Shown: positions 1 through 64,000 of the stretch, one piece after another
How positions within the stretch are numbered: the first letter of the stretch is position 1
Layout of the letters: each line of letters opens with the position of its first letter
NCBI RefSeq assembly: GCF_013141425.1
Contig: NZ_JABFRA010000100.1
Coordinates: 18,239-82,238, forward strand
DNA length: 64,000 nt
DNA from: Methylotenera sp.
Lineage (GTDB): Bacteria; Pseudomonadota; Gammaproteobacteria; Burkholderiales; Methylophilaceae
Direction of reading: 5' to 3'
Program-made: the position numbers and the translations under genes
The notes under the pieces: generated by a model
What the model was told of the DNA's origin: nothing
Database searches by the model: none
Seen by the model: only the letters and a program-made list of their open reading frames with translations

Positions 1-2
1 GG

Positions 3-887
3 CGCGATTTTAATCAGCAAATTCAAGCAAAAGCCGATGTTGAAAGGCCTGGCAATGAGTTGATTGATGAAGCCTGTCCAAAATGTGGCAAACCACTACA
101 AAAACAACTTAGCCGCTTTGGTACATTTATTGGCTGTACAGGCTATAACGATGAGCCTAAATGCGATTATAAACGTAGCTTAAATGGCGCAGCGCAAGGC
201 GGTAGCGACCCAATCGTGATTGGAACCGATAGCGAATCAGGCAAAGAAATCTTGTTAATGAACGGCCCCTATGGACCCTATTTACAGCTAGGCCTAGCGA
301 TTGAGGGTGAAAAAAAGAAACCAAAACGCGTTAGTGTTCCAAAAGAAATTTCATTAGCCGGCATCAATCTGGAAACGGCCACCATGGTGCTATCGTTACC
401 GCGTGACTTAGGCTTACACCCAGAAACCAATAAGAAGATTGTTGCCAACATTGGTCGTTTTGGGCCTTATGTAAATCACGATGGAAAATTCAAGTCGATT
501 CCAAAAAGTGAAAGTGTGTTCAAAATTAATTTGGAAGGTGCGGTTGCCTTATTAGCCGCGGCTCATACAGGTCCAGCACCGCTTTGTTCACTGGGTAAAC
601 ATCCATCAGAGGATGGACAAATTGAGGTATTTACTGGGCGTTACGGTCCATATGTACAACATGGGAAAATACGTGCCACATTACCTAAAAGTATCGAGCC
701 AGAATCACTCACGCTCGATGAAGCTTTAGAATTATTAACGGCCAAAACAGCAAAAGTCGAGCCTGCTAAGAAAGCGCCAGTAAAGAAAATGGCTACTAGC
801 AAAACCACCACCAAAAAAGTGGCTACCAAAAAAGTCACCTCCACAAAAAGTATCAAGAAGCCAGCAACAAAAAAATCCGCTAGCTAA
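3..887 (+). CDS. topA: DNA topoisomerase I, C-terminal part (5' end outside window)
   Basis: Frame open from the window edge (RDFNQQIQAKADVERPGNELIDEACPKCGKPL). Zn-finger CPKCGKPL..GCTGY and repeated GRFGPYV/GRYGPYVQ topoisomerase C-terminal repeats, then a Lys-rich tail. Confidence 0.93.
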   Translation, partial: RDFNQQIQAKADVERPGNELIDEACPKCGKPLQKQLSRFGTFIGCTGYNDEPKCDYKRSLNGAAQGGSDPIVIGTDSESGKEILLMNGPYGPYLQLGLAIEGEKKKPKRVSVPKEISLAGINLETATMVLSLPRDLGLHPETNKKIVANIGRFGPYVNHDGKFKSIPKSESVFKINLEGAVALLAAAHTGPAPLCSLGKHPSEDGQIEVFTGRYGPYVQHGKIRATLPKSIEPESLTLDEALELLTAKTAKVEPAKKAPVKKMATSKTTTKKVATKKVTSTKSIKKPATKKSAS

Positions 888-923
888 GGTTTGCTAAATC
901 ACAAATTTAATATCTAGAAAAAT

Positions 924-949
924 AAAAAGCGGCCCAAGAGCCGCTTTTT
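924..949. terminator. Bidirectional intrinsic terminator between convergent topA and pbpG-like genes
   Basis: AAAAAGCGGC-CCAAGA-GCCGCTTTTT: 10-bp perfect stem with flanking A/T tracts. Confidence 0.85.
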
Positions 950-967
950 ATTTGTTGATTCCTGATG

Positions 968-2035
968 CTAGCCACTGACGTTTTGGCCGAGTAAGTTCAC
1001 TTCATTATGTTCAATCCATTTACGAATTCTATTGGCATCACCAATGCGAGACAATTTACCTGCAGAATCAAGCAAAACAATAATCATCGGCTGCCCTGAA
1101 ATTTCAGCCTGCATCACTAAACATCGTCCAGCTTCATTAATAAAACCCGTTTTAGACAAGCCAATTACCCAATCACTACCACGGACTAGCGAATTGGTAT
1201 TCACAAAATTTACTGGTGTTTGACGGCCGTACAAGGTAATTTCTTGTGAAGCGGTCGTCGTTACTTGGCGAATCTCAGGATAATGATATGCCGCATTGAC
1301 CATTTTCACTAAATCTTCAGCCGTTGAAATATTATTGCTATCAAGTCCAGTCGCATCATAGAATTGCGTCGCTTTCATTCCTAAAGCATGAGCCTTGCTA
1401 TTCATGGCGCTAATAAAGGCACTGTTGCCTCCTGGAAAGTTTCTTCCTAAAGCCGAAGCGGCTCGATTTTCGGATGACATGAGTGCCAATTGCAGCAGCT
1501 CACCTCGTGTCAAAGATGAGCCAACAACTAGTCTAGAACGCGTCCCTTTAATATAATCAACATCTTCATCTGCAATATAGAGTATTTCATCCATGGGCAA
1601 ATGTGCATCCAACATCACCATAGCTGTCATTAGCTTGGTAACGGAGGCGATTGGCGTTGATTGATTGGTGTTTTTAGCAAAAATAGTTTCGCCTGTCTGT
1701 TGGTTAATAACCAAGGCTTTAGCAGAGGCTAGTTGCAACGGACCACTGCCATCATAAACATCTGCATAAACCATGCTTGCTTTCTGGCGGTGTAGACGCA
1801 ATTTGATGCGTGTATTTGAGTCATTACGGCCAGATTTGTACTTAACCAACGCATAGCGGTTTGATTTATTTTTAACTGTTGATTTTTTGGTATGAGAATA
1901 CTTACTGCTAGCAACCGAATGTTTATGCGTTTTTTTTGCAGCCGCATACGAAGCCATCGGAGAAAAGCTTAGCATTAAAGCAATATAAAGAAGTGTTAAC
2001 TTACGCATATATTCAATTTGTTTGTTTAATGTCAT
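968..2035 (-). CDS. pbpG: D-alanyl-D-alanine endopeptidase / PBP7-type serine peptidase (S11)
   Basis: Signal peptide; SVTKLMTAMV (SxxK), SSENRAASALGR (SxN) and LSKTGFINEAG (KTG) motifs. Confidence 0.85.
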   Translation of the reverse strand: MTLNKQIEYMRKLTLLYIALMLSFSPMASYAAAKKTHKHSVASSKYSHTKKSTVKNKSNRYALVKYKSGRNDSNTRIKLRLHRQKASMVYADVYDGSGPLQLASAKALVINQQTGETIFAKNTNQSTPIASVTKLMTAMVMLDAHLPMDEILYIADEDVDYIKGTRSRLVVGSSLTRGELLQLALMSSENRAASALGRNFPGGNSAFISAMNSKAHALGMKATQFYDATGLDSNNISTAEDLVKMVNAAYHYPEIRQVTTTASQEITLYGRQTPVNFVNTNSLVRGSDWVIGLSKTGFINEAGRCLVMQAEISGQPMIIVLLDSAGKLSRIGDANRIRKWIEHNEVNLLGQNVSG

Positions 2036-2219
2036 ATAGTTATGACGGAATATTATACAAAAACTTTAGCTTTGTCATTAATAAATTATTATATTTTTTC
2101 TAGGCCAGTTGCGCATCCTAGTAGTTCGAGTGAATATTATTTTTAAAATTCAATTTTTCGCAATATAATCAACGACACCTTTACTTAAAATCTCACCATT
2201 CTTAACTTGAGCAACTAAA

Positions 2220-2603
2220 ATGCAAATCCCAGAATCTTTACTCTACAGCGCCGAACATTTATGGACCAAAGCTTCTAGCGACGGCCTTTGGGAAGCAGGT
2301 ATCACCGATTATGCTCAAGATTTACTCGGAGATATCGTATTTGTTGAGGCGCCAAAAGTTGGCACATTACTCAGCGCGGGTGAGCCTTGCGGCTTAGTGG
2401 AATCAGTTAAAACAGGCTCAGATTTACATGCCTTGATGAATGGTGAAGTGGTTGAAATAAATAAAGAACTCATCAACTCACCAGAATTGATTAATGACAA
2501 GCCTTATCAAGCATGGATATTTAAATATCGACCAAACGAAGCCAATGTCGAGGGTAAATTATTGTCCGCACAAGCATACCGCACCTTGATTAATGATTTG
2601 TAA
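2220..2603 (+). CDS. gcvH: Glycine cleavage system H-like lipoyl protein
   Basis: GcvH-like fold signature; lipoyl-lysine motif GLVESVKTGSDLHALMNGEVVEIN; 127 aa. Confidence 0.85.
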   Translation: MQIPESLLYSAEHLWTKASSDGLWEAGITDYAQDLLGDIVFVEAPKVGTLLSAGEPCGLVESVKTGSDLHALMNGEVVEINKELINSPELINDKPYQAWIFKYRPNEANVEGKLLSAQAYRTLINDL

Positions 2604-2637
2604 TTAACCGTAGCCCCAATGAATTTACAAATTGCTG

Positions 2638-4218
2638 TTAGGAAGACTTAGTAAAAATTAAACGGACTGAGTCAAGTAGTTTTTCAATTTCCTCTTTGAT
2701 ATTAGTACTCAGTTGCTGTTCGATTCGAGGTATTTCAACATTTAATATCGCATTGACCTTATCCGTTAGCGCCTGCTCTACCTCAGGCAGCTCAGCAGCA
2801 AGTTTTTGCTTAAACGTATTTTTGCTTTCCTCTGCTATTACCGTTATCTCTTGCAGTAGTGTGGAGTTTAACTCTGCGGACAGGCCTTGATACATCGCAG
2901 GGAATGCAGCGCCAATTTCCTGATCCAATTGCTGCTTAGATTTTAATTGCAAGGCGTCTAAATAAATGGTGAGCTCTGCCTGCGACTGCTCAGTCAAGCC
3001 TTGATACACCTTGGTGAGCTCACGTGCTAAGTTATCTTGATGATCGCTTAATATTTCCTCATGCAATCTTGTAATCTTCTCAAGCAGGGTATGAGTAGCG
3101 TTTTCAACGGTTTTATTTTCCAGCCCAGATAAAGTCGCCTGCAACTGTTCCGTCATCGACTCCTGCAACATTGGCAGTGCATTAATAAGCTTAGACTGCA
3201 CTTCGGCAATTCCTTGCGCCTGCATTTGCAATAAACTAGCATCTAGCCCGGCCTTAATATTTGTCGCCACTTGTGTAGCCTTCTCAATCGTTGCCGCTTC
3301 CAAGCTATCCAAAGTAGTACGAACTTGATTGGTCAAAGACTGCTCCATAAACGGTAAAGCCTGTGTAAGCTTAATCTGCGCTTCGGCGATACCGCGCTCT
3401 TGCAATTGATTCAATTCATTTTCCAAGTCAGATTTAATTACTCGCGTACTCGCTTGTAGCACTTGTGTTGCGCTTTCTAGCGCTTTGCTTTCTAACTGGG
3501 CTAAGTGTACTTCAAATTGCTTAATGAGCGCCTGCTCGATCTCTGGCAATGCCTGTGAAAGTTTGGCTTGCACTTCCTCTATACCATGAGCCTGCATTTG
3601 GTTTAAGGTGTTCGTCAAATCTGCTTTAATGAGGTCTGCGCTGACGTGCATCATTTTAGGGATTTCAGTGGCAAAATCTGCACGGGTTCTATCGACCAAT
3701 GCGGCACCATTCTCCGCAATCGTGCGTTGTGCCTCTGCCACAACTTGGCTTACTTCTTGTGCCAAGGATTCTTTAATTTGCTCAACTGAAGTGTGCTGTG
3801 CCTGCAAAATGGTTGAATGAATTGACTCCATCAAAGTAGCGTGACTAACCTGCTGTGTAGCATTTAACTCATCATTAATATGTTGCTTTAGAATTGCCGA
3901 GGTGATTTCCTGAATTGCACTTGCCTTCTCATCTAATTGCTCGGATTGCAATGCATGTTGCTGTTTGAGTGCTTCGGTCAGAAACGCTTGGCTCGATTTC
4001 TCTATCGCAGTGGCTTCACTCACCAAATAATCATGCATTTTTTTTCTTAATTTTTGCGTAACAGAAGCTTCAACTTCCTCTTCTATCTGCAGCATTAATT
4101 GCGGTTTGATTTGTGCAGCAATCTCTGCAATCAAATCAGCGGTGATATTTATTGATCGAATAGGTTGTGCAGATTTGACGTGCACTTCTGTTAGCAGGGG
4201 AATATCTTCTTCTTGCAT
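2638..4218 (-). CDS. Large coiled-coil protein with internal tandem repeats, downstream of holC (possible DUF2486-like N-terminus)
   Basis: 526 aa, Gln/Glu/Lys/Ala-rich, helical throughout; N-terminal IPLLTEV motif; three related ~60-64 aa repeats. Confidence 0.6.
   Translation of the reverse strand: MQEEDIPLLTEVHVKSAQPIRSINITADLIAEIAAQIKPQLMLQIEEEVEASVTQKLRKKMHDYLVSEATAIEKSSQAFLTEALKQQHALQSEQLDEKASAIQEITSAILKQHINDELNATQQVSHATLMESIHSTILQAQHTSVEQIKESLAQEVSQVVAEAQRTIAENGAALVDRTRADFATEIPKMMHVSADLIKADLTNTLNQMQAHGIEEVQAKLSQALPEIEQALIKQFEVHLAQLESKALESATQVLQASTRVIKSDLENELNQLQERGIAEAQIKLTQALPFMEQSLTNQVRTTLDSLEAATIEKATQVATNIKAGLDASLLQMQAQGIAEVQSKLINALPMLQESMTEQLQATLSGLENKTVENATHTLLEKITRLHEEILSDHQDNLARELTKVYQGLTEQSQAELTIYLDALQLKSKQQLDQEIGAAFPAMYQGLSAELNSTLLQEITVIAEESKNTFKQKLAAELPEVEQALTDKVNAILNVEIPRIEQQLSTNIKEEIEKLLDSVRLIFTKSS
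3079..3639 (-). repeat. Coding tandem repeats (three ~60-64 aa units)
   Basis: IKADLTNTLNQMQAHGIEEVQAKLSQALPEIEQAL / IKSDLENELNQLQERGIAEAQIKLTQALPFMEQSL / IKAGLDASLLQMQAQGIAEVQSKLINALPMLQESM. Confidence 0.8.
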
Positions 4219-4274
4219 AAGTTTGAGCCTATTTGAAATTAGATTAAATACTCTTGAATCAGCATAAGACTAGA

Positions 4275-4694
4275 CTAAACAGCGTCATCAGTTGATTTCA
4301 CTTCATAGCCACGGTCTTTGTAGAACCGAAATCGAGTTCTGGCCGCAGTTTTATCTGCTTCATCATGGCCGACTAACTCTACCAAATAGCGAAATCGGCC
4401 AAAAAATAACGGCGGTTCTGTTTGCAGATTAATTAAAATATCATCCTGCAATAAGTTTTCACCTTGTCGATCAAGAATAATCGGAGCGAATTTAGCGTGC
4501 GCTTCATCCGCTAGATTACTTGGCAAAAAACTAGTTGAAGAATGCTGCCAAAACCGCGCTTGCAGATCAGAATTCACCTTCGTATCCAGTGAAAAAATTG
4601 TGAGCTGACGACCTTTTGCTAACGCCTTTTCACTAAGCTCGGCGATTTTTTCTAACTTACTTGAAACATTAAAATAGAATTCAACGCGCGTCAT
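4275..4694 (-). CDS. holC: DNA polymerase III subunit chi
   Basis: MTRVEFYFNVSSKLE...FWQHSSTSFLPSNLADE HolC signature; adjacent to pepA. Confidence 0.88.
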   Translation of the reverse strand: MTRVEFYFNVSSKLEKIAELSEKALAKGRQLTIFSLDTKVNSDLQARFWQHSSTSFLPSNLADEAHAKFAPIILDRQGENLLQDDILINLQTEPPLFFGRFRYLVELVGHDEADKTAARTRFRFYKDRGYEVKSTDDAV

Positions 4695-4703
4695 AGTATG
4701 CGT

Positions 4704-6203
4704 TTATTTATTTGCATTGTTGGCACGATTCACCAAAAACTCTGTTAACAAAGGCACGGGGCGGCCTGTACCACCTTTTTCTTTGCCTGATTTCCACGCA
4801 GTACCAGCGATATCCAGATGCGCCCAATCGTATTTTTTAGTGAAGCGCGATAGGAAACATGCGGCGGTAATACTACCCGCTGCCCGTCCGCCAATATTGG
4901 CGATATCGGCAAAATTACTATCTAGCAAAGGCTGGTATTCATCCCATAAAGGCATATGCCATGCACGGTCTAACGCAGACTCACCCGCTTGCAACAGCTC
5001 TTTGGCCAGATCATCATTATTACTAAAAAGGCCTGTTGCATAATGACCCAAAGCAATGACGCATGCGCCTGTAAGCGTGGCAATATCGACCACTGCACTT
5101 GGCTCAAAACGCTCTGCATAGGTCAGCGCATCACATAGAATCAAACGGCCTTCAGCATCAGTGTTCAACACTTCTATTGTCAAACCCGACATACTGGTTA
5201 ACACGTCACCTGGCCTTGTTGCACGGCCATCTGGCATATTTTCACAGGTTGGGATAATGCCTATCACATTCAACGCTAAATCCAATTCGGCTATGGTCTT
5301 AAAAGTGCCTAATACGCTTGCTGCACCACACATATCGTATTTCATCTCATCCATCTCAGCACCTGGTTTCAATGATATGCCACCCGTGTCGAAAGTAATG
5401 CCTTTGCCGACTAATACCACCGGCTTTTGCTCTTTTTTACCTTTCAAATGCTGCAAAATAATGAATTTAGGGGGCTCTTCACTGCCTTGTGATACGCCTA
5501 AAAATGAGCCCATGCCTAGCTTTTTAAGTTCATCTCGCTCGAGCACCTTTACTTTGAGATCATGCTTTTTAGCCAAAGCCAATGCCTGCTCGGCCAAATA
5601 AGTTGGCGTGCATACATTGGGTGGTAAGTTACCTAAATCCTTAGCAAGACTTACTCCTGAAGCCAAAGCCAAACCATCCGCCAAACCCGCTTTAGCGTCT
5701 TTTACTTCACTGGCCAAGGTTACGTTAATTGCTAAATTTGTAATACCCTTTTTTGATTCTTCTTTTTTCTTTTTGATCGCATCAAACCGATAAGTAGCAT
5801 CCAATACAGTCTCAGCGATTAGCGCAACTCTTCTTCTAACGCTCAATTGCTTAACTGGGAGTTCCGCTAAAAAGCTAACCGCTTTTGTTGCACCACTATT
5901 TGACAACGCCTTAACTGAGGAACGTACCGCCTTGCTAAATTGCTTTTCAGAAAATTCAGACTCTTTGCCCAAACCCACCAATAACACACGATGGCTCGCA
6001 ACGCCTGGTAAGCTATGCAGCAAAAGCGTTGTATCAGCCTTACCTTCCAAATCACCACGTTTTAGTATGCTTGTCAGATACCCATCGGACGCCTTATCTA
6101 AAGATTGCGCAGCATTAGACAACTTTTGTGATTCATAAACGCCTATAATCACGCAGTCGCTATGCAGTTTTTCCGGATTATCGTTTTTTATGCTAAATTC
6201 CAT
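4704..6203 (-). CDS. pepA: Leucyl aminopeptidase (M17)
   Basis: VGKGITFDTGGISLKP and NTDAEGRLILCDALTYAE M17 signature motifs. Confidence 0.95.
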   Translation of the reverse strand: MEFSIKNDNPEKLHSDCVIIGVYESQKLSNAAQSLDKASDGYLTSILKRGDLEGKADTTLLLHSLPGVASHRVLLVGLGKESEFSEKQFSKAVRSSVKALSNSGATKAVSFLAELPVKQLSVRRRVALIAETVLDATYRFDAIKKKKEESKKGITNLAINVTLASEVKDAKAGLADGLALASGVSLAKDLGNLPPNVCTPTYLAEQALALAKKHDLKVKVLERDELKKLGMGSFLGVSQGSEEPPKFIILQHLKGKKEQKPVVLVGKGITFDTGGISLKPGAEMDEMKYDMCGAASVLGTFKTIAELDLALNVIGIIPTCENMPDGRATRPGDVLTSMSGLTIEVLNTDAEGRLILCDALTYAERFEPSAVVDIATLTGACVIALGHYATGLFSNNDDLAKELLQAGESALDRAWHMPLWDEYQPLLDSNFADIANIGGRAAGSITAACFLSRFTKKYDWAHLDIAGTAWKSGKEKGGTGRPVPLLTEFLVNRANNANK

Positions 6204-6294
6204 GGTGTTACGTCCTTTTTCTATTATTAAGTTAAATTATCGCGTGTTTTACACGTAATTCATAGTTGTAAATAAATACTTACTCATAAATCAA

Positions 6295-7413
6295 ATGCTT
6301 TTTAGGCGTTCACTCTTACAAGAACTCATCTCTACGGCTTCAGGTGCATTTCTTATCCTGCTGGGCATCGTCGTTGCACAACGTGCTGGATACTTAATTC
6401 GCCTTGCCGCAAAAGGTATTTTGCCAAATGATGCAATAACCACAATGCTGGGTTTTAATATGATCCGTTTTTTACCCATGTTATTGTCGCTAAGCTTGTT
6501 TTTGGCAGTATTGTTAACCTTATCTCGCTGGTATCGAGACTCTGAAATGATCATTTGGTTTAGTTCAGGTCTTAGCATTAGTCACTGGATTCGGCCGATA
6601 CTCGTTTTCACAATACCGGTTGTCTTAATCATCAGCTTTTTGAGCTTATTTGTCACCCCTTGGGCGAACAATAAAATTGATGACTTTCGGGTACAGCTTG
6701 AAAGCCGCGATGACTTAGCCGCCATTACGCCTGGTGTATTTAAAGAATCTGCTCATGCGGACCGCGTTTTTTTTGTGGAAAGTTTTGATGAATTAGGCAA
6801 CATCGTTAAAAACATTTTTGTGCAGTCAATTCAGCATCAAAAATTAGGCATTATCGTTGCAGCACAAGGTAGACGTTTCGTTGAGAAAAATGGAGATAAT
6901 TTCTTACTCATGCAAAATGGCAGACGTTACCAAGGCAATAAAGAAGGCGCGGAATTTTCTACTACTGAGTTTGAAAAATATGCAATACGAGTTGAGGCAG
7001 GTGAAGCAAAACGTTCTGCTCCTTCAACAGAGTCTATTTCCAGTCAAGAACTTATTCGCAACCAGAACAGCGTCTACATCGCAGAATTACAATGGCGCCT
7101 AGCGGTACCAGTTTCCGCTTTAATTCTCGCCCTGCTAGCCATTCCACTAAGTGCACTAGACCCTCGAGCTGGGCGATCGGCCAATTTTGCTTTAGCCATT
7201 ATCATCTACATTATTTACAACAATCTACTCAACATCATTCAAGCATGGGTCGCTCAGGGTAAGATAAGTGGAATTATAGGCTTATGGCCAGTCCATCTAC
7301 TTTTTGCTGCGCTGGCTTTTTACATGTTTTACCGACGCACGCACCAATTACCGATATTCCCCAGCGTTTCATTGCCTTGGTCTAGGACGGAAATTAAGCC
7401 TAATCTCCGTTAG
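6295..7413 (+). CDS. lptF: LPS export ABC transporter permease LptF
   Basis: MLFRRSLLQELISTASGAFLILLGI; YjgP/YjgQ family; followed by lptG. Confidence 0.92.
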   Translation: MLFRRSLLQELISTASGAFLILLGIVVAQRAGYLIRLAAKGILPNDAITTMLGFNMIRFLPMLLSLSLFLAVLLTLSRWYRDSEMIIWFSSGLSISHWIRPILVFTIPVVLIISFLSLFVTPWANNKIDDFRVQLESRDDLAAITPGVFKESAHADRVFFVESFDELGNIVKNIFVQSIQHQKLGIIVAAQGRRFVEKNGDNFLLMQNGRRYQGNKEGAEFSTTEFEKYAIRVEAGEAKRSAPSTESISSQELIRNQNSVYIAELQWRLAVPVSALILALLAIPLSALDPRAGRSANFALAIIIYIIYNNLLNIIQAWVAQGKISGIIGLWPVHLLFAALAFYMFYRRTHQLPIFPSVSLPWSRTEIKPNLR

Positions 7414-7428
7414 TGCGCGATAAATCTC

Positions 7429-8499
7429 ATGAATATCATTCATAAATATTTACTCAAAGAAGTGACTAGCAACGTGCTGATGGTCATGTTGGCACTCATT
7501 GCCATGTTCTCATTCTTCGATTTAATCCAAGAACTGGAAGCATTAGGTCAAGGTAATTATGGGCTTGGCAAAATATTATTATTCGTTCTACTAAGTTCCC
7601 CCGGCCATATCTATGACGTAATGCCTGTAGCTGTGCTTGTGGGCTGTATGTATAGCTTAAGCCAGTTTGCGCGCCATTCTGAGCTTGTGGTGTTAAGAGT
7701 CTGTGGTCTATCAATATTAAACATAGCGGCCTTATTGTTAAAAATTGGCCTAGTTTTCACCTTGCTAACTTTTCTGGTAGGTGAACTCGTCACCCCCTAC
7801 AGCGAAAAAATGGCACAGCGTATGCGCATTAAGGCAACTGATTCTGTCGTCGCGCAAGAATTCAGATCTGGCTTATGGGTAAAAGACGGTAATAACTTTA
7901 TCAATGTCGAAGAAGTCTTGCCTGACGCGACCTTACTCAACATCAATATTTACGAGTTTGACAAAAACTCCAAGCTCACGAAAGTACGCAAAGCCAAAGG
8001 TGGGCAATTTGAGAGCGATTTCTGGAAGCTTAAAAGCGTCACTGAGACAGAATTTAACGCAGAGTCTATAAAAATCAATGAATTAGCAGAAGCAAAATGG
8101 TATTCATTGCTTCGTCCCGAGTTGCTGAATGTTTTATTAGTTGCTCCAGAGAAAATGGCCGCTTGGAACTTATATTCTTACATCACACACTTAAATATAA
8201 ACAAACAAAAAACTACACGCTATGAGGTAGCGTTGTGGGCTAAGTTGATATATCCACTCGCCTGCATGGTCATGGTGATTTTAGCGCTGCCTTTTGGCTT
8301 TATACAGCAACGTGCTTCTGGTGCTAGTGCCAAGATTTTTATTGGCATCATGCTCGGCGTCCTGTACCAAATTCTGAACCGAGTCTTTGCCCATCTGGGA
8401 TTATTGAACGACTGGTCACCTCTATTTAGCGCCATCATGCCGACCATCCTATTTTTGATTGCCGGGCTTACAATGCTTTATTTCGTGGAACGTAGATAA
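7429..8499 (+). CDS. lptG: LPS export ABC transporter permease LptG
   Basis: MNIIHKYLLKEVTSNVLMVMLALIAMFSFFDLIQEL; YjgQ family, downstream of lptF. Confidence 0.92.
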   Translation: MNIIHKYLLKEVTSNVLMVMLALIAMFSFFDLIQELEALGQGNYGLGKILLFVLLSSPGHIYDVMPVAVLVGCMYSLSQFARHSELVVLRVCGLSILNIAALLLKIGLVFTLLTFLVGELVTPYSEKMAQRMRIKATDSVVAQEFRSGLWVKDGNNFINVEEVLPDATLLNINIYEFDKNSKLTKVRKAKGGQFESDFWKLKSVTETEFNAESIKINELAEAKWYSLLRPELLNVLLVAPEKMAAWNLYSYITHLNINKQKTTRYEVALWAKLIYPLACMVMVILALPFGFIQQRASGASAKIFIGIMLGVLYQILNRVFAHLGLLNDWSPLFSAIMPTILFLIAGLTMLYFVERR

Positions 8500-8914
8500 G
8501 CTTGCTGCCCAACAACCTGTCGTGCAAAAATAATCTGTCATGATCCAAAAATACCCATAAGAAACCGAACCCTAACGTCAGCAGCCCTAAGCATGCCAAG
8601 AGGTATCTTGCTATAGCGACTGGTACTGATAATAGCTGATTGTTTTGATTGAGTAATTGTAGCTGCCAAGTTTGCATTGCTAGCGTGTGACCACTTTTAT
8701 GCCAAGACCAGACAAAATACAGTCCAGCTGAAATAAGCAACCATAACTGTAATAAATAACGCTTCCACCCTTGGCCTGCATCCCCCAGCAACATCATAAA
8801 TATGAACGTGCTGACCATGAGTATGGCAATCACAACAAGCGCCTCATAAATAAGACAAGCCCCAAGCTTGAAAAAACTTGGGGCTTGTTGCTGACTAACC
8901 TGCTTATTTTGCAT
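8468..8914 (-). CDS. RDD family membrane protein
   Basis: RDD-type TM protein (GQGWKRYLLQLWLLISAGLYFVWSWHKSGHTLAMQTWQLQL); 32-bp convergent overlap with lptG. Confidence 0.8.
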   Translation of the reverse strand: MQNKQVSQQQAPSFFKLGACLIYEALVVIAILMVSTFIFMMLLGDAGQGWKRYLLQLWLLISAGLYFVWSWHKSGHTLAMQTWQLQLLNQNNQLLSVPVAIARYLLACLGLLTLGFGFLWVFLDHDRLFLHDRLLGSKLIYVPRNKAL

Positions 8915-8924
8915 TGTTGCCAGT

Positions 8925-9386
8925 TTAATTTAAGTCCGCATCCTTATAGGTTTCGGGTGAATCTGCACGTAATCTTGCACGCTCAGATTCTGGTAATTTT
9001 TGATACTCCAACCATTTTTGACGCAATTCATTTTTTTTCTCTGCTGGTAAAGATTGAAATTGCTGATGGTTTTTTCTAGCATTCTCACGCTCGTAAGGTG
9101 TCATACGGCTCCAGTTAGTCAGTCGCTTTTGCACTAACTCCTGCTTTTTAGCGTTCATTTTTGGATAATCTCGGGCAATATCCAGCATTTTTTCGCGCTG
9201 CCAAGGACGTAACGTGTCCCACTCTGAAGCCAAAGGATTTAATATTTGTCGTTGCTCATTATTTAGTTGTGCCCAAGCCACATCTGAATCACCTGCAAAT
9301 GCAATGTGGCTAAATGTGAATACACCTACGATAAAAACTTTTAAAAATAGAACAGCGCGTTTTAATCGCGCTTGGAAACTAACCAT
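8925..9386 (-). CDS. DUF3106 domain protein
   Basis: Signal peptide then repeated LxxWxxMTPYERENARKNHQQFQSLPAEKKNELRQKWLEYQKLP motif; position next to ECF sigma/DUF3619. Confidence 0.75.
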   Translation of the reverse strand: MVSFQARLKRAVLFLKVFIVGVFTFSHIAFAGDSDVAWAQLNNEQRQILNPLASEWDTLRPWQREKMLDIARDYPKMNAKKQELVQKRLTNWSRMTPYERENARKNHQQFQSLPAEKKNELRQKWLEYQKLPESERARLRADSPETYKDADLN

Positions 9387-9826
9387 GTATCAAACCCCTT
9401 GTCTGCAAATGCTTCTGGTGGCAACTCGGATGCCAACAAAAATGCGTCACTATTATTTAAATTATTATCTGCATTAAATTTTTGTGCTACAAAGAAAGTC
9501 AACAACATTGCACCTACAATAATCGCTGTAAACATCAGCCGATGATGTTCAAAATAATCACCAAAGCCATTGCCTAACCATTGCAACACATTGCCATTCT
9601 GACTAAAACCCTGACTAGTCGCTAATTGATTCACAGCCAAACCACGTGCATAAGACAAGCGCTGCAATGTCTGAGCATTAAGATGCTGCGCATTATCATT
9701 TAATAAACCAGCAACAGTATGCGCAAGCTGCTCATCCGCGCTCAAGCTAGCATCTGGCTTACTATTTTCAGTCTTAACTTTTTCCATGTGCATAATTTTA
9801 GCGTCTTCTTGTTGTGTACTCATCAT
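9362..9826 (-). CDS. DUF3619 family protein
   Basis: Small single-TM protein between ECF sigma factor and DUF3106; LSYARGLAVNQL motif. Confidence 0.7.
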   Translation of the reverse strand: MMSTQQEDAKIMHMEKVKTENSKPDASLSADEQLAHTVAGLLNDNAQHLNAQTLQRLSYARGLAVNQLATSQGFSQNGNVLQWLGNGFGDYFEHHRLMFTAIIVGAMLLTFFVAQKFNADNNLNNSDAFLLASELPPEAFADKGFDTWLVSKRD

Positions 9827-9833
9827 TCACCTC

Positions 9834-10436
9834 TTAGCCTTTTGAGCTTTGATTATTTAACGTCAGGCCTGGTAGACCCAGTTTCTCTAAACCTTGTTTT
9901 TTCAGTTCTGCCGCCAACGCATGAACCGCTCGCGAGCAGTGCGTTTTCACGCTACCATCCGAGCAACCCATTATTTCAGCAGTTTCTGCCACATCCATCT
10001 CCTCCCAATAACGCAACACAAAGGCTTCTCGTTGACGTGTGGGTAGCTTTTCTAGTGCAGATTCTATCAGTTTTATTGTTTGGCTACGTTCAAGTTGAGC
10101 CGATGGTTCGTCACTATCATCCTCAACATCAATCGTCTCTAATGGGTCACGGTCTTCACCCTCATCATTACTACCGAATGAAGATAGCAAGGTAGTCCAT
10201 AAATTACGTACTTTTTGTCTGCGCCAGAAATCGCGCATAGTATTTTGCAAAATTCGCTGAAAAAGCATCGGCAACTCTTCTGCAGGCTTGTCTCCGTATT
10301 TTTCTGCGAGTTTCATCATCGCATCTTGCACAATATCCAGTGCCGCATGGTCGTCACGCACGGCATAAGCTGTCTGCTTAAAAGCACGACGCTCCACGTC
10401 CTCAAGAAAATCAGAAAGTTCTTTAGTAGTTGCCAT
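9834..10436 (-). CDS. ECF-type RNA polymerase sigma factor
   Basis: Sigma-70 region 2 (HDAALDIVQDAMMKLAEKY) and region 4 (LEKLPTRQREAFVLRYWEEMDVAETAEIMGCSDGSVKTHCSRAVHAL). Confidence 0.88.
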   Translation of the reverse strand: MATTKELSDFLEDVERRAFKQTAYAVRDDHAALDIVQDAMMKLAEKYGDKPAEELPMLFQRILQNTMRDFWRRQKVRNLWTTLLSSFGSNDEGEDRDPLETIDVEDDSDEPSAQLERSQTIKLIESALEKLPTRQREAFVLRYWEEMDVAETAEIMGCSDGSVKTHCSRAVHALAAELKKQGLEKLGLPGLTLNNQSSKG

Positions 10437-10581
10437 TACACTTCGTAGTAATTTGGTTTACATTCACTTTATTATAAATTGCCAACTCAATAATTTCAGA
10501 AAGTATATCAGGTTTACATTTTGAACTAGCGCCCGCATTGGTTACAATCATAGCAATTAATTAATAGGCATTATTACTTCT

Positions 10582-10815
10582 ATGTGGCGACTGATTTTTC
10601 TAGGCATCATCATCTACTTGCTTATTGCCGCTTTTAAGCGCGGCATGCTTACTAAAAAGCAGGATGATTTGAATGTTAAAAAGGGCGCGCCCGCCAGTGA
10701 AAAGAAAATTGAAACCATGGTCAAGTGTGCGGCTTGTGATGTGCACCTACCCAGATCTGAGGCTTATCTAGTCAATGGTGACTTTTATTGCAGTAAATTG
10801 CACATTCCTAAATAA
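10582..10815 (+). CDS. PP0621-like small protein with Cys motifs
   Basis: 77 aa, one TM, CAACDVHLPRSEAYLVNGDFYCSKLH; directly upstream of PilS-like kinase. Confidence 0.6.
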   Translation: MWRLIFLGIIIYLLIAAFKRGMLTKKQDDLNVKKGAPASEKKIETMVKCAACDVHLPRSEAYLVNGDFYCSKLHIPK

Positions 10816-12462
10816 ATGCCGCTGCTAACTAACCATTCGAACAACAGCCAACTTGAAGCTAGGCTTCCCCGCGCCAACACGCTAGACGTTCCACTACAAA
10901 ACCACGCAGTCAATATCCTGAATGTTTTTCGCTTTGTCTTAAGCTTGGTTTTCATTATCTCTTACCTGTATTTAGGTAAGGAATCTTTATGGCAAAGCGA
11001 GCACTCGCTACTCACCTTTAAGCTATCGGTTGCTTATTTTATCTTTAGTATTTTCATCTTATTAATCAGCCCACTTAAATCTGATGTATATAAACTATCA
11101 CTGCCTTTTCAGATTACTGCTGACATTGTTTTCATCATTTTATTCATGTTCGTTGCTGGGGGCATCACCAGTGGATTAGGCATATTATTAATCATCATCA
11201 TCGTGATTGCCAGCCTAGCAAGTAATGGCCGCCTAGCTTTATTTTATGCCGCAGTCGCCAGCATAGGCTTATTGCTAGAACAAAGTTATCGCATGCTATT
11301 GGATGACATATCAGCCACCAGCTTTACCCAGCCTGCAATACTGAGCTTGAGTTGTTTTGCCACCGCTTGGCTAGCTTTTACACTGGCAAAACGCATGCAA
11401 CATAGTGAAGCTTTGGCTTCTGCACGCGGCATTGACATTGAAAACTTATCACAGGTAAATGCGCTCATTGCGCAGGAAATGCAGGATGGCGTAATTGTAG
11501 TAGACGAACACTTTAACATTCGGCATAGCAACATACAGGCTACAACATTATTATCTCTGCCAATAGGCAATGTGGCGGACTTTACGTTAAAGCATTATGC
11601 GCCCGAAATTGCTGTCATGTTCAATGATTGGTTAGATGAATTAGACGAAAACAACAATGCATCATTCACGATTAACAATCGAGAATTAAAGCTCCGATTC
11701 ATGCCAATCAACCAGAATATTGATACTCAAATATCAAACCGACGCTCTGGAGCTGTTATTTTTATTCAAGACCTCAGCCAGATTCAAACAGCGGCACAGC
11801 AAGCTAAACTAGCGGCACTTGGCAGACTTACCGCCAATATCGCGCATGAAATACGAAATCCCTTAAGTGCAATCAGCCACGCTAACCAATTACTGCAAGA
11901 GGATGAAAAAAATACCGCTTCAACTTCACGACTACTGCAAATAGTTTCAGACAACATTAGCCGTATCGACCAAATCATCAAGGATGTACTTGAACTCAAT
12001 CGACGTGATCGCACCTATTCAGAAAAAATAGCGTTAAGCGACTTTTTAACGAACTTTCACTCGCAATTCTGCGCTGTTGAAAATATTCCAAGTACCCATT
12101 TTCAACTTCAAAGTTTTCAGGATAAAAACTTTATGTTTGATAAGCGTCATTTAACGCAAATTTTATGGAATCTTTGTAAAAATGGCTGGGAGCACAGTCA
12201 AAAGCAAATCGGCAGTTTATCCATTGGTGTTCAAGACCTGAGCAAAACAGGGCTGAATATCATAATTAAAGATGATGGCGCTGGCGTTGCTGAGCATGAC
12301 CAAGCGAGACTGTTTGAACCATTTTTCACCACAAAAACGACTGGCAACGGTTTAGGGCTTTATATTTCACGCGAATTAGCAGAAGCCAATGGTGCAAAAC
12401 TACAGTATCAAGCCCTAAGTCCGGGCAGCGCATTTATAATTCACCTTAAAAAGTCCAGCTAA
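10816..12462 (+). CDS. pilS: Membrane sensor histidine kinase, PilS-like
   Basis: N-terminal TM helices, H-box AALGRLTANIAHEIRNPLSAISHANQLL, G-box DDGAGV...TTKTTGNGLGLYIS; followed by PilR-like regulator. Confidence 0.8.
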   Translation: MPLLTNHSNNSQLEARLPRANTLDVPLQNHAVNILNVFRFVLSLVFIISYLYLGKESLWQSEHSLLTFKLSVAYFIFSIFILLISPLKSDVYKLSLPFQITADIVFIILFMFVAGGITSGLGILLIIIIVIASLASNGRLALFYAAVASIGLLLEQSYRMLLDDISATSFTQPAILSLSCFATAWLAFTLAKRMQHSEALASARGIDIENLSQVNALIAQEMQDGVIVVDEHFNIRHSNIQATTLLSLPIGNVADFTLKHYAPEIAVMFNDWLDELDENNNASFTINNRELKLRFMPINQNIDTQISNRRSGAVIFIQDLSQIQTAAQQAKLAALGRLTANIAHEIRNPLSAISHANQLLQEDEKNTASTSRLLQIVSDNISRIDQIIKDVLELNRRDRTYSEKIALSDFLTNFHSQFCAVENIPSTHFQLQSFQDKNFMFDKRHLTQILWNLCKNGWEHSQKQIGSLSIGVQDLSKTGLNIIIKDDGAGVAEHDQARLFEPFFTTKTTGNGLGLYISRELAEANGAKLQYQALSPGSAFIIHLKKSS

Positions 12463-12472
12463 AAAAGGCATA

Positions 12473-13885
12473 ATGTTACTTATGACACAAAATCCTACTT
12501 GCCTAATTGTTGATGATGAAACTGACATTCGTGAACTATTGACCATGACGCTAGAGCGCATGGACGTTGACACCTATAGTGCCAGCAACATCGACGAGGC
12601 AAAAGCATTACTTAAACAACGCGCATACGCACTTTGTCTGACTGATATGCAAATGCCAGGCGGAACTGGTTTGGATCTGGTTAACTACATCAATGAATTT
12701 CATCCTGGACTGCCTGTTGCGGTCATTACTGCACATGCCAGTGCAGAAAATGCAGTATCCGCACTCAAAGCGGGAGCATTTGATTACTTAAGCAAACCAA
12801 TCTCTTTGAAGCAACTGCGGCCAGTGATTGAATTTGCACTCAAACTGACCACACAATCAAATATTAAAAGTCCCAATGTACTAGAAATGGTAGGGGATTC
12901 TTTACCCATGGCTCATGTAAGGTCCATGATTGCCAAGCTTGCTCGGAGCCAAGCTCCAGTGTACATCAGTGGTGAATCTGGTAGCGGTAAAGAACTAGCC
13001 GCAAAACTCATCCACAGCAATAGTTCACGTGGCGAAGGTGCTTTTATTGCTGTTAACTGTGGCGCCATCCCAGAAAATTTGATGGAAAGTGAGTTTTTTG
13101 GCTATAAAAAGGGTTCATTCACCGGTGCCAGCCAAGATAAAGAAGGTATGTTTCAAGCCGCAAATGGCGGTACGTTATTTTTGGATGAAGTCGCTGATTT
13201 ACCGTTAGCCATGCAAGTAAAATTACTACGTGCGATTCAAGAGAAAAAAATACGCATGGTGGGCGGCACAACCGAGGAAGCGGTCGATGTACGCATCATC
13301 AGTGCGACTCATAAAAATCTCAACGACATGATGGAGGCTGGACAATTCCGGCAGGATTTATACTACAGATTAAACGTCATTCAGCTTAAAATGCCTGCTT
13401 TACGGGATCGACCAGACGATATTCCTTTGTTAGCAAATTTACTACTAGCAAAACTATGTACCAACCAAAATATTCCGCTACCTGAAATTGAAGCTGACAC
13501 ACAGACCTATCTTTCAAAGTTACAGTTTCCTGGCAATGTGCGTGAATTAGAGAATATGCTAGAGCGAGCTTTAGCCATGAGCGATGGTAAAACCATCACT
13601 ATAGAAGATTTAGGAAATGAAAATGAATCGTCACGATTTCATAACGCAACGACTTCAGAAACATTGAATAAGGCAAGTTTTAATTCAGAGCAAACTCAAG
13701 ACCTTAATTTAACCGATTACTTAGAAGACGTAGAAAAGCGTGCCATTGTGAAAGCTCTGGAAAAAACCAACAACAACAAAACTGCTGCTGCCAAACTGCT
13801 AGGAGTTAGTTTCCGTACTCTGCGCTACCGACTCGCCAAGCTTGGCCTTGCAAAGGAGAGTGACTTAGAGATTGAGGATGATTGA
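12473..13885 (+). CDS. pilR: Sigma-54-dependent response regulator, PilR-like
   Basis: Receiver domain, AAA+ (GESGSGKELAAKLIH, GAFTGA-type KKGSFTGA), Fis-type HTH. Confidence 0.85.
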   Translation: MLLMTQNPTCLIVDDETDIRELLTMTLERMDVDTYSASNIDEAKALLKQRAYALCLTDMQMPGGTGLDLVNYINEFHPGLPVAVITAHASAENAVSALKAGAFDYLSKPISLKQLRPVIEFALKLTTQSNIKSPNVLEMVGDSLPMAHVRSMIAKLARSQAPVYISGESGSGKELAAKLIHSNSSRGEGAFIAVNCGAIPENLMESEFFGYKKGSFTGASQDKEGMFQAANGGTLFLDEVADLPLAMQVKLLRAIQEKKIRMVGGTTEEAVDVRIISATHKNLNDMMEAGQFRQDLYYRLNVIQLKMPALRDRPDDIPLLANLLLAKLCTNQNIPLPEIEADTQTYLSKLQFPGNVRELENMLERALAMSDGKTITIEDLGNENESSRFHNATTSETLNKASFNSEQTQDLNLTDYLEDVEKRAIVKALEKTNNNKTAAAKLLGVSFRTLRYRLAKLGLAKESDLEIEDD

Positions 13886-13932
13886 AAAATCCGGGTTATC
13901 AAGTTTAAATCTACCTTTTAAATGTATTCAAA

Positions 13933-15489
13933 CTAATGCGTTGGTGCATTTTCAACTACTAATACAGGCAACACTTTAGGCTTCCACAAATCCAAATATT
14001 TATTCGACTTATTTAGCAAATCTCGGTTCATTTCCTCATATTCAGTTTCTGGCGGCAGGTTTATGTTCTTAGCAATGGCGGAATAGCCTAGACCTAATTT
14101 TCCGCCTTCAACTTTAAAACCAATAAAATCCAAAACAGTAGGAAATAAATCAAAAGGCAAAATAGCTTCGCGATTTTTATGGATAGTCTCTTCTGAAATA
14201 AATCGATTGAAGATATGCCGTTCTTTAATTTGGTCTAATTTATTCGATACTGGATTTTCCATCGCCAAATGATCGCCTAAAATTACAATATTAGTGTCTT
14301 TAAGATAACCATTTTTTGTGATGAACGCCACTATATCCGCAACCTGTTGGGCCGTACATTCAACAATGCCTTCAAAATCTTTAATGCCCCTCTCTTTGCA
14401 ATAATTTGAAAAATGGCCATCTGGGCCATGCGTATCAATCGTGGTAATAGTGAGATTAAAGGGTTGTTGTTTCGCATGCAATTCCACCAACTTGTCTTTG
14501 AATATTGACAATAAATCGTCATCGTACAAACCCCAAAAATTCATATCAGCGTCGCTAAGATTGCCTTTTAATTCATCCTTTCCAAGCACTTCATCGTAAT
14601 GATGATCCCGAAAAAACATACCTTTACCAGCAAAGGCTAAGGCATCCCCGCCTAAATAAACGCTGTAATAGCCTGCGTCGTGTAAAACATCCCCTAGACA
14701 AACTGCATTGGGTAAAAATGATTTAATTTTTTCACCTTGATCATTCCCATCATACAAACTGACACTTTTAAGTGGTACCGCACATTGCGTTGCAGTAATA
14801 CCCGCAATTGTCCACCAACTTCCAGGTGCCGTTTTGTAACTGACAAAACTGGTGCCTTTTAATTGATCTAGCGGAGCAAGTAAGTTTTTCCCAAACAGAT
14901 GGGTGTCTTTGTATGAGTCTTCCAGGCTTTCTACATAGATAAACACCAAGTTCTTGGGCTTGATTGGTTTGACTAACTTGACTTGTGCTGGGGCGAGGTA
15001 ATGCTCTGCAAAATAATCTTTTCCAAACAAGTGATGAATAAACACGCTAATTGAAAACTGCACCCCAAAATAAAGACCAGCAGTAAGCAAGGTATATAAC
15101 GGCGCCCGATGCCCGATAAACCAATAAATCACCTTTAAAAAATGAATATTGGCTGAACGTGCAGGTCGGGTCAGCCAATGCGCAGACCCGTGAATCAAAA
15201 ATAGTGCGATGGAATACTCCACTAACACCAATAGCATTGCAGCACTTACAGGAAGCGCTATGCACCAAGCCAAAAAGCTTTTAATGATAGCTGCATCGGT
15301 ATCCACCAGCCCATCTAAACCAAATTGAGCATGGTAAAAAATCTGCTCTAACGAAGGCTCACCGAAATTGTCTCCAATCCAATAGGCACTTGCGGCTAAA
15401 AAGAATGCACTTAAATAGGTTAAAAATCGAATTAAACCGCGAATAAAATGGCGATGGCGATTATGAAGTTGTTGGGCGCGACTAAGCAT
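13933..15489 (-). CDS. Sulfatase-family membrane protein, LTA synthase/OpgB-like phosphoglycerol transferase
   Basis: N-terminal TM helices and extracytoplasmic sulfatase-like domain (KPKNLVFIYVESLEDSY, GSWWTIAGITATQCAVPL, NIVILGDHLAM). Confidence 0.75.
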   Translation of the reverse strand: MLSRAQQLHNRHRHFIRGLIRFLTYLSAFFLAASAYWIGDNFGEPSLEQIFYHAQFGLDGLVDTDAAIIKSFLAWCIALPVSAAMLLVLVEYSIALFLIHGSAHWLTRPARSANIHFLKVIYWFIGHRAPLYTLLTAGLYFGVQFSISVFIHHLFGKDYFAEHYLAPAQVKLVKPIKPKNLVFIYVESLEDSYKDTHLFGKNLLAPLDQLKGTSFVSYKTAPGSWWTIAGITATQCAVPLKSVSLYDGNDQGEKIKSFLPNAVCLGDVLHDAGYYSVYLGGDALAFAGKGMFFRDHHYDEVLGKDELKGNLSDADMNFWGLYDDDLLSIFKDKLVELHAKQQPFNLTITTIDTHGPDGHFSNYCKERGIKDFEGIVECTAQQVADIVAFITKNGYLKDTNIVILGDHLAMENPVSNKLDQIKERHIFNRFISEETIHKNREAILPFDLFPTVLDFIGFKVEGGKLGLGYSAIAKNINLPPETEYEEMNRDLLNKSNKYLDLWKPKVLPVLVVENAPTH

Positions 15490-15501
15490 GTTGATTTACT
15501 T

Positions 15502-18066
15502 TTAATTTGGGCGTTGCGAAATAAACTGGCAAGTGACAGCGCTGGCATAAGGTAAGCATTGCAAGGTCAACATGGCGACCCACAATTGAGCATCTATATT
15601 ATTTAAACCACGCGTTGCTAACATAAGGAAGCCACACAAAATCAAAGCCGTTAGAAGCGTGAGTTCTTCAATAATTGGATTTAGAATTTGTAGTTTATTG
15701 ATTTTATTTTTGCCCTTAGCCGTGACCTTAAATACTCCGTCTTTCTTGAATATTCCTGTTATTACACCTTTAGCAATAGCATGAGAAAGCCCGAGACTGG
15801 CAAGTGAAGCGCCAAAGATATCAGTCCAGCTACAATTCATGGTTTTTCTGTAAAGAATCGGACCGAGGGCGGCCTTTATGCCCAAGAAGCACAAGATTGG
15901 CACAATCATAATCGAGACTGGCAAACTAAAGGCTGTTGGAAAGACCAACATCGCGATTGTCCAGCCAATAGAACCAATGGTAAAAAATAACTGTAAGGCA
16001 TCGCCCAACCAACCAAACCAGCCGGTAAGAAAGTGATAGCGCTGGCCAAAAGAAAGTGTTGAATCACCCAGCAATTTTGGCAGATGATGTTTCAATATCT
16101 GCATGGCTCCAAAAGCCCAGCGGAAGCGTTGCGACTTAAGCGCCTTAAAGTCTGCGGGCGTCAATCCACGTCCAAAAGTATCATCCACATAGCGGAGTTC
16201 ATAGCCTTTTTCCAGCAAGCGCAATCCAAGCTCAGTATCTTCACAAATACACCATTCCGACCATTTACCGCTATCCAGCAAGGCCTGATGGCGGACCAAA
16301 GTCATTGTGCCGTGTTGAATTAGCGCATTGCGCTCATGGCGATGATGCATGCCAATGCGAAAAAATCCTTCGAACTCCCAATTACTCATCCGTTTAAAAA
16401 AGTTATTTTCCCATTCGCGATGCGCCTGGGGCGCTTGCACAACCGCAACTTGCGCGTCAGAAAAGTGTGGCACAAGATTCGATAACCAGTCCGCTGTAAC
16501 TTCATAATCAGCATCGACCACCCCAATCACTTGTGCCTTTTTATTGGTCTTATCTAATGCAAAGTTCAAAGCGCCGGCCTTAAAGCCAGGCCATTGCGGA
16601 AGATGATAAAAATGAAAATTAGCTGGCATGTTTGCTACGTAGGTTTCGAGTGGCTTCCACTTGGCTTCATCTTTGGTGTTGTTATCCACCACGATCACTT
16701 CAAAATGGGTGTAATCAAGCTTATGCAAACTTTCAATGGTCGCAATCACCATTTCAGGCGGTTCGTTATAACAAGCCAGGTGAATCGAAACATACAGTTC
16801 TTTATCCGTGGGTAAAGGTTTTGCACGCTTGTAAGCCCGATTCCAGCCACCTTTAAACATCACCTCACTAAATTCAACGCCATAAATCATCAACACGGCA
16901 GAAGTAAGCCCCATACCGATAATCAGGCCGATTAAAACGATAAAATCACGCAATGTGTAGTAGTAATCGCCAGGCAAGTTCCAAGCCACGACCAAAGTAG
17001 TGACGCAGGCTTGTAATAAAATTGCCATGGATAATCTACCACCCAGACCCCAGCGTCTAAAACGATAACCGATAAATAAAATAGGCAAGAATGCTAACAA
17101 AGTAGCCCATAAGGCTTTTTCTTCCCAGCGGCTATCTTTTGGCACAGCGCCCTGCAAAGAATATTTTTCATGACGGTCTGCCGAAAACATGCCCCAATAA
17201 GCCCCTGCCCAGCCTTCTAGCTTTTGTTTCCAAGGCTGATCAAACGCTTCCATCAAATAATAGTCATAGTTTTTATAGGCGGTCTTTGCTAAAAACTCTC
17301 GAACAAAGCGCGCTTGGTTCACATCTGAAGCAATAGCCGCGCCAATAGTAGGCCCATGGCTAGGCCAACCAATTTCAGTGATAACAATTTTTTTTCGTGG
17401 AAACGCTTCCATCAGTTCTTTATAGCGACTGAGTGAATAATCCACTGCATTTTCAACTGGCAAACCTTCGTGATAAGGCAACAAATGCACCGCGATATAA
17501 TCCACATGTTTGACTAGATCCGGATTTTTGAGCCAAACATGCCAAGGCTCGGCAGTAGAAATTGGCAATTTAGTGGCTTTTCGTACATCATCCAGATAGC
17601 TAAACAAAGCTTCTGGTTTCAAGTCACTTCGCAGCAAGACTTCATTGCCAACAATGGCACGTTCGATACGAGGGTAGTTTTTAATTTTTGCTTTTAATGC
17701 CTCTACCTCACGTCGGTTAGCATTAGTATCACTGCCTAGCCAAGCACCAGCAGTAACATAAAACCCGAGATTAGAAGCTAAGGCAGTAACTTCGCTATTT
17801 TCCAATGCTCCATAGATACGTATACGATTTGTCAGCGGTTTTAGTAACTTGAGATCGAGTTCCAACTCAGCTGTGCTAGGATATTCTTTATCTAGCGGAC
17901 TCTGATTTTCTTGAAAGCCACTATAAGCAAAGCCATGAACAATCGTCGGGGCATTCATCACCGGCAATGCCTGGTTAAAAAGACTCCAAATACCAAAATG
18001 GATTAAACCAAGCGCGGTGGCGAATAGGATTGGATTTAAAAAACGCTTAAATTGTATAGAAATCAA
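15502..18066 (-). CDS. GH17-GT2 fusion, NdvB-like beta-glucan synthase
   Basis: N-terminal GH17 (VGNEVLLR, VITEIGWPSHG) and processive GT2 motifs VVDADYEV, CICEDTELGLRLLEKGYE, QRFRWAFGAMQ. Confidence 0.82.
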   Translation of the reverse strand: MISIQFKRFLNPILFATALGLIHFGIWSLFNQALPVMNAPTIVHGFAYSGFQENQSPLDKEYPSTAELELDLKLLKPLTNRIRIYGALENSEVTALASNLGFYVTAGAWLGSDTNANRREVEALKAKIKNYPRIERAIVGNEVLLRSDLKPEALFSYLDDVRKATKLPISTAEPWHVWLKNPDLVKHVDYIAVHLLPYHEGLPVENAVDYSLSRYKELMEAFPRKKIVITEIGWPSHGPTIGAAIASDVNQARFVREFLAKTAYKNYDYYLMEAFDQPWKQKLEGWAGAYWGMFSADRHEKYSLQGAVPKDSRWEEKALWATLLAFLPILFIGYRFRRWGLGGRLSMAILLQACVTTLVVAWNLPGDYYYTLRDFIVLIGLIIGMGLTSAVLMIYGVEFSEVMFKGGWNRAYKRAKPLPTDKELYVSIHLACYNEPPEMVIATIESLHKLDYTHFEVIVVDNNTKDEAKWKPLETYVANMPANFHFYHLPQWPGFKAGALNFALDKTNKKAQVIGVVDADYEVTADWLSNLVPHFSDAQVAVVQAPQAHREWENNFFKRMSNWEFEGFFRIGMHHRHERNALIQHGTMTLVRHQALLDSGKWSEWCICEDTELGLRLLEKGYELRYVDDTFGRGLTPADFKALKSQRFRWAFGAMQILKHHLPKLLGDSTLSFGQRYHFLTGWFGWLGDALQLFFTIGSIGWTIAMLVFPTAFSLPVSIMIVPILCFLGIKAALGPILYRKTMNCSWTDIFGASLASLGLSHAIAKGVITGIFKKDGVFKVTAKGKNKINKLQILNPIIEELTLLTALILCGFLMLATRGLNNIDAQLWVAMLTLQCLPYASAVTCQFISQRPN

Positions 18067-18071
18067 AATAA

Positions 18072-19676
18072 CTAGTATTTCCTAAAGAAATTCAAAGATG
18101 CGCTGAATGACCTAGGCCAAGCAGATGTTGCAAGCATGATGTTGATTGCTAACCAAAGGACTGCGAGTAAATTCTTAGGCTCCAAATACAAGCAATAAAC
18201 CGCAGATACAATTAATAAAGCATGGAGTACATAATAAATTTTTATCTTTGGCCGAATACGTTGTTTAAGCAAGTATAACCCGAGTGAAAGTTGTATCGCT
18301 GGTAGTGCATACAAACTGACTGCAAAATCGCGATAGCGTCCATCAATAATCAACAATGTGCTTGATGTGATTGCCGCTAGTAGCAATAGGGTTGAACATG
18401 CTAACAATAGTCGTGTGTTGTTTAGGCCAGTACTACTCACCGTCCAGATGAGACTAATTACTGCAATTCCACCAATCGCCGCCACTCCACCTAAAGCCAG
18501 CCATTCCCGACTATTTTGGCATGCGCTAAACAAATATTCGGTTTGCAATAAAATAGTGATTCCCAATAATGCGCCCAAACTGGCCAATCCAATCAGCCCT
18601 GCTTTCCTGCGCTCTCCAAGAAAAAAACTTAACCCTAAAAACAATAGAGCACCAATGCTAGCCACTATAAATGGTCGCAATCCATCTGCCCGCGCTTTAA
18701 TATCCCCATTGAAAGAAAATTTTGGCGAGAAATCGGTCTGGTAGATCCCCCAATAACCACCGACAGTCCCCTCCAAGACGCGCTTCCATGGCTGATCGAA
18801 AGCTTCAATTAGATTGTAGCTCCAATTCCTGTCATGCGCGAGTTGCAAAAACCCTCGAATATAGACGGCCTGATTTATAACGCTAGGCTGAGATTCTTGG
18901 CGTTGCCTTCCCACTGAGGGCCAGCCTGTTTCGCCAATCAAAATCGGCTTTTTAAAACTTGCAGTGACTAAGCTCATCACATTACTGGTATGGTCTAAGG
19001 CATTTTCTATGGACTGCGGATTGTCTTCCCAGTAGGGAAGAATATGCACCGTCACAAAATCTACAGAATTTTCCAACGTGGGATGCTTGCGCCAAAACTC
19101 CCAAACATCGGCATAGGTAACGGGTACCTGCGTGGCAAGCTTTGTCTTTTCCAAATAGGCTTTCATAGCCGCTTCAGTCTGCTCCCCACGAAGCAGAACT
19201 TCATTTCCGACAATCAAAGCTTTAATAGTTTTAGGATATTTGTTCGCAATTGCAATAGCGAGTCCGAGTTCACTGTCATTCAAACTTTTCACCCAGCCAA
19301 TCCAAGCGCCTAAATATACTTTCATCCCCAGTTTAGCGGCTACCACTGGAACATAATCTAAACCCTGGCTAACCGAATAGATGCGAACACAATTGAACTG
19401 CTTAGCTAATATTGTTAAATCTTGGTCAATTTGAGCAGGATTAATACGTGTGCTCGAATTAAGCGGTGATTGCTCTTGGTGATAATAGGGCGAGTAAGAA
19501 ACGCACTGAAGTTTTCCATCGCTAGGTAATTGCGGCTTGATAATGGCTAAGGCTTGATTTTGCTGCCATAACCAAGCGCTCAACAGTGCTAGCAATGCCA
19601 AATTAAATAGAGCAAAAAACCAAGTAGATTTAGCACTGTGAATAGTCATAAATTTCTGAAAGAACAGCTGATGCAA
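18072..19676 (-). CDS. Membrane-anchored GH17 family protein (beta-1,3-glucanase/transglycosylase-like)
   Basis: GH17 motifs VGNEVLLRGE and LIGETGWPSVG, FDQPWKRVLEGTVGGYWGIY; C-terminal TM helices. Confidence 0.8.
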   Translation of the reverse strand: MHQLFFQKFMTIHSAKSTWFFALFNLALLALLSAWLWQQNQALAIIKPQLPSDGKLQCVSYSPYYHQEQSPLNSSTRINPAQIDQDLTILAKQFNCVRIYSVSQGLDYVPVVAAKLGMKVYLGAWIGWVKSLNDSELGLAIAIANKYPKTIKALIVGNEVLLRGEQTEAAMKAYLEKTKLATQVPVTYADVWEFWRKHPTLENSVDFVTVHILPYWEDNPQSIENALDHTSNVMSLVTASFKKPILIGETGWPSVGRQRQESQPSVINQAVYIRGFLQLAHDRNWSYNLIEAFDQPWKRVLEGTVGGYWGIYQTDFSPKFSFNGDIKARADGLRPFIVASIGALLFLGLSFFLGERRKAGLIGLASLGALLGITILLQTEYLFSACQNSREWLALGGVAAIGGIAVISLIWTVSSTGLNNTRLLLACSTLLLLAAITSSTLLIIDGRYRDFAVSLYALPAIQLSLGLYLLKQRIRPKIKIYYVLHALLIVSAVYCLYLEPKNLLAVLWLAINIMLATSAWPRSFSASLNFFRKY

Positions 19677-19817
19677 CGGCTAGATAGATTAAGTAGCGCC
19701 TATGATAATCTAGGACGTTCACATAACAAAATTTTACCGCTAAAATATGTGCAAATTTACATGGACCGCTCGGCTGGCATTACAATAACAACTTATAAAA
19801 ATATTTGAGAAATTTGC

Positions 19818-20321
19818 ATGAAAAAACAGTTTTTATTCTTTTTAATCATTCTATATTCAAGTTTAATGAGCTTGGCCCATGCAAAATCCAATTTTAAAGG
19901 CAATGATTACAGCGGCGTATACGCCTGCAAGGGGAGCAATAATAAGGTCGGCGATTATGAAGTACAGGCAACATTAAAACTCAATCGCCTCAGTAGCCAA
20001 GGTGCCTTTGGTGTATATGATTTCAATACTGAAACCGAAAATTCCTGGATTTATCAAGGTCAGGCGATTGCCAATGGTAATAAACTTGCGCTGACATTTA
20101 ACTTATCCAATGGTGTAGCAGCGGAATACAGTACCGGCTTAGCTGACATTCAAAAGATATCGCCTAACCGTTGGGCTTATACCAACCATTATTATGAACC
20201 CGATGACTCTGGTGGTGATTATGGAACGGAGTATTGTGTGATGGAAAAGCCTGCAAAGATGGCTAAAAAAACAAAAAAACTAGTGAACAAGAAAACAAAT
20301 GCGGTTGAACGTCGTCTTTAA
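19818..20321 (+). CDS. Hypothetical secreted protein
   Basis: Signal peptide MKKQFLFFLIILYSSLMSLAHA; basic C-terminus. Confidence 0.55.
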   Translation: MKKQFLFFLIILYSSLMSLAHAKSNFKGNDYSGVYACKGSNNKVGDYEVQATLKLNRLSSQGAFGVYDFNTETENSWIYQGQAIANGNKLALTFNLSNGVAAEYSTGLADIQKISPNRWAYTNHYYEPDDSGGDYGTEYCVMEKPAKMAKKTKKLVNKKTNAVERRL

Positions 20322-21118
20322 CAATCTTGAGGGCTGCGGCTTAGTTTAATTTTTTGCAACAAACCATCCATTGCATCACTATCAAGAACCGAGTATTCAA
20401 TAAGCCTTGCAAAGTAAATGGGGTCATTCAACTCCCCCTCCATCTTGGCCGTTGCAGGATGACACATTAAAACTGGTGTGCCTAGTGTGCTATCGACATT
20501 CGATAGCCAAAAATTCAATGCGTTTTTATAGTCAACGCTAGTACCAGAAAAGTCATAAACACCCAACAAATCACCGCTGCATCTAAAGTCCATGCGCTTA
20601 GCTGCCTTTTCGAGCGCTGATGCGCCTAACGAACTAATCACTTTAGCCTTCAAACCATCGTTGACTGGAGGACGCGCAATGCGTATCCACGGTAATTGCT
20701 GGCTGTATCGCGTAGTTAAAACGTCGAGTAAGGCCTCACGTATTTGCGGCAGTTGATGCACATGCTGATGGCCATCCACATAATCTGGGGCAGTGCCAAG
20801 CGCCTTTTCAAAACGATTGAGTTGCACCTCAATGCAGTGTTTGATCGCTTTTGGAGGTAAGTTCCTAAATAAGCTACGGGCAATTAAAGCAGTATGGCGG
20901 TGGGCATCACCAAAATGGGTGAAATCTAAATGCAAGCCAATGTCTGCTTTTTGTCTTATGTCAGCAGTTAACCTTTGCGCCGACTCAAACCAGCGTGGAC
21001 TTAATACCATGCAAGACGTTGCAGTCAATCGGTTCTTTTGTATTAGTTGGATAATCGCCTCATCAATCGCAGAGCTTTGCGCAAAATCATCCGCACAGAT
21101 AATTACCGATTTCATCAC
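20318..21118 (-). CDS. ChbG/HpnK (YdjC) family carbohydrate deacetylase
   Basis: VIICADDFAQS and YVDGHQHVHQLPQIR metal-binding motifs. Confidence 0.85.
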   Translation of the reverse strand: MMKSVIICADDFAQSSAIDEAIIQLIQKNRLTATSCMVLSPRWFESAQRLTADIRQKADIGLHLDFTHFGDAHRHTALIARSLFRNLPPKAIKHCIEVQLNRFEKALGTAPDYVDGHQHVHQLPQIREALLDVLTTRYSQQLPWIRIARPPVNDGLKAKVISSLGASALEKAAKRMDFRCSGDLLGVYDFSGTSVDYKNALNFWLSNVDSTLGTPVLMCHPATAKMEGELNDPIYFARLIEYSVLDSDAMDGLLQKIKLSRSPQDC

Positions 21119-21128
21119 ATTTCCAATT

Positions 21129-21521
21129 TCATGGCGAATGCTTAAAGGCCCAATTACGACTCAGTAAATAGGTGGAAACGGCGATGATAACCATCACCAA
21201 TCCTAGTGCCAGCCAAAAAGGCAGCCAAGTATAAGTCAATGCCGCTATCAGCAATAACTGATTTGCAATAAACCCAGCAACCGCAACTGTTAAAAAACGT
21301 GGAAAAGCTTGGCTGTGTGTGGAAGTTTGCTTTGAAAAACTGAACTTTCTATGCCCAAAATAACTGACTGGAAAAGCCATTAAAAAACCAACAATATTAG
21401 CCTGTGATGGAGGCAAAACTCCCGTAAATTCAAAACTCACGGCTACAATATAATGTACAATTGCCGCTAGCGCGCCAATAATAGCGAACCATGAAATGGA
21501 TTGTTTATGCAGATTGCTCAT
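21129..21521 (-). CDS. GtrA family membrane protein
   Basis: ~130 aa, 4 TM, VGFLMAFPVSYFGHRKFSF and YLLSRNWAFK GtrA motifs. Confidence 0.85.
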   Translation of the reverse strand: MSNLHKQSISWFAIIGALAAIVHYIVAVSFEFTGVLPPSQANIVGFLMAFPVSYFGHRKFSFSKQTSTHSQAFPRFLTVAVAGFIANQLLLIAALTYTWLPFWLALGLVMVIIAVSTYLLSRNWAFKHSP

Positions 21522-21557
21522 GGTACGTTACTTTTAATCACTGAATCGTATACGCAA

Positions 21558-22529
21558 TTACGAATTGGCTTCTGGCTTGTTAACTTCTGCAACGATATAC
21601 GGCGGGCGACCTTTAACTTCGTCGTAAATACGGGCTAAATACTCGCCCAATATACCAATAAAAAGAAGTTGAACACCAGCAAAGAACATCATGCCTGCCA
21701 CAATGGTTGGCCAACCCGGCACAGATTCATTGAAGAATAAATGGTCAACAACCACATAAAGCCCATAAATAAATGCTAAAAAAGCAAGCAATCCACCAAC
21801 GGCACTGGCCAGCCGTAGTGGCATGACTGAGAAACTCGTGACCCCTGTCCAGGCTAATTGAATCAATTTTAATTTAGAAAATGTACTTTCACCGTGTGAC
21901 CGTGGCAAAGGTTTATAGGGAATGCCAACCGACTTATAACCTACCCAGGCGTATATCCCCTTCATAAATCGATTGCGTTCAGGTAAGGAAAGTAAGGCAT
22001 CCACTACCTGCCTATCCATCAAGCGAAAATCACCCGCATCTCGCGGAATATGAATTTGACCACCCAAGCTAATCATTCGGTAAAAAACACGCGAGCCCCA
22101 GCGTTTAAAATGCGATTCTGACTCACGATCTTGGCGTACTGCATACACCATATTGTAGCCTTCGCGCCACTTTTGCAACATCTGCCCCAGCAATTCTGCA
22201 CTATGCTGGCCATCAGCATCCATACAGATTACGATGTCACCGCCTGCATGCTCCAAGCCAGCACTAATGGCATACTCTTTACCAAAGTTACGCGAAAATC
22301 TCACTAACGTAGTGTTGAGATTTATCGGCAAATTTCTAACCAAATGCGCTGTTTGATCACGACTACCGTCATCGATTACGACAATATCCCAGCGTGTCGT
22401 TAGTTGCCTAAGATGCTCCGCAATATGATTTACGGTACTTGCAATCGTAGCTTGTTCATTAAAAGCAGGCACAATCACCGTGATGTGTGGCTGAATAATA
22501 TTGGTCGGTGGTAACTCGTTTTGCGTCAT
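21558..22529 (-). CDS. Polyprenyl-phosphate glycosyltransferase (GT2; GtrB/ArnC-like)
   Basis: VIVPAFNEQATI, VIDDGSRDQT, MDADGQH; two C-terminal TM helices. Confidence 0.87.
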   Translation of the reverse strand: MTQNELPPTNIIQPHITVIVPAFNEQATIASTVNHIAEHLRQLTTRWDIVVIDDGSRDQTAHLVRNLPINLNTTLVRFSRNFGKEYAISAGLEHAGGDIVICMDADGQHSAELLGQMLQKWREGYNMVYAVRQDRESESHFKRWGSRVFYRMISLGGQIHIPRDAGDFRLMDRQVVDALLSLPERNRFMKGIYAWVGYKSVGIPYKPLPRSHGESTFSKLKLIQLAWTGVTSFSVMPLRLASAVGGLLAFLAFIYGLYVVVDHLFFNESVPGWPTIVAGMMFFAGVQLLFIGILGEYLARIYDEVKGRPPYIVAEVNKPEANS

Positions 22530-22553
22530 CTATTGGCCTCTTGTCACTATACG

Positions 22554-24158
22554 TTAATCTCGCGGTGGCGCATGCGGGCGGCGATCCTCACCGGTCAAGT
22601 TTCTGCGGTCTTTAACGATAGCTAATGGCGCATCCAAACGCGTTATAGATGCAATGACTTTTCCCTGCAACACTTTATCGCAATGCATAATGGTGCTGGA
22701 AATAAAAAAATCCGCCACCACCCAATCTTCTGTAACAGTAAAACGCTTATCTAAATAGGCGCGACCTTGGAACGCCTCGGCACATACGGCGACAGAGTAT
22801 ACATGTGGATTGTTTGGGGTCTTTTGCTGTTCAAGATCAATGTACTTTTCCAATGCAGTAGTTGCCTCTATGAGGCTGCTTGACCAGTAATCGCCTTCCC
22901 AATCATGAATGGCTTTTTTAAAACTATTGCCTGCAAATTGATTGTAATAAATGTATTCATAAGGATGCAACGAATAAAGCGTATAAGCCGTAGTTGAAAT
23001 GAATAGCAGGCAGAATGCAGTAAAACCCAAACGTAGCTTTTTATAACTTGCCAAAAGCTGAAAAACTTGCGACAAGCCAATCCCTGCAACGATAGCCAGC
23101 ACAGGTAGAATAAACGTGAAATGCCTTACGCCATTGTAAAGCGCTGGGCGATCGAAAAGCACAAACAATAGTGGCGTTAAAAGTGCAATTGCAACAGTGA
23201 GTTGTGGCAGTTGCTTGCTAAAATCGATACGCTTTATTTTGAATAAAAAGATAGCCGTTACGCTGAATAGACCCAATAAAAATACTTCGGGTAAGCGCAC
23301 GCCTAAATACTGCATCAAATAAGTATTCGGCACATCTCCAATTTTGAGGTATCGACCATTTAATATAGTTTCCATATCAAAGGTAAAATGTGAAAATGAT
23401 TTTGCGGCAATCAGAATATGGTCTAAACCCATGACTGCCCAAGGCCAGCAAAGCGCCATCAGGATAAATGCCACCACTCCCGCAGGCAGTAAGCCCAACA
23501 CACTCTGCCAGTAAAAACTGAGTTTTTCTTGCAACTTATTGGTACGTAACAAACCGGCAATCAACACTAATAACAGCAAATAAATAACAGCAAACGCCCC
23601 ACCAATTCTCAAACCCAAAGCAAGACCAACGGCCACACCCAACTTAAGCGACAATAGCAAAGGAATGCGCGGCAGATGTTTAGAAATAAGTAAGGTGTAA
23701 TAAAGCGCCCACATCATACATGCGCCAAACGACACGTCTTTAGTATGAGTGAACATCGCACCTGTCCACGCGCCTGTGATGCTTAGTAACAACACTGCCA
23801 AGAAGGCAGCCCGCTCGTCTGCAAGTTCCCGTGTACATTTATAAACTGCAACTATCCCAGCAAACCCAAAAATTGCAGATAGCAAATGGCGAATATCCCA
23901 CACCCAAAGTGGCAGAATTTTCTCCAAAGTGGCGGCCACTAGGTCGAATAATCCACCATAAAGGTAAAGATTCTTATAAGTAAATGCTGATAAATCAGTA
24001 AAGCCTGATTGATAAAACTTCAGCAACAGCTGGCCATAGAGGTGCTGCACTTCCTCATCATTACTTATGCCATACTGCTTAAAAGTGAGCAGAATAAAAA
24101 TTGCCAACGCTACAAAAAGGACGTACGTAAGCTTTCTATATGGATTCAAGATCATCAA
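22554..24158 (-). CDS. GT-C membrane glycosyltransferase (GT39/ArnT-like)
   Basis: Many TM helices; YGISNDEEVQHLYG acidic motif in first periplasmic loop; THTKDVSFGACM. Confidence 0.72.
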   Translation of the reverse strand: MMILNPYRKLTYVLFVALAIFILLTFKQYGISNDEEVQHLYGQLLLKFYQSGFTDLSAFTYKNLYLYGGLFDLVAATLEKILPLWVWDIRHLLSAIFGFAGIVAVYKCTRELADERAAFLAVLLLSITGAWTGAMFTHTKDVSFGACMMWALYYTLLISKHLPRIPLLLSLKLGVAVGLALGLRIGGAFAVIYLLLLVLIAGLLRTNKLQEKLSFYWQSVLGLLPAGVVAFILMALCWPWAVMGLDHILIAAKSFSHFTFDMETILNGRYLKIGDVPNTYLMQYLGVRLPEVFLLGLFSVTAIFLFKIKRIDFSKQLPQLTVAIALLTPLLFVLFDRPALYNGVRHFTFILPVLAIVAGIGLSQVFQLLASYKKLRLGFTAFCLLFISTTAYTLYSLHPYEYIYYNQFAGNSFKKAIHDWEGDYWSSSLIEATTALEKYIDLEQQKTPNNPHVYSVAVCAEAFQGRAYLDKRFTVTEDWVVADFFISSTIMHCDKVLQGKVIASITRLDAPLAIVKDRRNLTGEDRRPHAPPRD

Positions 24159-24217
24159 CTTATCAGTTTTTTGCTTGCGGTGAATTTACTAAGATAGGCG
24201 TGTGGCGATAATAGATT

Positions 24218-25219
24218 TTAGGCAAGAACTAAGGTTAAATAGCTAATGTACATCGCACCATTTACAAACAAGTGCCAGACCTTTATGCCACCTTTTGCCA
24301 CCAGATAACGAAGCCAAATTGAAGCAAGCAAGGTCATTACAATACCTAGCAACACTTCTTTACGCGGCTCCCAAGGGGTGAGCATAATGCCGATTGCTGG
24401 CAACAAGGTGCCCTGAAATACCATTGCGCCGGTAATGTTACCAAAGGCAAGCGTATCTTTGCCTTTGCGTATCCATAAAATGCTATTCACTTTTTCAGGC
24501 AATTCGGTTGCGATAGGGATAATCAATAAAGACAATAACAAGGCAGAGATGCCGATAATTTGCGCGGCTTCTTCTACACCATGTATAAAGCCTTTCGCGC
24601 CGGCTATCAATAAAGCCACACCCAATATCAACTGAATCACAATCACAATCATATTGTTAGGCAAGCCCAGTTTGCATAAAAACATGTCGCCACCAGCTTC
24701 TGTGGCATGCCCATCGGCCACCAGCGCTTTTGATGCGTTAAGCGTCATCATCACATAAACAAAATAAATCATCACCATGCTAGCGCCAATGCCGTATCGC
24801 ACTACAGTGAGCGTGTGCGGCACGAACATGGCAATGGCCGCAAAACTAAAAGCGATAATAAAGAAATTAAGGTCGCGGATTAAACCCGTGCGTTCTGGGC
24901 GTAAGTGACCATGGCTACCTCGTCGCTTCCAAACCGATATCGCCATTAATGAAATTGATAACGTTGCGAGCATCAACGGTGCACCCAATATTGAGCCTAC
25001 GCCAATTTCTTCATTGGTCGCTACATTCTGCGTACCAGCAAGCAACGCCAGCAAGGGCACCATGGTTTCAGGCAATGCCGTACCAACGGCGGCAAAAAGC
25101 GATCCTGTAACGCCTTCAGAAATACCTAATTTTTCGCCTAAATGTTCCAACGCATTGGTAAACACCTCGGCTGCAATTAGAATTACAATAAGCATTAAAA
25201 ACAATGTTGCAAAAACCAT
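24218..25219 (-). CDS. Sodium/calcium exchanger-family antiporter
   Basis: Duplicated NCX-like motifs: GVTGSLFAAVGTALPETMVPLLA and GISALLLSLLIIPIATELPEKVNSI. Confidence 0.83.
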   Translation of the reverse strand: MVFATLFLMLIVILIAAEVFTNALEHLGEKLGISEGVTGSLFAAVGTALPETMVPLLALLAGTQNVATNEEIGVGSILGAPLMLATLSISLMAISVWKRRGSHGHLRPERTGLIRDLNFFIIAFSFAAIAMFVPHTLTVVRYGIGASMVMIYFVYVMMTLNASKALVADGHATEAGGDMFLCKLGLPNNMIVIVIQLILGVALLIAGAKGFIHGVEEAAQIIGISALLLSLLIIPIATELPEKVNSILWIRKGKDTLAFGNITGAMVFQGTLLPAIGIMLTPWEPRKEVLLGIVMTLLASIWLRYLVAKGGIKVWHLFVNGAMYISYLTLVLA

Positions 25220-25272
25220 GCGTTGCCCCTAGCTGAATACATAAAACACGCATTTTACAGGAGTTTACTAAA

Positions 25273-25842
25273 ATCGTATCAAACAAGCACTCTAAAGCCA
25301 CCAAGCAAATCACTATTTCGGATGCAGGGTTTGCTAGCCAAGGGGTTTATATCCCATCGCCAAATTTTGATTCTCGCTCTGAAAATGAGATTAGCCTGAT
25401 TGTCATCCACAACATCAGCTTGCCACCCAACCAATATGGCGGCAATGGCATTATTGAGCTATTTACCAATCAATTGAATCCTGATGAACATCCCTACTAC
25501 GCTGGGATTCATACGCGTAAAGTATCCTCGCACTTTCTTATTCGACGCGATGGTAGACTCATTCAATTTGTTTCTAGTTTAAATCGCGCATGGCATGCTG
25601 GCATTTCTAATTGGCAAGGGCGGGAACGTTGTAACGATTTCTCGGTCGGAATTGAGCTGGAAGGCTCTGACTTTGAAATATTTGAGAATGCGCAATATCA
25701 AACACTTGAAAATTTAATTGCTGCACTCTCCAAAGCCTATGAAATACAAGCTATAGTAGGACATTCAGATATTGCGCCAGGCAGAAAAACTGACCCAGGC
25801 CCTTATTTTGATTGGGCGCGACTCGATAAAATAAACCATTAA
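25273..25842 (+). CDS. ampD: 1,6-anhydro-N-acetylmuramyl-L-alanine amidase AmpD (probable non-canonical start)
   Basis: SPNFDSRSENEISLIVIHNISLPPNQYGG...HFLIRRDGRLIQFV...GRERCNDFSVGIELEGSDFE...VGHSDIAPGRKTDPGPYFDW. Start placed at ATC 25273 after AGGAG (25259-25263); no ATG/GTG/TTG is available upstream of the conserved N-terminus. Confidence 0.8.
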   Translation: MVSNKHSKATKQITISDAGFASQGVYIPSPNFDSRSENEISLIVIHNISLPPNQYGGNGIIELFTNQLNPDEHPYYAGIHTRKVSSHFLIRRDGRLIQFVSSLNRAWHAGISNWQGRERCNDFSVGIELEGSDFEIFENAQYQTLENLIAALSKAYEIQAIVGHSDIAPGRKTDPGPYFDWARLDKINH

Positions 25843-25922
25843 ACCTTTGGTCGTGAGGCCTTGCTCTTTTTGAGCTAAGATAAAAATTTGCGGTTAATTA
25901 AAAATTAAATAAAAATACAAAC

Positions 25923-27026
25923 ATGAGAAAACTCCTTAAACTTGCATTCATTGCTCTACTTTCAACCCTATTAATCGCATGTGGCACTAAGGATACTACG
26001 AAAGAAAAATCAAAAGCTGACAAAAATGGCCCAAAACCGACACTCGTTACTGTTACGCAGGTGAAAAACCAGGCCATAGAGATTACCGAAGAAGCTGTTG
26101 GCTCACTTGAAGGTTTAACCAATCCAACAATATCAGCCGAAGTAGCTGCACGCGTGATAAAAATTCACGTAAATACTGGCCAGACAGTAAGACAAGGGCA
26201 ATTAATCGCCACCTTGGATGCGGCGGATTTTGGTTTGCAGCGGAATGAAGCACAGGCGGAAGTTGCTCGCATTGAGGCGCAACTTGCTAATCAAGCCAAA
26301 ACCGTTATACGCAATCAAGCACTGGTAAGTAAAAAATTCATCTCTCAAAACGCCGTCGATAATGACATTGCGCAAGAAAACGTATTAAAAGAACAGCTTG
26401 CAGGTGCCAAAGCACGCATCAGCAGTATTGACCATGGCAGCAGTAAAACCAAAATCTATTCCCCTGTCAGCGGCAATATTGAAAAAAAGTTAGTTGATGA
26501 CGGCGAATATTTACGCGTTGGCGACCCGATTGTACTGATTGTATCAACTCAAAATTTACGCGCGCATTTGCCTTTCCCAGAACATATTGGCGCACAACTC
26601 AAAGCAGGCTTAAAAGTACGCCTTAGCTCGCCGATTAGCGACAAAACTGTAGAGGCCGTCATCCATGAATTAAAACCCATGATAGTTGAAGGTAGTCGCT
26701 CGGTAGATGTGATTGCCGATATTGCAGATGCACCAGGCTGGCAACCAGGTGCCAGCGTTACGGGTAAGGTGATCTTGGGTGAACGCGCCGAAGCTAAAAT
26801 GGTGCCCGAGCAGAGCGTTGTACTTCGTCCTGCGGGTGAAGTAGTGTACATAGTTCGCAACAATACTGCTTATCAAGCGATTGTCACTACAGGTGAGCGT
26901 CAAAATGGCCTAGTGGAATTACGATCAGGTATTAATATAAATGACACGATTGTGGTCGATGGTGCAGGATTTCTAACCGATAAAGCACCGGTTAAAATTA
27001 GCAACAGCAACACTGATAAAAAGTAG
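25923..27026 (+). CDS. RND efflux periplasmic adaptor (membrane fusion protein)
   Basis: Lipobox LLIAC; GLTNPTISAEVAARVIKIHVNTGQTVRQGQLIATLD HlyD/AcrA-type lipoyl motif; upstream of RND permease. Confidence 0.88.
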   Translation: MRKLLKLAFIALLSTLLIACGTKDTTKEKSKADKNGPKPTLVTVTQVKNQAIEITEEAVGSLEGLTNPTISAEVAARVIKIHVNTGQTVRQGQLIATLDAADFGLQRNEAQAEVARIEAQLANQAKTVIRNQALVSKKFISQNAVDNDIAQENVLKEQLAGAKARISSIDHGSSKTKIYSPVSGNIEKKLVDDGEYLRVGDPIVLIVSTQNLRAHLPFPEHIGAQLKAGLKVRLSSPISDKTVEAVIHELKPMIVEGSRSVDVIADIADAPGWQPGASVTGKVILGERAEAKMVPEQSVVLRPAGEVVYIVRNNTAYQAIVTTGERQNGLVELRSGININDTIVVDGAGFLTDKAPVKISNSNTDKK

Positions 27027-27037
27027 TACGACAAACC

Positions 27038-30000
27038 ATGACGCTTCCTGAATTTTCCATTAAACGCCACGTACTCGCGTGGATGCTATCTGCGGTCATT
27101 GTGCTATTTGGCGTAATTGCCTATCAAAAAATTGGCGTTGATCGTATTCCCACCGTAGATTTTCCTGTCATTACCATCACCACCACTTTACGAGGGGCAA
27201 ACCCCGATGTAATTGACACGAGCGTTACCAGCATTATCGAAACGGCAATCAACACCACCCCTGGCATTGAGCACATCCAATCATCATCTTCGCCAGGCGC
27301 ATCTAATATTAGCGTCACTTTCACACTCGATAAAAATATCGATGTGGCGTTTAATGAGGTGCAATCTAAAGTTAGTCAGGTCATGCGACGTCTGCCTACA
27401 GGCACTGATGCCCCTTCGATTCGTAAAGTAGATGCTGCCAGCATTCCAGTGATTTGGCTGGCGCTAAGTGGCGACAGAACGATATTGCAACTCAATGAAT
27501 ACGCCAATAATGTACTGAAAAAGAAGTTTGAAACGATTAACGGCATTGGTGAAGTGATGATAGGTGGCCGGCAAGAACCAACCATTCGTGCCAATGTTTT
27601 ACCAGAACGCATGGCGGCTTATAAAATCACCGCCACGGATTTAGCCAATGCCTTTAATCGTGAACATATTCAAATGCCAGGTGGATTTTTGGTAAGTGAG
27701 CAATCTGAGAACCTGCTTAAATTAGACCTTGAATTTCATAACTTAAAAGATTTAGCCAATTTAGTGATTGCTGTCCGAGATGGCGCACCTGTCCGCCTTA
27801 AAGACATTGCAATTGTTGAAAGTGGCATGGCAGACAAACGCCAAGTGGCGCGTTTTAACGGCAAGCCTTCGGTGGGCTTAGGGATGGTAAAAATTGCCAA
27901 TGCCAATACCGTAGAAATTATTAAAGAAGTAGAACGCCGATTAAATGAAGATGTACGACCAAACCTGCCGCCTGGTTTAAGCCTTGAAGTTTCTACCAAT
28001 GATTCAATCTTTATCAACCAAATGGTTGCCTCGCTAAAAGAACACTTAGTCGAAGGCACATTGTTTGCCGCGCTCATTGTGCTAATTTTTATGCGCTCTT
28101 TTAGCTCTACATTGATGATTTGTTTAGAGATTCCTGTTTCATTATTCGGCGCCATTGCCGTGATGTATTTTGCTGGTTACACCTTCAACAGCATGACCAT
28201 GCTGGCATTACTGCTGCTCATCGGCGTGGTGGTGGATGATGCCATTGTGGTGCGAGAGAGCATTCTAAGGCACATGGAGGGCGACATTGGAGCGGGCTTA
28301 AGTGCAACAGATAGGCAAAATCCACGGGCAGTGGCTAAATTTCGCACCTTATCCACCATTAACGGCAGTAACGAAGTGGTGTTCGCGGTGCTCGCTTCCT
28401 CTGCCTCACTGGTGAGTATTTTTGCGCCCGTCATTTTTATGGACGGCATGATTGGCAAGTTTTTTAAATCCTTTGCAGTGGTGGTTACTTTTGGCGTATT
28501 GGTCTCACTGTTTGTGTCGCTTACACTCACGCCCATGCTCTGCTCGCGCTACCTAAAAGTAACGCACAATGAAAATGCCATTTATCGCGCCTTTGGTCGA
28601 TTTTTATATGGTATGGATAATATTTATCGAAAACTATTAGGTGCGATACTGCATCACCGCGGTTTCGTTTTGCTGGCTACACTAATCTTTGTCGCAGTCA
28701 CTGGCTATTTTTCGCTTAAATATGTTGAGAAGGACTTTGTACCTGAAACAGACGAAAGCAATTTTAGAATCAACTTTAAAACACCTCTAGGCTCTAATAT
28801 TAACTACACCGATTCACGCCTAAAATTAATAGAAGCTGAACTTGGCAAGCATCCAAATGAAATTGAAAGCTATTTTGCCCTTATTGGCTCAGGCGCAAGT
28901 GGGCAGGTAAATCAGGGGAGTGTACAAGTACGGCTTAAACCAAAAGAAGCCCGCAGCATTAGTCAAAAAGAACTCATCAAGACGTTAAAAGTTGAACTCG
29001 ATAAAATTCCTGGAGTAAGTGCATCTCCAGCGCCAGTTAGCATGGTGCGTGGTCAACGATCCGAAAAACTACAATTTAATCTCACCGGGAATAGCTTGCA
29101 AGAAATTGCGCGTTATGCCCAAGCCATTCAAAAATCGTTGAGTGAAAATCCCAACATGGGGAAGGTGGACATTGATGTTCAACTTGATTTACCACAATTC
29201 AACATGAGTATCGACCGCGTACGTGCCGCCAACTTTGGTTTAAGCGCCACTGAAATTGCTAATGCAGTTTCACTGTATGTGGGTGGTATTAACATAGGCA
29301 AATATAATCAAGAAAATGGCGATGGCCAGCGTTATGACATGCGCTTACGGGCGGCAGAAGGTACGCTAACGAATATTGATGATTTAAAGAAAATCTATCT
29401 TAGAAACACGCAGGGTGAACTGATTCGCCTTGATGCTGTGGCTCAATTTAAGCAAGAATTAGGCGCTGCAGTTATCGGCAAATACGACTTGCAGTACGCC
29501 GCAAACTTTTATGCCAGCCCCAGCATGCCCCTAGGTGACGCTGTAACATTGGTCAACGAAACGACAGCAAAAATATTACCGCCAGATTACGTCATTAAAA
29601 TGACGGGGCAGGCCGAAGAGTTTGGCAAAACCATGAAAAATGTAAAATTTGTTCTCATTCTCGCCTTCACTTTGCTTTACATGGTGCTGGCAAGCCAATT
29701 CAACTCATTTATACAGCCAATATTAATCATGCTTGCCCAGCCACTGGCCATTATCGGTGGCCTGATTGCATTGTGGGTATCGGGCAACAGCTTGAATATG
29801 TACTCGATGATAGGCTTGATATTACTCATCGGCCTAGTGGCCAAAAACTCCATCTTGCTGGTCGATTTAACCAATCAACTGGTAGAAAAAGGCGCCAACA
29901 TCAATGATGCCCTAAAAGAAGCCTGTCCTATCCGCCTAAGGCCAGTGTTGATGACTTCGTTTACCATTATCCTAGCCTTACTCCCTGCCGCAATTGGCTT

Positions 30001-30145
30001 AGGTGCTGGTAGCGAAACCAACAAGCCACTGGCCGTTGCAATCATTGGTGGCATGATTTCTTCCACCCTGCTGACCTTGGTTGTAGTGCCCGCAGCTTAT
30101 TCACTGGTGATGGGCAGAGTACTGCGTTTAGGTAAACATTCTTAA
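27038..30145 (+). CDS. RND efflux transporter permease (AcrB/MexF-like)
   Basis: 1035 aa; GVVVDDAIVVRESI and YSMIGLILLIGLVAKNSILLVD RND motifs. Confidence 0.93.
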   Translation: MTLPEFSIKRHVLAWMLSAVIVLFGVIAYQKIGVDRIPTVDFPVITITTTLRGANPDVIDTSVTSIIETAINTTPGIEHIQSSSSPGASNISVTFTLDKNIDVAFNEVQSKVSQVMRRLPTGTDAPSIRKVDAASIPVIWLALSGDRTILQLNEYANNVLKKKFETINGIGEVMIGGRQEPTIRANVLPERMAAYKITATDLANAFNREHIQMPGGFLVSEQSENLLKLDLEFHNLKDLANLVIAVRDGAPVRLKDIAIVESGMADKRQVARFNGKPSVGLGMVKIANANTVEIIKEVERRLNEDVRPNLPPGLSLEVSTNDSIFINQMVASLKEHLVEGTLFAALIVLIFMRSFSSTLMICLEIPVSLFGAIAVMYFAGYTFNSMTMLALLLLIGVVVDDAIVVRESILRHMEGDIGAGLSATDRQNPRAVAKFRTLSTINGSNEVVFAVLASSASLVSIFAPVIFMDGMIGKFFKSFAVVVTFGVLVSLFVSLTLTPMLCSRYLKVTHNENAIYRAFGRFLYGMDNIYRKLLGAILHHRGFVLLATLIFVAVTGYFSLKYVEKDFVPETDESNFRINFKTPLGSNINYTDSRLKLIEAELGKHPNEIESYFALIGSGASGQVNQGSVQVRLKPKEARSISQKELIKTLKVELDKIPGVSASPAPVSMVRGQRSEKLQFNLTGNSLQEIARYAQAIQKSLSENPNMGKVDIDVQLDLPQFNMSIDRVRAANFGLSATEIANAVSLYVGGINIGKYNQENGDGQRYDMRLRAAEGTLTNIDDLKKIYLRNTQGELIRLDAVAQFKQELGAAVIGKYDLQYAANFYASPSMPLGDAVTLVNETTAKILPPDYVIKMTGQAEEFGKTMKNVKFVLILAFTLLYMVLASQFNSFIQPILIMLAQPLAIIGGLIALWVSGNSLNMYSMIGLILLIGLVAKNSILLVDLTNQLVEKGANINDALKEACPIRLRPVLMTSFTIILALLPAAIGLGAGSETNKPLAVAIIGGMISSTLLTLVVVPAAYSLVMGRVLRLGKHS

Positions 30146-30215
30146 TCTTTTGTACAAAAATATATTGCTCCAACTAGACATGCGCATTTAGACGCGTGCA
30201 TTGCACCTAACAGGT

Positions 30216-30755
30216 TTAGCACTTGATTATCTTTTCGAGGGTTTCAAGCCGAAGCCCTTCGCGCTTAGGCTGCCACACGCTTGGGTTGACTGGAAAATCA
30301 ATTAGAACGCCAGTGCGCTGATAGCCGCGTCGCTCATAAAACGCGATTAACTCATAGCGAATAGTAATAACATGCATCTGCAGTTTTTCAGCATCCCAAA
30401 CTTGTTGCGCCAATTTTTCAGCGGTATTCAACAACTTTTTACCCAAACCTTTACCCTGCAAAATGGGATTCACCACAAACATGCCGAGGTGAACGGCCCC
30501 CAACGCTTTCTCAAGACAGATTGCCCCCAGCAAGTCATTTCCATCTAAGCAGATCAATATCATTGAATTTTCAGACTCAATTAAAAGCTGCACATCCTTA
30601 GCGCTAGTGCGCAAGCCCTCTAAGATATCGGCTTCGGTCGTCCATCCAGCGCGGCTAGATTCGCCACGATAGGCTGAATTGATAAGCATGGTGATTGCTG
30701 GCGCATCAGTAGATTCAGCCTTGCGAAAATGGAGATGTTGATTCAAAGCGTTCAT
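30216..30755 (-). CDS. GNAT family N-acetyltransferase
   Basis: FVVNPILQGKGLGKKLLNTAEKLA acetyl-CoA binding motif; FYERRGYQRTG. Confidence 0.85.
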   Translation of the reverse strand: MNALNQHLHFRKAESTDAPAITMLINSAYRGESSRAGWTTEADILEGLRTSAKDVQLLIESENSMILICLDGNDLLGAICLEKALGAVHLGMFVVNPILQGKGLGKKLLNTAEKLAQQVWDAEKLQMHVITIRYELIAFYERRGYQRTGVLIDFPVNPSVWQPKREGLRLETLEKIIKC

Positions 30756-30850
30756 TTAATAATAAAAATCAGTTAGTTAAGTTGCCTAAGCGCAGGTTAC
30801 AACATTTTACTTTGCTGTTCAATATTCTAAATGCTACTATTCTGGGACGG

Positions 30851-30871
30851 TATTACAATTAATTTGTAATA
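30851..30871. promoter_or_regulatory. Palindromic candidate operator/hairpin upstream of the YjgN-family gene
   Basis: TATTACAA-TTAAT-TTGTAATA, perfect 8-bp arms, 72 bp upstream of ATG. Confidence 0.35.
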
Positions 30872-30942
30872 TCACTTTAATTATGAGGGGACTCCTAGCC
30901 TTTTATATTTACAAATAAACTCAATAAAAAAAGGGAGTCACA

Positions 30943-32331
30943 ATGTCAAACAGTCAAACCCCCGTTGAATTTACGGGTAAAGCTGGCGAATACTTTGGTA
31001 TTTGGATTGTAAATCTACTATTGTCTATCGTCACACTAGGCATCTATTCTGCATGGGCAAAAGTTCGCCGCAAAAAATACTTTTATAATAATACCTTAGT
31101 CGATGGTGTTGGCTTTGATTACCACGCCAATCCTGTTTCCATACTAAAAGGCCGCATCATCGCTTTTGTGTTATTTGTTTTATATCAAGGTCTAGCCGCT
31201 TTTAGCCCTGTCGCCGCGATAGTATTGTTAATCGCTTTTTTTGTTGCTTTGCCTTGGATTGTCGTACGCAGTATGACGTTTAACGCACGCAACTCTAGCC
31301 ATCGTGGCTTACGTTTTGACTTTGACGGAAAATATGGCCAAGCCGCCTTGGTATTTGTTGGTTACACCTTGTTATCCCTTGTCACATTGGGCTTGGCTAT
31401 TCCATTTGCAGCTCAACGTACGCATAAATTTGTGGTGGATAATCACAAATTTGGCACCAGCCATTTCAATCTAGAAGCCTTAGTTAAAAGCTTCTACAAG
31501 ATTTACCTCGTTATTTTTCTAATTCCACTGATAGGTATTCTTGCCGCTGTAGCGATTCCTGCCTATCAGCAATATAAAATTAAAGCGACGAATTTAAGTG
31601 AAGCTCAATATGTTCAGCCAGTTTCTTCAAGCCTGACTAACAGCATCAATGCTGGTGGATTTATCAAGGTTACGGCTGAAGATACGACCAATAATGCGCC
31701 TGAAAACTTGGCCACAGAAGCTGAAAATACTGTACTTGAAGCGCAAAATATTCAGGACAGTATTTCAGAAGAAGAAATGCTAAAAAACTTAACGCCTGAA
31801 GAGCGCGCCGAATATGACAAGTTAATAAAGTCTGCCGAATCTCAACAAGCCATTGAGGGTGGAGCTGACATTTATAGCGCTGAAACTGAGGTAGCACCTG
31901 AGAAGAAAGATCCTCTTGCAAGAGTTATTGAACATTTAATATCAACGAAAGGAATTGCAGCGGCAATTATTGGTGGAATACTAGCATTGTTAGTCTACCT
32001 TGCCATCATCTTTTCATTCGCAGCGTATTTTAAATCACGCATCCAAAACTTGGTTTGGAACAACACAACGCTTGATCAGGTAAGATTTTTCAGCGATCAA
32101 CGTATGCGCGATTTATTATTGCTTTACATCACCAATACCTTAGTGCTAATTCTCACCATTGGTTTAGCAACCCCATGGGCGCAAATCCGCATGGCGCGCT
32201 ATCGCGCAGAACATTTAGCGCTTTCGGGCGAAACCGATTGGGATAAATTTGTCGGCGACAAAAAAGCCGCAACACGTGCGACTGGTGAAGAGATTGCCGA
32301 AATGTTTGATGTGGATATTTCGTTCGGCTAA
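30943..32331 (+). CDS. YjgN/DUF898 family membrane protein with pilin-like segment and acidic insert
   Basis: VEFTGKAGEYFGIWIVNLLLSIVTLGIYSAWAKVRRKKYFYNNT and second-half WNNTTLDQVRFFSD..ITNTLVLILTIGLATPWAQIRMARYRAEHL, both typical DUF898. Confidence 0.85.
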   Translation: MSNSQTPVEFTGKAGEYFGIWIVNLLLSIVTLGIYSAWAKVRRKKYFYNNTLVDGVGFDYHANPVSILKGRIIAFVLFVLYQGLAAFSPVAAIVLLIAFFVALPWIVVRSMTFNARNSSHRGLRFDFDGKYGQAALVFVGYTLLSLVTLGLAIPFAAQRTHKFVVDNHKFGTSHFNLEALVKSFYKIYLVIFLIPLIGILAAVAIPAYQQYKIKATNLSEAQYVQPVSSSLTNSINAGGFIKVTAEDTTNNAPENLATEAENTVLEAQNIQDSISEEEMLKNLTPEERAEYDKLIKSAESQQAIEGGADIYSAETEVAPEKKDPLARVIEHLISTKGIAAAIIGGILALLVYLAIIFSFAAYFKSRIQNLVWNNTTLDQVRFFSDQRMRDLLLLYITNTLVLILTIGLATPWAQIRMARYRAEHLALSGETDWDKFVGDKKAATRATGEEIAEMFDVDISFG

Positions 32332-32345
32332 TTTGTAATATTTCC

Positions 32346-33398
32346 ATGCAATTTGAAGCAGACTTTTACAATGGCATCAGCCCCCGCGCCAAGCGGGTGT
32401 TGGTGTACATTGAAGAAAATCATTTTCTGTTTTCATTCTCAAGCCCAAACGATGAAGGTAGCATTTCCAACCAAACGCTTAAATTCTTAATCGACGATTG
32501 CCATGTACAGGCCAGACTCGGCAGTGGTAAGCGACTGATCGACTTGCCCGATGGCGGACGCTTAGAAACTGATTTTAAAGATTTAGAAAATTGCTTACCT
32601 GAAAAACCAGCCCATACTTTCTGGCAATTTGTGCATTTTGCTGAAACACATAAATCCGTCATTTTTATCGCATTTATTGGTATTGCGCTCGCCAGCTGGC
32701 TGCTGTTGCAATACGGCGTACCTACCATTGCCAAATACGCGGCACTAGCGACCCCTGCCAGTGTTGAGCAATATCTCGGCAAACAAACCCTAGACACATT
32801 AGATCACGAAAAAATTGGCTATTTTGAGGCCAGTGAACTACCAATATCCAAACAAAAAGAAGTGCAAGCCGCCCTAGAAGCCATGTGTACTAAAACGAGC
32901 AGCTGCCCAAGCTATCAATTGAATTTCAGAAAGAGCCCTAAAATAGGTGCTAACGCCTTTGCTTTGCCAGGTGGCTATATGGTCATTACCGATGAACTGA
33001 TTACGTTGGCAAAAAATAATCATGAAATTGTCGCTGTTTTGGCGCATGAACTCGGCCACGTTAAAGGACGTCATGCCCTACGGCAAACCTTACAAGGTAC
33101 AGTTTCTGGGCTCATTATAATTGCCATCACAGGAGATGTGAGTAGCGTCGCCTCTGGGTTGCCAGCCTTAATGATGAACATGAGCTACACACGAGAATTA
33201 GAAACTGAAGCAGACAACTATTCATTACAGTCATTGAATGCTGCTTGCATCCCGGCTAAATCATTTGCCACACTGTTAATGCGGCTTGAAAAAAGTCATA
33301 ATGGCGAGGGTTCATCTATCCCTGAAATGCTATCATCACATCCAGATACCAAGGCTAGAATCGTGCCGTTTTTAAAAGACCCTAGTCACTGCACATAA
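32346..33398 (+). CDS. M48 family metallopeptidase
   Basis: VAVLAHELGHVKGRHALRQ (HExxH) and ELETEADNYSLQ; N-terminal accessory domain and one TM. Confidence 0.88.
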   Translation: MQFEADFYNGISPRAKRVLVYIEENHFLFSFSSPNDEGSISNQTLKFLIDDCHVQARLGSGKRLIDLPDGGRLETDFKDLENCLPEKPAHTFWQFVHFAETHKSVIFIAFIGIALASWLLLQYGVPTIAKYAALATPASVEQYLGKQTLDTLDHEKIGYFEASELPISKQKEVQAALEAMCTKTSSCPSYQLNFRKSPKIGANAFALPGGYMVITDELITLAKNNHEIVAVLAHELGHVKGRHALRQTLQGTVSGLIIIAITGDVSSVASGLPALMMNMSYTRELETEADNYSLQSLNAACIPAKSFATLLMRLEKSHNGEGSSIPEMLSSHPDTKARIVPFLKDPSHCT

Positions 33399-33419
33399 AG
33401 CAGTTGGTTTCATTAATAA

Positions 33420-33782
33420 CTACTTCAACAGCTTGGCTAGCGAAGTCAGTACATTTAGTGCAGATGAAATTAGACTGAGTTTTTCAGTAGCTTTTTTGAG
33501 TCCGGTCAAGTCGTCTTGTAATTTTTTAGTTTCAATCGCCAGATTCTCCAGCTTCTTTTTCGCTTGCTCGGTTAGCGTGCTGAAGGCCTTGTTCTCCATA
33601 CGAATAACTGCGAGATAAGCCACACTTAAAGCTTCTTGATGGCTAACGCGGTGTGCTGAGGTTAAGGAGCCAACATCTATCACATAAAGTGAGATGAATA
33701 CATCTTCAACTTGTTTACGCATCACTTCATAGTCCTTACTATTCATTTCAACCTCCTTGCCAGAATTTACTAACAGTGACAC
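33420..33782 (-). CDS. Hypothetical protein, coiled-coil
   Basis: ORF filling the gap; C-terminal heptad-like LTEQAKKKLENLAIETKKLQDDLTGLKKATEKL. Start could be the internal Met at ...EVEMNSKDYEV. Confidence 0.5.
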   Translation of the reverse strand: MSLLVNSGKEVEMNSKDYEVMRKQVEDVFISLYVIDVGSLTSAHRVSHQEALSVAYLAVIRMENKAFSTLTEQAKKKLENLAIETKKLQDDLTGLKKATEKLSLISSALNVLTSLAKLLK

Positions 33783-33805
33783 CTATAGTAGTTTAGTCAT
33801 AAAAG

Positions 33806-34657
33806 TTATTTGGATTGAAGTAAAAGTGTTATCGCATCGATACCAGCTTTAACGTTATCCAGCGATGCTCGCAACTCTGTCACTGAATATTGTCCGCGAA
33901 GAATATTAACCCACAGCTTCTGCATTTCTTGAGAAGATTGCTTAGCTTCCACTAGTAGGGCCTCAATTTTTGGCCCACGGATATCTTCCTTCCATGCATT
34001 TTTCCACTCTGAACCTAAACTTGCATTTTCTATAAAAGGCTTATAGACCGCTAGTTTTCTTTTCTTCAATCGCTCGGCTTTTTCTCGAAGGTTCAACCAC
34101 CTTATTTGCTCATCCAGCATTTGTTCACTTAAGGCAAGCGCTTGAGCTACAGTAGTTGAATCTCGAATAAGCGCCTTTTCAACAGCCTTTGCATGGACCT
34201 GTTTTGCCACATAGCCCGCCAGACCTGTTAGTGCCACTTTGCGTTCATCGGAGAGCTTAAGGTTTACTGGCTCAACCTTTAACGAATCTGCAATTTTAGC
34301 CAGTGCATTGACCGTGGCCTCACTTTGATCACCATTGCTTAGTGCTTGCAGTTCTGAAAAGTAGCTAGCTATTCCGTCTATATAATCATGTGCATCCCCA
34401 ACGTAATGCACGCGTATTTTCAGCTCATCTGAATAATCATTGAGCGTCTGCTCGGTTCTTGGTAGTGCAGGGAGAATATCAGCCGTAAAGTCAATTGAAA
34501 TATCCAAGGCAATATCGTTCACTTTTTTAATATTTTGAACGTAGTCTCTGCCAGCATTTGCAACAGTTAAGGTTCTATCAGCGGCTACGTTAGCGCAACC
34601 TGATAAGAAAGAGCAAGTGATTACAGCAACTAGTATTAAGTTTCTAGGCACAGTCAA
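33806..34657 (-). CDS. Hypothetical lipoprotein
   Basis: Lipobox FLSGCANVAADR; helical body. Confidence 0.6.
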   Translation of the reverse strand: MTVPRNLILVAVITCSFLSGCANVAADRTLTVANAGRDYVQNIKKVNDIALDISIDFTADILPALPRTEQTLNDYSDELKIRVHYVGDAHDYIDGIASYFSELQALSNGDQSEATVNALAKIADSLKVEPVNLKLSDERKVALTGLAGYVAKQVHAKAVEKALIRDSTTVAQALALSEQMLDEQIRWLNLREKAERLKKRKLAVYKPFIENASLGSEWKNAWKEDIRGPKIEALLVEAKQSSQEMQKLWVNILRGQYSVTELRASLDNVKAGIDAITLLLQSK

Positions 34658-34738
34658 TCTCCAAAATAATTAAAACTTGTTACCTCAGTCATATTAGCTA
34701 ACTTTTTCAAGACACTTGCTCTAGAAACTTATTGGCGA

Positions 34739-35968
34739 CTATTTGATAAGTTTTTGTACCACTAGACTACCTACCATATCACCTTCAACATTCACGGTAG
34801 TACGCAAAGTATCAAGCAATCGGTCAATTGGCAACAATATCGCAATCGCTTCAGCGGGCAACCCCACCGATTGCAGCACCATGACCATGGTCACCATACC
34901 TGCACTTGGTATGCCAGGTGCACCCATGGCAGCTATCATTGCCGTAAAAAACACGATTAGTTGCTGTGCCAAATTCAACTCAATCCCAGCCAAATTGGCA
35001 ATGAATAATGCCGCAGCGGCTTCATAAAGCGCGGTGCCATCCATGTTGATGGTTGCCCCGAGTGGTATGACAAAGCCCGCAATTTCTGGCTTAACGTGTA
35101 AATGTTGCGTTGCGCAGCGCAAGGTAATGGGAAGCGTGGCGGAACTTGAGCTAGTAGCAAAGGCCGTTACCAATGCCTCACGTGCGCCGCGCCAGAACCA
35201 CAAAGGCGATTTACCGGTAATTAAGTAGAGGATTAATGGCAATACGACTACGCCATGTAATAAAGTTGTGCCCATTACCACAGCAACGAACTTAGCCAGC
35301 GTATTTAGCATCGCAAGGTCTTGTACGGCTACCAGTTTAATAAGTAAGGCCATAATGCCGAAGGGCGCCAAACGCATTACCCAGCCCACGATTTGCATGC
35401 TGACTTCCAAACCCTCTTGCAAGAGTGACAATACATTCTTATAGCGTTCGCCGCCCATCACTAAGGCAATGCCCAAAATAAGTGCAAACATCACAACCGC
35501 AATTACATTACCCTGCGACAAAGCTGCAAAAGGGTTGATGAATAGTGAGTGCAAAAATTGAGCAAAAAATTCAGGTAATGGTAGTTGCTTGGCCTCAAAA
35601 TTTTGCATGGCGCTATCGAACATCGCCAATTGCATGCCCGCGCCAGGGCTAAAATAATTTCCTGCAATTAAAGCCAGCGTGATTGCGAACGCCATACTCG
35701 CTATAAAAAACACTAAAGTACTGACCCAAACGCGATGCATTTGTTGGTGTTGTCTTAAGTTGGCAATACCAACTGTGATGGAACAAAACACCAGCGGAAT
35801 CAATATCATTTTGAGTAAATCAATGAACAATGTGCCAATCAGTCCTGCCGCGTACAATCCGCCTTTTACTGGGACAGCCTCGGCGCCTAATGTATGAAAA
35901 TACAAACCAATCACAACACCAAATATCGCGCCCAGGATTATCTGAATGTTGAGACTGGGGAGTTTCAT
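34739..35968 (-). CDS. Dicarboxylate/amino acid:cation symporter (DAACS family)
   Basis: ATSSSSATLPITLRCA serine-rich motif; PLGATINMDGTALYEA; GPAMIAAMGAPGIPSAG-like region. Confidence 0.9.
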   Translation of the reverse strand: MKLPSLNIQIILGAIFGVVIGLYFHTLGAEAVPVKGGLYAAGLIGTLFIDLLKMILIPLVFCSITVGIANLRQHQQMHRVWVSTLVFFIASMAFAITLALIAGNYFSPGAGMQLAMFDSAMQNFEAKQLPLPEFFAQFLHSLFINPFAALSQGNVIAVVMFALILGIALVMGGERYKNVLSLLQEGLEVSMQIVGWVMRLAPFGIMALLIKLVAVQDLAMLNTLAKFVAVVMGTTLLHGVVVLPLILYLITGKSPLWFWRGAREALVTAFATSSSSATLPITLRCATQHLHVKPEIAGFVIPLGATINMDGTALYEAAAALFIANLAGIELNLAQQLIVFFTAMIAAMGAPGIPSAGMVTMVMVLQSVGLPAEAIAILLPIDRLLDTLRTTVNVEGDMVGSLVVQKLIK

Positions 35969-35974
35969 CTTGTC

Positions 35975-37516
35975 TTACTCCTTTGCAGCTTTGGCTTTTG
36001 CTACTTTAGATTTAACCACCTTTGATTTAACTACCTTTGACTTAGCCACTTTTTCTATCACTACTTTTTCCACTGGCGGTTTATCAAGCTTATTCGCCTT
36101 AGGTTTTACTGCGGCTTTTTTAACTTTTGGCGTTATAGCCTCAGACACAGGCTCGGCAATTTCAGCAGCTTTTGTGGCCTCAATAACTTGAACTTTTTGG
36201 TCCTGTTTTGCTGGCTTGTTGGTGTCGCTAATTTTGGTATCGCTTACTTTTTCAAACACAGCCGCAAAAAAACCGTCGGTATTATGTAAATGCGGCAATA
36301 GCTTTAAGTATTTACCTGTGTCCAACTGAATTTGTTGCTGGCTTAATATCTCCGTAGCATTCAACAAGGTAAAATCAGGATGTGCGGCTAAAAAGCTTTC
36401 TGCGATTTGCTCATTTTCATCTTTAAGTAAACTACAAGTTGAATAAATCAAGCGACCGCCTGCTTTGGTGAGTTTTGCGGCACGCGCCAGAATAGCGGCT
36501 TGTTTAAGGGTAAGTTCGGCCAAGTCTTGTGGCGTTTGGCGCCATTTAAGATCTGGGTTGCGGCGAAGAGTGCCTAAACCCGTACAAGGTGCATCCACCA
36601 GCACGCGGTCAAATTTACTATTAAGGCGTTTTAGTTTTGGGTCATTTTCACTACTGATACTCTGCGCATTTAAATTACTCAAGCCAGAGCGCTTTAAGCG
36701 TTGGCCTAGATTGTGTAAGCGCTTATCTGAAACATCGAACGCATATAAGCGCCCTGTATTACGCATCAACGCGCCGATAGCTAAGGTTTTTCCACCTGCT
36801 CCTGCACAAAAATCGGCCACCATCATGCCACGTTTAGCCGCAACCAGATGCGCCAACAGTTGACTGCCTTCGTCTTGTACTTCTATTTTACCTTCAGTAA
36901 ACAAAATGTGACGCCCAATATTCATGCGGTTTGGCATGCGAATACCAATGGGCGAATACGGTGTTACTGTTACATTGGTTTCACCTGATGTATTCTCAGC
37001 TATGAATTTTGCCAGCACCTCATCACGCGTGCCTTTAATGGTGTTTACACGTAGATCCAATGTAGCTTGTTCATGCATACTGCGAGCAATAGTGAGTGCC
37101 TCGGCCTCGCCATATTGAGCCACTAATTTTTCCCACAACCAATCACGCACATCGGCCTGCACGGCCAATGGCATATTTTCCGTCGATTTTGCTTTAATGA
37201 GATGCGCCCACTCTTTTTGCTGTTCATTCAGCATCGGCTCAAGCTCGCGTATACTCATACCTTGCACGCGTAACAACCACGCCAAGATCAGCTTACGTGC
37301 ATCATCGGGGTCGTTATCATCATTAGCAGTTACCGTGCTTAAAAAACGTAAACGACGCAATACGCCATAAACACTCTCGGCCACAAAGGCGCGCTCTTTA
37401 GTACCCAAATCGCGGTTGTTGCGAAAGAATTCGCTCAACTTTGCATCTGCTGGACTATTGAATTCGAGCAGGTTGGATAACATCACTGCGGCTTGCCGTA
37501 TTAGATTGGGCGTCAT
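35975..37516 (-). CDS. rsmB: RsmB/NOP-family rRNA (cytosine-C5) methyltransferase with Lys-rich C-terminal tail
   Basis: VADFCAGAGGKTLAIGALM, VDAPCTGLGTLRRNPDLKWR, LIYSTCSLLKDENE; ~90 aa Lys/Ala/Val tail. Confidence 0.82.
   Translation of the reverse strand: MTPNLIRQAAVMLSNLLEFNSPADAKLSEFFRNNRDLGTKERAFVAESVYGVLRRLRFLSTVTANDDNDPDDARKLILAWLLRVQGMSIRELEPMLNEQQKEWAHLIKAKSTENMPLAVQADVRDWLWEKLVAQYGEAEALTIARSMHEQATLDLRVNTIKGTRDEVLAKFIAENTSGETNVTVTPYSPIGIRMPNRMNIGRHILFTEGKIEVQDEGSQLLAHLVAAKRGMMVADFCAGAGGKTLAIGALMRNTGRLYAFDVSDKRLHNLGQRLKRSGLSNLNAQSISSENDPKLKRLNSKFDRVLVDAPCTGLGTLRRNPDLKWRQTPQDLAELTLKQAAILARAAKLTKAGGRLIYSTCSLLKDENEQIAESFLAAHPDFTLLNATEILSQQQIQLDTGKYLKLLPHLHNTDGFFAAVFEKVSDTKISDTNKPAKQDQKVQVIEATKAAEIAEPVSEAITPKVKKAAVKPKANKLDKPPVEKVVIEKVAKSKVVKSKVVKSKVAKAKAAKE
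36000..36050 (-). repeat. Imperfect 15-bp-period coding tandem repeat (KSKVV units)
   Basis: Protein tail AKSKVVKSKVVKSKVAKAKAAKE; DNA ctttagatttaaccac/ctttgatttaactac/ctttgacttagccac. Confidence 0.75.
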
Positions 37517-37542
37517 TTATTTCTCTTTAAAATAATGTTAAA

Positions 37543-37561
37543 AGGCTCTAAATCAGAGCCT
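37543..37561 (-). terminator. Intrinsic terminator-like hairpin downstream of the DUF3108 genes
   Basis: AGGCTCT-GATTT-AGAGCCT followed by TTTAACATTATTTTA on the minus strand. Confidence 0.55.
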
Positions 37562-37578
37562 GTATTTCTGACCATTGG

Positions 37579-38697
37579 TTATTCTGAAGTTGCAGCGCGC
37601 TCTGTTTTTAAATCGGTCACCAGCAACTCATAGACCTTACCGTCTTTATCGGTTTCGCGTATTTTAACAGGTACGTAGCGATAATCTAAGGCCAACCACA
37701 ATTCAGTTTTCTTTTCTCCTTCTGCCGCCTGACGCGCTAAGTGTAGCGTATTCAACTCGCCCATTTTTGTTGCGATAAGTTCCTCGCCTTCAAAACTATA
37801 ATCATATACACCGAGTTTTTTGCCATTAGTAATAAGAATTTGCATGTTTTGCAAAGGCGGCACAAACATAAACTGATACATAAAGCTGAGTAAATCTTGT
37901 GTACCTTCGGCTAAATCAAGTTTCTGTTCGCCTTTTTCGGTGCGTAAACTTAGTTTTTTGCTTTCCCAATCAAAGTCTGCGCGGTAAGTCTTCTCTTTTT
38001 TATCGCCAAATTTATATAGGTAATGCGCGGGCTCTAGGCCAATCTGGTCTAAATATCCTTCACTGGTCTGCAACAAATCCGGTATTAGCAATGCCGCCAA
38101 ACCTTTGGCTTTTATCAGGCTTTCTATTTTATATTGCTCGCCACTGGGTAAAATCTGGAATACCATTCTAGCGCTTCCAGCGGGCGCTCTATCAACAACC
38201 GTGTCTTTATCCGTGTAAACATCAAATTCAGATTCAATATATTGGTAGGGCTTAGGATTTATTATTAGCCCAACTTCCTCTGCTAGGTTAGCTAAAACTG
38301 GTTCTGCAATTTCAGGCTCAGTGGCAGGTTCAATCAGCTCGTTTTTGGGTAACTCGGCGATAGATACTGGGTCTGCTGGTTCAGATATTTTTGTTGGTGT
38401 AGCTAGTTCTGCAGGGGGTGATTCAACGTCAGCAGGGTTTTTTAAATCGACTGGTTTGATTGCGGGCTTATCTTTTACAGACAGCGGCTGCTCGGTAGGT
38501 TGAGGTGCGACTTTAGGCAAAACCAACCGCGCCTCAATTACCTGACGGCTGTCCGTGAAATCAATAAAATTTAAATGAAACTTACCAATTAAAAATAGAT
38601 GCAATAGGCCTGATAAAGCTAGCGCGTATGCTAGACGCCTATAGCTAATATCCTGCCATAGCGATTTGAGGCGAATCCAATAAAGGCTATTCCACAT
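37579..38697 (-). CDS. DUF3108 domain protein with TonB-like Pro/Glu-rich linker
   Basis: N-terminal TM, P/E/A-rich linker, C-terminal DUF3108 (GTQDLLSFMYQFMFVPP, ELWLALDYRYVPVKIRETDKDG). Confidence 0.78.
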   Translation of the reverse strand: MWNSLYWIRLKSLWQDISYRRLAYALALSGLLHLFLIGKFHLNFIDFTDSRQVIEARLVLPKVAPQPTEQPLSVKDKPAIKPVDLKNPADVESPPAELATPTKISEPADPVSIAELPKNELIEPATEPEIAEPVLANLAEEVGLIINPKPYQYIESEFDVYTDKDTVVDRAPAGSARMVFQILPSGEQYKIESLIKAKGLAALLIPDLLQTSEGYLDQIGLEPAHYLYKFGDKKEKTYRADFDWESKKLSLRTEKGEQKLDLAEGTQDLLSFMYQFMFVPPLQNMQILITNGKKLGVYDYSFEGEELIATKMGELNTLHLARQAAEGEKKTELWLALDYRYVPVKIRETDKDGKVYELLVTDLKTERAATSE

Positions 38698-39400
38698 GTA
38701 ACTCAGTTAAAGTTTGCTCGAGTTTTGCGCCGTCTTCATCCACCATCAAAAAGCGCACTAATAAATAATTTTTCTCAGTCGCCAGCCATAGCTCTTTGCC
38801 TTCATTTTGATCGGTCGGAACCAGATGCAAGGTTTTATACTGTCCTCCTTCAACATTCAACAATTCCAGCGCAGGTTTAACTTTATACGAATACTCGTTA
38901 AGCTTTTTACCCGTGGTCAATTTCACTGTCAGGTCGTTTTTAATTGGCCTAGGTAGAAACATAAACTGATAAGCAAAGCTTGCCAGATCTTGTGTCCCAG
39001 ACGATAACTTAGCCTCACGTGGCTCACCTTTCACTAACATGCGTAAGGTATTTTTTGACCAATCAAAATCGGCAAACAACGCTTTTTTCGGATTATCCCC
39101 CTGATGTAATTCAAAATGCCGAGGTTGAAGGCCCTTGCTGGTTACCTTACCTGTGCTTATCAACTTGCGTTCACCAAGAAGTGCGTATACGCCAATACCT
39201 TTTGTAACACTTTCTAATTGGTAGGTTTTACCTGTAATGACAAATTGCTCGCGCACATTGGCAAAAGCTTTTCCATCTTTAGACACCACATAATTCGCTT
39301 GAATTCTTTTCGGTAAGGCGACTTGTTGTGCTGCAAAAACAGTGTTCGAGGTCAATAAAAAAACTAAACTTATCACTTTAATGTATCTAAACACACGCAC
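38687..39400 (-). CDS. DUF3108 domain protein
   Basis: Signal peptide; SSGTQDLASFAYQFMFLPRPIKND; KELWLATEKNYLLVRFLMVDEDGA, parallel to the neighbouring paralogue. Confidence 0.78.
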   Translation of the reverse strand: MRVFRYIKVISLVFLLTSNTVFAAQQVALPKRIQANYVVSKDGKAFANVREQFVITGKTYQLESVTKGIGVYALLGERKLISTGKVTSKGLQPRHFELHQGDNPKKALFADFDWSKNTLRMLVKGEPREAKLSSGTQDLASFAYQFMFLPRPIKNDLTVKLTTGKKLNEYSYKVKPALELLNVEGGQYKTLHLVPTDQNEGKELWLATEKNYLLVRFLMVDEDGAKLEQTLTELHVE

Positions 39401-39486
39401 TCCTTAAATAAGACTGTAAAAAAGTCACACCCGTACTTAACGCATGAAGTTTGCTTTTAGATACAAAAAAGTCTGAGATTCTTTAC

Positions 39487-40536
39487 TTATACAACCACAG
39501 TAGGCGCTTCGCCAGACTGCTGAGCGCGTATATTACCAATATGAAACACCGTTTCACCTGCATCGCGTAATAGGTCGATGGCTACCGCGGCATGCTCTTC
39601 TGCCACAATCACCGCCATACCGATGCCGCAGTTAAAAGTTTTATACATCTCGGCATCCGCCACATTACCCTGTGCTTGCAACCAGTTGAATAATGGCGGC
39701 ATGTCCCAACTACCTTTTTGAATTTCTGCAGTTAAGCCTTCTGGTAGCACCCGTGGGATATTCTCGGTAATGCCACCGCCAGTAATATGTGCCATGCCCT
39801 TAACAGGCAAGGTAGCAATCAACAGCAAAAGCGGCTTAACGTAGATACGCGTGGGTGCCATCACCACATCTTTGAATTTTCTGCCGTGGAAATCAGACTC
39901 AAAATCGATGCCTGATTTTTCAATAAGCTTACGAATCAGCGAATAGCCATTTGAGTGTGCTCCACTTGAAGCTAAACCCAGCACCACATCACCCGCGGCA
40001 ATGGTAGTGCCATTAATGATATTTTGTTTATCCACACAACCCACGGCAAAGCCTGCTAAATCATATTCGCCAGCAGGATACATGCCTGGCATCTCAGCTG
40101 TTTCACCGCCCACCAAAGCACAGCCCGACTGCTCGCAACCTTCGGCAATGCCTCTAATGACTTGCGCCGCCGTACCCACTTCTAACTTGCCACAGGCAAA
40201 ATAATCTAAAAAGAACAGCGGCTCGGCGCCCTGCACTAGAATATCATTGACACTCATGGCGACTAAATCGATTCCCACGGTATCGTGTTTGTTCAACTCA
40301 AAAGCCAGCTTAAGTTTAGTGCCAACGCCGTCGGTACCGGAAACCAGCACGGGATTTTTAAATTTTTTTGGCATTTCAAACAACGATCCAAATCCGCCAA
40401 TGCCACCCAACACTTCAGGACGCATGGTGCGCTTCGCAAATGGCTTAATTTGTTCTACCAGCGCATCGCCAGCTTCGATATCGACGCCCGCATCGCGGTA
40501 GCTAATTGAGGTTGTGTCAGTAGAAGATGTAGTCAA
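39487..40536 (-). CDS. purM: Phosphoribosylformylglycinamidine cyclo-ligase
   Basis: [50 protein letters not shown]. Confidence 0.96.
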
Positions 40537-40600
40537 AACGGCTCTCGCTTAATGTATAAATTGAATAATTACTTATTTTCTCGTTATGGGTGCTTCTATA

Positions 40601-40715
40601 AATTCAATTTTCTAAATTAGACAAGGCGCAAACAAAAAATTATGACGCTGTATATATTTGATATATAAGGAGTTATTTTTTGTGAGCAACACCGTATAAT
40701 GACGAAAATTGAATT
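40601..40715. mobile_element. MITE-like imperfect palindromic element with 12-bp terminal inverted repeats
   Basis: AATTCAATTTTC (40601-40612) ... GAAAATTGAATT (40704-40715); internal arms CAAAAAAT / ATTTTTTG and ATATATTTGATATATA near the centre also pair. Confidence 0.65.
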
Positions 40716-40758
40716 AATAGGAACGCCTTCTAAACGTTTAAGTATAATTTTAACCCAT

Positions 40759-41853
40759 ATGACGACTGAACCCAAAAAAACAGCAACAAAAAATGTATTT
40801 ATCGACAATCGCTGGCTGATTATTGCGGTGATTTTCGTGATTATTATTTATTTGCTGCTGCCTGTACTTACGCCTTTTTTAATCGCCGCAATTCTCGCTT
40901 ATATCTGCGACCCCTTGGTCGACCGCTTATGTTTGCTTGGCATTGGCAGGTTAAGGCTTGGCCGCACCCTCGCCACGTTGGTTGTAATGACTGGAATTTT
41001 TGGCATCATCACGCTGCTATTTTTAATTTTAGTACCGCTGCTACAAAAAGAGTCACTGCTCATCGCAGAACGATTGCCTAGCATCATCAGCAATATTCGC
41101 AACATTGTGGAGCCTTGGCTACAAAGCCATTTTGGAATTAGTTTTGCGATTGACGGCGCGCAAATTCAAGAAATCATCAGTAAAAACTGGAAAACCGCGG
41201 GCGGTATATTAGGTGATCTACTCAAAATTGCCGGCAATAATGGTTTGGCGCTTATCGGCTTGCTAACCAATATTTTGCTGTTACCCGTGGTGTTATTTTA
41301 TCTACTGCGCGATTGGGATGGCTTTATTGCTAGCATCGCCCAACTGATTCCGCTTGATTGGCAAGGAAAGACTACTTCTATCGCCACTGAAATTGATCAA
41401 GTCTTGTCTGAGTTTTTACGCGGCCAGCTTGCGGTAATGGCAGTAATGAGCGTTTTTTATGTTGCTGGCTTATGGTTTGTTGGCCTAGACATGGCCTTAG
41501 CCATTGGTATCATTGCTGGCTTGCTGGGCTTTGTACCCTATTTAGGCCCAACCTTGGGCTTGGGTTTAGCGCTGTTAGTTGCGGTTCTGCAATTCACAAG
41601 TTTGGCACAAGTGATTCCGGTATTAATGGTGTTTGGGCTTGGCCAGTTAATTGAAAGCATGATTGTCACGCCCAAATTAGTGGGCGACCGCATTGGCTTA
41701 CATCCAGTAGTGGTGATTTTTGCCCTGATTGCTGGTGGACAACTTTTTGGCTTTACTGGTGTGTTGCTAGCCTTGCCAATCACGGCAGCGCTAGCGGTGG
41801 GTTTACGCCACACCCGAGATAACTATTTAAATAGCGACACTTATCTAAATTAA
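40759..41853 (+). CDS. AI-2E family transporter (PerM-like)
   Basis: 8-TM protein, LTPFLIAAILAYICDPLVDRL, GLLGFVPYLGPTLGLGLALLVA, LIESMIVTPKLVGDRIGLHPVVVIFALIAGGQLFG. Start moved to ATG 40759 because the ORF-track start (40699) lies inside the palindromic element. Confidence 0.88.
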   Translation: MTTEPKKTATKNVFIDNRWLIIAVIFVIIIYLLLPVLTPFLIAAILAYICDPLVDRLCLLGIGRLRLGRTLATLVVMTGIFGIITLLFLILVPLLQKESLLIAERLPSIISNIRNIVEPWLQSHFGISFAIDGAQIQEIISKNWKTAGGILGDLLKIAGNNGLALIGLLTNILLLPVVLFYLLRDWDGFIASIAQLIPLDWQGKTTSIATEIDQVLSEFLRGQLAVMAVMSVFYVAGLWFVGLDMALAIGIIAGLLGFVPYLGPTLGLGLALLVAVLQFTSLAQVIPVLMVFGLGQLIESMIVTPKLVGDRIGLHPVVVIFALIAGGQLFGFTGVLLALPITAALAVGLRHTRDNYLNSDTYLN

Positions 41854-41903
41854 CTTTGATTCAATTAATTTAGCTACAATTTTAAAATATCGCGACGCCT
41901 ATT

Positions 41904-42515
41904 TTGCAAATGAAACAACTTTTACTCGACATTAAACCTGCGTCTCCACCCACGCTATTGAACTACATTGCAGGGCGTAACGCAGAAGCACTTGCCAGCC
42001 TGAATGCTGCGGCTAGGAATGCAGCGCAATCTAAATTTATCTATTTATGGGGTGAAGCTGGTAGCGGTAAAAGCCATTTACTATCGGCCTGCAAGGCAAT
42101 AGGCATGCGGGTCCTGGACGATGTGCATTTACTTAACAATGACGCTCAAATTGATTTATTTAACACTTACAATCAACTTAAAGAAACGGGCGGCACTCTC
42201 ATCACCGCGGGGCGTTACGCACCAACGCAAATGGGCTTGCGTGACGATTTAGCCACCCGTTTGGCTTGGGGTTTAGTTTATCAATTGCAACCATTGAATG
42301 ACGCGGAAAAAGCCCTTGCCTTGCAAAATCACGCTGCCGAACGTGGCATACGCCTGCCAACCGAAGTGGTTGATTATTGCTTGCGCTACCTAAAACGCGA
42401 TTTATCAACGTTAATGGCAACGCTAGACGCCTTAGACGAATGGTCTTTGACCACCAAAAAACCAGTTACCGTACCGATGTTGCGGCAATTATTGCAATTT
42501 CCGCTCAATTTATAA
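41904..42515 (+). CDS. hda: DnaA regulatory inactivator Hda
   Basis: N-terminal QLLLDI clamp-binding-like motif; LWGEAGSGKSHLLSA; LRDDLATRLAWGLVYQLQPL. Confidence 0.9.
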   Translation: MQMKQLLLDIKPASPPTLLNYIAGRNAEALASLNAAARNAAQSKFIYLWGEAGSGKSHLLSACKAIGMRVLDDVHLLNNDAQIDLFNTYNQLKETGGTLITAGRYAPTQMGLRDDLATRLAWGLVYQLQPLNDAEKALALQNHAAERGIRLPTEVVDYCLRYLKRDLSTLMATLDALDEWSLTTKKPVTVPMLRQLLQFPLNL

Positions 42516-42529
42516 AGTTAGCTAAATCT

Positions 42530-44137
42530 ATGTTACGTGTCACCGAAATCAAATTACCATTAGCGCATGAGCCAAGCGCAGTCAAAGCCGCCTTAATTAA
42601 AAAACTAGCTATAAATGCTGCTGATTTAGTCAATTATTCTATTTTTAAACGAGGAGTTGATGCACGTAAGGCCAATGCAATATTATTAGTCTATTCGCTC
42701 GATGTCACAGTCAACGGTGAAGCTAAAGTATTAGCCAAATTAGGTAAAGACCCGCACGTAAAAATCGCGCCAGATACTACTTATAAATTTGTAGCGCAAG
42801 CACCAATAACACTTAAAGATAGACCTGTAATTGTTGGCTTAGGCCCTTCTGGGCTATTTGCTGCGCTTATTTTGGCACAATCGGGTTTTAAACCTATTGT
42901 GCTAGAACGCGGCAAAGCCGTGCGTGAACGCACCAAAGACACTTGGAATTTATGGCGTAAAGCTAAACTTAACCCAGAATCTAACGTACAGTTTGGCGAA
43001 GGCGGCGCTGGCACTTTCTCTGATGGCAAACTTTATAGCCAGATTAAAGATCCGAATCATTATGGCCGCAAAGTGTTAAATGAGTTTGTGCAAGCAGGCG
43101 CGCCTGAAGAGATTTTATACGTCAGCCATCCGCATATCGGCACTTTTAGATTAGTCGGCATGGTAGAAGAAATGCGTAACAAGATTATCGCACTAGGTGG
43201 CGAAGTACGCTTTCAAAGTAAAGTCGAAGATATTGAGATTATCGACAAACAAGTAAAAGCGGTTGTGCTAAATAATGGTGAGCGGATTGCCACGAACCAC
43301 CTAATTTTGGCCGTTGGTCACAGCGCACGCGATACTTTTGAAATGATTTATAAACGCGGTATTTATATTGAAGCGAAGCCCTTTTCTATTGGTTTCCGTA
43401 TCGAGCACCCGCAATCACTCATTGACGCAGCGCGCCACGGCCCAAATGCGCAGCACCCAATTTTAGGCGCGGCAGATTACAAACTTGTGCACCATGCCAG
43501 CAATGGCCGCAGTGTCTATAGCTTCTGTATGTGCCCGGGCGGTACCGTTGTAGCAGCGGCTTCTGAAGAAGGCCGCGTGGTGACTAATGGCATGAGCCAG
43601 TATTCACGTAACGAGCGTAACGCAAATGCCGGCATTGTGGTTGGCATTACGCCTGAAGTGGATTATCCAGGACATCCGCTGGCAGGCATGGAGTTACAAC
43701 GTAAATGGGAGTCACAAGCCTATGCCCTGGGAGGCAGTAACTACGAGGCTCCTGGGCAACTCGTGGGGGACTTTTTAGCCAATCAGCCATCTACAGAATT
43801 TGGTGAGGTGACCCCTTCGTATACGCCAGGTGTGCATCTCACCAATTTAGATACTGCTTTACCCGAATATGTGATTTGTGCTATTCGTGAAGCGATTCCA
43901 CAGTTTGCAAAACAGATTAAAGGTTTTGATATGCCAGAGGCCATCCTTACCGGCGTTGAAACGCGAACTTCCTCGCCAATCCGGATTAAGCGCCATGACG
44001 ATGATTTGCAAAGCATCAATACAAAAGGCTTATACCCAACCGGCGAAGGTGCTGGATATGCAGGGGGTATATTGTCTGCCGGTGTCGATGGCATCAGGGT
44101 GGCTGAAGCTGTTGCATTAAGTTTATCGCGCTTATAG
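42530..44137 (+). CDS. NAD(P)/FAD-dependent oxidoreductase (YtfP/RdsA-like family)
   Basis: VIVGLGPSGLFAALILAQSGFKPIVLERG; FGEGGAGTFSDGKLYSQIKD; start at MLRVTEIKLPL rather than the ORF-track 42377 inside hda. Confidence 0.85.
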   Translation: MLRVTEIKLPLAHEPSAVKAALIKKLAINAADLVNYSIFKRGVDARKANAILLVYSLDVTVNGEAKVLAKLGKDPHVKIAPDTTYKFVAQAPITLKDRPVIVGLGPSGLFAALILAQSGFKPIVLERGKAVRERTKDTWNLWRKAKLNPESNVQFGEGGAGTFSDGKLYSQIKDPNHYGRKVLNEFVQAGAPEEILYVSHPHIGTFRLVGMVEEMRNKIIALGGEVRFQSKVEDIEIIDKQVKAVVLNNGERIATNHLILAVGHSARDTFEMIYKRGIYIEAKPFSIGFRIEHPQSLIDAARHGPNAQHPILGAADYKLVHHASNGRSVYSFCMCPGGTVVAAASEEGRVVTNGMSQYSRNERNANAGIVVGITPEVDYPGHPLAGMELQRKWESQAYALGGSNYEAPGQLVGDFLANQPSTEFGEVTPSYTPGVHLTNLDTALPEYVICAIREAIPQFAKQIKGFDMPEAILTGVETRTSSPIRIKRHDDDLQSINTKGLYPTGEGAGYAGGILSAGVDGIRVAEAVALSLSRL

Positions 44138-44146
44138 AGAATAATA

Positions 44147-45643
44147 ATGACTCGCCAGATTTCGAAGCTTAGCCTATTTTTTGTATTCCTGATTTGGTTT
44201 GCCAATTCGGCCATTGCATCACAAGAACTGGCTTTTATTGATAGTCAAATCACCTCACACCCCAACCAAAGTGGCATTTACGTGCTAGATAAAGGTGAAG
44301 AGGCTTTGTTAGCACGCGCATGGTTGGTCGACAACGCGCAAAAAACTATCGAAGTGCAATATTTTATATGGAGCACCGATAATATTGGCATATTAGCCTC
44401 AGAAGCCTTATTGCGCGCAGCAGATAGAGGGGTGAAGGTGCGTGTGATTGTAGATGATCTATTAATCGATGCGCCCGATAAATCCTTACTTGCACTCGCA
44501 AAACACCCGAATATTGATATTCACATCTACAACCCGCAACATTCTGTCGGCACACCGTTTCATAAACGATTGTTGAATATTGCTGTGAATTTTCGCGGCG
44601 TCAATCAACGCATGCACGATAAAACCTTTATCGTCGATGGCAAACTAGCAATTACAGGCGGGCGAAATATGGCGGCAGAGTATTTTGACTACAACAATGC
44701 TTATAATTTTCGCGACCGCGATGCGCTTCTGCTTGGTGACGTTGCCAAGAGCATGCAAACGAGCTTTGAAAAATTTTGGTCTAGCCCGCTCAGTGCGCCT
44801 GTTGAAGAGCTTTACGATGGCTTAGGCTTAATGCAAAAGCACGTAAAAGTAAAGGACGATGAAATACAGAATATTTACCATGAACTGCATAACTACGCCA
44901 AAAACCCTGAAAATTTCTCTGCCGAAAACTTAAACGCAATTCAAAATATCCCAACAGCATTCATGCGCCTTGCAGAACAAATCACTTGGACAGATGTTGA
45001 ATTTATCAGCGACACGCCTGGCAAAAACAAGATGAAATATTTGCTGGGCGGCGGTGGCGCAAGTACCTTAAAATTAGCCCAGTTAGTTGAGAGCGCTAAC
45101 GAACAGATCGTCATACAATCGCCTTATTTGGTCATGTCAAACCAAGCCCAAAACCTATTTAAAAGCGCTATCAAACGTGGTGTAAAAGTGCGTATCAACA
45201 CCAACTCCCTCGCCTCTACTGACAATATCCAAGCTTTTAGTGGTTATCGAAATCAGCGTGATCAACTGATCAAAATGGGCATAGAAATATTTGAATATAA
45301 ACCTGATCCACAGATTAAACAGCAATTGGTGCGCCAAGCAGTTTTACAGAACATCAGGCCACCTGTATTTGCTATTCATGCCAAGACCATGGTTGTGGAT
45401 AATAAAAGCGTGTACATTGGTACGTTTAATTTCGATCCACGCTCGCAAAACCTCAACACAGAAGTCGGCGTTATTGTGCAAAATGAGAACTTGGCTAAGA
45501 ATGTTCAGCAAGCCATTGAAATTGACATGCGGCCCGAAAATAGCTGGAATGCCGCTACTGACAAACCAGATCAATATGCATCAGCCATGAAGCGCAAGCG
45601 TGTCGTGTTTTATCAACTAACGCCGATTAAGCCACTGCTGTAA
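44147..45643 (+). CDS. Phospholipase D family protein (cardiolipin synthase C-like)
   Basis: Two HKD motifs: MHDKTFIVDGKLAITGGRN and IHAKTMVVDNKSVYIGTFNFDPRS. Confidence 0.88.
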   Translation: MTRQISKLSLFFVFLIWFANSAIASQELAFIDSQITSHPNQSGIYVLDKGEEALLARAWLVDNAQKTIEVQYFIWSTDNIGILASEALLRAADRGVKVRVIVDDLLIDAPDKSLLALAKHPNIDIHIYNPQHSVGTPFHKRLLNIAVNFRGVNQRMHDKTFIVDGKLAITGGRNMAAEYFDYNNAYNFRDRDALLLGDVAKSMQTSFEKFWSSPLSAPVEELYDGLGLMQKHVKVKDDEIQNIYHELHNYAKNPENFSAENLNAIQNIPTAFMRLAEQITWTDVEFISDTPGKNKMKYLLGGGGASTLKLAQLVESANEQIVIQSPYLVMSNQAQNLFKSAIKRGVKVRINTNSLASTDNIQAFSGYRNQRDQLIKMGIEIFEYKPDPQIKQQLVRQAVLQNIRPPVFAIHAKTMVVDNKSVYIGTFNFDPRSQNLNTEVGVIVQNENLAKNVQQAIEIDMRPENSWNAATDKPDQYASAMKRKRVVFYQLTPIKPLL

Positions 45644-45743
45644 TACAAATAAAGTCTTATGAAACTAATGCACAAGCAGCAAAGTCCTAGGCTTTAGACG
45701 CTATTCTTATTCAACATGTTTTCATTTTTCTAAAGGAATTATC

Positions 45744-45935
45744 ATGAAAGTAAATATTGGAGGCCTTGATCGGGCATTACGCATTGCCGTTGGAGTAGCT
45801 TTGATTGCTTGGGCAATATTTGGCGGACCTGTGTGGGCTTGGATTGGCGTAATACCTCTAGCCACAGGCTTAGTAGGCTTTTGCGGTGCCTATAGCATTT
45901 TTGGTATCAATACCTGCAAAATCAAGCAGCAATAA
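45744..45935 (+). CDS. DUF2892 family small membrane protein
   Basis: MKVNIGGLDRALRIAVGVALI..WIGVIPLATGLVGFCGAYSIFGINTC. Confidence 0.88.
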   Translation: MKVNIGGLDRALRIAVGVALIAWAIFGGPVWAWIGVIPLATGLVGFCGAYSIFGINTCKIKQQ

Positions 45936-45948
45936 ATTAAAATGCGTA

Positions 45949-45990
45949 CGATGGCGGCAATCAATTGCTGAGCTAATCTTGCCGCCATCG
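45949..45990. terminator. Bidirectional intrinsic terminator between DUF2892 gene and ahpF
   Basis: CGATGGCGGCAA (45949-45960) / TTGCCGCCATCG (45979-45990), perfect 12-bp stem then TTTTTT. Confidence 0.88.
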
Positions 45991-45997
45991 TTTTTTA

Positions 45998-47581
45998 TTA
46001 TTGCCGAATCAAGTAATCAAACGCACCCAGTGACGCCTTTGCACCCTCACCCATGGCAATAATGATTTGTTTATAAGGGGTTGTGGTGACGTCACCCGCG
46101 GCAAATACACCTTGCAATGAAGTGGCATTATGATGATTCACTTCAACTTCACCAAATTTACTCAAATTGACCGTGCCTTTTAGCCAATCACTATTCGGCA
46201 ACAAGCCAATTTGTACAAATACCGCATCAAGTTCGAGATGCTTACTCTCGGCAGTCACGCGGTCTGTATAAGTCAAACCATTCATTTTCGTGCCATCTCC
46301 CGTTACTTCAGTCGTTTGTGCACTGGTAATAATGGTTACATTCGTCAAAGTACGTAGTTTTTTCTGCAATACTGCATCCGCCTTCAAAGTGGTATCAAAT
46401 TGCAAAAGTGTTACATGTGCAACAAAGTTGGCTAAATCAATCGCCGCCTCAACACCTGAGTTGCCACCTCCTACTACCGCCACTGGCTTGCCTTTAAACA
46501 GCGGGCCATCGCAATGCGGGCAATAGGCGACGCCTTTGCCACGGTATTCTTTTTCACCCGGTACATTCAACTCGCGCCAGCGTGCGCCCGTTGCCACAAT
46601 AACCGCTTTACTTCTAAGCGTTGCGCCACTTTCTAATTTTAACTCGATTAAATCGGTGTTTTTATTACCGTCTTTGCCTGGCTCAGACAAACTCACGGCA
46701 CGTTGCAAGTTCATAATATCGACATCGTAACTTTTTACGTGTTCTTCAAAGGCGGCTACTAATTTAGGGCCTTCGGTTTCTTGTACTGAAATAAAGTTTT
46801 CAATACCAAGCGTATCCATGACTTGACCGCCAAACCGTTCTGCGACAATACCTGTGCGAATGCCTTTACGCGCTGCGTATATGGCTGCTGAAGCACCCGC
46901 TGGCCCGCCGCCAACCACGAGTACATCATACGGCGCTTGTGCGTCTAGCTTTTTAGCCTCACGTGCAGAAGCGCCTGTATCAATTTTGAGCAGAATTTCA
47001 TCAAGCTCCATGCGGCCCGCACCAAACACCTCACCATTTAGATAGATGGTTGGCACCGACATAATTTCTCTGGCTTTAACTTCATCTTGGTAAAGTGCGC
47101 CGTCAATCATGACGTGGGTGATATTGGGATTAATCACCGCCATCATGTTCATGGCTTGCACCACGTCTGGACAGTTGTGGCAACTTAAGGAAATGTAGGT
47201 CTCAAAATTAAATGTGCCTTCAATCGCCGCAATTTGGGCAATTTTTTCAGCTTCTAACTTGATAGGATGGCCACCCGTATGGAGTAATGCCAATACCAAG
47301 GAAGTAAATTCATGGCCCATTGGAATGCCAGCAAAACGCACACCAACTGGTTGGTCAGCGTCTTTGTGCGATGCTGAACGCTTTACCGCAAAAGATGGCT
47401 TACGCGCATCTTCGCCATTTGTCAGTGTGATTTTGTCCGACATACTAGCAACTTCTTCTAATAACTCGCGCATTTCAATCGCGCCAGCACTTTCATTCAG
47501 TGATGCTACCAGTTCGATAGGTTCACGTAGCATGCCTAAATAGTTTTGTAATTGTGCTTTGATATTTGCTTCTAGTGCCAT
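45998..47581 (-). CDS. ahpF: Alkyl hydroperoxide reductase subunit F
   Basis: N-terminal thioredoxin-like [35 protein letters not shown] active site. Start at [11 protein letters not shown] (47581). Confidence 0.95.
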
Positions 47582-47668
47582 GATTATTCTCTTTAAATTG
47601 TCTCTATCAGGGTGACTGACGCATGATTCATCATCAAACGTATAAATCATTTATGAAAATCACAAATA

Positions 47669-47697
47669 AAAAGCATTATCTTTTGAATAATGCTTTT
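47669..47697 (-). terminator. Terminator/attenuator hairpin between ahpC and ahpF
   Basis: AAAAGCATTAT (47669-47679) / ATAATGCTTTT (47687-47697), 11-bp stem; on the minus strand followed by a T-rich tract. Confidence 0.65.
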
Positions 47698-47703
47698 GTA
47701 ATG

Positions 47704-47737
47704 GCTACACCTTTAAAGGGTGTTATAAAGGTGTAGC
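47704..47737. other. Second perfect inverted repeat in the ahpC-ahpF gap
   Basis: GCTACACCTTT (47704-47714) / AAAGGTGTAGC (47727-47737). Confidence 0.6.
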
Positions 47738-47787
47738 GTCTTGCTAACTGCTAACAAATTTAACGAATGTTAATTCGCTATTTCTGC

Positions 47788-48351
47788 TTAGATCTTACCA
47801 ACGAGGTCTAGCGAAGGCGTTAATGTTTTTGCGCCTTCTTGCCATTTTGCTGGGCATACTTGGCCTGGGTTAGCTGCAGTGAATTGCGCTGCTTTTAATT
47901 TACGTAGTGTTTCTTTTACATCACGTGCGATTTCATTGCTATGAATTTCTAAAGTTTTAATCACACCTTCTGGATTAATCACAAAAGTGCCACGTAATGC
48001 TAGGCCTTCTTCTTCAATATGCACGTCAAACGCACGTGTTAATTGGTGTGTTGGGTCACCCACTAGCGGAAATTTTGCTTTACCTACTGCAGGTGAAGTT
48101 TCGTGCCAAACTTTGTGTGAGAAATGTGTATCGGTTGTAACGATATAAACTTCCGCATTCGCTTTTTGAAATTCTGCGTAGTGTTCAGCCGCATCTTCTA
48201 CTTCTGTAGGGCAATTAAACGTAAATGCAGCTGGCATAAATATCACTACCGCCCATTTACCTTTAATGCTGGTATCGCTGACTTCTACAAATTTGCCGTT
48301 ATGGAATGCTTGCGCTTTAAATGGTTGAACTTGTGTATTAATTAATGACAT
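47788..48351 (-). CDS. ahpC: Alkyl hydroperoxide reductase subunit C (2-Cys peroxiredoxin)
   Basis: PAAFTFNCPTEVEDAAEHYAEFQK and GQVCPAKWQEGAKTLTPSLDLVGKI. Confidence 0.96.
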   Translation of the reverse strand: MSLINTQVQPFKAQAFHNGKFVEVSDTSIKGKWAVVIFMPAAFTFNCPTEVEDAAEHYAEFQKANAEVYIVTTDTHFSHKVWHETSPAVGKAKFPLVGDPTHQLTRAFDVHIEEEGLALRGTFVINPEGVIKTLEIHSNEIARDVKETLRKLKAAQFTAANPGQVCPAKWQEGAKTLTPSLDLVGKI

Positions 48352-48484
48352 TGTGATTTCCTTATTTTGGGTTAATTAAAAGTTGGGTTAAAAAAACTGC
48401 AAAAACTGTTTTTGTTAAAACTAATTAACTTGTGGGAGAGATTATAGAGCGTTTAATTTACTTAATCTAATATATCGTTCTAAT

Positions 48485-48503
48485 GATAATGATAAATAAA
48501 ATT
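48485..48503. promoter_or_regulatory. Weak Fur-box-like sequence upstream of ahpC
   Basis: GATAATGATAAATAAAATT; first 11 positions match the GATAATGATAATCATTATC consensus, remainder poor. Confidence 0.2.
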
Positions 48504-48512
48504 TATCAAACA

Positions 48513-48827
48513 CTAAGAAACAATAATTTGCTGCGTTGCCGTCTCACCTAAATTATCATGCCAAGTCACCGCAATAATATCGCCAACTTTTGCACCATAT
48601 AATCTAAAGGTAAGATACGGATTCTTTGAAATTCCGGTTCCCCACTGTGCTTCTAGCACGGGTTCACCATTTAATGTTGCCGTAAGTAATTGTACAAAAT
48701 GGGCTGGAATCAGCCGATCCCCATCATCCTTTCTGCGTCCCGTTTCCATCGGGTGACTCATCAATACTTTAACTTCGGTCACCGCGCCTTTAAGTTGGGC
48801 ACGCATTTTCATGTTATCGGAAGCCAT
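48513..48827 (-). CDS. soxZ: Thiosulfate oxidation carrier subunit SoxZ
   Basis: MRAQLKGAVTEVKVLMSHPMETGRRKDDGDRLIPAHFVQ; directly downstream of soxY. Confidence 0.92.
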   Translation of the reverse strand: MASDNMKMRAQLKGAVTEVKVLMSHPMETGRRKDDGDRLIPAHFVQLLTATLNGEPVLEAQWGTGISKNPYLTFRLYGAKVGDIIAVTWHDNLGETATQQIIVS

Positions 48828-48835
48828 AAGAATCC

Positions 48836-49279
48836 TTAACCACAGCCGTTCTCTAACACAATGACATTTTTAGCATTGGTAAAATAGTTACTTCCCGCTT
48901 TTACAATAATTTTAACATCAGAAGTTTCCGCCATTTTGATGCGCGTTACCACAAAAGGCTCAGCGCCATGGCCAAACTTAAAATGTGCAATGAGTGGCGT
49001 TGGATTTTTTTCCACCAAAATAGAAATTGTCTCGGTGTTTACGATATTACTTTTAACCTCAATCTGCACAATGGCACCATTTTCAGCTTTATCTGGTGCA
49101 TTAATCAGAATGGCGTCACTGGCAATTTCTTCAATTATGCCTAGACTGCTGGTCGCTTCGTTCAGTTTTGTAGTTTCAAAAGCTGCTCGATTCCAAGCAG
49201 TTGCAACTGCATTAATCGGCATCCAGAACAAAGCCGCTGTTGCACCGAATAACAGCGTTAAAAAATTTCTACGTTGCAT
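48836..49279 (-). CDS. soxY: Thiosulfate oxidation carrier subunit SoxY (shortened C-terminal motif)
   Basis: Tat-like N-terminus MQRRNFLTLLFG, SoxY body, C-terminal ...VIVLENGCG. Confidence 0.88.
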   Translation of the reverse strand: MQRRNFLTLLFGATAALFWMPINAVATAWNRAAFETTKLNEATSSLGIIEEIASDAILINAPDKAENGAIVQIEVKSNIVNTETISILVEKNPTPLIAHFKFGHGAEPFVVTRIKMAETSDVKIIVKAGSNYFTNAKNVIVLENGCG

Positions 49280-49309
49280 ATTGCAAAATCCATCAACATG
49301 TAAGTTCCA

Positions 49310-50800
49310 TCAACTTTTTTTCACATCGCCTTGTAAACGTCTAAGTTCTTTTAAGCGCGCTTCTACGATTGATATTTGGTAAAAGTCACCGTCTTTTGCT
49401 TTTGTGGCCAACTCCATTTGCTCGATTGCACGCGCCAGGTCGTATTTCCTAAAATAAGCCTCGCCTTGCGCTTGATAACTAAGCAAAGCTTTACTCTGCA
49501 TAGTATAGGCCTTTGCCAGCACTTCATAAAAATAAGCATCACTTGGATACAAACTTTGCTTATCCTTAATCAGCTTAATTGCGTTATCCACTTGCTTAAC
49601 CGCCAAAAAATGGTCGGCATATCCATAAATTAAAGCACGATTATCTGGGTACAACTTCAAAGCCTCGGCATACTGCTTAGCAGCCAGTGCAGGATTATTT
49701 TTCGCCACCTGTACGCGTGCGCTTAAATTCTCAACCATGGCATGCTGTGGGGCATTTTTTTTCAACCAGATCAGCTCTTTTTCAGCTTGAGCGAGTGCAT
49801 TTTTTCGTAAATACGATACCGCCAAACCATAATGTTCAACCGCTTCATTTGTATAACGACGCTCGCGTATATTTTGCTCAAACACCGCGATATTGGTATC
49901 TACCGCGCCATTATTTGCAAACAGCTTAGCCCTTACATACTGAAACTCAACGCTATCTGGCACCTGTTTGTAGGCCATCTGGTCGACACGATTGGTGACA
50001 TCGGAAATACGCTCACTGGTGAGTGGGTGAGTGCGTAAAAATCCAGGTGCGCTGCCTTCGGAATAGCGCGAGCCGCGCTGCAAAGTTGTAAAAAAAGAGG
50101 GCATGCCACGCACATCAAAACCCGCAGTATTGAGTATTTGCAAGCCGACTCTATCTGCTTCACGTTCATGTTCTCGCGTGTAGTCCAACTGATTCTGCAC
50201 ACCGGCCGCAGAAGCTGTAGTCAGCGCCCCACTCGCCAACTGTGGGTTTGCCCGCGCCACTAATAAAGCCAGCGCTATACCCGCGATATTTTTAAACGTA
50301 TCGTATTTCTGTGAGGCCAACATACGTGCCAAATGACGCTGAGTAACATGGCCAATTTCATGGCCTAGCACACCCGCAAGTTCGGATTCATTATTCGCTG
50401 CCAAAAACAAGCCCGTGTGCACACCGATAACTCCGCCCGGCATGGCAAACGCATTAATGGAATTATCTTGCACCACAAAAAAATTGAATTTTTGATGCTT
50501 ATCTGAGCTGGCTGCGGCTAAGCGATTTCCAAGCGCGTTCAAATAATCAATCACCTCAACATCCTGCACCACCTCGTCGCTCACCGCGACATCCCGCATA
50601 ATTTGCTCGCCGATACGCTGCTCATCAAGTGGTGTAAACACAGTTTGCGAAACATCGCCCAAATCAGGCAAGTTCACATCAAGATTGGTTGCGCCCGTAT
50701 TGGAGCCAGAATAAGGTCCGCCAGATATACGTGGTTCTGGGGCAGCCTGTACAGAATTTATTGCCAGTGACAGGGCAATTACAATGGTTTTTAATTTCAT
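49310..50800 (-). CDS. bepA: M48 family metalloprotease with TPR region (BepA/YfgC-like)
   Basis: GVLGHEIGHVTQRHLARM (HExxH), EREADRVGLQIL, C-terminal TPR-like helices, signal peptide. Confidence 0.85.
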   Translation of the reverse strand: MKLKTIVIALSLAINSVQAAPEPRISGGPYSGSNTGATNLDVNLPDLGDVSQTVFTPLDEQRIGEQIMRDVAVSDEVVQDVEVIDYLNALGNRLAAASSDKHQKFNFFVVQDNSINAFAMPGGVIGVHTGLFLAANNESELAGVLGHEIGHVTQRHLARMLASQKYDTFKNIAGIALALLVARANPQLASGALTTASAAGVQNQLDYTREHEREADRVGLQILNTAGFDVRGMPSFFTTLQRGSRYSEGSAPGFLRTHPLTSERISDVTNRVDQMAYKQVPDSVEFQYVRAKLFANNGAVDTNIAVFEQNIRERRYTNEAVEHYGLAVSYLRKNALAQAEKELIWLKKNAPQHAMVENLSARVQVAKNNPALAAKQYAEALKLYPDNRALIYGYADHFLAVKQVDNAIKLIKDKQSLYPSDAYFYEVLAKAYTMQSKALLSYQAQGEAYFRKYDLARAIEQMELATKAKDGDFYQISIVEARLKELRRLQGDVKKS

Positions 50801-50852
50801 TGTTATATGATAATGACTTTAGTCTTAAAGTTTCAGAAAATAAGGTAATTAA

Positions 50853-51344
50853 ATGAGCGAATCAACAGCAAAAAAACTCACGCACTTTGATGCCAGCGGC
50901 CAAGCGCACATGGTTGATGTGGGCAACAAAGCCCATACCAAGCGCATCGCGGTTGCCATTGGCACAATTAAAATGTTACCTGACACCTTGCAACTTATTA
51001 TAAATGGTAGTGCCAAAAAAGGCGACGTACTAGGTACTGCCCGTATTGCCGCGATTCAAGGCGCCAAGCGTACCGCTGATTTAATACCACTTTGCCATCC
51101 GATTAGCCTAACCAAAGTTTCCATCGAATTTGAGATAGACGATAAAATTTCCGCTGTCATCTGCACCGCCACTGCAGAAACTATTGGGCAAACTGGGGTT
51201 GAAATGGAAGCACTAACAGCTGTAAGTGTGGGCTTACTTACGATTTATGACATGTGCAAAGCAGTTGACCGTGGCATGGCAATAAGCGAAATTAAACTAC
51301 TAGAAAAGCACGGCGGAAAATCGGACGACTGGGTTGCCAAGTAA
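50853..51344 (+). CDS. moaC: Cyclic pyranopterin monophosphate synthase
   Basis: [68 protein letters not shown]. Confidence 0.95.
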
Positions 51345-51376
51345 AATAAACGCAAATAACGCTGAAAGGAAAATCG

Positions 51377-51730
51377 ATGGACGCTTCAATACAGTTACCC
51401 TTATTCACGCTACTCGGCACGCTAATTGGCGGCCTAATTACTTTCGCCGTGAATCGGCAACAATTCAAGCACCAACTTGCCAGCATCCGCCAGCAAAACA
51501 AAACTGAGTTTATGGCAGAAGAAACCGCCCGACACTTTTTAAGCCACAAAAGCTACACCGATAGGTCGTTTGACGTATTACAAAAACATCTGGGTGGCTT
51601 TGAAGACAACGAACTGCGTAAAATACTCGTGCGCGCTGGCGCGGTACGAGAATATCGCAGCGATGGCAGCGAATGGTGGTTTTTGTTATCACGTATGGAT
51701 GAGCGGATAGAGAAAATCAAAGATAGATAA
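51377..51730 (+). CDS. Hypothetical membrane-anchored protein
   Basis: 117 aa, one N-terminal TM; soluble region RSFDVLQKHLGGFEDNELRKILVRAGAVREYRSDGSEWWFL. Confidence 0.55.
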   Translation: MDASIQLPLFTLLGTLIGGLITFAVNRQQFKHQLASIRQQNKTEFMAEETARHFLSHKSYTDRSFDVLQKHLGGFEDNELRKILVRAGAVREYRSDGSEWWFLLSRMDERIEKIKDR

Positions 51731-51749
51731 CTGGCTTACAAGTTACTTT

Positions 51750-52397
51750 TTACTGGTCATGCACCACAATTTCATTTACATATAAAATCTCGCAAGCGCC
51801 TTCGCCAGAATCTTCACGGCTTCTGGAAGTTGGCCATACCGCATTATCACCCGCTTTCGCGTCGACCAAAAAACCTCGTAAGGAAATGACTTGTCCGCGT
51901 TTAATGGATTTGGCCTGTTTTTCTATATTTCCATTCGCAGGAATCATGTGAATATTTGTTGCGGAAGATTCTAGCTCCTTACGCGGAATGGGGAACTCGT
52001 CTACATGCCAATATAAAAATCGATTATTTTGCCGAAACTGAATATATTTTAGTATAGCGGGGTCAGCCAACTTACCCCAGCCAACGGCTAAATCGACAGG
52101 GGCAATATCTGCACGTTCATCACCAAAATAGAGCCGCTTTGAAAGCACTCTGGCGTGCAGACTAAATTTATCTAGCAGTTTTAGCTGATAGCCATTTTTA
52201 TAAACATATTCAGATTTTTCTAGTGGAATTTGCTGGGGCGGGATTGCTATCGCTACAATATTTGACACAATTTCAGCCTCTGGCTCCTTGCCTGAAAGTT
52301 GCAGTTCATCCGATTGGGCACGCGAAACACCAGCGACATACAACCCAATGCCTGCGACCAAAAAAACTGCTAGCTGACGATATATTTCAGCAACCAT
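51750..52397 (-). CDS. Hypothetical exported protein
   Basis: N-terminal hydrophobic segment; continuous ORF in an otherwise empty gap. Confidence 0.55.
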   Translation of the reverse strand: MVAEIYRQLAVFLVAGIGLYVAGVSRAQSDELQLSGKEPEAEIVSNIVAIAIPPQQIPLEKSEYVYKNGYQLKLLDKFSLHARVLSKRLYFGDERADIAPVDLAVGWGKLADPAILKYIQFRQNNRFLYWHVDEFPIPRKELESSATNIHMIPANGNIEKQAKSIKRGQVISLRGFLVDAKAGDNAVWPTSRSREDSGEGACEILYVNEIVVHDQ

Positions 52398-52470
52398 TAT
52401 TTTGTGCTCTAAATACTTTAAAACTTACATTAAGTGGCTTGCATTTAACTTCCACTAAACAGAAGTGTCG

Positions 52471-52890
52471 TTATTGAATCCTTTTAAGCGGGCCAATACA
52501 ACTGTCTGTAGTTTCCTTTTCGCACACCACATACAAATTTCCAGAGGGATGAAAGGCCAAGAAATTAATATACTCTTGTCCCGTACTGTCACTTACATCA
52601 TCAGAACAGTCAGTCCCACCTAGGTCCTTTTCAATTTTTAAGGTGACTTTGTAAAAGCCTTTTTCAGTTGGTTTTTCTGAGAGCCAATATTTTGCGTCAG
52701 AAACCTCAGTGCCACTCACAATATGACTTGAACCATCATGTGCAAAAATATAGGTTTCGCTGCAACCATTTTTCACATTTACCCATTCCCAAGTCCCCTC
52801 AAGTGGGTTGGTTTTTTCTGCTATCTTGTCTTCAGCGAATGCATAACCAGAAAAAGAAAACAGCGTTAAAAACAATAATTTTTTAAGCAT
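52471..52890 (-). CDS. Hypothetical secreted protein
   Basis: Signal peptide MLKKLLFLTLFSFSGYAFA; four Cys in mature region. Confidence 0.55.
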   Translation of the reverse strand: MLKKLLFLTLFSFSGYAFAEDKIAEKTNPLEGTWEWVNVKNGCSETYIFAHDGSSHIVSGTEVSDAKYWLSEKPTEKGFYKVTLKIEKDLGGTDCSDDVSDSTGQEYINFLAFHPSGNLYVVCEKETTDSCIGPLKRIQ

Positions 52891-53061
52891 CCTATTCTCC
52901 CAAAATCGATATATAAGGTAAATGTCACTACACGATGAATTGGCTTCTGTAAAATTTACAACTTAGCCCTACCTATTAGGTCGGACATTTCATGAAAGCA
53001 CTTAGTTTCAACAATTTTTTGAATATTTCTGATAACTCAAACTGAAAAATTATCAGTGAAA

Positions 53062-54138
53062 TTAGCAAGTGTATGGCGTTGCATCAATCAACGGCTTCTC
53101 ACCTAGCATTAAAGCCGTCACCAATTTTGCGCTCGCTGGCGCCATGGTTAAACCGTATCTAAAATGGCCTGTGTTCAAGTACAGATTTTTTATTGTTGGG
53201 TGTGCGGAAATAGTGGGTAGGTTTTCAGGTGTGCCTGGACGCAGACCACTCCAGTGTTTGAGAATGGGTTGGTTTTTTAACTCGGGCATAATCGCCTCAG
53301 CTTTTGCGCTAATTTCATCGCGTACTTCGCGGGTGACGGCGGCTTCAAAGCCTACATCTTCAAGCGTGCTACCTGCCAATAAATAGCCATCACGGCGAGG
53401 AATCATATAAAAACCTTCTCTGTAGACAATTTGCTCAAGATTTTTTTCAGGTTTGTACAGCAGAATCTGCCCGCGCATGGGTTTGATGTTGAGTTTTGCG
53501 CTGGTTTCTTTAAGCAACTCAAAACTCCAAGCGCCAGAAGTTACCACAAATTGGTCTGCCGTAATCGTTTCGCCATGCGTCGTTTGCCATGCATTTAATG
53601 TTTGCGTTTCTTGCAATGGCAAAAGTTCGGTGTGTTCCAACAGGGTGACGTTATTTTGCTGCAACCATTTACGCATGGCTTGCATGAAATAAGGCGGGCG
53701 AACTTGGCAAACGCTGGGTAGCCAAAGCGCATCTTCACCGCTCAAGGACTGCACACCAAATGCTGAGGCTTTGACTTTTTGCGCGGAAACTAGATTGTTG
53801 GCACACCAAGCAGTGGCGGCATCTGTATCAAATTCCGGTAACAGCAAAAATCCTGATTGTTCAAAGTCAGTATCAATGCCAGTTTCACGTAGTAAACGTT
53901 GGCAGATTTCAGCATAGGATTTTGCACCATAGCTCGTGAGTACATTCACCGCATCCGAGTACAGCCAAGGCAACAGTGGAAAAACGATGCCGCCACCTGC
54001 CCAAGAAGATTCGCCCGAAGTTTGACTGGCGATTTGATTGCGCTCGACTATGGTCACTTTGCAACCGCGACCAACCAGCTCCATTGCGGTCATACAGCCG
54101 ACGATTCCGCCGCCTACAATTACTACATTCTTTTTCAT
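53062..54138 (-). CDS. thiO: Glycine oxidase ThiO / FAD-dependent D-amino-acid oxidase family
   Basis: VVIVGGGIVGCMTAMELVGRGCKVTIVER; HWSGLRPGTPENLPTISAHP; GHFRYGLTMAPASAKL. Confidence 0.85.
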   Translation of the reverse strand: MKKNVVIVGGGIVGCMTAMELVGRGCKVTIVERNQIASQTSGESSWAGGGIVFPLLPWLYSDAVNVLTSYGAKSYAEICQRLLRETGIDTDFEQSGFLLLPEFDTDAATAWCANNLVSAQKVKASAFGVQSLSGEDALWLPSVCQVRPPYFMQAMRKWLQQNNVTLLEHTELLPLQETQTLNAWQTTHGETITADQFVVTSGAWSFELLKETSAKLNIKPMRGQILLYKPEKNLEQIVYREGFYMIPRRDGYLLAGSTLEDVGFEAAVTREVRDEISAKAEAIMPELKNQPILKHWSGLRPGTPENLPTISAHPTIKNLYLNTGHFRYGLTMAPASAKLVTALMLGEKPLIDATPYTC

Positions 54139-54148
54139 AATTTATTAA

Positions 54149-56134
54149 TTACTTAGTAGCTACGCGGCCAATTAATAAGGCATTCTGCGCATTTGTTAAA
54201 CCAGTCGGTTGACCAAGCAACACAATCACATCGCCTTCTGCAAGCTCACTATCATTGTTAGGCACCGTGCCATTGGAATTTGGGCGTCGAATGGATTTAA
54301 CTTTCACCTCAAAACTCTCCAATTGTAGATCAGCCAAACGCCTTCCAATCGCATAAGACCCAGGGGAAACGATGACCGAATGCAGTCGCACTTGCTGTTT
54401 TTCTAAAGACTCATCTTCTGCATCGGAAACCCCATGAAAATAGCCTTTAAATAGCTGATAGCGTTCTTCACGAAAAATACGGATGCGTTTCACTACGCGA
54501 TGAAGCGGCACACCCAGTAACATTAAGGCATGTGAGGCCAGCATTAAACTGCCTTCTAAAATCTCGGGAACGACTTCTGTAGCGCCCGCTTCACGCAGTG
54601 CTTCCATATTAGAATCATCCACGGTACGGACAATGACGGGCAGTTGCGGGTAATTTTCTTGCACAATATGCAGAATTTTCATGGCCGCACGATTGTCTGC
54701 ATAACTGATAATGAGCGCTTTGGCGCGTGCGCTACCTGCCGCGTCTAGCACCACACGTCGGGCCGCATCGCCAAACATCACGTTTTCACCAGCGGCGGAA
54801 GCCTCAAGTACCCGCGTTGGGTCAATGTCGAGCGCGACATAAGGGATATGCTCTTCTCTTAAAAATCGGCCTAAATACTGGCCACTGCGCCCATAACCGC
54901 AAATAATCACATGATTATGTAAGTGCTTACCAACATCATCGATATCCTGCACCACTTGGCCGCTATTGCGCGTGTAACTGCGCACCATTTTTCTGGCTAA
55001 TCGACCATTGTATTGAATCAGAAAGGGTGCAATCACCATCGAAAGCAGCGATGCCGCCAATACCACTTGTAAAGCTTGTCCGCTAATTAACTTTTGTTCA
55101 ACGCCAAGTGCCAGAATCACGAAGCTAAATTCTCCCGCTTGCGCCAGTATCAAGCCTGTACGAATGGCCACGCCCCATTCATATTTGACGAGTCTTACCA
55201 CCAAAGCCACTACCGCCGCCTTGAAAGCGATGAATGAAACCAAAACCAACAGTACCATGCCAATATGGTTAGCAATTTGTTGCAGGTTTAGCAACATTCC
55301 AACGCTGATAAAAAACAAACCAAGCAAGATGTCTCGAAACGGTGAAATGTCTGACTCCACCTGATAGCGAAATTTTGTTTCTGAAATCAACATGCCAGCG
55401 ATAAAGGCACCCAATGCGTAAGATAAACCCGCCAACTTAGTTGCAAAGGCCAATAGTAAGGTAATCATCAGCACGTTCATTACAAATAACTCACGTGAGC
55501 GCTGACTGGCCACAATGTTAAACCAAGGATTGATTAACCATTTACCCACAGTAAATAAAAATAACAGCATGGCGGCGGCTTTTAATAATGCCAAACCAAG
55601 CACATCGGTTAAATTGGCCCCCACAATACCCAGTGCTGGAATAAGTACCAACACTGGCACTACCGCAATATCTTGAAAAAGTAATACACCGATACTCAAA
55701 CGACCATGGCGTGAATTTAAGTCAACCCGCTCCGCTAGAATTTTAGAAACAATCGCCGTGGATGACATGGCCAAAGCTGCGGCAATCACAAAAGCCGCAG
55801 ACCAATCTAATCCGCTGAGTTTTGCTATGCTCATAATAATAGCCAAGGTAAGAGCCACCTGCGCACCACCTAAGCCCAAAACCTTTTTACGCATGGCATA
55901 AAGCTGCGGCAAACTGAATTCCAAACCGATACTAAACATTAAAAATACAATACCAAATTCGGCAAACTCACGGCTAGATTCAGTATCGGGCAATAAGCCA
56001 AAAGTGTTCGGCCCAAGCGCCAAACCCACTAAAAAATACGCCAGCATTGCAGGTAGTCGTAGTTTGCGAAATAAAGCTACCGCCAGCACTGAGCTGATGA
56101 GTAGAATTAATACTAAGGGCAATGCTTCAAACAT
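54149..56134 (-). CDS. Monovalent cation:proton antiporter-2 (KefB/KefC-like)
   Basis: N-terminal CPA2 exchanger, RCK/TrkA-N domain (HVIICGYGRSGQYLGRFL) and C-terminal TrkA-C. Confidence 0.88.
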   Translation of the reverse strand: MFEALPLVLILLISSVLAVALFRKLRLPAMLAYFLVGLALGPNTFGLLPDTESSREFAEFGIVFLMFSIGLEFSLPQLYAMRKKVLGLGGAQVALTLAIIMSIAKLSGLDWSAAFVIAAALAMSSTAIVSKILAERVDLNSRHGRLSIGVLLFQDIAVVPVLVLIPALGIVGANLTDVLGLALLKAAAMLLFLFTVGKWLINPWFNIVASQRSRELFVMNVLMITLLLAFATKLAGLSYALGAFIAGMLISETKFRYQVESDISPFRDILLGLFFISVGMLLNLQQIANHIGMVLLVLVSFIAFKAAVVALVVRLVKYEWGVAIRTGLILAQAGEFSFVILALGVEQKLISGQALQVVLAASLLSMVIAPFLIQYNGRLARKMVRSYTRNSGQVVQDIDDVGKHLHNHVIICGYGRSGQYLGRFLREEHIPYVALDIDPTRVLEASAAGENVMFGDAARRVVLDAAGSARAKALIISYADNRAAMKILHIVQENYPQLPVIVRTVDDSNMEALREAGATEVVPEILEGSLMLASHALMLLGVPLHRVVKRIRIFREERYQLFKGYFHGVSDAEDESLEKQQVRLHSVIVSPGSYAIGRRLADLQLESFEVKVKSIRRPNSNGTVPNNDSELAEGDVIVLLGQPTGLTNAQNALLIGRVATK

Positions 56135-56401
56135 AGTTTACTTTTTAACCTTTGTATATTCCGTGTCGGATTGAACTCTATTGTTTCACATCTTCAATCG
56201 AATATTTAATATCCGTCACATTTTCTTTTAACTAGCGTATTCAAACAATAGCCGCAATAGCAAAAATTATGCCTAAAACTAAAATAGTTACTTAAAATAA
56301 CAAAATTATTGCCAGATAGTTGTGACATAGACTTTATATATCTGGCATTCCCTTTTATACTAACAGCCAATTATGTCAATTAAACTGATTCATAAAGCAC
56401 A

Positions 56402-57406
56402 ATGTCATTAAGTCTTAAAGCCCAGCAAGCTACAAAAAATAAACAACCAACGCTGCAATTGGCGCGCGAGGTATTATTGCTTGAAGCCAATGAGATTAAT
56501 ACACTTGCAGACCGGCTTGATAATCATTTTACCGAAGCAGTTGCTCTGATTTTAAATTGCACTGGGCGAGTTGTTGTTAGCGGTATGGGAAAATCCGGCC
56601 ACATTGGAGGCAAAATTGCCTCTACTCTGGCTAGCACAGGAACACCTGCCTTTTTTATGCACCCTGCAGAAGCTAGCCATGGTGATTTAGGCATGATTAC
56701 CGCTGGCGACGTTGTGATTACCTTATCAAATTCTGGTGAAAGCGATGAGATTCTCGCCATTGTTACTCCGCTAAAACGACTCGGCGCAAGCATCATCGCC
56801 ATTACTGGCAATGATGCTTCTACCTTGGCGAAGGCCGCAGACATTCATTTAAGTGCGAGTGTCGCAAAAGAAGCCTGTCCACTAGGTTTGGCGCCCACTT
56901 CAAGTACTACGGTGGCTTTAGCACTGGGCGATGCACTGGCTTTATGTGTGTTGGATCAACGCGACTTTACTGCAGAAGATTTTGCTCGCTCTCATCCTGG
57001 CGGCAGTCTAGGTCGCAGATTATTGATTCATGTTCATGACCTGATGCGTACAGGTGACAATATTCCACAAGTCACAGCAGAGGCTTCACTCTCGCAAGGC
57101 TTATTGGAAATGACGCACAAAGGCCTAGGTTTAACTGCGATTGTAGACGCGAATAATGCACCGATTGGCATCTTTACCGATGGTGATTTGCGCCGTGCAT
57201 TTGAACAAAACGTCAATGCAGCCACCTCAAACATTGCCGACGTGATGCACAAAAATCCGCTTACTATCCATCAAGCTAAATTAGCCATAGAAGCGGTTGA
57301 GATTATGGAACAACACAAAATAAATGCCTTATTAGTAACCGATGATGCAGGTGTTCTAGTCGGCGCATTGAATATGCACGACCTTTTACTCGCTAAGGTG
57401 GTTTAA
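56402..57406 (+). CDS. kdsD: Arabinose-5-phosphate isomerase
   Basis: VVVSGMGKSGHIGGKIASTLASTGTPAFFMHPAEASHGDLGMI SIS domain; CBS pair. Confidence 0.94.
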   Translation: MSLSLKAQQATKNKQPTLQLAREVLLLEANEINTLADRLDNHFTEAVALILNCTGRVVVSGMGKSGHIGGKIASTLASTGTPAFFMHPAEASHGDLGMITAGDVVITLSNSGESDEILAIVTPLKRLGASIIAITGNDASTLAKAADIHLSASVAKEACPLGLAPTSSTTVALALGDALALCVLDQRDFTAEDFARSHPGGSLGRRLLIHVHDLMRTGDNIPQVTAEASLSQGLLEMTHKGLGLTAIVDANNAPIGIFTDGDLRRAFEQNVNAATSNIADVMHKNPLTIHQAKLAIEAVEIMEQHKINALLVTDDAGVLVGALNMHDLLLAKVV

Positions 57407-57411
57407 GTTAA

Positions 57412-57972
57412 ATGACAAACTACACTCTAAGCCCCGAGTTAAACGAACGCTTTAAAAACATCAAGTTGCTGGTGCTGGATGTCGATGGCGTTATGACTAA
57501 CGGCGGACTAACAATTGGTGATGATGGCCAAGAATATAAAACCTTTCACTCGCATGACGGCCTTGGCATGAAATTACTGAAAGCAACAGGTGTTGAACTG
57601 GCGATTATTACTGGGCGCACCTCGAATGTGGTAAAAAAGCGTGCCGAAACTACTGGGGTCGCGCACTTTTATCAAGGCGCAGAAGACAAATTAGTGGCAT
57701 TCAACGACTTGGTGCATAAAAGTAACTTACAGGCGTATCAATGTGCGTTTATGGGTGATGATGTGGTGGATTTACCGCCCATGCTCAAATGTGGCTTGGC
57801 ACTGGCGGTGCCAGATTCACCAGCTTTGGTACTTCAACACGCACACTATGTAACCAAAAAAGCAGGTGGGTTTGGTGCGGTGCGCGAAATTTGCGAGCTG
57901 ATTATGCAAGCACAAGGGACATTTGATGCACAAATGGCAAAATTTTTAACCCAAGCCAGTATTGCCAATTAA
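57412..57972 (+). CDS. kdsC: KDO-8-phosphate phosphatase
   Basis: LLVLDVDGVMTNGGLTIGDDGQEYKTFHSHDGLGMKLL HAD family; follows kdsD. Confidence 0.94.
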   Translation: MTNYTLSPELNERFKNIKLLVLDVDGVMTNGGLTIGDDGQEYKTFHSHDGLGMKLLKATGVELAIITGRTSNVVKKRAETTGVAHFYQGAEDKLVAFNDLVHKSNLQAYQCAFMGDDVVDLPPMLKCGLALAVPDSPALVLQHAHYVTKKAGGFGAVREICELIMQAQGTFDAQMAKFLTQASIAN

Positions 57973-58031
57973 AAATATGCCTACTAAAGAAAAGTGTAAA
58001 CCCTTAACTTGTGGCACGGTAATTTCATAAA

Positions 58032-58733
58032 ATGGCCGTAAGCAATCGTTCGGCCATTGTTTACCCGATAGCATTGCTATCATTAGTTGGATTGCTAACC
58101 GCTTGGATTAACCACATGGTTCAACCACCAGAACCAAAATTGGATGGCAGCAGTAGACATGACCCAGATTACATTATGAGTAATTTTGTAACCACACAAA
58201 CGGATAAGGATGGACGCTTACGTTATAAATTGGCTGCGGCGGAGATGAAGCATTTTCCTGATAATGACACGACAGATTTACAACTGCCGCGCTTTACCCA
58301 GTTTGCTGTCAACAAACCGTATACCGAAGTTGAAGCTTTGCGCGGCTATGTTTCGAGCGATGGCGAACAAGTGCAATTAGTAGACAAAGTCAAAATCAAG
58401 CGTCAGGCTTTTGCTGAAAAAGGTGAAATGACCATTGAAACAGACTATTTAAACATCTTGCCTAATCAAGATTTAGTGCAAACCAATAGCCCAGTGGTGA
58501 TAAAACAAGCACCTAAAACCGTTATTTATGCCACGGGCATGATTTACGAAAAAAAAACACGCACCGTCACCTTGTTGCATAATGTACGTGCACATTATGA
58601 AAAACCAGCTAAAACGAATCAGGTAACTACAGTTAAACCAATAAAAGTTAAACCAATAAGTAATCAAGAAACAGCTTCAACAGTAAAAAAATCCAACACG
58701 AATAATGCGCGCATTCGGAGACGCTATGAGTAA
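58032..58733 (+). CDS. lptC: LPS export protein LptC
   Basis: N-terminal TM then PDYIMSNFVTTQTDKDGRLRYKLAAAEMKHFPDNDTTDLQLP; between kdsC and lptA. Confidence 0.88.
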   Translation: MAVSNRSAIVYPIALLSLVGLLTAWINHMVQPPEPKLDGSSRHDPDYIMSNFVTTQTDKDGRLRYKLAAAEMKHFPDNDTTDLQLPRFTQFAVNKPYTEVEALRGYVSSDGEQVQLVDKVKIKRQAFAEKGEMTIETDYLNILPNQDLVQTNSPVVIKQAPKTVIYATGMIYEKKTRTVTLLHNVRAHYEKPAKTNQVTTVKPIKVKPISNQETASTVKKSNTNNARIRRRYE

Positions 58734-59415
58734 CCAATCCATAAAAATACAACCTAATCTGTTGATAAGTTTAACGCTAGCCTGCTTAACAATGGGTTTC
58801 GCCAGCCTTGTCTTTGCAGAAGCGGCCGATCGCGACAAGCCTATTGATTTGGAAGCGGATTCTGTAAAAGTGGATGACGCCAAGCAAATTAGCACTTACT
58901 CGGGCAATGTCATTTTAAAACAAGGCACCCTAATTATTCGTGCCGACAAATTGGTGGTGCGTGAAGACAGCGCGGGCTTTCAGCACAGCACCTCAACTGG
59001 CAATCCTACCACCTTCAAACAAAAACGTGAGGGTAAAAATGAATATATGGAAGGTAGTGCATTGCGCATTGAATACGATGGTCGCATGGATAAAGTGCAG
59101 CTATACACGAACGCTTGGGTAAAGCGCGGCGAAGATATCGTACACGGCAATTACATTAGCTATGACGCTAATACAGAATATGCCGAGGTGATAGGCGGCA
59201 CAAAATCTGCCGATGGCGTGACTACAGGTAGCGGCCGTGTGCACGCCATTATTCAGCCAAAAAACAAAAAAGCCACTGACCCGGCAACTGAGGCGCCTAA
59301 AAATACAGGCAGTGGCGGCGGGAGTTCTAGCATCTCTCCATTGAAAGACACGCGATTTAGTCGAACCATTAGCCTACCCCCTGAAGTAAAATCGGTAGAT
59401 GTTGAAGCAAAATAA
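58705..59415 (+). CDS. lptA: LPS transport periplasmic protein LptA (start may be ATG 58726)
   Basis: DKPIDLEADSVKVDDAKQISTYSGNVILKQGTLIIRADKLVVRED OstA/LptA motif. Confidence 0.9.
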   Translation: MRAFGDAMSNQSIKIQPNLLISLTLACLTMGFASLVFAEAADRDKPIDLEADSVKVDDAKQISTYSGNVILKQGTLIIRADKLVVREDSAGFQHSTSTGNPTTFKQKREGKNEYMEGSALRIEYDGRMDKVQLYTNAWVKRGEDIVHGNYISYDANTEYAEVIGGTKSADGVTTGSGRVHAIIQPKNKKATDPATEAPKNTGSGGGSSSISPLKDTRFSRTISLPPEVKSVDVEAK

Positions 59416-59448
59416 TCGCCTGACACTTAAAATAATGAATATGCAAAA

Positions 59449-60171
59449 ATGAGCGAACTGATAGTCGAAAATTTACGTAAATCGTACAAAACACGCACTG
59501 TAGTGCAAGACATTTCTTTGCGCATAAAAAGTGGTGAAGTAGTAGGTTTGCTTGGCCCGAATGGCGCAGGCAAAACCACTAGCTTCTATATGATGGTGGG
59601 CCTAGTTGCTTTAGACGATGGCAAAATTATGCTCGATGGCAACGACTTAAGCCGCATGCCAATTCATAAGCGTGCTCGACTAGGGTTATCTTATTTACCG
59701 CAAGAACCTTCTATCTTTCGCAAATTGACAGTTTCTGAAAACATTCTTGCGGTGCTACAACTACAAGACATGACTGAAGAGGCGATGGATGAAAAACTGG
59801 AATCCTTACTCGAAGAACTGCATATTGAACATATCCGCGACAGCGCGGCCGTGAGTTTATCCGGTGGTGAGCGCCGCCGGGTTGAAATTGCGCGGTGCCT
59901 TGCATCCAATCCTAGCTTTATTTTGCTGGATGAACCTTTTGCAGGGATAGACCCGATTGCCGTGATTGATATACAAAAAATTATTCACTTTTTAACTGCT
60001 CGCAATATTGGCGTTTTGATTACCGACCACAACGTACGTGAAACTTTGGGTATTTGCGATCGTGCCTACATCGTGAATCAAGGCCATGTTTTTGCATCAG
60101 GCATTCCAAGTGAAATCGTAGAAAATGAGCGCGTGCGTGAAGTTTATTTAGGCAAAGATTTTAGACTATGA
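59449..60171 (+). CDS. lptB: LPS export ABC transporter ATP-binding protein LptB
   Basis: [19 protein letters not shown] Walker [34 protein letters not shown]. Confidence 0.96.
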
Positions 60172-61751
60172 AACAAGGCTTACAACTCAAATTTTCTCAA
60201 AACCTATCACTAACGCCACAGTTGCAGCAAGCGATTCGCTTATTGCAACTTTCTACTTTAGAACTCAATCAAGAAATTGATTTACTGATGCAAACCAACC
60301 CATTGCTAGAACGTGGCGATGACGGTGAAGATGAATACGGCAACTCTACAGATAACATTGAAGACGAAGTCACGCTGAACACAACCAGCAACGATGGAAA
60401 TACCGCAGAACCGAATCAAGATTTTGACGCTAATATTGATTTTGAGCTCGACAAAACCAATACCGACTTTTCAGAAAGTAAAACCGAATTAAGCTCAACG
60501 GAATCTTCCGACTTTGAAGCTAGCACGACTGAATTTGAGGCAAATGCCAGCGATTTCTCAGCCGAATTCAACGATGAATATGACGAGTATTCAAATGGTA
60601 GCCTGTGGGACGAAAATAATACGCCTGCGGATGACGACAGCGATTTCAAACAACAAGAAACCTTGCAAGTCAGTTTACGCGAACACTTACTGTCTCAACT
60701 CAAATTGATGCCGCTATCCGAGCGCGATCAAACACTGACTTTATTACTCGTAGATAGTATTAATGAAGATGGCTATTTAGAAGAGTCGCTAGAAGACATT
60801 GCGGAACAAATGCCGCCTGAGCTTGAAATTGACGCGCTAGAGCTACAAACCGCCTTGCATCATGTGCAAAATCTAGACCCCGCAGGCGTAGGTGCGCGTA
60901 ATCTAAGTGAATGCCTATTATTGCAGCTTGATTTACTCCCTAAATATACCCCACATTTGGCGCTTGCCAAGCTAATGGCCAAGCATTATTTGCCCGCATT
61001 GGGCGCCCGCGACTTTGGTAAATTGCGTAAAGAATTGGGTTGCGATGAATCCACACTAAAAAGTGTGCAACAGCTTATAACTAATTTGAACCCACGCCCA
61101 GGCAGTGCGTTCAGCGTGATTGGTTCTGAGCATTACATACAGCATGAAGTCATTATTAAAAAAGTAAAAGGCATTTGGATTGCCAGCCTGAATGACGCGG
61201 TGATTCCAAAACTGAAAATCAATCAACTCTACGCCAATATTTTAAAACGCAACCGCGATAGCTCGAGCCAATATTTACAAAGCCAGATGCAAGAAGCTAA
61301 ATGGATGATTAAAAATATTCAACAGCGTTTTTCTACTATATTGCGTGTATCTCAAGCGATTACTGACCGTCAACGCAACTTTTTGGAATATGGTGAAGTT
61401 GCCATGAAGCCGCTAGTACTACGTGAAATCGCTGAAGAACTTGAATTGCATGAATCCACCATCTCGCGCGTCACCAATAACAAATACATGCTGACGCCAC
61501 GCGGTATTTTTGAATTGAAATACTTTTTTGGTAGCTCGGTTGCAACCGATACCGGCGGCACCTGTTCAGCTACTGCGATACGTGCGCTGATCAAGCAGTT
61601 GGTCGAACAAGAAAATCCTAAGAAACCATTTTCTGACAACCAAATTACTGATCTACTAGCCAAACAAGGCATCGTAGTGGCGCGTCGCACCATAGCAAAA
61701 TATCGTGAATCACTCAATATTGCCCCTGCCAGTTTGCGCAAAACACTTTAG
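60168..61751 (+). CDS. rpoN: RNA polymerase sigma-54 factor
   Basis: [33 protein letters not shown]; RpoN box [10 protein letters not shown]. Confidence 0.96.
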
Positions 61752-61776
61752 ACCTGAATAACCATTCATTTATCCT

Positions 61777-62355
61777 ATGCGCATTGCGAGTGTCTTACAA
61801 AGTAGTAGTATCAAGCAAGCGCAGAACATTGCCTTAGACAACAATGTTTCATCGATTGGCTTATCGCTCCTGCACGACATCTATGCGAACAACTATGGCT
61901 GGTTAGTTAAATTACTGAATAAAAAATTAAGTTGCCAGCATAGTGCGGCAGATTTAGCGCAAGAGACTTTTCTTAAGCTACTACATAAAAACAATCACAT
62001 TGGCATTATTGAACCCCGCGCGTACTTAACCACCATCGCACACGGTTTGATGGTGAGTCTCATTCGCCGGCGAGAACTCGAAAAAACTTACCTTGCAGCG
62101 CTGGCCAATATCCCCGTTGCCGAGCAACCCTCTGCTGAAGCGAGGTTAATCACTTTAGAAACCTTAGTGCAGCTTGATGCGATGCTAGACGGCATGCCAC
62201 CTAAAGTACGCAAGGCCTATTTATTACTACAGTTAGAAGGCTTAAGTTACGCCGAGATTGCCAATCAGCTTGGCGTAACAAGCCGCTCTGTTACAAACTA
62301 CATAGCCAAAGCCGCGTTACATTGTGCAATTTTTAAGCAGCATTTATCGAATTAA
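61777..62355 (+). CDS. FecI-like ECF sigma factor
   Basis: SAADLAQETFLKLL; EPRAYLTTIAHGLMVSLIRRRELE; LEGLSYAEIANQLGVTSRSVTNYIAKAALHC; followed by FecR. Confidence 0.88.
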   Translation: MRIASVLQSSSIKQAQNIALDNNVSSIGLSLLHDIYANNYGWLVKLLNKKLSCQHSAADLAQETFLKLLHKNNHIGIIEPRAYLTTIAHGLMVSLIRRRELEKTYLAALANIPVAEQPSAEARLITLETLVQLDAMLDGMPPKVRKAYLLLQLEGLSYAEIANQLGVTSRSVTNYIAKAALHCAIFKQHLSN

Positions 62356-62381
62356 ATGAGTTTCACTTTATTAAAACGCTC

Positions 62382-63326
62382 ATGTTAAAACCTTCGCAAG
62401 CAATGGTCGCTGCCAGCCAATGGTATGCAAAATTAGCTTCGGGAGAAGCCAATGAACGTGACTACGCGGCTTGGCAAAGCTGGAAAGATGCCAGCAGCAA
62501 ACATGCCCAAGCTTGGCAGCAGTTAGAAGAAATCAATCAGCAATTTCAGCAATTACCACCTAAAGTAGGTTTAACAACTTTACAAAAACCAGCGCCGCCA
62601 CGCAGACAAGCATTGAAACAACTCGCTGTAATGTTTAGTGTAGGCACGGCCAGCTGGTATACCTACCAAGAGCAACCTTGGCGTGAATTATTAGCAGACT
62701 ACAAAACCGCTGTGGGTGAGACTCGCGAAATACAGCTCGCGGATGGCACGCAGCTTTACCTAAATACCAATACCACCATTAATGTGCTGTATAACAACCA
62801 GCAGCGACAAGTAGAGTTGATAGAAGGTGAAGTGCTGATTAAAACAGGCCACCAAGATACCGCACAGCGCAACTTTACCGTAAAAACGCAATATGGTTTG
62901 GTAACAGCATTAGGCACCCATTTTTCTGTTCGTAATTTTGCAGATTACACAAAAGCCAGCCTATTTGAAGGTCAAATTAAAGTAGAGCCTGAAAGCAACC
63001 TAGGGCAAAATATTGTCCTAAATGCAGGGGAATCTATCAACTTTACTAGCACGCAACTATCACGCCCTGAAAAAGCAAGGCTAACCGATGCTGCATGGTC
63101 AAAAGGTATTTTAGTAGCATATGCCATGCCCTTAGCGCAATTCTTGGCGGAACTCTCACGTTACCGTCCAGGCTTGTTGCGCTGCGACCCCGCAGTCGCC
63201 AAACTTGAAATTTCCGGCTCGTTTCCCACACAAGATACCGATGCCGTACTTGAAACGCTTACCAACACCTTGCCTGTTCGCATCCACACAATAATGGGAT
63301 ATTGGACGACTATTCAAGCCAGTTAA
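62382..63326 (+). CDS. FecR-like anti-sigma regulator
   Basis: ASQWYAKLASGEANERDYAAWQSW; ADGTQLYLNTNTTINVLYNNQQRQVELIEGEVLI FecR domain. Confidence 0.9.
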   Translation: MLKPSQAMVAASQWYAKLASGEANERDYAAWQSWKDASSKHAQAWQQLEEINQQFQQLPPKVGLTTLQKPAPPRRQALKQLAVMFSVGTASWYTYQEQPWRELLADYKTAVGETREIQLADGTQLYLNTNTTINVLYNNQQRQVELIEGEVLIKTGHQDTAQRNFTVKTQYGLVTALGTHFSVRNFADYTKASLFEGQIKVEPESNLGQNIVLNAGESINFTSTQLSRPEKARLTDAAWSKGILVAYAMPLAQFLAELSRYRPGLLRCDPAVAKLEISGSFPTQDTDAVLETLTNTLPVRIHTIMGYWTTIQAS

Positions 63327-63363
63327 AGTTGGCCCAATAAATAAGCTCATACCATACTTTTTT

Positions 63364-63419
63364 GTAAGAGCGGTCCGTGACCGCGAGAGTAAAAGTTCGC
63401 GGTCACGGACCGCTCCTAC
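63364..63419. repeat. REPIN-like pair of inverted REP sequences
   Basis: GTAAGAGCGGTCCGTGACCGCGA (63364-63386), spacer GAGTAAAAGT, TCGCGGTCACGGACCGCTCCTAC (63397-63419); each half carries its own GCGGTC-CGT-GACCGC-type hairpin. Confidence 0.82.
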
Positions 63420-63560
63420 TGAAACCGATGCATGATGTTTGTTATTTAGGGTGCCCGTATAAAAATATTTTCACATCTCTTTCCTGTTTTAAAATCTCGT
63501 GCGGCATAGCTAATAGAAACCAAAATAATTATTTTGGAGAATTGGTAAGGGAAGCATTAC

Positions 63561-64000
63561 ATGGCGCATAGAAATACCAAAATAAATAAATCTAAGAACT
63601 TGCAATCCATCAATGTAGGTTTGGCTAGCATTATGTTTGTTTTGCTAAATGGCGCACAACAAAACACCGCATTAGCTGCAGATAATCAAACAAAAGCTAG
63701 CGCCTCCAAAACATACAATATCCCAGCAGGAAGCTTAAGCGAGGCACTCCCAGCTTACGCCGCCGAAACAGGCACCTTGCTGGGTTTTGACCCAAAACTG
63801 ACCCAAGGCAAAGAAACCAAAGGCTTAAAAGGCAACTACAGCACCCAAGAAGGCTTCAAAGAGTTACTTAAAGGCACCGGCCTAGAAATAGTGGATGACA
63901 AGCGTGGTGGCTATTTTTTGGACAAAGCGCTACCACCAGCGCCCGCCAAAGCCACCATTCCGACATTGGGTGCCAATGAAAATCAAAAAACTGGCGAAAT
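63561..64000 (+). CDS. TonB-dependent (siderophore) receptor with N-terminal STN signalling domain, partial (3' end outside window)
   Basis: MAHRNTKINKSKNLQSINVGLASIMFVLLNGAQQNTALAAD signal peptide, then YNIPAGSLSEALPAYAAETGTLLGFDPKLTQGKETKGLKGNYSTQEGFKELLKGTGLEIVDDKRGGYFL; follows fecI-fecR. Confidence 0.88.
   Translation, partial: MAHRNTKINKSKNLQSINVGLASIMFVLLNGAQQNTALAADNQTKASASKTYNIPAGSLSEALPAYAAETGTLLGFDPKLTQGKETKGLKGNYSTQEGFKELLKGTGLEIVDDKRGGYFLDKALPPAPAKATIPTLGANENQKTGE

Follow-up and report, generated by a model that had tools for sequence, protein, structure and literature searches.

Repeats of the MITE type (miniature inverted-repeat transposable elements) whose transcripts form stable hairpins are well established, examples being the Correia, ERIC, RUP/BOX/SPRITE and QMITE families (PMC2229807, PMC10969869, PMC3049150). 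Correia elements, also called NEMIS, are transcribed into a long stem-loop (PMC2229807), and in pneumococcus the terminal inverted repeats (TIRs) of BOX and RUP pair with each other within the structure (PMC3049150). Here we describe a further repeat, encountered as a palindrome between the divergent genes purM and perM of a Methylotenera species. The window analysed was a stretch of 64,000 nucleotides of contig NZ_JABFRA010000100.1 (positions 18,239 to 82,238), and coordinates below refer to this window unless a locus is named.

The palindrome between purM and perM

The first-pass annotation described a 115-bp palindrome at 40601–40715 with perfect 12-bp arms. The arms are indeed present as claimed (AATTCAATTTTC at 40601–40612 and GAAAATTGAATT at 40704–40715) and the palindrome is real, but these 115 bp proved to be the interior of a longer, 140-bp element located at 40588–40727. 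A direct inverted-repeat search extended the repeat outward to arms of 34 nt at 40589–40622 and 40694–40727, which are 76% complementary, and alignment with other copies placed the ends of the element at 40588 (GGGTGCTTCTATAAATTC) and 40727 (...AATAGGAACGCC). In the orientation of the family model the copy is on the + strand, with positions 1–141 of model R1 (family length 141 bp) matching G000:C30:58826-58966 at an E value of 6e-32 (alignment A2). The inverted-repeat search and the copy alignment together delimited a left TIR on the + strand at 40588–40612 (GGGTGCTTCTATAAATTCAATTTTC) and a right TIR on the − strand at 40704–40727 (reverse complement GGCGTTCCTATTAATTCAATTTTC), the outer end of which is degraded. 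Between them, the consensus pairs mapped onto this copy outline an imperfect hairpin core at 40613–40703 (+ strand). The element is flanked by TTAT (40584–40587), which adjoins the aligned left end, and by TTCT (40728–40731). This is an imperfect target duplication in which three of four bases match, 4 bp being the family rule.

Folding of both strands gave a stability far above that of shuffled sequences (z −5.0 on the + strand and −5.6 on the − strand), and none of 200 shuffles matched the native fold on the + strand. In this particular copy the fold energies of the strands differ little (−38.5 on + versus −35.4 on −). Over the whole element, it retains 38 Watson-Crick and 4 G-U pairs of the 45 consensus pairs. 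Of the two internal loops of tandem G.A type that are conserved in the family, this copy has one intact and one with a G43 to A change. No ORF of at least 60 aa is present inside 40588–40727, and a length of 140–141 bp is too short for a transposase. We regard the palindrome, with high confidence, as an old MITE copy that has decayed but retains the ability to fold. This copy is probably immobile now, since a search of its own genome returned no match to the type of transposase described below and since its right end is degraded.

As had been proposed, the element occupies most of the divergent gap between purM (39487–40536, − strand, with a TTG start at 40536) and the gene for a perM-type permease (40759–41853, + strand). 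The gap measures 225 bp with the element, as compared to about 86–110 bp in close relatives without it. The idea that the element supplies the ATG of perM did not hold. The ATG at 40699 is merely the start of a mechanically called ORF, and it is not the native start because relatives with and without the element share the ATG at 40759 (MTTEP...). In the empty-site relatives the same MTTEP start is preceded by the same upstream TTAAGTATAATTTTAAC, and both of these lie outside the element. A promoter scan of 40480–40820 detected no sigma-70-like site, and a terminator scan detected no terminator-like sequence in the purM-perM gap. Most likely, the element is a passenger whose arrival made the divergent gap longer, and an effect on purM or perM is possible.

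Element-free purM-perM gaps were found, as a mobile element predicts, at loci L035, L037–L042 and L044. Empty and filled sites differ over about 18 bp around the insertion and are not base-exact, so that neither an exact insertion nor an exact excision can be read at perM. The element is present at this site in its own genome (G000), in G007 and in G013, and the close relatives of each of these have the empty site. On the purM/perM tree the filled sites are patchy, with G013 placed among empty-site genomes and both G000 and G007 placed with an empty-site genome. This distribution may result from loss, recombination or separate arrival. In another relative (L054) the purM-perM gap holds a different palindromic insert (TTAGTTGATTTTTTAATATGTATAGG...CTATGCATATTAAAAAATCGGCTAA).

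Dispersed copies, target sites and an IS with matching ends

The palindrome had been read, by inference, as a non-autonomous mobile repeat; finding it only once in the genome, with its sequence conserved at purM/perM even in distant relatives, would have spoken against this. The sequence is neither single-copy nor conserved in this manner, and the searches revealed scattered copies with TIRs and 4-bp target duplications, as well as empty sites and an IS whose ends match. A BLAST search with the region detected the element at one further place in the own genome and in 18 of 41 relatives, the richest genome giving at least 21 candidates. With a covariance model built from 42 copies, six copies were recognisable in the own Methylotenera genome, of which two scored weakly (E about 0.01), and the model matched 52 of 120 family genomes and 33 of 250 genomes of the order. 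Named genomes matched in a pattern scan belong to Gallionella, Sideroxydans, Nitrosomonas, Nitrosovibrio, Methylotenera, Methylophilus and the Rhodocyclales; a few matches in unrelated phyla may represent chance or contamination. Judged by these matches, the element has spread among methylotrophs, iron oxidisers and ammonia oxidisers. A search of Rfam at E ≤ 1 gave nothing for the region in the window, at 10 other loci no Rfam match fell on the element, and no description of the repeat family in these taxa was found in the searched literature.

Family copies are about 141 bp long, start with GGGYRCCTCTA and are intergenic; with mechanical ORFs serving as gene calls, 2 copies lay inside ORFs versus 176 with both neighbours called. 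The copies are close to genes, with median distances of 1–38 bp. Convergent gaps are their rarest gene context (13 of 176), and the excess of codirectional contexts is weak (72 versus 51, p 0.07). An older copy in the own genome, on contig C44 (L124, about 1500–1642), is located just after the end of a putative translation-factor gene, likely infB, and before a putative rbfA in the same direction, and its − strand is therefore probably transcribed.

An exact 4-bp target duplication flanks 60.1% of the 163 copies with full ends, compared to 5.7% with shuffled flanks, and duplications of 2, 3, 5 or 6 bp were not raised over shuffles in the same set. The target sequences are AT-rich (TTTA, TAAA, TTAA, ATAA and TTAT). 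Furthermore, a transposase with matching TIRs, the presence of which had been suggested as a check, was found in two 1.33-kb ISs (L103 and L104) from one genome of another family. Their transposase carries the Pfam domains DUF772 and DDE_Tnp_1 and is assigned by NCBIfam to the IS5 family. These ISs are like the MITE in their GGGCAYCTCTAAAAAT ends and AT-rich surroundings, but unlike it they are 1.33 kb long with a transposase, and their interior is without visible similarity to the MITE; only about 16 end bases are in common. Their flanks are TAAA/TTAT and TTTA/ATAA, with no matching 4-bp duplication of their own. In genome G003, IS ends with AT-rich left flanks were present, the IS itself being unassembled there. 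In both L103 and L104 the transposase is split over two overlapping frames, which may reflect a programmed frameshift or a shared mutation. We infer that this type of IS moves the MITE, in which case an IS5-family DDE transposase would act in trans on the GGGYRCCTCTA ends, and the element would have inserted into AT-rich 4-bp targets that are mostly intergenic.

Some copies are associated with other repeats. In several copies from different genomes, the left arm has given way to, or is broken up by, a different hairpin repeat (CACCAATCTAAG..GCTAAAGC..AAGATTGGTGCGATAA; L002 at 1430–1510, L092, L093, L028, L032 and L117). Short hairpin repeats of other kinds, for example CGACTTTTCAAGCACTTTAGTGCTTAGAAAATCG, are nested in the MITE copies of L113, L115, L114, L118–L120, L306 and L362. 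The nested hairpin GCGAGCATCCGCAAAGCGGATTGCCTGC and a near-identical one occur in two different bacterial families. At about 280–650 of L121, roughly 370 bp of other cargo lie between MITE-type ends (GGGCACTTCTATAAATTCA ... TGTATTTATAGAAGTGCCC), and the MITE core is absent.

The + strand of the family is held to a specific hairpin

Among the 42 copies, 26 of the 45 pairs have double changes that keep the pairing. In a set of 228 distinct copies, aligned by sequence only and with changes counted by parsimony, about 290 double changes kept the pairing. Single changes away from Watson-Crick pairs in these 228 copies produced G-U 278 times versus A-C 107 times; such event counts are approximate, as the tree behind them was built by FastTree from 141-bp sequences, and more trust can be placed in a sign test across pairs than in the pooled total. 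By this test, 33 pairs leaned to G-U versus 6 to A-C (p 1.4e-5). The bias was also seen when all palindrome-register positions were counted, with pairs not chosen for compatibility (317 versus 116), as well as in the TIRs alone (142 versus 54) and in the inner stem alone (127 versus 51). Unpaired control columns displayed no excess of G-U-making changes (ratio 0.75). In addition, the + strand folds better in 219 of the 228 copies, with means of −50.7 versus −39.1 kcal/mol, and is more stable in 36 of 39 divergent representatives with identities below 80%. Several mismatches are nearly invariant, including G43.A98/A44.G97 and G57.A84/A58.G83 (model positions); these would be tandem G.A pairs on the + strand and C.T mismatches on the − strand. 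Together these findings show that the family is constrained to a specific hairpin on its + strand. The covariation, in which one strand tolerates G-U, is as expected of a structured RNA and would also fit single-stranded DNA. The conserved hairpin suggests that this strand has some role in the life cycle of the element.

A constraint that served the neighbour genes would be expected to be stronger in copies whose + strand is transcribed together with them, and we compared copies according to the direction of these genes. On terminal branches, which include changes older than the sampled insertion, the ratio of G-U to A-C was 2.1 with both neighbours in the + direction and 2.55 with both in the − direction (p 0.62). 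Since the strand bias is equal whichever way the neighbours point, the constraint is probably on the element itself, as RNA or single-stranded DNA, rather than on local regulation. The gene-context comparison lent no support to the idea that local regulation causes the hairpin constraint. On this reading of a constraint on the element itself, the + strand would act during some step in the element's own spread, either as RNA, in the form of its own transcript, or in a single-stranded DNA form. We tentatively propose a Nitrosomonadales-type MITE family of which one strand, ends included, would be a structured RNA or a folded single-stranded DNA needed for its own spread. This would be a DDE-type MITE for which double-stranded ends are not enough and which also needs one strand to fold in a specific way, with tandem G.A motifs conserved in the fold.

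A conserved + strand hairpin that tolerates G-U, in intergenic copies at median distances of 1–38 bp from genes, is also consistent with a role acquired after insertion. The element would then be a transcript-level regulator of its neighbours, as a substrate of RNase III or RNase E in the way reported for Correia and ERIC elements (PMC2229807, PMC10969869), and host-level selection would keep the hairpin. However, the strand bias is equal for neighbours read along or against the + strand and the codirectional excess is weak, and we consider this explanation unlikely, though a serious candidate. The coupled arm changes could alternatively stem from the copying process, by template switching in the palindrome, instead of selection, and indeed they reach the outermost end bases (for example GGGAGCC/GGCTCCC and GGTCGCC/GGTGACC). 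Arm correction of this kind would, however, yield perfect pairs and provides no reason for G-U over A-C, and it leaves the conserved mismatched columns 43/98, 44/97, 57/84 and 58/83 unexplained; we judge it improbable. Lastly, a local regulatory hairpin of purM/perM that is conserved for that function would fit the divergent gene gap, the stable fold and the occupation of the same place in two relatives, but it is hardly credible and is refuted as the origin of the palindrome, because most relatives have the empty site with the conserved perM upstream motif intact, the same sequence is present at many unrelated loci, and the gap contains no promoter- or terminator-like match.

The analysis provides a searchable repeat family, with its model, ends and target rule, for a large group of environmental bacteria. 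If the strand-specific constraint is confirmed, this would pose a testable question for MITEs generally, namely what keeps their hairpins conserved and whether their spread involves a transcript or a single-stranded form.

Comparison with known repeat families

The Correia or NEMIS elements of Neisseria are like the present MITE in that they are about 107–155 bp long, have TIRs and a target duplication, and are intergenic (PMC2229807). By description they are nevertheless set apart, since their reported termini are 5'-TA, whereas the present family has GGG...CCC ends and a 4-bp duplication. The ERIC/IRU, RUP, BOX and SPRITE repeats are likewise short, dispersed imperfect palindromes with conserved folds, but their hosts, ends and target rules differ from those of this MITE. 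Specifically, RUP is tied to IS630, not to IS5, and the pneumococcal repeats are over-represented between convergent genes, while convergent gaps are the rarest context here (13 of 176). The QMITEs of Coxiella burnetii are comparable MITEs with a stable full-length hairpin transcript (PMC10969869), but they have 7–9-bp duplications, 23–29-bp TIRs and a host class other than that of this MITE. The present family is distinct from these repeats in its ends, target rule and hosts, and the strand-specific constraint is the part that would surprise a specialist.
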